DNA from: a virus
Reading direction: 5' to 3' (one strand)
Virus record (IMG/VR): IMGVR_UViG_3300042691_045822
Coordinates: 1 to 32,380 of that record
DNA length: 32,380 nucleotides
Shown: piece by piece, positions 1-32,380 of the stretch
Layout of the letters: every line of letters starts with the position of its first letter
Numbering within the stretch: the first letter of the stretch is position 1
Notes under the pieces: generated by a model
What the model was told of the DNA's origin: nothing
The model's input: only the letters and a program-made list of their open reading frames with translations
Database searches by the model: none
Translations under genes and position numbers: made by a program

Positions 1-103
1 GAAACATCTTGTGCGTCAAGCCTTTGCATTTAGCGTAATTTGTCCAACCTTTTGTTTGTATATCATGTTCCGTTGGGGGTAGTTGTTCTTCTTTTTCGTT
101 CAT
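1..103 (-). CDS. WhiB-family regulator, N-terminal fragment (runs off left edge)
   Basis: Reading leftward from an ATG at 103, the frame stays open for 34 codons to the window edge. Residues 20-34 read WTNYAKCKGLTHKMF. This matches the start of WhiB proteins, in which a Trp and an Ala-x-Cys precede an acidic or polar stretch and an aromatic Phe-Phe; the Cys is the first of four iron-sulfur ligands. The remaining CxxCxxxxxC part would lie outside the window. WhiB proteins are Fe-S transcription factors restricted to Actinobacteria and their phages, where they modulate sigma-factor-dependent promoters. The ATG lies two bases after the stop of the peptidase gene, so the two are probably co-transcribed. 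The Shine-Dalgarno sequence is weak, suggesting coupling. The call rests on a short N-terminus only. Confidence 0.62.
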   Translation of the reverse strand, partial: MNEKEEQLPPTEHDIQTKGWTNYAKCKGLTHKMF

Positions 104-105
104 TT

Positions 106-759
106 TTATCTCTTTTTCTTTACTGCTACTTTTGTGGGGGTATTGTTTGTTTTGCTTCTTAGTGGCAGGCTTTCTTGTATGAACGTGTGGTATGGGGCTC
201 CTGTACCTGAATCATATTTGCTAGCTGTTGCGAGTGCTTTTAGGCAGATGTTTTTTGCGTTGTGTATGGAGAGTTTGCTTTTTGGTAGGAGTGCGTTCAT
301 TGCTCCTATTGCGTAGTCTGCTCCTGAGCCGATTGAGTAGATTCCGTTTGAGTCTGATGCCCATGAGTAGTCACCATCAATGATGTAAATAGTTGAGTGA
401 ATTACTGCGATGATGACTGAGTCGAAGCCGGCTGTGTAATAGGAGTCTTTATCGAAGTAGCCGTATCCTTGCTTCTCTAGGCATTCCCGTAGAGCTGGTA
501 TGAATCTGGCTGTGATGAAGGCGTCTAGTTTCTTTCCGCGTAGATTGGCTGGAGGAGTAGGTGGGGCAAAGACGTGATGCAAGATATTGATTGCTCGTAC
601 GTCTCCAGCGGCTCCCAGTAGGTATGGTCCGTTCTGGGTTATTTTGGACATTCCTTGTCCGAGGGTGGTAAGTGTTCCGCTTCCCCCGTCGCTGGCTATC
701 CTTGAGTCGGTGCAGACAATTGCGAAGTTGTCTCCCTGTATTCCCACTATCGTTGTCAC
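106..759 (-). CDS. proteasome beta/HslV-like Ntn-hydrolase peptidase
   Basis: This 217-aa protein begins (G)TG-Thr-Thr-Ile-Val. Removal of the initiator Met would expose Thr as the N-terminal nucleophile. The spacing fits the HslV/20S beta family: counted from that Thr, Asp17 lies in CTDSR, Lys38 in MSKI, and a GSGADYAIGA stretch (residues 144-153) matches the GSG region that holds the catalytic Ser in HslV. HslV subunits are about 175 aa; the extra length includes a loop at 66-80 and a basic KVAVKKKR tail. The start is a GTG preceded by a long purine tract (about 766-781) and no strong Shine-Dalgarno. It lies downstream of a tRNA pair and just upstream of the WhiB fragment. No HslU, Mpa or other ATPase partner is visible, so its substrate and partner are unknown. 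Other Ntn-type peptidases (Anbu-like) are possible. Confidence 0.75.
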   Translation of the reverse strand: MTTIVGIQGDNFAIVCTDSRIASDGGSGTLTTLGQGMSKITQNGPYLLGAAGDVRAINILHHVFAPPTPPANLRGKKLDAFITARFIPALRECLEKQGYGYFDKDSYYTAGFDSVIIAVIHSTIYIIDGDYSWASDSNGIYSIGSGADYAIGAMNALLPKSKLSIHNAKNICLKALATASKYDSGTGAPYHTFIQESLPLRSKTNNTPTKVAVKKKR

Positions 760-829
760 GGTCTTTGTCTCTCTCTTCTCTCTTACTGTTTAGGTTGACC
801 GGACCTACGGAACGTGGATGGTTGAAATT

Positions 830-855
830 AGGGGCGCTTGTTAGATGTAGCCCCT
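830..855. other. inverted repeat in the 760-929 intergenic stretch
   Basis: A perfect six-base inverted repeat (AGGGGC ... GCCCCT) with a 14-base loop lies between the peptidase start and the tRNA-Thr gene. It is followed leftward by AATTT. It could be a weak terminator after the tRNA genes or a leader structure of the peptidase mRNA. I see no gene in the rest of 760-929 and no convincing promoter. Confidence 0.3.
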
Positions 856-929
856 TGGGTTAATAGCCTTCAACAAAACGTCCTTCATGACAAGACATCA
901 TTGCACAAATGAGCTATGGGACCGTGTAT

Positions 930-1004
930 TGGAGCCCCCTCTCGGGATTGAACCGAGGACCACCTCATTACAAGTGAGGTGCTCTACCACTGAGCTAAAG
1001 GGGC
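930..1004 (-). tRNA. tRNA-Thr (anticodon TGT)
   Basis: Read on the minus strand this is a complete cloverleaf of 75 bases with an encoded CCA end. The acceptor GCCCCTT pairs with AGGGGGC, with one G-T pair. The D arm is GCTCAGTGGTAGAGC, the anticodon stem is CCTCA/TGAGG with loop CTTGTAA, and the T arm is CTCGG-TTCAATC-CCGAG. The anticodon TGT reads ACA, the Thr codon used heavily in the fibre genes on the right. It is one base from the next tRNA-like gene, so the two probably share a transcript. Confidence 0.95.
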
Positions 1005-1005
1005 G

Positions 1006-1082
1006 TGGAGCGCAGCCTGGGAGTCGAACCCTGGAACCTCCCACTAGATAGCGTGGGTGTCTCTTCCTTTGAGCTACTGCGC
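1006..1082 (-). tRNA. aberrant tRNA-like gene with 8-nt anticodon loop
   Basis: The 77-base minus-strand sequence has a seven-pair acceptor (GCGCAGT with GCTGCGC), an encoded CCA, a D loop with GG and a canonical TTCGA T loop. Three things are odd. The anticodon stem CCCAC/GTGGG closes an eight-base loop, GCTATCTA. The T stem has an A-A mismatch. One base is missing between acceptor and D stem, and the D stem has only three clear pairs. If the T at loop position 3 is U33, the anticodon is ATC, or a four-base ATCT. It may be a decaying tRNA or a frameshift-type tRNA; its amino acid cannot be assigned from sequence. Confidence 0.6.
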
Positions 1083-1113
1083 ATTTGAACTATATCACCA
1101 AATGTGTCAACGA

Positions 1114-1908
1114 TTATTTATCGTAGGTAAAGCCGCCATGACCAGAATTGCGGAAAAATTTTATCTCGTTCTGCGTATCCAGGGAAATATCGCCGTATGC
1201 GGAGTCGAGTTCTGAGAACCTAAACGGTTCGCTAGTCCTTCTGAAGTCATTCCAGTTCACTGAGCCAGTCAACTCAATAATGTTTTCTTGGTCAAAGAAT
1301 CTGGCATATTCTTTCGCTTCATGATTAGACATGTATGTGCCGGCGTAACTTTGAGGGCCAGTTAGGTCGATATGTATATTTAAATTGCCTGAAGCAATTT
1401 GATTTAAACATTTTTCTTTAATAGTCTTTACAAGTAATGAAATAAAACGACCGTGTGGTTTTGTTGCAAAAACCGAATTTGTTACCTCCCTCAAAACGCC
1501 TTCTGTGTCGGTAATCAGCCTGTTGTTTTGATTTGAACCATCCTGTGAGTTATTTACAACCCATGATTCGATTACAAAATCTGCTCGCATATCAACGAAT
1601 GACTGAATTTCATTTATGCAAACAGTGTCAATGTCCGCATATACCCCACCATCTTCGTATAGGCAAAGAAGTCTCCAAATCTCAGACTGGGTAATCTGGG
1701 AGTCGGCAAGCCTAAATATCAACAACCAATCCTTATCGTGATATTCAGAGATAAATGATTCCCTCTCCTCCTTGGATATGTACCTATAGGAAAAGTCTGG
1801 ATTTAATTCAGACCAGGAAAAACTCGGGCCCTTCATATAAAGAGGCAAAGAGTCTCTGTCCGGATACATATGGGTTTGCCATATTTTCTTTGGAATTTCA
1901 TCAATCAT
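1114..1908 (-). CDS. GT32-like glycosyltransferase (DxD sugar transferase)
   Basis: This 264-aa protein carries the hallmarks of the Gly_transf_sug/OCH1-type family. These are IPKKIWQT near the N-terminus (residues 5-12), a helix ending RLLCLYEDGGVY (79-90), and the metal-binding D92-I-D94 immediately after it. Enzymes of this fold move a sugar from a nucleotide-sugar donor to a glycan or protein acceptor in the cytoplasm. No signal peptide or membrane segment is seen. The ATG at 1908 overlaps the stop of the 98-aa upstream gene (ATGA), indicating coupled translation. In a phage it may modify the virion, phage DNA or host envelope glycans; which of these is not shown. The second glycosyltransferase in this window (17213-18295) is of a different fold. 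Confidence 0.75.
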   Translation of the reverse strand: MIDEIPKKIWQTHMYPDRDSLPLYMKGPSFSWSELNPDFSYRYISKEERESFISEYHDKDWLLIFRLADSQITQSEIWRLLCLYEDGGVYADIDTVCINEIQSFVDMRADFVIESWVVNNSQDGSNQNNRLITDTEGVLREVTNSVFATKPHGRFISLLVKTIKEKCLNQIASGNLNIHIDLTGPQSYAGTYMSNHEAKEYARFFDQENIIELTGSVNWNDFRRTSEPFRFSELDSAYGDISLDTQNEIKFFRNSGHGGFTYDK

Positions 1909-2201
1909 CTGATGTAAAACCCGCCACAGTCAGAAAGAAACATATACGCCAAACGGAGATGGTTACCATTAATTTGCAATTGATTGTCAATAATTTTGGC
2001 GATTTTGTTCGATATATCAGTACAACGCGTGCCATCAAATACCAATCCGCAGTCGTTAAACATAAGTTCCTGTTTTTCCTTGCTGCTTATTGCGCCAACT
2101 TTGAAAAGCAATTCAAGGAAATCTTTCCAAATCCAGATATTCATACGTACGCAAATACCCAAATACGACTTTGGTTGAATTCCAACAAGTTCATATGCCA
2201 T
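1905..2201 (-). CDS. hypothetical protein, 98 aa
   Basis: I do not recognise this protein. The frame is open further upstream, but that part would translate the tRNA-Asn gene. The first start outside the tRNA is the ATG at 2201, two bases from the tRNA 3' end, giving 98 aa. No Shine-Dalgarno can fit there, so translation would have to begin leaderless after tRNA processing or at the internal ATG of MNIWIWKDFLELL. The protein looks cytosolic, with an aromatic helix near the N-terminus and a C-terminal GFYIR. Its stop overlaps the glycosyltransferase start, which suggests a functional link. Confidence 0.5.
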   Translation of the reverse strand: MAYELVGIQPKSYLGICVRMNIWIWKDFLELLFKVGAISSKEKQELMFNDCGLVFDGTRCTDISNKIAKIIDNQLQINGNHLRLAYMFLSDCGGFYIR

Positions 2202-2203
2202 TG

Positions 2204-2276
2204 CTGGTGGGGCAGGGCTCGAACCTGCGACCCAGGGATTAACAGTCCCTTGCTCTGCCAACTGAGCTACCCACCA
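2204..2276 (-). tRNA. tRNA-Asn (anticodon GTT)
   Basis: A standard 73-base cloverleaf on the minus strand. The acceptor TGGTGGG pairs with CCCACCA, the anticodon stem is AGGGA/TCCCT with loop CTGTTAA, and the T arm is GCAGG-TTCGAGC-CCTGC. The discriminator is G. The bases that follow are CAA, so the CCA end is not encoded, unlike in the Thr, Arg and aberrant tRNAs here. The 3' end is two bases from the ATG of the downstream ORF. Confidence 0.93.
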
Positions 2277-2295
2277 TTGGTGGGGATATCTTAAC

Positions 2296-2643
2296 CTATT
2301 TACCCATTTTTACGACACCATCAGGAATGATGGCGAAACGACACTTTCCTTCTGGCTCTACTGCACTTGCGATAATCGCGCACGAAGCACCACCTTGATA
2401 TAAAACACAATTTGAGCATTTGACGCCAATGTCTTTAACTTCATTCATTGACGCCCTGTCATAACCAGCCCAAATGCCAGTCCCATCCTCATTGAATTTC
2501 CCGTACTTGGCAGCAATTTTGATGAGAGCATTTGCTAGGTCTCTCTCTTCTTCGACGAGTTGACCGATTTTGTCAACCGGTTTGTCAACAATTATTCTTG
2601 CGCCACCAGTTAGGATTGAGATGAGTTTATCCACTTCATGCAT
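2296..2643 (-). CDS. small four-cysteine protein, possible iron-sulfur or zinc site
   Basis: This 115-aa protein has a helical N-terminal half followed by a compact cysteine motif: C76-x2-C79-x8-C88-x12-C101, ending CRFAIIPDG. The spacing resembles high-potential iron-sulfur proteins but the middle gap is shorter, so a zinc site is also possible. The residues around it (VLYQGGASC, EPEGKCRF) resemble a motif I recall from other phage proteins of unknown role. It stands between tRNA-Asn and thyX with a 27-base gap to thyX, so it probably shares thyX's transcript. The start is the ATG at 2643, with a weak GAG upstream. Confidence 0.55.
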   Translation of the reverse strand: MHEVDKLISILTGGARIIVDKPVDKIGQLVEEERDLANALIKIAAKYGKFNEDGTGIWAGYDRASMNEVKDIGVKCSNCVLYQGGASCAIIASAVEPEGKCRFAIIPDGVVKMGK

Positions 2644-2670
2644 GAACTCATTGTGACACAGGAGATGCTT

Positions 2671-3348
2671 CTATGGGCAGACGTGACCGTTCTCAACCCA
2701 TGCCTTGTATGTGACCGGCATTTGTTGAGCAAAGATTGCTTCAATTCGCCGCGCATATTTACGTATATCAGCTTGCGCAGATTTATCTAAACGAAGAGAA
2801 AGGAAGTTCATTAGTGAACGCGCGTTGACTGTCCAATAAAACTCTGTATACATCCCCATTGGGAGAACGGTGCGAGCAAGTTCTTTGGCTACGCCCATGT
2901 CAAGCATTTTTTTGTATGCTTCATAAGCAATCTTATTTGCCTTATCGATGATTGCAACAGCTTCTAGTGCAACATCCTCATCAACTGGAGCAAAGTGGTA
3001 CGCACCAGGTTTGCCCACCTGTTTCCGCACCTCAAAGTCATTTGGAACAAAGAACTCATCAATCACTTCGCTGTATCGGGCAGAAAACTCATTGAAAGAA
3101 CCAATTCGATGCCTAAACCATTCGCGCGCGACAAATACAGGGCATTTGATGTGGAATCGAAATGAATTGTGTTCGAATGGGGTTCCATGACGCTCTCTCA
3201 TCAGGAAATTAATAAGACCCTTCGCTGCATCGTCAATCTCGGTTTGGCTCTTGGCAAAAGAAACCCGAGCAGAATTAACTACTGATATATCATCTGCCAT
3301 AGATGCATCAAGACGCACAAAACCGAACTGGTCAATACCTGTTTCCAT
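2671..3348 (-). CDS. thyX: flavin-dependent thymidylate synthase ThyX
   Basis: ThyX makes dTMP from dUMP using FAD, NADPH and methylene-tetrahydrofolate. The signature RHRIGSFNEFSARYS lies at residues 79-93 of the chosen start and matches the RHRxxSxNExSxR consensus. The 225-aa length is normal for the family. The ATG at 3348 is preferred over an upstream in-frame start at 3384 because AAAGGGG lies four bases before it. Downstream conserved segments (ARTVLPMGMYTEFYWTVN, SLMNFLSLR) are intact, so the enzyme should be active. Phages use it to raise thymidine nucleotide supply for DNA replication. It is flanked by tRNA-Arg upstream and the four-cysteine gene downstream. Confidence 0.96.
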   Translation of the reverse strand: METGIDQFGFVRLDASMADDISVVNSARVSFAKSQTEIDDAAKGLINFLMRERHGTPFEHNSFRFHIKCPVFVAREWFRHRIGSFNEFSARYSEVIDEFFVPNDFEVRKQVGKPGAYHFAPVDEDVALEAVAIIDKANKIAYEAYKKMLDMGVAKELARTVLPMGMYTEFYWTVNARSLMNFLSLRLDKSAQADIRKYARRIEAIFAQQMPVTYKAWVENGHVCP

Positions 3349-3401
3349 GTTTCCCCTTTTCAGGAATGAACTTATACGACTCATATTAGCGATGTGCTAA
3401 A

Positions 3402-3478
3402 TGGCGTTCCGGGTAGGACTCGAACCTACAACCTAAAGATTAGAAGTCTTTTGCGCTATCCGATTGCGCCACCGGAAC
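3402..3478 (-). tRNA. tRNA-Arg (anticodon TCT)
   Basis: A complete 77-base cloverleaf on the minus strand with encoded CCA. The acceptor GTTCCGG pairs with CCGGAAC and the discriminator is G. The anticodon stem AAAGA/TCTTT has loop CTTCTAA, and the T arm is GTAGG-TTCGAGT-CCTAC. It reads AGA, the Arg codon dominating the repetitive fibre gene at 20438-22948. It sits seven bases downstream of the metallophosphoesterase stop and is probably excised from that transcript. Confidence 0.95.
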
Positions 3479-3485
3479 CTACTAT

Positions 3486-4679
3486 CTACTTTGCGCGGTA
3501 CTCAACTCCCTGATACATACCCCATCCGTTGTAGATGTGCATGTTTTCGTAAGAGAACTTGTGCTCACCACTATCTTGGTAATACACAACTCCGAGCCCT
3601 TGTTGCCAGTCTTCAGTGACTGGTACTGGGCGTCCGTCAAGGTCGATTCCGCCTTTTGTGCTTGGAACTGCGCCGTCGAGACGAGCAAGGCATCCTGGGG
3701 ATGCGGCCATGATTGTTCGGGGGCCGTCGTAATCAAGTCGCGTCTTCCACGCGATTTCCTTGCGGTGGATATGTCCGTATATCACCGAAACTTTTTCTTG
3801 ATTCAGGTAGATGTGGGCGGTTGAGCCATTGGATTTTACGCGGTTTCCGTGAATAACACGGAGTTTCTCGTTAATCCAAAAATCGCAAGCAGGGTATCCA
3901 GGCTTGTACTCAATCTTTGATTCATCGAAACGGCAAAGGCTTGGAACCGACATGACAGGCCACGACTCAGGAGTGTTGCCTTTACGTAGTCCGAACGCTG
4001 CCTTCGCATTGTCGAGGATGAAGTTAGGTAACCGCTCTTCGTGGTTTCCTGCAAGCCAGATGATTTTCGCTGATGGGGCGGCATCACGAAGTTCAAAGCC
4101 AAGCACTGTTGCGCGGTCAATTGACTTCTGTGTCGTGTACGCATATGCAGGACTGTGGCGGTATTTGCCGAGTTCTGGGAAGTCAAGGTTGTCTCCAACG
4201 CAGACAATGAGTTCTGGTTGAAGGTCTGCTATCACCTGAAGAGCAATTGAAATTGCTTTTTCATCATGACATGCCTCATAACTCCCATCGTCGAGACGGT
4301 AGTAGCCAATCTGTATATCAGGCACAATGACAGCGGTTTTAAAACCCTTTCGTGGGGTTTTCTTCACCGTTGATTTTGTCAATGTTACTGCTGGGCCTGG
4401 CTGGATTACAGGCCAATCAGGACCATCTTCAAATGCTGGGCTGAACTGAAATGCCCACAGGTCATGAACCTCTGCTTCACCGTCTTCGCCCTTGGTGATT
4501 GTCTGATATGTCGAGAACTTTTTGATATGCCCGATATCAGATGGGTCAATCCCCTTCTTTTTCAATGTCGTGGCAAGCGATTCGAGGAACTCCTTGCGGA
4601 TTGCTTCCTTCTCGGGCTTGTGGGCGATAGAAGAAAGCTTGTTCGCTATCGATGTCTTAGGCTTTTTGCTGGTAGTCAT
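3486..4679 (-). CDS. calcineurin-like metallophosphoesterase
   Basis: This 397-aa protein has the five metal-binding blocks of the calcineurin-like superfamily. These are D121-I-Q123 (DxH with Gln for His), G162-D-N-L-D166, G211-N-H-E214, the His of VIHGN (277) and G302-H-I-H305. The first 110 residues are a charged, helical extension of unknown role. The Gln in block I leaves metal site 1 unusual, but block order and spacing are intact. Family members include phosphatases, 3'-5' DNA exonucleases and cyclic-nucleotide phosphodiesterases; the substrate cannot be told from sequence. The ATG overlaps the stop of the small HTH gene (ATGA), an arrangement that points to joint action. tRNA-Arg follows directly. 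Confidence 0.85.
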   Translation of the reverse strand: MTTSKKPKTSIANKLSSIAHKPEKEAIRKEFLESLATTLKKKGIDPSDIGHIKKFSTYQTITKGEDGEAEVHDLWAFQFSPAFEDGPDWPVIQPGPAVTLTKSTVKKTPRKGFKTAVIVPDIQIGYYRLDDGSYEACHDEKAISIALQVIADLQPELIVCVGDNLDFPELGKYRHSPAYAYTTQKSIDRATVLGFELRDAAPSAKIIWLAGNHEERLPNFILDNAKAAFGLRKGNTPESWPVMSVPSLCRFDESKIEYKPGYPACDFWINEKLRVIHGNRVKSNGSTAHIYLNQEKVSVIYGHIHRKEIAWKTRLDYDGPRTIMAASPGCLARLDGAVPSTKGGIDLDGRPVPVTEDWQQGLGVVYYQDSGEHKFSYENMHIYNGWGMYQGVEYRAK

Positions 4680-4939
4680 TTTTTAACGCTCTTTTCCGCC
4701 ATACGGCATTTGCACTCTTTGCTTCCCTCTTCGGTAAAGCAAATCCGGCGAAGTCGTATCGCTTCGCGAGATATTTTTAGCCCCTCTGAACCGAGGACAT
4801 TAGAGATGGTCTTGTCACCAACGGAGCTGCACATTGCCTCGGCAAAAGCCTCCTTGGTTTCTTTATCCATTTTCTCCATAATGAGCCCTACGGCACAGAA
4901 CTTGGTTGTTGTCAGGCTGAGTAATTTATCTTTAAGCAT
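4676..4939 (-). CDS. small helix-turn-helix protein coupled to the phosphoesterase
   Basis: An 87-aa protein whose residues 33-67 (from FAEAMCSSVGDKTISNVL to SREAIRLRR) fit a helix-turn-helix, with a turn near Gly-Asp-Lys and a second helix ending in an Arg-rich segment. A short C-terminal tail holds Cys67, Cys76 and Cys78. It could bind DNA as a repressor or as a partner of the phosphoesterase whose start codon overlaps its stop. The ATG at 4939 has a good AAGGGA Shine-Dalgarno six bases upstream. It is the first leftward gene of the 4940-5062 divergent region, so its promoter should lie there. Confidence 0.55.
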   Translation of the reverse strand: MLKDKLLSLTTTKFCAVGLIMEKMDKETKEAFAEAMCSSVGDKTISNVLGSEGLKISREAIRLRRICFTEEGSKECKCRMAEKSVKK

Positions 4940-4986
4940 TCGTTCCCTTTTGTTTAGATTTGGAGCCGCACCTATTCAGCAGGGTG

Positions 4987-5031
4987 GCACAGTGTGCTTC
5001 CCTGTATGTATCTATTAAACCACACTCGTGT
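4987..5031. promoter_or_regulatory. two inverted repeats in a divergent intergenic region (candidate operators)
   Basis: The 123-base gap between the leftward HTH gene and the rightward winged-helix gene holds GCACA-G-TGTGC (4987-4997) and ACAC-TC-GTGT (5022-5031). The two share an ACAC/GTGT half-site and their centres are about 35 bases apart. The second lies about where a -35 element of the rightward promoter would be. Binding by one of the flanking regulators is inferred from position only. Confidence 0.4.
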
Positions 5032-5047
5032 AATCCCCTCAGTGCTC

Positions 5048-5053
5048 TATGAT
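5048..5053 (+). promoter_or_regulatory. -10 box TATGAT, near-leaderless promoter
   Basis: TATGAT differs from the -10 consensus at one position and ends nine bases before the ATG at 5063. A start of transcription about seven bases downstream would leave a leader of only a few bases. No good -35 hexamer is seen at the expected spacing. Confidence 0.5.
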
Positions 5054-5062
5054 GGGGACACA

Positions 5063-5464
5063 ATGACGACAGATAAAACAAAAGGGGCTAATGAGCAATT
5101 AGGCGTAAACAATGAGATTGCAAAAAATATTGCCAGAGCAATCGAATCAAGCTATGCCATGTTCTACTCCAAAGAGGGTGAGATATCACTCCTTACTGCC
5201 CCAGCCAGAGTGCTGATTACCCTGATTCTCCAACCAGGAATGACTAGACGGGCAATATCCCTGTACCTTGGGTTAACCGAGGCCGCGATACAAAAATCTC
5301 TTGTAACCCTTATGGAACATGGATTAATAGCAAAGACAAAAGTCGGGTCAAAAAACATTTACGAAATCAACTCAAAAATGCTGTTTGAGCTCAGTGATAT
5401 ACATCACATTTTGAGCGCGATAAGCCTTTTGCGCCAAGAAAGCAGTAGCCAAGACCCTTTTTAA
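5063..5464 (+). CDS. winged-helix transcriptional regulator (MarR/ArsR-like)
   Basis: This 133-aa protein has a central winged helix: helices at 45-58 and 61-70, a recognition helix around TEAAIQKSLVTLMEHGLI (72-89) and a wing at 90-102 (KTKVGSKNIYEIN). A C-terminal helix could dimerise. The ATG at 5063 is chosen because it follows a strong -10 box and the upstream in-frame codons lie in the promoter. It is the only rightward gene among leftward neighbours here and is divergent from the HTH gene, so it may control that operon and itself. Its stop overlaps the stop of the convergent 111-aa gene by three bases (TTTAAA). Confidence 0.7.
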   Translation: MTTDKTKGANEQLGVNNEIAKNIARAIESSYAMFYSKEGEISLLTAPARVLITLILQPGMTRRAISLYLGLTEAAIQKSLVTLMEHGLIAKTKVGSKNIYEINSKMLFELSDIHHILSAISLLRQESSSQDPF

Positions 5465-5796
5465 ATAGGTGTGATTTGTGTCACTGCCCATGCTGAAAAA
5501 AACTCATCATCAACAGGGATGACCCACACCTGGCAAGAAGTTAAACCTTCGTTCGGATTTCCAACAATTGACCACGCAATCTCTAGTTCTGGTGCTGGGT
5601 CAACAACGCCAACATTGCACTCAAGGCCATACATCATCAGGAACCATTTGACTGCGCAGCCATCGTCGGTGAGGTGACAAGGTTTATTATCTGTATCAAG
5701 ATGCGGGCAGGAAACGCCGGAAATGACAAGGTTGTTTTTTTCTATTCTCAGCGAGACTCTGTGACCGTCTTTATTCCAGGTGATTTCTGATTCCAT
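5461..5796 (-). CDS. hypothetical protein with Cys/His cluster, 111 aa
   Basis: I do not recognise this protein. It is acidic and soluble, with a Cys/His-rich middle (C30, H32, C40, H41, C47, C60) that might hold a metal. The C-terminal part is beta-rich (SCQVWVIPVDDEFF). The ATG at 5796 has no clear Shine-Dalgarno but lies six bases after TAGGCT, a TANNNT -10 box, so it is probably read from a leaderless transcript. A terminator-like hairpin upstream separates it from the oxygenase gene, making it a one-gene unit. Confidence 0.6.
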   Translation of the reverse strand: MESEITWNKDGHRVSLRIEKNNLVISGVSCPHLDTDNKPCHLTDDGCAVKWFLMMYGLECNVGVVDPAPELEIAWSIVGNPNEGLTSCQVWVIPVDDEFFSAWAVTQITPI

Positions 5797-5802
5797 ACAG
5801 AA

Positions 5803-5827
5803 AGCCTACAACATTGGCTAAATTTAG
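5803..5827 (-). promoter_or_regulatory. leaderless promoter with adjoining palindrome
   Basis: On the minus strand a perfect ten-base palindrome, CTAAATTTAG (5818-5827), is followed by TAGGCT (5803-5808) and then, six bases on, the ATG at 5796. The palindrome falls between the expected -35 and -10 positions, a common repressor-operator site. Confidence 0.45.
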
Positions 5828-5870
5828 AAAATTAGGTGCATCCCTTGACAGGCAGGTGATACCTAATTTT
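5828..5870 (-). terminator. hairpin after the oxygenase gene
   Basis: AAAATTAGGT (5828-5837) and ACCTAATTTT (5861-5870) are a perfect ten-base inverted repeat. ATC/GAT and CCT-TGAC-AGG pairings inside it extend the structure with a two-base bulge. Leftward transcripts leaving the 5878-6453 gene would end in ...ACCTAATTTT, a stem with a U-rich 3' side. It fits an intrinsic terminator that insulates the next gene. Confidence 0.55.
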
Positions 5871-5877
5871 ATCTCAC

Positions 5878-6453
5878 TTATGAAGCCGGCAGGTCTATGT
5901 CGTAATAGAAAACAAACACATATTTCTCGCCATTTGTTACAGGCATTGCCTCGTGTTCCACCCCATGCCCAAGCAGAACAACGTCTCCAGCAGATGGTTT
6001 TATGTGTACAGGAAGAGAAGAATTGTCAAAAATGACCAATTCTCCGCCTTCGTAGTTGTCATTGATATAACAAATCGCCGAAACAAATTTATTGGTAATC
6101 CCATCCCTAATATCACTATGTCTACCGATACCAGAATTCTTCGGATATTTCATGATTGTTAGATAAAAAACACGACCGTAATCATTGAAGTGGGATTTAT
6201 TACCAAGCATCGAATCTGCATGGCTCCTCAATATTGTTTCAAAATCATTCTTAATCCATAAGTTCAATTCTGTGGATATCAAATCATTGTCTTCTTGGCA
6301 GATATGAAGAACAACATCATTTCTTCCAGTTTGATTCATATCCAAGAATGACATTGACTCAAGTTTGTCAATTAACCAATTTATTTTTGCTGGCACAACA
6401 GCGCCGCGTATGTGGAGGAATTGGTCTATTTGGTTTTTAGGAACTCGCTCCAC
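5878..6453 (-). CDS. 2-oxoglutarate/Fe(II)-dependent oxygenase (prolyl-hydroxylase-like)
   Basis: This 191-aa protein has the double-stranded beta-helix core of the 2OG-Fe(II) family. The iron ligands are H112-x-D114 (GRHSDI) and H167 (GVEHEA), and K177 (GEKYVF), ten residues on, would bind the 2-oxoglutarate carboxylate. CYINDNYEGGELV (128-140) is the typical strand before the distal His. Such enzymes hydroxylate protein side chains, nucleobases or small molecules; the sequence does not fix the substrate. Its start lies inside the end of the thermonuclease gene (28-base overlap), so both are in one transcript that ends at the 5828-5870 hairpin. A second 2OG enzyme (PhyH type) is at 16406-17194. 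Confidence 0.82.
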   Translation of the reverse strand: MERVPKNQIDQFLHIRGAVVPAKINWLIDKLESMSFLDMNQTGRNDVVLHICQEDNDLISTELNLWIKNDFETILRSHADSMLGNKSHFNDYGRVFYLTIMKYPKNSGIGRHSDIRDGITNKFVSAICYINDNYEGGELVIFDNSSLPVHIKPSAGDVVLLGHGVEHEAMPVTNGEKYVFVFYYDIDLPAS

Positions 6454-6833
6454 GTTTTATCACCAACTCCAAAGTACTCCCTGGCATACCCAGCTTGGAC
6501 AATATCCACATTTAAGCACGCTGTGGACGGGTCATCAATTTTGTCTGATGAAAAAATTCGAGCAAGAATGCGCCCATATTTATCATTTTTGTCGGGGATT
6601 GTGTTTACATAAACCCACTGGTGTCTTGTGAGCCAGTCATTTGTAAACTGTTTGGCTTTCAAGCCAATTTCTTTTTCAGCAAGGTCTTTGGTTCGTGACT
6701 CAGGTGTATTGATTCCATAGAGGCGAACCCTGATTTTGTGGTGAATATTGAAACCAAGGTCAATCATTAATTCAACAGTGTCGCCATCTATCACCTTCAG
6801 GACTGTCGCGCCATACCAAAATCTTTCACTCAT
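6426..6833 (-). CDS. thermonuclease (SNase-like nuclease)
   Basis: This 135-aa protein matches staphylococcal nuclease motif by motif. DGDT (residues 16-19) holds the calcium ligand D18. VRLYGINTPE follows, with R37, T43 and E45, and KYGR ends in R88. The position equal to SNase Asp40 is Asn42, as in many distant homologues. It lacks a signal peptide, so it would act in the cytoplasm, perhaps on host DNA or RNA. The ATG at 6833 has GGGAG upstream; an upstream in-frame extension overlaps the 47-aa membrane ORF and is rejected. Gene order is membrane peptide, nuclease, oxygenase, all overlapping or within two bases. Confidence 0.85.
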   Translation of the reverse strand: MSERFWYGATVLKVIDGDTVELMIDLGFNIHHKIRVRLYGINTPESRTKDLAEKEIGLKAKQFTNDWLTRHQWVYVNTIPDKNDKYGRILARIFSSDKIDDPSTACLNVDIVQAGYAREYFGVGDKTWSEFLKTK

Positions 6834-6835
6834 GA

Positions 6836-6979
6836 TTACTCCCACATATCGTTGTTCGGCAAGCGCAAATCGTTGCGTGCTTGGTACATGAATTTTACAA
6901 TAGCTACGACAATTGCCGGCAGGAGAAATAAACATACTGCTGTCGTCTTGATATCGGAAAAAATTTTGTTATCTGACAC
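6836..6979 (-). CDS. small single-span membrane peptide, 47 aa (GTG start)
   Basis: A GTG at 6979 is preceded by a perfect AGGAGG (6987-6992) at seven-base spacing, the strongest ribosome-binding site in this half of the window. The peptide has a polar N-terminus, one membrane helix (TAVCLFLLPAIVVAIVKFMY, residues 13-32) and a charged C-terminus. The stop is two bases from the thermonuclease ATG, so it heads that operon. The function is unknown. Its size and topology suit a small membrane effector or an antiholin-like protein, but nothing proves this. Confidence 0.65.
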   Translation of the reverse strand: MSDNKIFSDIKTTAVCLFLLPAIVVAIVKFMYQARNDLRLPNNDMWE

Positions 6980-7051
6980 GGCGATACCTCCTATCTAATT
7001 TTTAAATAATAACAAGAGTTGCATCGTTTTTAGAGATTGCATGAGATAATC

Positions 7052-7207
7052 ATGCCCATGATTATCATTCTCCTTATTGCCGCAGCAATCGTTATTTCCG
7101 CCCATAAGGCCCTTATGAAAACAGTAGAGGACTACAACTATGGGAGTGGTGGCTCATTCCGCGAATGGCAGGAATTTGAACGCCAATACGGATACAACAA
7201 GAATTAA
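7052..7207 (+). CDS. small membrane protein, 49-51 aa
   Basis: A rightward ORF encodes MPMIIILLIAAAIVISAH, one hydrophobic helix, then a polar tail rich in Tyr, Glu and Asn. Two starts are possible, ATG at 7052 and ATG at 7058. GATAAT (7045-7050) stands seven bases before the second ATG, the same layout as at 27563, so the second start on a leaderless transcript is favoured. The gene lies alone between leftward operons. I do not recognise it. Confidence 0.5.
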   Translation: MPMIIILLIAAAIVISAHKALMKTVEDYNYGSGGSFREWQEFERQYGYNKN

Positions 7208-7231
7208 TCGCTGACCTAAAGAGGGAACCTA

Positions 7232-7330
7232 GTGAGAGCAAGGCTCATTATTTTGCAGATGGCGTCCATGAGAAGCTGGTACAGACTTAGGAATGAATGG
7301 CCTGCAAAGAGAAAACAAAGGACTCCATAA
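7232..7330 (+). CDS. possible 32-aa basic peptide (GTG start)
   Basis: An AGAGGGA Shine-Dalgarno-like tract lies a few bases before a GTG at 7232, opening 32 codons rich in Arg, Lys and Trp. The stop is inside the 5' arm of the downstream hairpin. It follows the membrane ORF by 24 bases and would share its transcript. No family is recognisable and the length is small, so it may be chance. Confidence 0.35.
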   Translation: MRARLIILQMASMRSWYRLRNEWPAKRKQRTP

Positions 7331-7354
7331 GATTATTGACTAGTTTATAATCTT
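7329..7354. terminator. bidirectional terminator between convergent genes
   Basis: AAGATTAT (7329-7336) and ATAATCTT (7347-7354) form a perfect eight-base stem with a ten-base loop. T-rich bases follow on the plus strand and the structure abuts the stop codon of the leftward 205-aa gene. It sits exactly between the ends of convergent transcripts and can serve both. Confidence 0.6.
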
Positions 7355-7972
7355 TTAGTTTACGAATATCCCAATTCTTTCGTCGTTTGTTGAGTCATCA
7401 TCGGCTATAAATCTAAAACCGCTTGGTGGGGTTGTTGTATTTCCCTTCCAAACCGGAATCATTTCCGTGTTCCCATACGAGAAATCTGGGTTACCCCTAA
7501 GATGTACCTCAATTAATTTCCCGCCGATAAATTCACAATTGATTGTCTTGTAACGAAGACACATCCACACCAGCATTTGAGGCAGTGGAACAAAGTGGTC
7601 CACCTTTTTCCAGTGGATGAAACGCTGATGCGGATTGTTTGAATCTTTTGTCCCAACAACAGAGATAATCGGATTTGTCCCCCTGTAGTCAACGCTTACA
7701 TGCTCCCCGTCAAAATATTCACACCAAAATTCACCAGGGTTCAAATGGTCCGTTTTATCCTCGAGATACATTGTGCGTGCGCCAACACCCATCCCATGGA
7801 AATTGATGACTGGGCGAACCATGTAGATTCCAGGTTTGGGAACCTTCATGCCGCGAGGACCACATAAATGACCAGCTTTTCTAGCAACAATCAACTTGTC
7901 AAAGACCCATATATCTTTATGCTCTGCATACAGCCATGATTCATAATCGTTGTGCAAGTTGAGCTGATGCAT
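7355..7972 (-). CDS. conserved-looking phage protein, 205 aa (possible ATP-grasp-like)
   Basis: Not firmly recognised. The protein is soluble, rich in Trp, His and Gly, with blocks FDKLIVARKAGHLCGP and GIYMVRPVINFHGMG near the N-terminus and KLIEVHLRGNPDF near the C-terminus. The order of a Lys-bearing strand, a Gly-rich turn and a late Glu-x-x-x-Arg/Asn strand is reminiscent of ATP-grasp folds, but the match is weak. The ATG at 7972 overlaps the stop of the 39-aa gene (TGATG), so it is the last gene of the run that starts with the endolysin. Transcription ends at the hairpin just beyond its stop. Confidence 0.55.
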   Translation of the reverse strand: MHQLNLHNDYESWLYAEHKDIWVFDKLIVARKAGHLCGPRGMKVPKPGIYMVRPVINFHGMGVGARTMYLEDKTDHLNPGEFWCEYFDGEHVSVDYRGTNPIISVVGTKDSNNPHQRFIHWKKVDHFVPLPQMLVWMCLRYKTINCEFIGGKLIEVHLRGNPDFSYGNTEMIPVWKGNTTTPPSGFRFIADDDSTNDERIGIFVN

Positions 7973-8091
7973 CACTTTTCTTTCGGTTTGTCGCGCTCAG
8001 CTTTTCGTGCCTTACGTTCCTCCATCTTGCGACGAAGCCGTGTTGAGTCAAAATTTTGTGCTGGTGGGAATTTTGGACAACAACCTGGCAT
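7972..8091 (-). CDS. small basic peptide, 39 aa
   Basis: The ORF begins at an ATG at 8091. It has two adjacent Cys at positions 4-5 (MPGCCPKFPPAQNF) and then a strongly charged helix rich in Arg, Lys and Glu (19-39). Its TGA overlaps the ATG of the 205-aa gene and its start is 12 bases after the stop of the holin-like gene, so it tiles the operon without a gap. The ribosome site is weak. The function is unknown; the charged helix could bind nucleic acid or be a coiled coil. Confidence 0.5.
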   Translation of the reverse strand: MPGCCPKFPPAQNFDSTRLRRKMEERKARKAERDKPKEK

Positions 8092-8103
8092 GGCGAGAAT
8101 TCT

Positions 8104-8394
8104 TTATTGCTGACCCTCTAGGTCGTCTGGAATGCCATTACCGTTTTTGTCTTCCGAGGAACGTCCAGTTGAAATCATTAAACCAGCGAGCGTTCCAGTG
8201 ATGAAGGTAGCAACGCTTGAAAGCACACCAAAAAACATCTTGTCATTCTCAGCTTGAGCACCAATTGGCTGTGTTACGAAAACGAGAGCGTAGAGGACGC
8301 CAATTGTTGTCAGACACAAAACACCAGCTAGAACGCATCCAACGACGAATTTAAGGCGAGCATCAAGCTCTGCTGGAGTGAGTCTGTTTTTCAT
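8104..8394 (-). CDS. two-span membrane protein, holin-like, with calcium-loop-like tail
   Basis: The 96-aa protein has a short N-terminal polar part, two membrane helices (about 15-40 and 53-75) and a polar C-terminus. The tail contains DKNGNGIPDD (82-91), which resembles a dockerin or EF-hand calcium loop. Size, topology and position in a run that begins with the endolysin suggest a holin or accessory lysis protein. The ATG at 8394 is preferred over upstream starts because it follows GGTGG and overlaps the stop of the lipoprotein gene (ATGA). Confidence 0.6.
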   Translation of the reverse strand: MKNRLTPAELDARLKFVVGCVLAGVLCLTTIGVLYALVFVTQPIGAQAENDKMFFGVLSSVATFITGTLAGLMISTGRSSEDKNGNGIPDDLEGQQ

Positions 8395-8627
8395 GGTGCC
8401 ACCGTCTCCTCGGTCGGAATTATTTCTACTGTTGTTTCTGTTGGGTCCCATCCAAGTAAGGTTTCTGTGCAATTCCCATCTACTTCGCATACTGGTGGCT
8501 CACATTCCTTTGTTCCCCAGTTCGCAGGGTCTTGGCATGAATAGCGATACTTTCCATCATAACCGCAGGCTGAAACCGCAATCAAAATGATTGGAAGCAG
8601 TTTGATTAATCGTGTTGACTTGTGCAT
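8391..8627 (-). CDS. small lipoprotein with Cys-rich domain, 78 aa
   Basis: From ATG 8627 the protein begins with a basic tip and a hydrophobic stretch ending AVSA-C21, a lipobox; C21 would be lipidated and anchor the protein to the outer face of the membrane. The mature part has four more Cys (31, 42, 47, 53) in CQDPANWGTKECEPPVC, enough for two disulfides, and an acidic Thr-rich tail. A TTG start at 8675 would add residues that spoil the signal, so the ATG is preferred. In a lysis run it could be a spanin-like or exclusion protein, but no family is certain. Its start lies inside the Cys-rich ORF. Confidence 0.62.
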   Translation of the reverse strand: MHKSTRLIKLLPIILIAVSACGYDGKYRYSCQDPANWGTKECEPPVCEVDGNCTETLLGWDPTETTVEIIPTEETVAP

Positions 8628-8731
8628 GCACTGGCACCCATCAATTCGGCGCAGGGACAATCGTTTGCGCACCAAGTTTCACAACTGCAATATGCACATT
8701 GGCACTCAGACTTTTCGTGGCTACCTGGCAT
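8606..8731 (-). CDS. Cys-rich metallothionein-like peptide, 41 aa
   Basis: A short ORF fills the otherwise empty 8628-8720 interval. It has eight Cys in 41 residues, at 10, 12, 15, 17, 21, 25, 27 and 36, including C-x-C-x2-C-x-C (residues 10-17: CQCAYCSC) and two His. That motif is the N-terminal signature of bacterial metallothioneins (SmtA/BmtA type), which bind zinc, cadmium or copper through thiolates. The usual second half of those proteins, with YCS and later Cys/His, is not evident, so the protein would be a shortened form. Start ATG 8731 (or 8734) overlaps the end of the upstream membrane gene by about ten bases, with GAGGTG just before. No zinc-ribbon family fits as well. The ORF is below the usual length cutoff. 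Confidence 0.5.
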   Translation of the reverse strand: MPGSHEKSECQCAYCSCETWCANDCPCAELMGASACTSQHD

Positions 8732-8993
8732 CATTCACCTCTGTTTTTGCTGGTGCTTTTTTATCAACCTTGTTGAACACGTCATTTATTTCAGAACTTG
8801 AAAGTTTTCCGTCTTCAAGGAATGCGCGTGAGAGGCCTTCAATTACGACTGCAACCCCTGCAATTCCAGCCATGAAGACAGCTTTGAGTACTGGAACACC
8901 AGCGATAGTTCCTGCACCGATAACTCCCAAGCCGGATGCAGCAAAAGTGGCAAGAATTCGAAGTAGTACATTTACTAATAAATCTTTTTTCAT
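8721..8993 (-). CDS. glycine-rich membrane protein, holin-like, 90 aa
   Basis: The first 52 residues are hydrophobic and Gly/Ala-rich and suit two closely spaced membrane helices (about 6-28 and 33-52). A soluble tail follows with EDGKLSSSEIND (60-71), an EF-hand-like loop, and a Lys-rich end. The layout of paired helices plus a charged tail is seen in phage holins and related membrane proteins. The ATG at 8993 overlaps the stop of the zinc-ribbon gene. With 8104-8394 and 9217-9465, this gives three small membrane proteins downstream of the endolysin, any of which could be the holin. Confidence 0.6.
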   Translation of the reverse strand: MKKDLLVNVLLRILATFAASGLGVIGAGTIAGVPVLKAVFMAGIAGVAVVIEGLSRAFLEDGKLSSSEINDVFNKVDKKAPAKTEVNDAR

Positions 8994-9217
8994 ACCAATG
9001 ACTCACGACGCTTGAAAACTAGAACACATCCTCTTGAGCAATAAAGAGTATTTTTGTATTCACGCAAAATACCTTTCCCGGTTAGACGGTTGCATTCTGG
9101 GCAGCAGTGCTTAACTGACTTGGCGCCTACGTATAGGACGTTGAATCCATCGTCAACCTTTGGTGCGGCTGGGGCCGAGTTCGATACATTTCTTTTTGCT
9201 GGCTTTTTGCTAGACAT
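8990..9217 (-). CDS. small zinc-ribbon protein, 75 aa
   Basis: A basic, disordered N-terminus (1-25) is followed by a compact four-Cys site: C39-x2-C42 in CCPECNRLTG and C60-x3-C64 in YCSRGC, with an extra Cys at 38. The knuckle spacing points to a structural zinc ribbon. The basic tail KRRESLV may touch nucleic acid. The ATG at 9217 overlaps the stop of the previous gene (TAATG) and has GGAG seven bases upstream. The role is unknown; its place among membrane and lysis genes is unusual for a DNA-binding protein. Confidence 0.6.
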   Translation of the reverse strand: MSSKKPAKRNVSNSAPAAPKVDDGFNVLYVGAKSVKHCCPECNRLTGKGILREYKNTLYCSRGCVLVFKRRESLV

Positions 9218-9465
9218 TAGAGGTCTCCAATCGCATGGTCTCGAATATGACCATCAAGTTTCGATTCAACTCGGTCGATTGATTTATTTGTTTTATCGAT
9301 AGAGCGACCTAAGTCTTTGCCAAGTGTTTCTATTTTTTCAACAACATAATTATGGTCGGCTTTATTCTCTTCCCACATCGTTTTGGAGGAGCGTCTATCC
9401 TTTTCGATTAGCGCAACTGCAACCAATCCAATAACACCAACGATTGCCACGATTATTTCAGTCAT
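9217..9465 (-). CDS. membrane-anchored coiled-coil protein (DUF2746-like), lysis candidate
   Basis: An N-terminal membrane helix (residues 3-20, IIVAIVGVIGLVAVALI) precedes a long polar heptad-like region (about 25-75) rich in Lys, Asp and Glu. Single-span proteins of this shape next to the endolysin occur in many actinophages (annotated DUF2746 or holin accessory). The ATG lies two bases after the endolysin stop, so it is the second gene of the run. An N-out topology would put the coiled coil in the cytoplasm or periplasm depending on insertion, which cannot be read from sequence. Confidence 0.6.
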   Translation of the reverse strand: MTEIIVAIVGVIGLVAVALIEKDRRSSKTMWEENKADHNYVVEKIETLGKDLGRSIDKTNKSIDRVESKLDGHIRDHAIGDL

Positions 9466-9467
9466 AA

Positions 9468-10232
9468 CTAATTCAGTCCGAGTAGTTCTTTTACTTTTGG
9501 ACCAGGTACGGAATCGGCTGGAAGTTTATTTGCAACTTTGAAGGCTTTTATTGCCTCATCTGTAGCCGCATCTTTTTGACCATTTATTTCACCCTTATAG
9601 AAACCTTTAGTCTTAAGTGCTTCTTGCAATTTGCTAATTTCGTTCCCGCCCGCTGCTGGTGCTGCGGCGCCTCCAGCTGGAGCTGTTACGCCATTCGCAT
9701 CCATCCATGTTTTGACAGATGCAGGGATATTGTCACCGTTTACATAGCGGAGGTGCCATGGTTCGCTAGGAACGACTTCCCATGAGAAACCAAACTCTTT
9801 TACATTCGCAATAAGCCAGTTAATTCTTTTTGGTTCTGATGCATTGGCAACATCAACGGCCAAGCCGAGGTTATGCTGCGACTTACCAGGTGTGGCAAGC
9901 ATCGCCATACCCTTCTTGAGATACCAGGTTTTTCCCTCAAATGTTTTTGTGCTGGTACCGGCCACTGGCTCAAGCTGGTAGCGGGTCAAAAATCCTTTTT
10001 TCTGGCTCTCATAATCGCGATATGTGTCGCCGCTGGAAGTTGGTTTTAGCTCAACCCCTTCGGACTTTGCCTTTTCAACCATTGCGGTCCACGCAGATGC
10101 GGCAATCCAATGCATTTTGCCGCCACCAGGAACTGCTTTAAGAAGGTTGGCAGGGAGTTTTCCTGGCTCTACTCCTTTAAGGTCTTTTGGTAGAACTACG
10201 GGGACGATATAGTCCCATGCAAGCTTGCTCAT
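9468..10232 (-). CDS. endolysin: VanY-type D-Ala-D-Ala peptidase plus peptidoglycan-binding domain
   Basis: This 254-aa lysin cleaves peptidoglycan cross-links. The N-terminal domain (about 25-175) is VanY/peptidase M15: S118-x-H120-x6-D127 (SQHNLGLAVD) gives two zinc ligands, and E157 with H160 in EPWHLRY gives the catalytic base and third ligand. An Ala/Gly/Pro-rich linker (182-197) leads to a peptidoglycan-binding domain (198-254; ISKLQEALKTKGFY, AIKAFK). No signal peptide is seen, so it needs a holin for export. It is the first gene of a coupled lysis run. Upstream, 10233-10297 holds a CTAGTA/TACTAG inverted repeat (10252-10257, 10270-10275) and AT-rich promoter-like sequence. Confidence 0.9.
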   Translation of the reverse strand: MSKLAWDYIVPVVLPKDLKGVEPGKLPANLLKAVPGGGKMHWIAASAWTAMVEKAKSEGVELKPTSSGDTYRDYESQKKGFLTRYQLEPVAGTSTKTFEGKTWYLKKGMAMLATPGKSQHNLGLAVDVANASEPKRINWLIANVKEFGFSWEVVPSEPWHLRYVNGDNIPASVKTWMDANGVTAPAGGAAAPAAGGNEISKLQEALKTKGFYKGEINGQKDAATDEAIKAFKVANKLPADSVPGPKVKELLGLN

Positions 10233-10297
10233 TGTTAACTCTTTTCAGAAACTAGTAAGTTAATAGCAGTACTAGATTTTACAACAAAACTAAGCTG

Positions 10298-11197
10298 TTA
10301 TTGGGTGGAGTGGGGATTATCTTCCTTCAACAGACCCATTGCCATCATGAATCTATCTCTATATACATAATGTTCCGCTACGCCGCAATGGCTTTTGTCC
10401 ATACCCAAATACCAATATGGCCTATTCTCCTGATTGGGCTTTAGGTGGTTGGAATGCCAATCTCTTAGGTATTGCGGGATATTGTGCGCATACCCAGAAA
10501 AATCATATTCTTTAAATATTTGATTGTCTTCGTTTTGCCATGAAAAAAATCGATATTCGATTCCAAGCAACTTGCAAACTATTGACAAATTTGTCAATGC
10601 GCTAAAGGAATTACCAGCAATTGTCCTGAAGTCAACGCTTGAGCTATCCATGTCCATTTTGATTGTTTGGTCTTTATCAAAACAGCGGAAAAACCCAGAT
10701 TCCTCATCATAATAATAACGAGCACGCCGAGTATGGGATGTGTCATACATCCAGTGCCTTGTTAGCTCAGGCGCTAACAGTAAAACATATTTTGGTTTAC
10801 CGTATTGGGCTATTGATTCTAAAAATAAACTAAAAAGAAGGGAAATCGATGCCCCCGGCATTCCAAACTGATTAACAGACATTCCAGTTTTTTGAGACAA
10901 TAATTGTGGCCATGAATAACACGTTTTTACACCAACGCCAGCAGTCACAGAGCACCCGAGAGCGAGGATATCCGGGTTCTGGATGAAATCATTTCCTATA
11001 AAACCACTCGTATTAACGCGATAAGTGAATAATCCACCAGTTGAATTAGATAATATTTCCGGACCAGAATGTCCATTTTTGGAATAGTCATAACCGCGGT
11101 CACCAAACTCAGAAAAACCCGCGTAATGGGTCACCCCACCATGGATATAGTTCTCATATATTTCACGTAAAAATTGTCCGCGATTGATTTTCTCCAT
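10298..11197 (-). CDS. SGNH/GDSL-family hydrolase
   Basis: This 299-aa protein has the SGNH blocks: the nucleophile S83 in LALGCSVTAGVGV (block I), Gly112 and the turn FGMPGAS (block II), and a catalytic pair D267-x2-H270 in GMDKSHC (block V). An Asn for block III is not obvious. These enzymes deacylate or deesterify lipids, polysaccharides and cell-wall glycans. There is no signal peptide. It lies between the large surface protein and the endolysin and could trim host surface acyl groups or be a virion-associated enzyme. The ATG is at 11197, 26 bases after the stop of the upstream gene, and lies nine bases after a TAATGT box. Confidence 0.75.
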   Translation of the reverse strand: MEKINRGQFLREIYENYIHGGVTHYAGFSEFGDRGYDYSKNGHSGPEILSNSTGGLFTYRVNTSGFIGNDFIQNPDILALGCSVTAGVGVKTCYSWPQLLSQKTGMSVNQFGMPGASISLLFSLFLESIAQYGKPKYVLLLAPELTRHWMYDTSHTRRARYYYDEESGFFRCFDKDQTIKMDMDSSSVDFRTIAGNSFSALTNLSIVCKLLGIEYRFFSWQNEDNQIFKEYDFSGYAHNIPQYLRDWHSNHLKPNQENRPYWYLGMDKSHCGVAEHYVYRDRFMMAMGLLKEDNPHSTQ

Positions 11198-11223
11198 ATC
11201 GAGACAACATTACATGATTTATG

Positions 11224-14200
11224 TCAGTCTGGTTCCTTCATGTGCAAGTACATCGCGCAAGCGAATGCAATTGTAGTTCCCCAGAGGGCAATCTGTTGAG
11301 TTAGCCCAGAAAGGGTGAAATACATAACGGTGGCACCAGCAAGAGTGAAACCAGAAGCCATCACTCCGTATGTGAATTTCTTAATGAAGTTTTTCCAGTC
11401 CATGACCTTTACTCCGTCTATATATTTGTAAATAGATATTGCTTTTATCCATTCAGGACCTTCGCCCTCAATGCCTCCACCCTCCTCTTCCTCTTCCTCT
11501 TTTCTGGCAACCAAGTCTTGTCTTGGGCCAGCAGTGGAACCGGAACTAGGAAGTGCACCAGCTCCTGCCCCAAGTGCGACAGTGCTAGCAACCAAGTTTA
11601 CCGCAATAACAGTTCTTCTTGTCCCAACGTCAATGGTTGAATCAAGCGGAACGTATGTGTCGAAAACTCCAGAGAAAACGTTAATTTCTTCTTCAAAAGA
11701 TTCCTTAACGTCGGTTGGTGCATCCTGTACTGCGTTAACGATTGCCGCTCCATCTGCTTCTGTAAGGTCGCCAACTGGTACTGATTCGAAGATGTCTGTA
11801 GCCTGTTCGGCGGTAATGTTCTGGATTACTGCAGCACTAGTAGCAAGTGCTGTTGCAACTTCATCATTAATTTCTTCTTGAAGAATTTCTGCAACTACAT
11901 CCTGAACCTGTGATTCATCTATTACACCACTTTCAAGAACGTCGACCAATGTAGAAACTGCTTCTTCTGTTACTCCATCTGAAAGGATTGCTTCAGTTAC
12001 TGCTGCAACTTCTGCGTCAGTGGCGCCATCAGCAAATGTCGCCGAAAGAATTTCCACAACTTCAGCACTTGATGCATCTTCGAATACCGTGGTAAGCACG
12101 GCAACAATTTCTTCTGTTGTAGCTTCTTCAAATACTGAGGCAAGGACGGCAGCAACTTCGTCCGCGCTCGCGTCTGCCAGAACCTCATCGATTACTGCGG
12201 CCAGCTCTTCCGGGGTTGCATCTTCTGGAAGGTCTTCTATAGCGGTAAGTATTTCTTCAACTTCGGCTATAGGCTCATTCTGTGGACCTTGTTCTGTATC
12301 CGTTTGCTCTTCTGCTGGCGCTTCTACGGGCGTCGTTGTTTCTTCTGGCGTTTCTATGGTTGTTTCTGTCGTCGGCAAATCTTCTTGTTCAGGGATGGTT
12401 TCTTCTGGGAGTGTATTCTCTGGGACGGATGGTTCAGGGGTCGTTACTTCCGGCTCTGGTGTGGGTATTGTCGCTACTGGCGCTGGCTGCGATTCCCCCA
12501 CTGGCACCGTTGTGGTCGTTGTAGTTGTAGTTGTAGTTGTAGACGGTGGAGTCCCAACCTGAACCGAAATAACGTTGGAGTTTGCTGAATACTTGCCGAA
12601 TGTGTCGTTATCGGAGCGGATATGGAAAAGCCAAGTAGTTCCGCTTGGCATCAAGCTTTCAAGCAATGAATAACTAATTGTGTAAGTAGTATTCAAGGCA
12701 TTTGTATCGCCGACATTTCCAGTAGCGACACCCCAACCATTTTGTCCCTCTGTGTTCAAACTGATGGCATAACGTTCTGGAAGGTATCCACCAGTCGTTG
12801 GTGCAGACCATGAGAGAATTATTGATGTACCAGTATCGGTTGCTGTTAGGTTGCTAGGGGCACCAATTGTGTTCGGAAATGTGTTTAGACTTTGCGTAAA
12901 TACTGTTCCAGTTGTATATGGGCGCGCCGTTCCTACTGCGTTAGTTGTTCCATTCCACTGGTAGTAGCGGACCCAAACGCCGTTTGCATCCCATGAGTTA
13001 TTGGAGATGGTTGACCAACTCTGGTTTTTCTGACTATTTGTATATGTGTCATCAAGGTAGATAGAAATTCCATTGTTGGCAAATGTGTTACCGTCGATAA
13101 GGCGCAGGTTCGTTCCCATGTTTGTTCCTGTGTTAATCCAGGCATTGTGGTAAACGGCTATCCCATTGTTTGAAAATGTCGAATCAAGTACTTGGCTTCT
13201 GTTCCAGCCTTGGATGTTCGCACCATATGAGTTGTTTATGAATGTTGAGTTCTCAACTTTGGTGAACCGCTGGCTGTTAATTGCAGCATTATTATTGTCA
13301 AACACACAGTTATCTACATAGGTTCGGTTTGACGATAACGAATCATCTTTCCCTTCCCAAGTTGTTTCTCCTGAAGGGAGAGAAGGTGTTGAGCCATGGT
13401 CTGCTGAAATGCCAACATTTAGGTAGTCAAAAGTAGAGTTTGCATAAGTGGCAACGGTTCCACCCTCTTTATTGAATACGGCGGTTCCACCAGACATTCC
13501 CGTAAAGCGAACATTGTTTGCAGAAACTGTTCCCTTAGTATTGAATACAAGTCCGCCGTCTCCGTTTAAACCCTTTTTCAAAGTCATATTTGAAATAGTC
13601 AATGAGTTTCCTTGACCAACATAGAAAGGTCTGTATGCATTATTTCCATCAATTATTGTGTTGGTTCTACCATTACCAGTAATCGTTAGTGTTCCAACAA
13701 TCGCTGGGAGTGATGAAGCAAGGCTTATGGTTCCATCGGTGTCAAAGGTAATGGAGTCGTAGATTCCGCCAGTGTTTGCGTTGGCTTGAGTAATAGCCCA
13801 ACGAAACGTTCCGCTTGAAGTCGTATCATCAAGGCTTGTTACAACCAAAGATGTTGGAGCAGGTGGAAGAGTGGTCGTAGTAGTCGTACTAGTTGTAGAA
13901 GTGGTGGTTGTTTCCGCGGCAGTTGTTGGTGGAGCCGTGGGAGCAGTTTCATTATTTGGCTCAACCCCACCGAATGTTGTGCACGTTCCAGAAACACAAC
14001 GCTCTGTAGAACCAGCCTCACTATCAACCATTAAAACCGGCGACAGGGATGTGTCACCGAGGTTAAAAACTGCAAAACCGAGTCGATACGTTCCTGTTGT
14101 GTCAACCTCATATGTAGAAGTCTGCCAACCCGTTGAACCAAATGAGTTTGTTGAATAGTCGCCAGTTCCAGGATTTGTAAAGCCAAGAAGCGCATAAGAC

Positions 14201-14877
14201 TGAACATAGTTATTGACAGTTATCACTGGAGTACCAGAAACAGTAACTGGAACCAATCCTGTTACCGAACCATCATTGTACGGAACATAGTCGGTGCCCA
14301 GATAATTCCATGACATCGTGTACGTAACACCAGCGGTGAGTTGTACATCCCTAGTAATCCAAGCGGCATCTGTAGGAGTAGGACTACCGAATCCGGATGC
14401 ATTCCTATCTGCGGTCAACTGTGCCTGTATTGCTGTTTGCGGACTACCAGACAAGCCGAGAGCAGTCATGGCCTGGGAGAATGTTTGTTCATTTTTTGGT
14501 TGCATAGCAACTGCATAAGTGGCATTATTTGGGCCGAATGTCCAACTTCCAGCAGTTACCGCTGGGGCGTAATATGGGTTTGGCGACCCATTGGAAAGTG
14601 TCGGGCTACCCATTGCTCCGCGGGCGCCATGAGCAAATGTCCTAGAACCAGTAAATACTGTTACACCAGTTCCGTTACCTGTAATCGAAGCACCAAGATT
14701 GCCTGTTTGGCTGCCAGTGTTCCACCCGGTTAGCGTGCCATCTTCGAAGCCGGTATCGGGGAGCGAGTCAGCTGAAACCGAAGTAGAGAAACCGAAGATG
14801 GATAAAAGCAGGAAAAATACAGAAGGTACAGCCATGATGGCTGCGGGCTTATTAATTCGGCGCCGCAAACGGAACAT
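11224..14877 (-). CDS. large secreted, membrane-anchored surface protein with beta-helix and repeats
   Basis: The ATG at 14877 has a GGAGG site four bases upstream and is preferred over an in-frame start at 14916, giving 1217 aa. A basic N-terminus and hydrophobic stretch (about 10-36) end at SVSA, a signal-peptidase site. A lectin-like beta domain, a Thr-rich linker, a parallel beta-helix region (about 340-690; TSLDDTTSSGTFRWAITQAN) and an FnIII-like domain (SNLTATDTGTSIILSWSAPT) follow. Then come a second Thr/Pro/Glu linker and about seven 16-17-aa helical repeats (EELAAVIDEVLADASAD type). The C-terminus has an acidic run and two membrane helices. It should sit on the outside of the infected cell, or it may be host-derived. 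A -10-like TAGAAT (14907-14912) would leave a short leader. Confidence 0.7.
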   Translation of the reverse strand: MFRLRRRINKPAAIMAVPSVFFLLLSIFGFSTSVSADSLPDTGFEDGTLTGWNTGSQTGNLGASITGNGTGVTVFTGSRTFAHGARGAMGSPTLSNGSPNPYYAPAVTAGSWTFGPNNATYAVAMQPKNEQTFSQAMTALGLSGSPQTAIQAQLTADRNASGFGSPTPTDAAWITRDVQLTAGVTYTMSWNYLGTDYVPYNDGSVTGLVPVTVSGTPVITVNNYVQSYALLGFTNPGTGDYSTNSFGSTGWQTSTYEVDTTGTYRLGFAVFNLGDTSLSPVLMVDSEAGSTERCVSGTCTTFGGVEPNNETAPTAPPTTAAETTTTSTTSTTTTTTLPPAPTSLVVTSLDDTTSSGTFRWAITQANANTGGIYDSITFDTDGTISLASSLPAIVGTLTITGNGRTNTIIDGNNAYRPFYVGQGNSLTISNMTLKKGLNGDGGLVFNTKGTVSANNVRFTGMSGGTAVFNKEGGTVATYANSTFDYLNVGISADHGSTPSLPSGETTWEGKDDSLSSNRTYVDNCVFDNNNAAINSQRFTKVENSTFINNSYGANIQGWNRSQVLDSTFSNNGIAVYHNAWINTGTNMGTNLRLIDGNTFANNGISIYLDDTYTNSQKNQSWSTISNNSWDANGVWVRYYQWNGTTNAVGTARPYTTGTVFTQSLNTFPNTIGAPSNLTATDTGTSIILSWSAPTTGGYLPERYAISLNTEGQNGWGVATGNVGDTNALNTTYTISYSLLESLMPSGTTWLFHIRSDNDTFGKYSANSNVISVQVGTPPSTTTTTTTTTTTVPVGESQPAPVATIPTPEPEVTTPEPSVPENTLPEETIPEQEDLPTTETTIETPEETTTPVEAPAEEQTDTEQGPQNEPIAEVEEILTAIEDLPEDATPEELAAVIDEVLADASADEVAAVLASVFEEATTEEIVAVLTTVFEDASSAEVVEILSATFADGATDAEVAAVTEAILSDGVTEEAVSTLVDVLESGVIDESQVQDVVAEILQEEINDEVATALATSAAVIQNITAEQATDIFESVPVGDLTEADGAAIVNAVQDAPTDVKESFEEEINVFSGVFDTYVPLDSTIDVGTRRTVIAVNLVASTVALGAGAGALPSSGSTAGPRQDLVARKEEEEEEGGGIEGEGPEWIKAISIYKYIDGVKVMDWKNFIKKFTYGVMASGFTLAGATVMYFTLSGLTQQIALWGTTIAFACAMYLHMKEPD

Positions 14878-14931
14878 TTTGCCTCCAAGGTAAAAAAATA
14901 CCTCCAATTCTACCACTACAGGAATGAGTGT

Positions 14932-14937
14932 TATTAT
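14932..14937 (+). promoter_or_regulatory. -10 box TATTAT, leaderless promoter
   Basis: TATTAT ends six bases before the ATG at 14944, so transcription would start at or next to the A of the start codon. No Shine-Dalgarno precedes that ATG. The opposite strand carries TAGAAT for the divergent surface-protein gene, so both promoters share 66 bases. Confidence 0.55.
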
Positions 14938-14943
14938 GTCTTC

Positions 14944-15843
14944 ATGGCAATGTTAAGTAATGATTATATTTCTGAAGCGCAAGAAACAATTCTGCCATTC
15001 TCTATTTATGACATTAAGTTGGCATCGGCAGATAAAAAGCAAAACGACATACTGTCGTCACGCAAAGGTAAGGTCACTCTCTTGTTTAATGTTGCGGCTG
15101 GTTGTGGGAACATCCCCCAGCACTCTGTACTCGAAGAGCTGAACCAAAAATACAAAAATGTAGATGATTTCAATATTCTTGCCGTTGTGGTCGATGACTT
15201 TACGTGTCACGGTTACCCAGAGTTCCAGAATGGTCTGAAGGCCTACATCGAAGAGCACGACCTTCATATGGAACCAGGTGAATTGGCCAAACAATACGCT
15301 GAACAGAATTTTGGCACAACATATGAATTCTCAGAATTAACCAATGGGAGATTTGACAAGCATACATACGACAATACGTTTGTCCCAGGAAAAGTAAAAC
15401 TGCAAGAGCAACATCCGCTTTGGTGGTATCTAACTGGTGGACACGAAGCAGATTTACAGGAAAACGGAGTTCCATACCACGCAGAAGAGATACCATGGTC
15501 CGATGAGCCACCGGTCGATACGACTGGAAAAAAAGTTGTTATCCCATTGTCCGGTAACTTTCAAAAATTTTTAATCAACAAAGATGGAACCAGAATAAAA
15601 AGATATGCAAATGGCTTCCTACTTGGTGAAAGAAATGTTTTTGGAGAGACATTCCCATGGGTGGCAGAAAAATACAAAGATGACGGCAGAAGAGACCACG
15701 AGCCAAAAACAACCCCGACAGAAGACCAAATAGGGAAAATGGAGCAAAGTTCAGCGCCCTGGCCCAACGCGTGGCAAAGAAAGGGTATTGATATTTCGCT
15801 AGAAATAATCAGCAAAGATATTGATGCTTATTTAGCTGAATAA
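14944..15843 (+). CDS. glutathione-peroxidase-like thioredoxin-fold protein with altered active site
   Basis: This 299-aa protein matches the GPx family in two segments. KVTLLFNVAAGCGN (43-56) carries the peroxidatic Cys54. SGNFQKFLINKDGTRIKRY (203-221) equals the family block WNFxKFLxxxxGxxxxRY. The Trp of the catalytic tetrad is Gly204, and the expected FPCNQFG strand is replaced by VVDDFTCHGYPEF, whose Cys88 might be the resolving Cys. A long insertion (about 105-195) exceeds the normal 160-180-aa size. It would reduce peroxides with thioredoxin, or act as a redox chaperone. Leaderless start at ATG 14944. Its stop directly abuts the convergent methyltransferase stop. Confidence 0.68.
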   Translation: MAMLSNDYISEAQETILPFSIYDIKLASADKKQNDILSSRKGKVTLLFNVAAGCGNIPQHSVLEELNQKYKNVDDFNILAVVVDDFTCHGYPEFQNGLKAYIEEHDLHMEPGELAKQYAEQNFGTTYEFSELTNGRFDKHTYDNTFVPGKVKLQEQHPLWWYLTGGHEADLQENGVPYHAEEIPWSDEPPVDTTGKKVVIPLSGNFQKFLINKDGTRIKRYANGFLLGERNVFGETFPWVAEKYKDDGRRDHEPKTTPTEDQIGKMEQSSAPWPNAWQRKGIDISLEIISKDIDAYLAE

Positions 15844-16413
15844 TTAATTTTTTATAGCGAAAATATCAACATTCAAAAAAGCTGGAGCAACAGTGTTCCA
15901 CACTTTGACTCGCTCGTCTGGGACTATTTTGCACGGATAAGACAAAGCGCTAACCTGATTACGCCAAGTTGGGGAATCGAATAATCCCTCTAATCCTTTA
16001 TCTGTCCATCTGCAGTAGTCGGATGGATACCCGTGAACAGGGAATGTGTGGTGTGTGGCTACATAGAGCAAACCACCTGGCTTCAGGACGCGAGCTGCTT
16101 GCTCTGCCGCAATCCATGGTTTGCGAAGATGTTCCCAAACACTAATTGCTATAAATACATCAAACTCATTATCATGAAATGCAGCCAGGTCGTGTGCGTC
16201 GGCGACAACATCGACATCTCCGCCTGGTTGAATGTCTGATTTTACATGAATTGCTCCATCTGGCAGCCACCCGCCATGATGTGTTGAGACTCCAGGCTTC
16301 CATTGAAGCGTACCTAACTCTAAAACTTTAGGTGCATTTAATTTACCTAGTTCATCTCGAAAGTTTTTTTCCACTCCACCATCTGTTGGATATGGTACGT
16401 TTGCATCACTCAT
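15844..16413 (-). CDS. class I SAM-dependent methyltransferase
   Basis: This 189-aa protein (from the ATG at 16413) has Rossmann methyltransferase motifs: KVLELGT (29-35, motif I), DVDVVADAHDL (66-76, motif II with adenine-contact Asp), FDVFIAISVWEHL (84-96) and RVLKPGGLLYV (108-118, motif III). The following HHTFPVHGYPSDYCRWT is typical of small-molecule or sugar methyltransferases. The acceptor is unknown. An alternative start at 16431 adds six residues; the inner ATG overlaps the end of the PhyH gene and has AGGA upstream. Position downstream of PhyH and a GT4 enzyme suggests it works on the same glycan or lipid. Confidence 0.8.
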   Translation of the reverse strand: MSDANVPYPTDGGVEKNFRDELGKLNAPKVLELGTLQWKPGVSTHHGGWLPDGAIHVKSDIQPGGDVDVVADAHDLAAFHDNEFDVFIAISVWEHLRKPWIAAEQAARVLKPGGLLYVATHHTFPVHGYPSDYCRWTDKGLEGLFDSPTWRNQVSALSYPCKIVPDERVKVWNTVAPAFLNVDIFAIKN

Positions 16414-17194
16414 TTCCTGTATTGCCCCCATCTACAGGGAAATACCAGCCAAGTTTGTGTCTTTGGGCTGGCGGCATATCCTCCCTATGTCTTATGCCGG
16501 AGTAATGAGCAATTAATGCTTTTCGTTGCATGCCGGGAACATTTGCAATAGAACCCCTATGAAGAAGTCTGCCATGCCAAAAAAGAACGTCTCCACGCTC
16601 TGGAAGGTATGTAATTATTTCTGGATTTCTTTTTTGAATCTGATGTTCAAAAATTGGAGTTAGTAATCTTTCGCTATGGGTTGGCCATCTATAGTCTCGC
16701 TCGGCAGGAGTTAATGCATCCAGTATTTTTTCTTGTGTAACAGTTCTCCACCTGTGCGAACCAGGAATAAATTGGAATGGACCAGAATCTGGATGAATAG
16801 TTTCAAGAGCAATCCACACTGCCACGTAATAATCCCCGACATGAGGAGGATTGAGGTATGTGTCTTGATGCCAGTTCCTTGTAGTCGTTCTCCAGCCAGT
16901 AAGGTTCAAATGAACGGCAGCTGGCTCGCCAATAAGTTCTAACATTGTGTCATTGATTTCTCGACAGGTAAGAATTTCCATTACCTCTGGATGTCGACGG
17001 TATGGCGTACAGTCAGGCCATCCTCCAGGACGCTCAGAGTTATGCTCCAACCAACAACGTTCGTAATTGGCCATTAAATCTTCTGGAAGCAATTTTTTCT
17101 TAACAACGAATCCATCATCGTTCCAGTCTGCCGGCCCAGGCTCCGGAGCTGGAACGGATAGTAGAACATATTGTTGGTCAAGGTCAGGAATCAT
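16406..17194 (-). CDS. phytanoyl-CoA dioxygenase (PhyH)-like 2OG-Fe(II) enzyme
   Basis: This 262-aa protein has the PhyH layout: H109-x-D111 in NWHQDTY, a middle IPGSHRW, and distal H212 (RLLHRG) with R224 (GMQRKALI) to hold 2-oxoglutarate. Family members hydroxylate lipids, antibiotics and sugars. The ATG at 17194, with GAGGTG just upstream, is preferred to the TTG 18 bases earlier. Its stop overlaps the start of the methyltransferase gene and 18 bases separate it from the glycosyltransferase gene upstream. Together these suggest a pathway that decorates a glycan or nucleotide-sugar. Confidence 0.85.
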   Translation of the reverse strand: MIPDLDQQYVLLSVPAPEPGPADWNDDGFVVKKKLLPEDLMANYERCWLEHNSERPGGWPDCTPYRRHPEVMEILTCREINDTMLELIGEPAAVHLNLTGWRTTTRNWHQDTYLNPPHVGDYYVAVWIALETIHPDSGPFQFIPGSHRWRTVTQEKILDALTPAERDYRWPTHSERLLTPIFEHQIQKRNPEIITYLPERGDVLFWHGRLLHRGSIANVPGMQRKALIAHYSGIRHREDMPPAQRHKLGWYFPVDGGNTGNE

Positions 17195-17212
17195 ATACAC
17201 CTCATAATACAA

Positions 17213-18295
17213 CTACCTACCGAGTATCTGTTTGAGCACTGAATCCCAGTCTAAACCGCGACGCTCCATGGTGAAATTTTCAAGCATCTCAAAGTTATGA
17301 GCGATTTCATCATTTCTTATTGACTCAACGCGTAACTCATCTAGGTGGTAGAGCCATTCGTCCTCATTGTGCGCAACTCGTCCGATGCCATGGTCGGCAA
17401 GATACTGATACTCAGGAGAATAGGAAGACACAAAAGGAATTCCTGACGCCGCATATTCAAGACCTTTTATAAAAGACTTTGCGTGATTAAAAGGCACATT
17501 GTTGAGTGGGACAATACCGATATCGATTGGTTGAAACAATTGTGGGTAACTTAAAATTGGGACAAGAGGGAAAGTAGAACAAATCTCATCCCTCAGCCCA
17601 AGCAAATCCTGAGCAAGCGGAGCATCCGAAGTGTGACCAGAGTGATGAAAGCGCAAACGTCGAGAGTGCATGTAGGAGGAAAACCAGGGACTCAATTGTT
17701 CTAGGTCGTTAGACCGCCATGGGGTTGCTCCAACCCAGCCAATTGTTGTTCTTGCATGTAGACGACGTTTCCGTGGCTTCCACCTTGGTAGGTCAATCCC
17801 ATTGCGAACCAAATAAACGTTGTTTCGCAGTTTTGAATAATGGTCGTATAAAAATGGAGTTGAAGTAATTACTGCATCTGCCTCAAGAATAATTTGCGCG
17901 TAGATTTCACGGTTGTTATCTTTATTTTTTTCTGGGTCGGTTCCAGCAAATGCTTTATTTGTCGGATGAAGCCCATCAAAAAAATCATCAACATCAACAA
18001 CGGTTATTTGGCCTAATTCTTTTGCCCGCGGTATATATTCAAGCACCGCGCGCTGCATCAACAACTTAAAAACAACAATGTCCCAACCTTGAACAATTTT
18101 GTTTTCATCTTGGATAATTCCAAAACCTTTATCATGAGTGAACCCAGGAAAACCAAGCCCGCACACCCAGTGATGCTTGGTTAATTCGTTAATCGGCAAA
18201 GTGCATCTATACCAGGCACATCCGTTTGGCTGAAGTGGATTTGTTCCCCAGGACCAGTCTCCAGAAAGAAATCCAACCGTTCTTCGTCGAGGCAT
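17213..18295 (-). CDS. GT-B (GT4-like) glycosyltransferase
   Basis: The 360-aa protein reads as a GT-B fold. VDVDDFFDGLHPTNK (about 100-114) and VRNGIDLPRW (163-172) belong to the N-terminal domain. IGWVGATPWRS (185-195) starts the C-terminal Rossmann domain, and KSFIKGLEYAASGIPFV (273-289) is the GT4 donor-binding helix with its Glu. The donor sugar is unknown. The ATG at 18295 is preceded by AGGTGG at five-base spacing and chosen over a GTG at 18304. It is the second gene of a leaderless-start operon (18748 to 15844), followed by PhyH and the methyltransferase. Confidence 0.82.
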   Translation of the reverse strand: MPRRRTVGFLSGDWSWGTNPLQPNGCAWYRCTLPINELTKHHWVCGLGFPGFTHDKGFGIIQDENKIVQGWDIVVFKLLMQRAVLEYIPRAKELGQITVVDVDDFFDGLHPTNKAFAGTDPEKNKDNNREIYAQIILEADAVITSTPFLYDHYSKLRNNVYLVRNGIDLPRWKPRKRRLHARTTIGWVGATPWRSNDLEQLSPWFSSYMHSRRLRFHHSGHTSDAPLAQDLLGLRDEICSTFPLVPILSYPQLFQPIDIGIVPLNNVPFNHAKSFIKGLEYAASGIPFVSSYSPEYQYLADHGIGRVAHNEDEWLYHLDELRVESIRNDEIAHNFEMLENFTMERRGLDWDSVLKQILGR

Positions 18296-18304
18296 AGCGG
18301 CCAC

Positions 18305-18748
18305 CTAGATGTTGTCGTTTCTTTGTTGGTTGCTGGCCGTATTAAAGCCAGAACTTTGCTCAAAGTAGTCGGTACGTTCAATGTGTATGTTCATGATGTC
18401 TGAGAGACGTTGGGTAAAATGTTCTTTACGAGCTTCAACGTGCTCGGTAAAACTATCACGAATATCTTTGTAAGTGGTCTCAGATTCTGCCGCCGAGTGT
18501 TTGGAAATCAAGTTCTGAAGAGCTTCGTCGGGCGTATTTCCAATTCCGTACAATTTTGTTATGTCATAGCTCCAGAAATCAAAAGAATCACAATCGTCCC
18601 CATGTATATATCTCACATAGTCATCCGATAGACCAGTTTCCTCGTGGTTTGGGATTGCAAACCAAAGTCCCCCTTCGTAGACGCCGGCATAACGGGATTG
18701 ACGTATCACGATTGGGTACAGGGAAAGTTCGATATTTTTTTTATCCAC
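18305..18748 (-). CDS. hypothetical protein heading the glycan-modification cassette, 147 aa
   Basis: I do not recognise this protein. It is acidic and soluble, with many aromatic residues in the first 70 residues (YEGGLWFAIPNHEE, DSFDFWSYDITKLYGIG) and a charged helical second half. The GTG at 18748 has no Shine-Dalgarno but stands six bases after TAGACT on the minus strand, so it is a leaderless start. The stop is ten bases from the GT4 gene start, so the two are expressed together. Confidence 0.6.
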   Translation of the reverse strand: MDKKNIELSLYPIVIRQSRYAGVYEGGLWFAIPNHEETGLSDDYVRYIHGDDCDSFDFWSYDITKLYGIGNTPDEALQNLISKHSAAESETTYKDIRDSFTEHVEARKEHFTQRLSDIMNIHIERTDYFEQSSGFNTASNQQRNDNI

Positions 18749-18754
18749 AGGCCC

Positions 18755-18760
18755 AGTCTA
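18755..18760 (-). promoter_or_regulatory. -10 box TAGACT, leaderless promoter
   Basis: On the minus strand TAGACT (TANNNT) is followed by exactly six bases and the GTG start at 18748. The spacing is identical to that at 14944 and 5796. Confidence 0.5.
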
Positions 18761-18784
18761 CATATGGGTATCACGGCAGCCGGC

Positions 18785-18861
18785 AAATTGCTTGACGACC
18801 AGCAATTTTGGGATGGGGGTAATATTGGATAGCTGGCAAAACCCCCAGCAAGGAGAAAATA
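18785..18861 (+). promoter_or_regulatory. late-operon control region: inverted repeat, -10 box, leader hairpin, SD
   Basis: AAATTGCT (18785-18792) and AGCAATTT (18801-18808) form a perfect eight-base inverted repeat with an eight-base spacer that contains TTGACG, a -35-like hexamer. TAATAT (18820-18825) is a good -10 box, although its distance from TTGACG (22 bases) is long. GCTGG (18832-18836) and CCAGC (18845-18849) make a leader hairpin that ends just before AAGGAG, the Shine-Dalgarno of the holin gene. The region looks like the main rightward promoter with an operator. Confidence 0.5.
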
Positions 18862-19077
18862 ATGAATAGCAAGTTCCTTAAAGACACAGTAGAAAGAGCA
18901 GTAAAAACATTCATCCAGGCCTACCTTGGCGCATGGGTTGTAGCTGGCTCTAACTTCGACGCATTGACCGACATGGACAATGTAAAAGTTGGAGTTGTGG
19001 CGGTAGCAGCATCCGTTGCTATGGCAATGGGTCTAAAAAATGTTGGCTCAAACAAGGAGTCCGGCTCGGTCCTCTAA
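18862..19077 (+). CDS. phage holin, r1t-type
   Basis: The 71-aa protein begins with an amphipathic helix and then VERAVKTFIQAYLGAWVV (residues 10-27), which matches the opening of phage r1t-type holins (RAxKTFxQAxLG). A second hydrophobic stretch, VKVGVVAVAASVAMAMGL (about 41-58), gives two membrane spans and a short polar tail. Holins pore the inner membrane to let the endolysin reach the cell wall. It is unusual that it is 8.6 kb from the endolysin and heads the structural operon instead. AAGGAG precedes the ATG. Confidence 0.82.
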   Translation: MNSKFLKDTVERAVKTFIQAYLGAWVVAGSNFDALTDMDNVKVGVVAVAASVAMAMGLKNVGSNKESGSVL

Positions 19078-19111
19078 CCGTAACGTGCCTTTCCGGCGCC
19101 ATTTTCTAATC

Positions 19112-19117
19112 TACAAT
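19112..19117 (+). promoter_or_regulatory. -10 box TACAAT upstream of the first tail gene
   Basis: TACAAT is one base from the -10 consensus and lies 26 bases before the GTG at 19144. It would give a leader that contains the GGAG ribosome site. No clear -35 element is present. Confidence 0.35.
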
Positions 19118-19143
19118 CTTTCAGGGCGTGATTGGAGATTTTC

Positions 19144-19542
19144 GTGTCAATGGTTGCCGGAAAGCACAACATTATTTGTCAGCAAGGTTCGACGTTCGAC
19201 CTATTGATGACCCTGCAATACCCAAACCCTGACTACCCAGCAAATTGCGTTGACCCCAATGTGTGCCCAGAGTTCTTGAATTGGGACCTAACCGGATACA
19301 CAGCTCGAATGCACGTCAGAAAATATGTGAATTCAGCCAGCCCTGACATCACCTTAACCACCGAAAATGACCGAATTACGCTTGGTGGAACTGAAGGGAC
19401 GATTCAGCTTTTCATAAGAGCAGAAGACACGAGAGACCTGACAACGTCAGGTGTATATGACCTAGAAATAATCTCTCCATCAAACGAGGTGGACAGAATA
19501 ATTGAAGGAGTGTTCACGTTGTCACTTGAGGTAACAAGATGA
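19144..19542 (+). CDS. virion protein, BppU-like N-terminal beta domain
   Basis: This 132-aa protein has a pattern common in phage upper-baseplate and fibre-adaptor proteins: GSTFDLLMTLQY (about 16-27), LTGYTARMHVRK (about 49-60), a middle ITLGGTEGTIQLFI, and a late GVYDLEIISPSNEVDRIIEGVFTL ending EVTR. The GTG at 19144 has GGAG six bases upstream, a better start than the TTG at 19132 or ATG at 19150. Its stop overlaps the next gene (ATGA). It probably joins fibres to the tail. Confidence 0.6.
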   Translation: MSMVAGKHNIICQQGSTFDLLMTLQYPNPDYPANCVDPNVCPEFLNWDLTGYTARMHVRKYVNSASPDITLTTENDRITLGGTEGTIQLFIRAEDTRDLTTSGVYDLEIISPSNEVDRIIEGVFTLSLEVTR

Positions 19543-19979
19543 GCAATACAAATGTTGTCAATGTAATAACAGCAACAGAGACACCCAACAGAATCATTAT
19601 TACGTCTGCCAGAGCTCCTGGCATCCAGCAATTTCTGTACCAAGTCCAAATTTTTACAGTTCCTGGGACGCTGAGCGTCGGGGTTGGCAAAGCAAGATTC
19701 TATGTGCCAGGACCAATGACACTAAGTAATGTAAGGGCATCAGTATCAACTCCGTCAACTGGCGCAGACATTATCGTTGACGTAAATGTCAATGGTTCTA
19801 CCATTTTTACAAGCCAATTAGCAAGACCAAAAATTTTTGCAGGGAGTGTTACTTGTCCAACAGCAACGCCAAACCTACAAGAACTTGAAACAGGGGATTA
19901 TATTTCTGTTGATATTGACCAAGTTGGTTCACTCTTCGCTGGTGCCGACCTCACTGTACAAATTGAACTAACCCCATAA
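19539..19979 (+). CDS. virion structural protein, beta-sandwich type, 146 aa
   Basis: The protein starts with a short variable tail and then a beta-rich domain with repeated phage-fibre phrases: GKARFYVPGPMTLSNVRASV (about 50-69), DIIVDVNVNGSTIF (76-89) and GDYISVDIDQVGSLFAGADL (about 119-138). The same phrases occur in fibre head domains of many phages and are presumed jelly-roll or Ig-like. The ATG overlaps the stop of the previous gene. The role is inferred from position and pattern. Confidence 0.6.
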   Translation: MSNTNVVNVITATETPNRIIITSARAPGIQQFLYQVQIFTVPGTLSVGVGKARFYVPGPMTLSNVRASVSTPSTGADIIVDVNVNGSTIFTSQLARPKIFAGSVTCPTATPNLQELETGDYISVDIDQVGSLFAGADLTVQIELTP

Positions 19980-20003
19980 AAATTGGGGCTATGTTATTCT
20001 TAA

Positions 20004-20029
20004 AGGCAAGCCGGTGTAAGCCGGAGCCT
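20004..20029 (+). other. leader hairpin between structural genes
   Basis: AGGC-AAG-CCGG-TGTAAG-CCGG-A-GCCT folds into two stacked four-base stems with an internal loop, and contains a direct repeat AAGCCGG at ten-base spacing. It lies 20 bases before the ATG at 20049. There is no T-run, so it is more likely a leader or processing structure than a terminator. Confidence 0.35.
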
Positions 20030-20048
20030 CGTAGAAAGTGTCAATCAC

Positions 20049-20417
20049 ATGACAATATCAAATTCACTTGAAAACCTCTGGCTTGACTCTTTAGACGGTG
20101 CAGGCTCGGCGTATTCAGCTTCAGCAACATATCTTCAGTTGCACACAGGTAACCCAGGCGAAGATTGCACCGCAAGCGTTGCAACAGAGACAACACGCCA
20201 TGCGGTTTCTTTCGACCCAGCTTCCGGTGGTTCAAAGACCTCGGATGCCTCAGTTGTATGGACAAACGTTGCAGCAACTGAAGTCTATAGTCACTGGTCA
20301 ATGTGGGACGCATCAACAGGCGGAACAGCACTCTGGTACGGCCAGCTGTCTTCTAATGCTTCAGTAACCGCAGGTGACACTTTCGAGATTACCTCGCTCA
20401 CACTGACGCTCGACTAA
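20049..20417 (+). CDS. virion structural protein, 122 aa
   Basis: This protein has a recurrent phage pattern: NSLENLWLDSL near the N-terminus, TYLQLHTGNPGED (about 28-40), RHAVSFDPASGG (51-62), VWTNVAATEVYSHWSMWDAS, and a late VTAGDTFEITSLTLTLD. Proteins with LHTGxPGE ... GDTF are found beside tail fibres in many phages. It lacks a strong Shine-Dalgarno. It is followed by the long repeat fibre gene after 20 bases. Confidence 0.6.
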   Translation: MTISNSLENLWLDSLDGAGSAYSASATYLQLHTGNPGEDCTASVATETTRHAVSFDPASGGSKTSDASVVWTNVAATEVYSHWSMWDASTGGTALWYGQLSSNASVTAGDTFEITSLTLTLD

Positions 20418-20422
20418 TTACG

Positions 20423-20437
20423 GAGGGTTAAGCCCTC
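20423..20437 (+). promoter_or_regulatory. hairpin that can sequester the Shine-Dalgarno of the repeat fibre gene
   Basis: GAGGG (20423-20427), TTAAG loop and CCCTC (20433-20437) form a perfect five-base stem. GGAGGG (20422-20427) is the only good ribosome site for the ATG at 20438 and is almost entirely in the 5' arm; the 3' arm abuts the ATG. Folding would hide the site, and alternatively it brings the site closer to the ATG than the ten-base linear spacing. Confidence 0.5.
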
Positions 20438-22948
20438 ATGTCGAGTCCGCATGTTTTTGGGTTCTCTGAGCCATTCAGGGGCTCTAGTCCTTTCTATCTT
20501 GGATACAGTTATGTAACAAGAAGCGCGACTGGAGACGCAAATGGCTCCTCGTCTGCATCGACGCTGCACACAGTAATACGCAGCGCTTCGGCAAATGGCA
20601 CATCAGGCTCTACTGCTGCTCGCGTACGCACGGTTCTGCGAAGTGCTTCTGCTTCTGGACTTGGTTCTTCGGTTAACTCGACGCTGCACAACAACATACG
20701 AACTGGCCAGGGCAGTGGTTCTGCAACAGCGGGAGACAACGCAACTGGTCTGCATACTGCGCCACGCTCGGCGAGCTCGTCTGCCTCTGGTTCTGCTTCA
20801 TCGACCCAGCTCAGGACACTTCATCACACGGCAACTGGAAGTGCATCTGGAAGTTCAAGTGCACAAGTTCTACATACCTCACCGAGAACGGCAAGTGCGT
20901 TCGGCCAATCAACAGAGTCTGCTTATCGACTTATCATTTCACCAAGAAGCGTCACTGGCTCCGGAAACGGAACAGAACTTGTTAGCGCCCTACATACAGC
21001 TCCAAGAACCGCAAATGCTTCAGGTTTAGGAACGGAATCAGATTCTTCTCTACATACACATATTAGAAGCGCATCAAGTCAGGCTTCTGGAAATTCAGCC
21101 ACCTCAACACTCCATAACAATATTCGAACCGCTCAGGGCGAGGGCTCATCGACTACTGGCGATAGCGCAACTGGCCTGCACACCGCGCCAAGAACTGCAA
21201 GCGCTTCTGGTGACGGCTCAACAACATCAAACGGTCTGCACGTATCGCCACGTTCTGGTTCAGCCAATGGAACTGGTTCGGAAAACGCACTTGGACTACA
21301 CACATCCCCAAGAACGGCAAATGCTTCAGGTTCTGGAACAGATACCGCAAATGGATTGCATACAGCTCCGAGAACAGCCAACGCTTCGGCCAATGGTTCG
21401 GAATTGGCGACAGGACTGCACACTGCACCGAGAACCGCAAGTGCTTCGGGTTCTGGTTCTGAATCAGCAGACGGGCTACATACACACATCAGGTCAGCAA
21501 GTGCGAGTGGGACTGGAGAATCTGGGAACACAACGCTTCTTAACAATGTCAGAAGCGCTACTGGCTCTGGTGGTGCAACAGCTGGAGATAGTGCTCTTGG
21601 ACTCCACACCTCACCAAGAACAGCAACAGCAAGTGGTTCGGGAGCACAATCAAATACACAGTTGCGCTCTGTATTCGAATCAGCTTCAGCTGCCGGAAAC
21701 GGTAGTGATTTGGCAAATGGTCTGCATGTATCGCCAAGAACCGGAACGGCTTCAGGGAGCGCGACAGAAACAACTTCCGAACTGCGAACAACGTTCGTTT
21801 CTGCTTCAGAAACAGCTAATGGCACGTCTTCAACAAACTACCTACACACGGGAATCAGAAGCGCTAACGGTTCGGCAGACGGACAGTCTTCGACGAACGG
21901 ACTTATCACTAGATTCAGAAGCGCATCAGCATCGGGTAATTCATCCAGCTCGATGTCATTCAAGTATGGAAAGTTGCGAACCGCAAATGCAACCGGTGGA
22001 GCCACAGCAGGAGACTCTGCAACCGGTCTACACACTGCTCCGAGGGCTGCATCTGCATCGGCGTCGTCATCGGATTTTGCACAGGTCGGATTTGCACGAA
22101 CAGCAATAGTTTCCGGTGGGGCTACCGCTGGAGATTTTGCACAGGTTGGATTTATCAAGACTGCTTCAGCTAGCGCAACAGGAACATCATTTGCGCAAGT
22201 TGGTCTTGCAGAAAACGCAACAGCCTCGGGCGGTGCAACAACTGGAGATTTTGCACAAGTTGGTTTCATTAAAACAGCATCAACAAGTGGAACTGGTTCA
22301 GAGTTTGCTCAAGTTGGATTCCCGCGAATGGGAAATGTTACGGGAAGTGGAACATCATTCGCACAAGTTGGATTTGCGCGAACAGCAACAGCATCCGGTC
22401 TCGGCACTTCTTCTGCACAAGTTGGTTTGGCAGAAAATGCATTTGCAATCGGTGGTGCCACAACAGGGGATTTCGCCCAAGTTGGATTTATCAAAACGGC
22501 TACTGGTGCAGGAACATCAAGCGAGTTTGCGCAAGTCGGACTTGCGGAAACAGCAACGGCAATCGGCGGCTCCACGACTGGCGATTTTGCTCAAGTCGGA
22601 TTCCCAAGAACAGCATCAGCAACGTGTATTTCTGGAGATTTCGCGCAAGTCGCAATCGGCAATACGGCATTCGCAACTGGCGGAGCGACAACAGGAGACG
22701 AAGCACTTGGGTTGCATACAGCACCGAGAACTGCATCAGGTACTGCGACATCGGGCGAAGTTGCTCAAGTCGGACTTGCAGAAACAGCAACAGCTGTGGG
22801 CGGTGCGACAACCGGAGACTTCGCTCAAGTTGGATTCCCAAGAACAGCTCTAGCGGCTGGATTTGGAAGCCAAAATGCAACATGGGCAAATGAGCCACAA
22901 AGTGGAACAAACGCTGGATACTGGGGAATTCTAGCCGTAATCGAATAA
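20438..22948 (+). CDS. long repetitive Ser/Ala/Thr-rich tail fibre
   Basis: This 836-aa protein has a unique N-terminal about 27 residues (with PFRGSSPFYLGYSYV), then roughly forty degenerate repeats of 18-20 aa. The first zone (about residues 28-545) has the unit LHTAPRTASASGxGTxSANG. The second zone (about 546-805) has FAQVGFxKTASASGxGTxD, in about fourteen copies, with one LHTAPRT unit still inside. A short C-terminus (NEPQSGTNAGYWGILAVIE) ends in an aromatic strand that could bind the next protein or a glycan. Each repeat seems to give one or two beta strands, so a long beta-solenoid or trimeric fibre is likely. AGA and ACA codons dominate Arg and Thr. No enzymatic motif is seen. Confidence 0.75.
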   Translation: MSSPHVFGFSEPFRGSSPFYLGYSYVTRSATGDANGSSSASTLHTVIRSASANGTSGSTAARVRTVLRSASASGLGSSVNSTLHNNIRTGQGSGSATAGDNATGLHTAPRSASSSASGSASSTQLRTLHHTATGSASGSSSAQVLHTSPRTASAFGQSTESAYRLIISPRSVTGSGNGTELVSALHTAPRTANASGLGTESDSSLHTHIRSASSQASGNSATSTLHNNIRTAQGEGSSTTGDSATGLHTAPRTASASGDGSTTSNGLHVSPRSGSANGTGSENALGLHTSPRTANASGSGTDTANGLHTAPRTANASANGSELATGLHTAPRTASASGSGSESADGLHTHIRSASASGTGESGNTTLLNNVRSATGSGGATAGDSALGLHTSPRTATASGSGAQSNTQLRSVFESASAAGNGSDLANGLHVSPRTGTASGSATETTSELRTTFVSASETANGTSSTNYLHTGIRSANGSADGQSSTNGLITRFRSASASGNSSSSMSFKYGKLRTANATGGATAGDSATGLHTAPRAASASASSSDFAQVGFARTAIVSGGATAGDFAQVGFIKTASASATGTSFAQVGLAENATASGGATTGDFAQVGFIKTASTSGTGSEFAQVGFPRMGNVTGSGTSFAQVGFARTATASGLGTSSAQVGLAENAFAIGGATTGDFAQVGFIKTATGAGTSSEFAQVGLAETATAIGGSTTGDFAQVGFPRTASATCISGDFAQVAIGNTAFATGGATTGDEALGLHTAPRTASGTATSGEVAQVGLAETATAVGGATTGDFAQVGFPRTALAAGFGSQNATWANEPQSGTNAGYWGILAVIE
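20520..22850 (+). repeat. tandem 54-60-bp coding repeats, two zones
   Basis: About forty repeats of 18-20 codons run without a break. Zone 1 (20520-22072) is built on LHTAPRTASASG and variants (LHTHIRSAS, LHVSPRTG, LHNNIRTAQ). Zone 2 (22073-22850) is built on FAQVGF/LxxTASASG. The units are degenerate at DNA level, with no long identical runs, so they are old but still phased. Confidence 0.85.
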
Positions 22949-22969
22949 TGAAGTAAACTAGGAGTAATT

Positions 22970-25900
22970 ATGGCCGCATTTACAAGGAAACAATACGCTG
23001 GAGCAGCATCTCCGACAACTACAACATCGTTGTTAACAGATGTTGGAACATCGGTAACGATTGCATCAACCACCGGCTGGCCATCGATAGCTGACGTACC
23101 TTTCTATATTGCGATTGAACCAGGTAGCGCAAATGAGGAAAAGTGCCTAGCGACAATCAGCGGAAACACACTCACACTGGTAAGAGCACAGGACGATACA
23201 ACTGCCTCGCAGCACCCAATCGGTTCGTCTGTATACCCAGTATTTACCGCAAACGATGCCGATGAGGCAAATGAGGTAGTAAGCAAACTTACGACCAAGG
23301 GTGACTTACTCGTAACCGATGGCAACGGCCTATACCGTCTTGGTGTTGGTGCGGATGGATTCTTCTTGAAGGCCAACAGTTCGGCGTCCGTTGGCCTTGA
23401 ATGGGCATCAATCCCGACAATCAACAGCCTGGATGATGTTGGCGATGTATCGATATCCGACATCGAAGATGGGGACATTCTTCTTTACGATAGTTCTGCA
23501 TCGGCCTGGGTTAACGAAACAATCCACTTCCTGACTGTTTCGGACACGGCGCCTACAGATGAAGTAAAAGAAGGAGACCTATGGTACAACTCACTAGAGC
23601 TGGAGTTGTATATCAGATATTCCAGCGCATGGGAACAAGTAACCATCACTCCAGAGTTCCCAACAGTAGAAGAACTGGACAATGTCTACGTTGACAATGC
23701 TGCAACTAACGATGTTCTTGCGTTTGATGGAAACGATTGGTACAACGCATCAATCAATAATCTAATAGGTGGAACACTAAATGCAGCAACAGCGGAGACC
23801 CTCGAAACAGCCAGAATAATTTCACTTTCAGGTGATGTTTCTGGTTCTGTTTCTTTTGATGGTTCGCAAAATGTCACAATCGCGGCAGAAGTTCAGCCAA
23901 ATTCGATTTCTTTAGGGACTGACACAACTGGTAACTACATGTCTGGTATTTCCGCTGGAACGGGTATTTCCGTGTCACATACTCCAGGCGAAGGGTCGAC
24001 TGGGACGGTAAGCATTAATGCGACACTTGATAATCTTTCTGATGTAACTGCTCCATCACCAAGTAGCGGTGACTTCCTAAAATGGAATGGAACAGCTTGG
24101 ACGAACGACGAAATAAATCTTGGAGCGGATACGGCAGGCATTTATGTTGCTGACGTAATTGCTGGGACTGGCGTAACTATTGCTAATAGTGGGAGCGAAA
24201 GCGCAAGTCCGACAATCTCGATTGGACAAGCAGTAGGGACTAGTGCATCTGTTACGTTTGCAAACGTTACCTCGGATGTAGTTGGAGATGTCACTGGCAA
24301 CGCAGATACAGCGACAACTCTATTGACAAGCAGAATCATTGAATTGTCTGGCGATGTTTCCGGTTCGGCATCGTTCAATGGCGGAAGCAATATCAATATT
24401 TCAACCACCGTAAATACGTCGAGTGTCGCTATTGGGGAACTGTATGGCGTCAATATAACCAACCCACTAGAATTTCAAACACTTGAATACAACGGAACAG
24501 AGTGGGTAAATGCGAATGCCCAAAGCAGTGTTTATGTTAGAAATGCCGAAGCAACCACTATTACAACTGGTACAGCCGTCTATCTTTTTGGTGCAACTGG
24601 CGACCATGCAACAGTAAAGCGCGCAGATAATACCGTAGATACAACATCTTCAAAGACGGTCGGACTCGTTGCAAGTAATATACTGGCAAGCGAAAACGGT
24701 GTCGTTGTTTCACAAGGATATGTCGATGGAATTGACCTGTCGACTGGTTACGCGGCTGGTGATGTTCTTTGGCTTGGAAAGAACGGTCAGTTTACTAAGA
24801 CTAAACCAACCGCTCCCGACCACCTCGTATTCATTGGTGTTGTTGTCCGTGCAACAAACAATGGAATCGTCTATGTTTCGGCCCAAAATGGATATGAACT
24901 CGATGAACTGCATAACGTAAAAATTAATGGTTTAACAGATGGTCAGTTCCTCCGTTATAACAGCGCGTCTGTCTTATGGGTTAACGACACGATTAACCTT
25001 GGCACAGATACTGCTGGTGACTATGTTCAAAACCTTACTGCTGGAACAGGAGTAACCCTTTCAAATAATTCTGGAGAGTCTTCTACACCAACGATTTCAA
25101 TCGGGCAAGCAGTTGGAACATCAGCATCAGTCACATTTGCAAACATAGATGCGACCGGAAATCTGACAGTTGGTGGGAACCTTACGGTTAATGGAACAAC
25201 CACAACACTTAATACAGAGACTCTCTCAGTTGAAGACAACATTATCGTCCTAAATTCTGGTATTAGTGGTTCGCCAACTATCGATGCTGGAATCGAAGTA
25301 GAACGCGGTAGTGCAACAAATGTTTCTATTACATGGAACGAGTTTTCAGACTCATGGATGCTGACAAACGATGGAGCTGTGTTTTACGACATAGTAACTA
25401 AGGGCAATGTCATCGATGACCTAAATGGGGTCAAACTTACCGACCTTTCTGCGGGGCAGTTTTTGAGTTACGACGGAGCGGACTGGGTAAACAATACAAT
25501 TAATCTTGGAACGGACACAGAAGGAAACTACATGTCCGACCTCACGCAGGGAACAGGTGTGACAATCACCCATACCCCAAGTGAGGGTTCCAATGCAACA
25601 ATCGCTATCGGCCAAGCTGTAGAAACAACGAGCGAAGTTCGATTTGCTTCAGTGAAGCTGGACAGGGCAATTGAAACAGCAACAGTATCGGCGAGCGCCG
25701 CAGGCGGAACGTTAAATTTTGACTACAAAACAAACTCGTCGCTCTATTACACATCAAGCGCTTCAGCCACATGGACAATGAACCTGAGGGGCGATGGCTC
25801 AACGACATTCGATTCCATGGTCGCTGTTGGCGACACTGTAACAGTATCGTTTTTGGTGACACAGGGCGCAAGCGGAGCTTCTTACTACCCAACGGCATTA

Positions 25901-26056
25901 AGCATTGACGGAACGTCAGTTACACCCAAGTGGGTGAATGGAAGCGCCCCAACATCCGGAAACGCAAATAGCGTTGATGTGTATACGTATACTGTTGTAA
26001 AAACAGCAGCTACACCAACGTATACAGTGTTTGCTAGCGCAACAAGATTTGCGTAG
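22970..26056 (+). CDS. modular tail-fibre protein A, 1028 aa
   Basis: An N-terminal domain (about 1-100; TSVTIASTTGWPSIADVPFY, TLTLVRAQDDTTASQHPIG) resembles fibre adaptor domains found in many phages. Then come four copies of a ~50-aa module of the form LGTDTxGxYVxxLxxGTGVTIxNxxGE. After the third copy is a VGGNLTVNGTTTTLNTETL block shared with fibre protein B. The C-terminal about 130 residues (GTLNFDYKTNSSLYYTSSAS and later WVNGSAPTSGNANSVD) form a typical fibre tip. The start has AGGAG eight bases upstream. The protein likely forms one of the host-contacting fibres, with module repeats giving length. Confidence 0.75.
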   Translation: MAAFTRKQYAGAASPTTTTSLLTDVGTSVTIASTTGWPSIADVPFYIAIEPGSANEEKCLATISGNTLTLVRAQDDTTASQHPIGSSVYPVFTANDADEANEVVSKLTTKGDLLVTDGNGLYRLGVGADGFFLKANSSASVGLEWASIPTINSLDDVGDVSISDIEDGDILLYDSSASAWVNETIHFLTVSDTAPTDEVKEGDLWYNSLELELYIRYSSAWEQVTITPEFPTVEELDNVYVDNAATNDVLAFDGNDWYNASINNLIGGTLNAATAETLETARIISLSGDVSGSVSFDGSQNVTIAAEVQPNSISLGTDTTGNYMSGISAGTGISVSHTPGEGSTGTVSINATLDNLSDVTAPSPSSGDFLKWNGTAWTNDEINLGADTAGIYVADVIAGTGVTIANSGSESASPTISIGQAVGTSASVTFANVTSDVVGDVTGNADTATTLLTSRIIELSGDVSGSASFNGGSNINISTTVNTSSVAIGELYGVNITNPLEFQTLEYNGTEWVNANAQSSVYVRNAEATTITTGTAVYLFGATGDHATVKRADNTVDTTSSKTVGLVASNILASENGVVVSQGYVDGIDLSTGYAAGDVLWLGKNGQFTKTKPTAPDHLVFIGVVVRATNNGIVYVSAQNGYELDELHNVKINGLTDGQFLRYNSASVLWVNDTINLGTDTAGDYVQNLTAGTGVTLSNNSGESSTPTISIGQAVGTSASVTFANIDATGNLTVGGNLTVNGTTTTLNTETLSVEDNIIVLNSGISGSPTIDAGIEVERGSATNVSITWNEFSDSWMLTNDGAVFYDIVTKGNVIDDLNGVKLTDLSAGQFLSYDGADWVNNTINLGTDTEGNYMSDLTQGTGVTITHTPSEGSNATIAIGQAVETTSEVRFASVKLDRAIETATVSASAAGGTLNFDYKTNSSLYYTSSASATWTMNLRGDGSTTFDSMVAVGDTVTVSFLVTQGASGASYYPTALSIDGTSVTPKWVNGSAPTSGNANSVDVYTYTVVKTAATPTYTVFASATRFA

Positions 26057-26058
26057 TC

Positions 26059-27513
26059 ATGCCGTTCTTTAATACTTTTACCGCTGGGTCAAGTAGGAAC
26101 GTTGCAAGGCCAGCATTCACCAGACCATTTTCAAAACCAACATCTTTAACGTCCTCAGACATAAGAGCCTCAACAGCAACGCTCTCATTTACTGCTGGAG
26201 TAGCTACTGTGTCGGCCCCAGTAACAAACCATGAGTACCAATTAACCTATACAAAAAAATACAATATTGGCGATGTTGGACCTGGTGGAGGCGTTGTATT
26301 TATTACGCCGAGCACACCGGGTAATACGGATGGGTTCTACTATGAATGCGCGCCAAAAAACTGGTATCAGGCTGTATCCGGAAATGCCAATGACCCATTA
26401 TTGAGTACTTCTGATTCGTCTAGATATACAACATTTGAAAGTTCATCATTTACGATTGGAAGTGGAGTAACAAATCAAGCACTAAATGCCAATTATGGAA
26501 TTCCTGGTAACGCTCATTATATTGTTAAAAATTTAACGTTTGGAGGGTATTCGGACTGGTTTATACCGTCACTCAATGAAGCAGTTGAGATGTGGAAATG
26601 TCGAGGGGCAATTGGTGATTTTCGCCGCGACAGCGGAGCATCTATTTATGCAACATCAACGGAACCAAATAACAACTCACCAGCCGCAACCCCAAGAGGG
26701 GATTACTTCTACTACATCATGTTTCCCGGGTCCACCACAGCGGTGTCTGATTCGTATACCGGATATTTCGACTATTCGATAACTTATACTAATAAAAATG
26801 TTACGGCTTATATAAGGCCTATAAGAAGGTTCATGCCCAGTGAAACAACATCATCATGGGAGGAAATTGGTGGTGGTATAAGTTCCAAAAACTTCACTGG
26901 GTTGTCACGCAATACGTCCACATCGATAAAAGTAAGAACAAAAAATGTTTTTGGAACGTCTTACGAATCAGAGACAACATCTATAACGACCGGCAACGTG
27001 CCCGGAATGATTACGGGTTTTACTGGAGTGGGTGTGTCTAATACTTTTGCACCAGGTGTTGGTTCAATCAACTATTCATGGACTTTGCCAGCCGACAATG
27101 GTGGAAGCCCAATTGTTGGCGTGGTTATAGAGGTGGCAACATCTGGTCTTGGTTTTACTGATAGAGGCTCTCTCATAACTGGCACTGGAACCACCGTCTT
27201 ATGGGTTGATGATGACAGCAACACAATCACTGCCGGAAGCGAACCTTCCAATTTCTGGAAAGGTACGAACAATAGTTTGATTTTTTGGCTTTACACTACG
27301 CCCTATTCATCTGGTGCAACCCAAATTTACCAATCAACCGCAACCTATGCAGGCACTACGTTTTCTTTCGCGTATAGTGGTTTTGCTAATGTTTGGACTC
27401 ACGCTAGAGCCAGAGCATTAAACATATATGGGCATGGTCCTTGGTCTGGTTGGACATTTACTCAAGCAGGTGGTTATATTTCACCGCCATACTTCCCACC
27501 GTTCTTCAAGTAA
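26059..27513 (+). CDS. adhesin-like protein: DUF1566/Lcl-like domain plus FnIII-like domains
   Basis: This 484-aa protein starts two bases after the stop of fibre A and has no Shine-Dalgarno, so it depends on coupled translation. After a short linker and an FnIII-like strand set, residues 66-260 contain IGDVGPGGGVVFI, YYECAPKNWYQ and GYSDWFIPSLNEAVEMW. These are the marks of the Lcl/DUF1566 sugar-binding-like domain found in bacterial surface proteins. The rest (about 270-470) is FnIII-like (MITGFTGVGVSNTFAPG, YSWTLPADNGGSPIVGV). It probably sits on the fibre and contacts host glycans. It ends in a Pro/Phe-rich tail. It is placed between the two modular fibres. Confidence 0.65.
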   Translation: MPFFNTFTAGSSRNVARPAFTRPFSKPTSLTSSDIRASTATLSFTAGVATVSAPVTNHEYQLTYTKKYNIGDVGPGGGVVFITPSTPGNTDGFYYECAPKNWYQAVSGNANDPLLSTSDSSRYTTFESSSFTIGSGVTNQALNANYGIPGNAHYIVKNLTFGGYSDWFIPSLNEAVEMWKCRGAIGDFRRDSGASIYATSTEPNNNSPAATPRGDYFYYIMFPGSTTAVSDSYTGYFDYSITYTNKNVTAYIRPIRRFMPSETTSSWEEIGGGISSKNFTGLSRNTSTSIKVRTKNVFGTSYESETTSITTGNVPGMITGFTGVGVSNTFAPGVGSINYSWTLPADNGGSPIVGVVIEVATSGLGFTDRGSLITGTGTTVLWVDDDSNTITAGSEPSNFWKGTNNSLIFWLYTTPYSSGATQIYQSTATYAGTTFSFAYSGFANVWTHARARALNIYGHGPWSGWTFTQAGGYISPPYFPPFFK

Positions 27514-27545
27514 AAGCAATTTTTAACGTTAAACTGCCACTCTTT

Positions 27546-27562
27546 GTGGGATAATTGCCCAC
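27546..27562 (+). promoter_or_regulatory. hairpin with internal -10 box abutting the ATG of the 60-aa gene
   Basis: GTGGG (27546-27550) and CCCAC (27558-27562) are a perfect five-base inverted repeat whose 3' arm touches the ATG at 27563. The bases 27550-27555 read GATAAT, a -10-like box seven bases from the ATG. It may be a leaderless promoter with an operator over it, or a translation-control hairpin. No Shine-Dalgarno is present. Confidence 0.45.
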
Positions 27563-27745
27563 ATGCCAATAGTTTTCCCTCCTTCTCCGTCAACAAATGA
27601 CGAGTTTTTCATTGCTGGAAAATCATGGAAATGGAATGGGTTTCAATGGCAGAGATTTAAATCTGCGATAATTGACGGTGGGTTTGCCAACATCGAAATA
27701 GATGCTGGCAATGATACGTCTATCAGCGACGGAGGCAGTGCTTAA
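27563..27745 (+). CDS. small fibre-associated protein, 60 aa
   Basis: The sequence PPSPSTNDEFFIAGKSWKWNGFQWQRF has the tryptophan-rich pattern of short CBM5/12-like or phage fibre linker domains (typically PTNGQxFxxxGxxWxWNGxxW). The second half is Asp/Gly-rich. It could be a connector or a carbohydrate-binding cap. Its stop overlaps the ATG of fibre B (TAATG), so it is translated with it. Confidence 0.6.
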   Translation: MPIVFPPSPSTNDEFFIAGKSWKWNGFQWQRFKSAIIDGGFANIEIDAGNDTSISDGGSA

Positions 27746-30700
27746 TGGCTTACAAAAAGATACTTTTTCGCCGTGATACGTCGTCGAATTGGTCAACAAC
27801 TAACCCCGTATTGTCCGCCGGAGAAATCGGTCTAGAGACAAACACCAATAAAATAAAGCTTGGTAACGGAGCCACAAGCTGGAATTCTTTGCCGTATTTC
27901 TACGGTTATATTGGAGCGGCGTCAATAAATGATTTGAACGACGTAACGATTACTGACGCGCAGAGCGGTGACGTTCTTCGATGGAATGGCTCTGCCTGGG
28001 TGAATGACCCAATCAACCTGGCCACCGACACCATTGGTGCATTCGTGCAGAACCTCGTCGAGGGCACTGGTGTAACAATTACAAACAATACGGGTGAAAA
28101 CGCCACACCGACCATTGCAATCGGACAGGCTGTAGCGACATCATCTTCGGTGACATTTGCCAGACTCGAAACTTCCGGAAATGTTGTTGTTGGCGGCGAC
28201 CTCACAGTAAATGGAACAACGACAACTCTAAATACGGAAACATTGTCGGTAGAGGACAACATTGTCGTTCTCAACTCTGGAGCAACTGGAGCCCCAACAC
28301 TCGATGCCGGCATTGAAGTCGAGAGAGGTTCAAGCACGAACGTAGCGCTGAAGTGGAACGAAAGCGCTGATAGGTGGGAACTTACAAACAACGGAAGCTC
28401 CTATAGCCCAATCATTACATCGTCTCTGCTAGAAGAACGCTTATGGGACGACCACTCGCACCCAGCTGTAAGAGTTGCACAAACAACGGCATTTTCTGCG
28501 TCGATAATTTATGTTGCTGGGACAGCAGACCTAGACGGTGGATACGGTATAGGCGCATATATTGAAAAGGCAACCAATGGAACTCTCCAAATAGATGGAG
28601 TAAACGTTGTTGAGGGAGATAGAATTCTCGTCTCAAACCAAACTGATGCAAAAATAAATGGTATTTATAACGTTACATCGCCTGGTTCCGCATCAACAAA
28701 ATGGAAACTAACGCGCTCTAGCGACTTCAACAGCTCATTGCAGTACTCAATAACTCCAGGCGAATATGTAACCGCTTACGAAGGAACAGATAACGGCGCA
28801 CGTTCCTACATTGTGGTATCTACCGGAACTGGAACAAATGGCGTCCATGTAATTGGAACAGATGATATTACGTTCTCTGAAATGAGTGGAACCGCAACAC
28901 TTATTGCTGGAACTGGCATCAAGTTTGGCGGTAACGAAATATCTTCAGACCTACTTGCTGGAGCTGGTCTGGCACTAACGGACAATGTTTTCAGCATGGA
29001 GACAATTAGCTCAAGCGTTGTGGTGAGCGCATCAACTGCAAGAACATTTGTCAAAGACATTACCGTTGATTCATATGGCCGAGTAGCAGATTTTGAAACA
29101 GCAGAGATAGCCATAATAAATTTGGGTACCGATACATCCGGCAACTATATGTCAGATGTAACGCAGGGCACTGGCGTCACAATCACACACACCCCGGGCG
29201 AAGGCTCAAATGCGACAATTGCAATTGGGCAGGATGTTGGAATATCCGCATCTGTTCAATTTGAAGCAGTGCAGGCAACCAGCATTACTGCACAATCGGT
29301 ATCTGCTCCAACGTTTACTGGAAACGTAGTAGGCGGTGTTACTGGAAATGTTGATGGAAACGTAACCGGCAACGTTACAGGAAATCTATTTGGCAATGTA
29401 ACTGGCGATGTTCTTGGAAACGTTACAGGACTACACATTGGCAACGTGACGGGGAACGTCCAGGGGAACCTTACTGGAAATGTTAGCGGAAGCGTAAGCG
29501 GTAACGTCGTTGGAAACCTGACGGGCAATGTAACTGGTGACGTAACTGGAAATACAACAGGTACACATTTTGGAAACGTAACAGGAAATCTCATTGGAAA
29601 CGTTACTGGTTCTGTTGATGGAAGCATTTCTGGCAACGCTGCAACAGTATCGTCAATTTCCAACCATGCTCTTGATTCTCTGTCTGACGTAACCGCATCT
29701 TCTCCAACATCTGGTCAGTATCTGAAGTGGAACGGAAGTGCCTGGGTACCAGACATCATCGACCTATCCGCAGATACAAGCGGAAACTTCGTCTCTTCAA
29801 TCAACGCCGGAACAGGTGTGTCGCTGACGAACGGCGTTGCACAGGAGGCAGGAAACCCAACAATTAGTATTGGCCAGGCCATCGGTGCGACGGATTCTCC
29901 GTCATTTGCAAACATGTACCTAGGCAATGCACAGGTAGATGCCCAACAAATTACGTACAACTCGGGAACTGGATTGGCCACTGTTACGGCAGTAAACCAC
30001 GGCCTGACCGTAGGTGCGCGGATAACGGTTACTGGAGCAACGCAATCTGGATATAACGGAACATACTCAATTACGTCAGTACCAGTTTCATCAACATTCA
30101 CATATCAGCCAGCAGTCGGCCCATCAGCGAATATTGCATCTGGTCCATTCCTTGTTTATGTTGCTGGCGCTCTCACGTTTGAGGGCTCAACTGGCGATTC
30201 ATTTGAGACAACGATTGTTGCGGTAGACCCAACTGAAGACAGAATTATTAGTCTGCCAGACGCGACCACACAACTTGTTGGACGCGACACAACAGACACG
30301 TTGACAAACAAGACATTGACTAGTCCAACAATCACTGGTGTTTCACCAGTAATTACCCTCGGTGGAGACCTGAGTGGTTCTGTAACACTGACCGACCTTG
30401 GTAATGGTACCCTGACTGCCGCAATACAGCCAAACTCAGTTGCGCTTGGAACTGATACCACGGGTAGCTATGTTGCCAATCTCGTGCAAGGCACTGGCGT
30501 AACAATCACGAACAACTCCGGAGAAGGTGCAACACCAACAATTGCTATCGCTCAAGATGTTGCAACAAGTGCTTCTGTTACTTTCGATACGATTACAGTC
30601 ACAAACCTCTTTGCAACAAACAGCCAGTCAAGCAACGCATCAGAACTGAATGTTTCTGACAGCAAAATCGTCCTTAACGCTGGAACAACAGGTGCGCCAA

Positions 30701-31122
30701 CAGTAGACGGTGCGATAATCATTGATAGAGGCTCAAGTGCAAGCGTTGAAATCCGCTGGAACGAGACCCTTGATAGATGGGAAGCCACGGCCGACGGAAC
30801 AAACTATACACAAATAGCCGCTGGCGCAAAAATGACCATAGGCGACACGCCTCCACCATCTCCAGCAAATGGGGACTTCTGGTTCGAGTCTGACTCAGCG
30901 ATTACCTTTGTTTACTATGACTCGTACTGGATTGAAATCGGTGCATCTGGCATTGGTGCGGTAACAACAGCATCCGCGCCGTCAAATGCGGCAAATGGTC
31001 AGATTTGGTTCAAGAGTACAACCAATGAAATGTTTGTCTATTATGACGGTGTTTGGGTATTGGTAAATAGCACAACTAGCACTAGCGATATTGAAGTTGC
31101 GTCTATTATGGGAGTGTATTAA
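27745..31122 (+). CDS. modular tail-fibre protein B, 1125 aa, Mtd-like N-terminus
   Basis: Residues 1-50 (FRRDTSSNWSTTNPVLSAGE, NKIKLGNGATSWNSLPY) match the N-terminal domain of the phage major-tropism-determinant/hyaluronidase family. Four copies of the ~50-aa module shared with fibre A follow, with one VGGDLTVNGTTTTLNTETL block and one diverged relative at about 950-1000 (KIVLNAGTTGAPTVDG). A stretch of 27 tetrapeptides (GNVT type) lies at about residues 526-633. A DTLTNKTLTSPTITG phrase, known from many fibres, precedes the last module. Two short IWFKSTTNEMFVYYDGVW-like repeats end the protein, which suits a glycan-binding tip. GGAGG lies nine bases upstream of the ATG. Confidence 0.8.
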   Translation: MAYKKILFRRDTSSNWSTTNPVLSAGEIGLETNTNKIKLGNGATSWNSLPYFYGYIGAASINDLNDVTITDAQSGDVLRWNGSAWVNDPINLATDTIGAFVQNLVEGTGVTITNNTGENATPTIAIGQAVATSSSVTFARLETSGNVVVGGDLTVNGTTTTLNTETLSVEDNIVVLNSGATGAPTLDAGIEVERGSSTNVALKWNESADRWELTNNGSSYSPIITSSLLEERLWDDHSHPAVRVAQTTAFSASIIYVAGTADLDGGYGIGAYIEKATNGTLQIDGVNVVEGDRILVSNQTDAKINGIYNVTSPGSASTKWKLTRSSDFNSSLQYSITPGEYVTAYEGTDNGARSYIVVSTGTGTNGVHVIGTDDITFSEMSGTATLIAGTGIKFGGNEISSDLLAGAGLALTDNVFSMETISSSVVVSASTARTFVKDITVDSYGRVADFETAEIAIINLGTDTSGNYMSDVTQGTGVTITHTPGEGSNATIAIGQDVGISASVQFEAVQATSITAQSVSAPTFTGNVVGGVTGNVDGNVTGNVTGNLFGNVTGDVLGNVTGLHIGNVTGNVQGNLTGNVSGSVSGNVVGNLTGNVTGDVTGNTTGTHFGNVTGNLIGNVTGSVDGSISGNAATVSSISNHALDSLSDVTASSPTSGQYLKWNGSAWVPDIIDLSADTSGNFVSSINAGTGVSLTNGVAQEAGNPTISIGQAIGATDSPSFANMYLGNAQVDAQQITYNSGTGLATVTAVNHGLTVGARITVTGATQSGYNGTYSITSVPVSSTFTYQPAVGPSANIASGPFLVYVAGALTFEGSTGDSFETTIVAVDPTEDRIISLPDATTQLVGRDTTDTLTNKTLTSPTITGVSPVITLGGDLSGSVTLTDLGNGTLTAAIQPNSVALGTDTTGSYVANLVQGTGVTITNNSGEGATPTIAIAQDVATSASVTFDTITVTNLFATNSQSSNASELNVSDSKIVLNAGTTGAPTVDGAIIIDRGSSASVEIRWNETLDRWEATADGTNYTQIAAGAKMTIGDTPPPSPANGDFWFESDSAITFVYYDSYWIEIGASGIGAVTTASAPSNAANGQIWFKSTTNEMFVYYDGVWVLVNSTTSTSDIEVASIMGVY
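29320..29643 (+). repeat. 27 uninterrupted tetrapeptide (12-bp) repeats within fibre B
   Basis: Every fourth residue is Gly from GNVV to GNAA. The consensus is G-N-V-T, with Asp or Ser at position 2 and Leu or Ile at position 3 in some units. GLHI-GNVT and GTHF-GNVT recur about 11 units apart. The strict 12-bp period is kept at DNA level, but codons vary, so units are not identical. Confidence 0.9.
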
Positions 31123-31138
31123 ATGACTGGAGCAATCA

Positions 31139-31444
31139 ATGGCTAATACGGCTACAGCGCTTTTTAGGGGTGCTGCAACAACTAATACTGGGACAACTCT
31201 TTACACCGTACCGTCAGCGACAACTGCGGTAGTGACAAATGTGGTTGTCACAAATACGGCATCATCAGATGGTACGTTCACCCTTGCCCTCGATGATGTA
31301 TCGTTTGCCTCTGCCGTAACAATCCCAGCAAAAGGTATTGTCACGCTTGATATCCGACAGGTTCTCGCCGCTACAGAAACAATCAAGGGCGGAGCAAATT
31401 CCACTTCTATAAACTTCCACATCAGTGGAATGGAGATTGCATAA
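31139..31444 (+). CDS. virion structural protein, 101 aa
   Basis: The protein is a single beta-sandwich-like domain: LYTVPSATTAVVTNVVVTNT (residues 21-40), GTFTLALDDVSFASAV (45-60), IPAKGIVTLDIRQVLAATETIKGGA (62-86) and a final NFHISGMEIA. The same pattern of phrases is common in short structural proteins near fibre genes in phages. The TAA of this gene overlaps the ATG of the last gene (TAATG). Its role is presumably in the tail or fibre base. Confidence 0.65.
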   Translation: MANTATALFRGAATTNTGTTLYTVPSATTAVVTNVVVTNTASSDGTFTLALDDVSFASAVTIPAKGIVTLDIRQVLAATETIKGGANSTSINFHISGMEIA

Positions 31445-32380
31445 TGGCTGCTAATTCAATACCCGCTGGTCTAACGCCGATTACCCCAGAGGAAGTCCTC
31501 TATGACCCGGTTCAAAAGCTGCGCGTGTCTCAGCCTCAGGCCCTTATCGACACTGACTTTGAATACGGTACACAGATTTCCAAGTGGGAAAACGTAATAA
31601 CTGTCGGCAATAGACCGTTTGTGTATGACCAAGCATCGCCAATTTCCGGTATTACTGCAATCACGATGAACACTTCATCACGAACAGTAACTGTCTCTCT
31701 TCCGAGCACAACCGGCATAGCGGTTGGAACTCCAATCTCTGTGAGGGACACGTATCTTGCTATTGCGAACGGAAACTATCTTGTCGAGTCCGTGACGCTC
31801 AACACTTCGTTCACTTATACAGCCAAAGCGGTTAACACCGGAACAGTCACGTCAATTCTCGATTCTAACAAGACGGTTATTTTTACTGGAGCAATTTTCA
31901 CTGGAGCTCAAATTGGCGGCGCACCAACAGTTTCGTATACTGGTAACGCCGTAACGGTCACAACAACAATCCCGCACGGTCTGTCATTGGGCAATGAGGT
32001 TGCCATCACGGGAGTTACAACCACTGGCTCGAACCCACCAAACGGCTCGAACTTCGTAGCAAGAATTGTCAGTGCGACACAGTTTGTTATCTATGTTCCG
32101 CAGACGCCTACTGGAACATTGACTTCATCTTCTGCTGCGGTCTACTGCGTTCCATCGGGTCAGTTCCTGCATAGGCCATTTGACGGTGGAGTTATTTTCT
32201 CAAATAACGGAACCTCAAACTATGAAGCAGCGATTCGTCAAACTAGACGATATTTCCGCTATCAGTCGGGTAAGGGTGTTCAGATGTCATCTGGAACTTT
32301 GCTTAAGCCAGCACTCCAAGTGGACTCATTGACATACTCTGCCGGGAGCGGTCTCGTAACTGTTCAGACCAAGGAAAAGC
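31444..32380 (+). CDS. virion structural protein, partial (runs off right edge)
   Basis: The frame opens at an ATG at 31444 and stays open for 312 codons to the window edge. The N-terminus has EEVLYDPVQKLRVSQPQALI, then beta-rich Ig-like parts with SRTVTVSLPSTTGIAVG and a HGLSLGNEVAITGV phrase, related to HGLTVGARITVTGA in fibre B. Later FLHRPFDGGVIFSNNG and RQTRRYFRYQSGKGVQMSSG match a recurrent phage tail protein pattern found in marine and freshwater phages. The remaining C-terminus is not visible. Confidence 0.75.
   Translation, partial: MAANSIPAGLTPITPEEVLYDPVQKLRVSQPQALIDTDFEYGTQISKWENVITVGNRPFVYDQASPISGITAITMNTSSRTVTVSLPSTTGIAVGTPISVRDTYLAIANGNYLVESVTLNTSFTYTAKAVNTGTVTSILDSNKTVIFTGAIFTGAQIGGAPTVSYTGNAVTVTTTIPHGLSLGNEVAITGVTTTGSNPPNGSNFVARIVSATQFVIYVPQTPTGTLTSSSAAVYCVPSGQFLHRPFDGGVIFSNNGTSNYEAAIRQTRRYFRYQSGKGVQMSSGTLLKPALQVDSLTYSAGSGLVTVQTKEK

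Follow-up and report, generated by a model that had tools for sequence, protein, structure and literature searches.

A conserved accessory gene for a cysteine-rich 41-residue protein in the lysis operon of probable freshwater actinophages

The window analyzed here is the whole 32,380-nucleotide stretch of the IMG/VR virus record IMGVR_UViG_3300042691_045822. From an endolysin to a 96-residue membrane protein (TM96), the genes touch or overlap one another, and among them lies a short gene for a cysteine-rich microprotein (Table 1). Its reading frame is 42 codons long from the first ATG (8734-8606) and 41 from the second (8731-8606), and the second is the start common to relatives. The product, MMPGSHEKSECQCAYCSCETWCANDCPCAELMGASACTSQHD, contains eight Cys (19.5%), arranged as CxCxxCxC plus a further CxC. 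The gene overlaps that of the holin-like protein TM90 by 11 nt and the putative lipoprotein gene by 22 nt. The best PHROG match of TM90 is phrog_26427, labelled nuclease. The initial annotation had described, without giving a strand, an unannotated 41-residue ORF below the usual cut-offs in an actinophage lysis operon, with eight Cys, a C-x-C-x2-C-x-C motif, and GAGGTG ahead of ATG ATG. All of this is borne out on the minus strand, and the ORF is conserved in relatives. The zinc-ribbon gene that had been placed next to it is not adjacent, as TM90 sits in between.

Table 1. Features of the lysis operon and of the rest of the window.
Feature	Position	Strand	Remarks
Cys-rich microprotein gene, 41 aa	8606..8731	minus	MPGSHEKSECQCAYCSCETWCANDCPCAELMGASACTSQHD + TAA; in-frame ATG also at 8734
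Shine-Dalgarno-like GAGGTG	8736..8741	minus	Precedes ATGATG; AGG core kept in most relatives
TM90, 90-aa holin-like membrane protein	8721..8993	minus	PHROG 443 holin, E=1e-6; anchor for finding relatives
Putative lipoprotein, 78 aa	8391..8627	minus	Lipobox-like ..VSAC-G; start inside the Cys-rich gene
TM96, 96-aa membrane protein	8104..8394	minus	PHROG 25359 (function unknown); conserved partner of TM90 and the lipoprotein
Zinc-ribbon-like protein, 75 aa	8990..9217	minus	CPEC..YCSRGC; also in phages without the Cys-rich gene
82-aa TM and coiled-coil-type protein	9217..9465	minus	XhlA-like by appearance only
Endolysin	9468..10232	minus	VanY peptidase and peptidoglycan-binding domain
Proteasome subunit family match	106-759	minus	Pfam PF00227, E=2e-7, in a phage
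tRNA genes (three)	933-1004, 2204-2276, 3405-3478	minus
Glutathione-peroxidase (GSHPx) domain protein	14944-15843	plus	PF00255; domain also in 7 of 21 related records searched
Long repetitive proteins, probably tail-type	20438-22948, 27745-31122	plus	SASGxG/FAQVGF-type and GNVTGN-type motifs

Across 200 dinucleotide-shuffled versions of the window, ATG-initiated ORFs of 25-60 residues with at least eight Cys occurred 0.09 times per window and those bearing CxCxxCxC 0.015 times, and no ORF combined the two. In the native window, this gene holds the sole CxCxxCxC among short ATG ORFs. Relatives were sought among IMG/VR viral contigs via TM90, then via the endolysin, and then by peptide alignment. 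This search found the microprotein encoded in 30 other contigs, always in the slot between TM90 and the lipoprotein gene. The lipoprotein and TM96 genes follow in all 30, and TM90 precedes except in L193, a contig that begins within the gene, and in L175 and L176, neither of which gave an above-threshold match to TM90. No copy contains a stop or a frameshift; among the copies a single 3-nt insertion occurs, close to the start. All eight Cys are invariant across every copy, as is His6 apart from Ser in the contig-end copy L193. With that same exception HEKSE is invariant, as are T20, ELMG, and S35, so that conserved non-Cys blocks (HEKSEC and ELMGxSACTS) are present at both ends. The copies form two subgroups, one with W21/ASAC and the other with S21/YSAC; L181 and L182, which have R21, group with the first. 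The window copy has two aromatic residues (Y15 and W21), while subgroup B copies have no W and some have Y or F. Its conservation across 30 further contigs shows conclusively that the gene is real.

Selection was measured on codons 6-35, which are free of overlap with the neighboring genes. Within the subgroups, the dN/dS ratio, a test suggested at the outset, comes to 0.26 and 0.21, and pooling them gives 0.34; it thus indicates purifying selection. The events counted, a lower bound, comprise 23 synonymous and 26 non-synonymous changes, whereas in the absence of selection only 18-28% would be synonymous (p = 3e-6 to 3e-3 for the excess, depending on transition bias). The seven non-overlapping Cys codons have undergone five synonymous changes and no non-synonymous ones, and C37 persists even though the same change alters the lipoprotein codon that overlaps it (H2 to Y). 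The synonymous excess and the Cys codons free of non-synonymous change therefore establish the product as a selected protein, encoded by a genuine gene of the lysis operon. Conservation at the C-terminus partly reflects the overlap with the lipoprotein start, which makes this block hard to read. Synonymous sites are also unusually conserved, and between subgroups they are quiet relative to amino-acid changes; constraint at the nucleotide level may account for part of the low diversity of the gene.

Among 60 distinct TM90+TM96 pairs, the Cys-rich gene is present in 22 and absent from 38, in a set that the search enriched for carriers, so that 22/60 is not a frequency. In most of the 38 non-carriers the lipoprotein gene directly overlaps that of TM90, and non-carrier lysis cassettes appear complete. 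Because the same set of lysis genes occurs without it in many relatives, this is an accessory gene. Relatives lacking the ORF beside intact neighbors had been named in advance as evidence against it. Such phages are indeed many, but the absence is clean and never takes the form of a decayed frame; together with intact, selected copies elsewhere, this identifies an accessory gene and not a non-gene. On the TM90+TM96 tree there are at least nine gains or losses, six of which are forced by well-supported branches. At two-fold codons, 10.6% of comparisons show a difference in the Cys-rich gene versus 31-40% in the flanking genes, and its two-fold divergence is below that of TM90+TM96 in 189 of 190 pairs. 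In L167 and L174 the gene is 99.2% identical, while TM96 is 75.6% identical. In L181, the gene and the first lipoprotein codons match the family, and the sequence switches right after the Cys-rich gene's stop codon. DNA far more alike than its flanks, combined with a patchy tree, points to horizontal exchange, and the transfer of a small cassette between related viruses is the best explanation of the pattern.

The microprotein has no match in Pfam, NCBIfam, PHROGs, or the PDB, and 13 members of the family matched none of the metallothionein profiles in Pfam and NCBIfam at E-values up to 10. No cellular homologue was found in 84,980 prokaryote genomes (species), at a sensitivity limited to two peptide patterns; plasmids gave no match, and named phages gave no homologue, only one chance match (E=9). 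A scan with a 7-Cys pattern returned mostly simple repeats among the matches listed. The looser pattern EK.EC.C..C.C retrieved the same family again plus unrelated proteins, and the family therefore appears to be confined to these phages within IMG/VR. A search of open-access literature, which leaves out most subscription journals, turned up no paper describing phage-encoded metallothioneins. Judged by these searches, the microprotein represents a new family.

The ORF had been proposed to encode a phage metallothionein. Its composition agrees with the general description of these proteins: it is under 10 kDa and Cys-rich, with CxC/CxxC motifs, and its Cys are conserved (8/8 in all copies). Metallothioneins of the SmtA/BmtA/PmtA type (Pfam PF02069) are alike in their small size, Cys-rich composition, CxCxxCxC close to the N-terminus, and additional Cys and His. 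When compared with these structures (PDB 1jjd, 6gv6, 6gv7, 6grv), however, the phage protein is without the central YCSxACxxxH, and its linker is 3 residues long instead of roughly 15. With hhalign, SmtA and Pseudomonas metallothionein sequences (verified against PDB entries) align with a probability of 0.7% over 8 columns, the CxCxxCxC only; a full-domain alignment including the central YCSxAC..H zinc site was not obtained. A profile search of the PDB gave no metallothionein match. The Cys-rich composition and the motif of the proposal thus stand, but no family match accompanies them, and the conserved non-Cys blocks also count against it. On the tests made, the protein is metallothionein-like in composition while falling outside the known metallothionein families. 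AlphaFold yields no confident fold (pLDDT 46), which is compatible with a metal-dependent fold and is not evidence of one. The neighboring zinc-ribbon and lipoprotein genes had been read as a hint of metal handling. Both also occur in phages without the Cys-rich gene and therefore lend no support to a metal-handling module. Nor was a link to metal or redox genes found: the zinc-ribbon gene is uncorrelated, and a GSHPx domain occurs in 6 of 13 records with the Cys-rich gene versus 3 of 9 without.

By inspection, the microprotein has no signal peptide, and no hydrophobic stretch that could be a membrane segment or lipobox, as a membrane component of the lysis cassette (holin, antiholin, or spanin type) would have. 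Because of the eight invariant CxC-spaced Cys, the near-invariant His, and the lack of a signal peptide, cytoplasmic metal binding is its most likely chemistry, and we consider it probable. A model can be proposed in which the microprotein would be made from the lysis mRNA through translational coupling to TM90 and would stay in the cytoplasm. The apo-peptide would be largely unstructured and would fold upon binding two to three Zn(II) ions or several Cu(I) ions, with the eight Cys, His6, and perhaps His41 as ligands. It would then buffer or protect against metal or thiol stress late in infection, by a chemistry resembling that of metallothioneins without membership in any of their known families. 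A late-expressed metal-thiolate microprotein carried as cargo is our best reading, and the full account (an accessory lysis-operon gene of freshwater actinophages, exchanged horizontally as a cassette, whose product buffers such stress) is about evenly poised between right and wrong. What counts against its metallothionein-type part is that no family, structure, or significant profile match connects the protein to any metallothionein.

The conserved blocks keep a second reading in play, in which zinc would hold together a small fold for binding a specific partner, such as TM90, the lipoprotein, or a host protein, and thereby tuning lysis or host takeover. Outside the gene overlaps, 11 of the 23 non-Cys residues (in HEKSE, T20, ELMG, and S35) are invariant, which suggests such a partner. 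In all contigs the gene keeps its place among the membrane proteins of the lysis operon, and in the phages checked it is single-copy and never found at another site; these features and the long blocks at both ends all agree with this reading. However, part of the C-terminal conservation comes from the lipoprotein-start overlap, the complete look of cassettes without the gene means that it is not a required lysis part, and no fold or partner is predicted. We hold this structural role to be possible, on the doubtful side.

It is unlikely that the peptide is incidental and that the DNA or RNA itself matters, serving the lipoprotein gene as a leader or coupling element, or acting as a recombination joint. 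The scarcity of two-fold differences relative to the flanks would fit, as would the lowest diversity spanning the lipoprotein start and a weak consensus pairing that covers it. Against this, non-synonymous changes are depleted, the Cys are invariant, and no compensatory changes are seen. Stable RNA structure is rejected as the cause of the conservation, since stability is no greater than in shuffles (z = +0.93), and so are alternative reading frames, none of which is open in all copies. Finally, a disulfide-rich or exported and modified peptide (bacteriocin-like or a RiPP precursor) released at lysis would match a small Cys-rich product of a lysis operon, but it is very improbable given that inspection finds no signal peptide, that no modification enzyme is recognized in the cassette, and that CxC spacing favors metal over disulfide.

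Among named phages, the TM90/TM96 cassette has just one relative, Actinomycetia phage DSL-LC01 (OQ999401), which its authors assigned to Actinomycetia (PMC10611076). As in the window, its TM90 gene is followed by one where the lipoprotein gene would be and then by TM96, and it has a related endolysin. Unlike the window, it has no Cys-rich gene, TM90 sharing 1 nt with the gene that follows, and its endolysin lies elsewhere in the genome. WhiB, described as confined to actinobacteria and actinophages (PMC10611076), is found in 17 of 22 related records, the window itself having none, and its presence in relatives indicates probable actinobacterial hosts. The GC content of the window is about 45%, close to the 44.7-44.8% of isolated Ca. 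Planktophila phages (PMC10202952). From DSL-LC01, WhiB, and GC, we infer a freshwater origin and an actinobacterial host; searching cellular genomes for the host with the endolysin gave domain-level matches only. Freshwater WhiB-bearing actinophages with thiol/ROS genes, including glutathione peroxidases, have been described (Kavagutti et al., 2019; PMC6802176), and like them the window encodes a GSHPx-domain protein. The main text of that study (PMC6802176) nowhere uses the words metallothionein, metal, zinc, or copper, and the Cys-rich gene does not track GSHPx.

Other Cys-rich ORFs were encountered in viral contigs. L293 (288-416, plus strand) and L365 (near 5378) have an ORF of 42-43 residues with 11 Cys, MECFCKCKKCKCPCHCEMSCMCECAGCEHDE..., which in L293 is near a phage lysozyme-like gene; the pattern used found it in these two contigs only. 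L288 (2207-2335, plus strand) has a 42-residue ORF with 10 Cys, NCACKDCTCEDCPCDQGCGEDCTCSC, amid phage structural-type genes. L325, L340, and L350 contain Cys-rich ORFs with a recurring CxCxxCxC-like spacing, those of L325 and L340 having 82-84 residues and 19 Cys. It is possible, though less likely than not, that phages trade late-expressed, metallothionein-like microproteins horizontally as cargo, with the actinophage family described here as one instance; those of L288, of L293/L365, and of L325/L340/L350 would then be unrelated, independent inventions.

The gene described here offers a clear example of selection and mobility in a gene of only 41 codons, which lies under the usual annotation cut-offs and is carried by viruses of probably abundant freshwater actinobacteria. 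If metal binding is true, these phages would be managing zinc or copper during infection.
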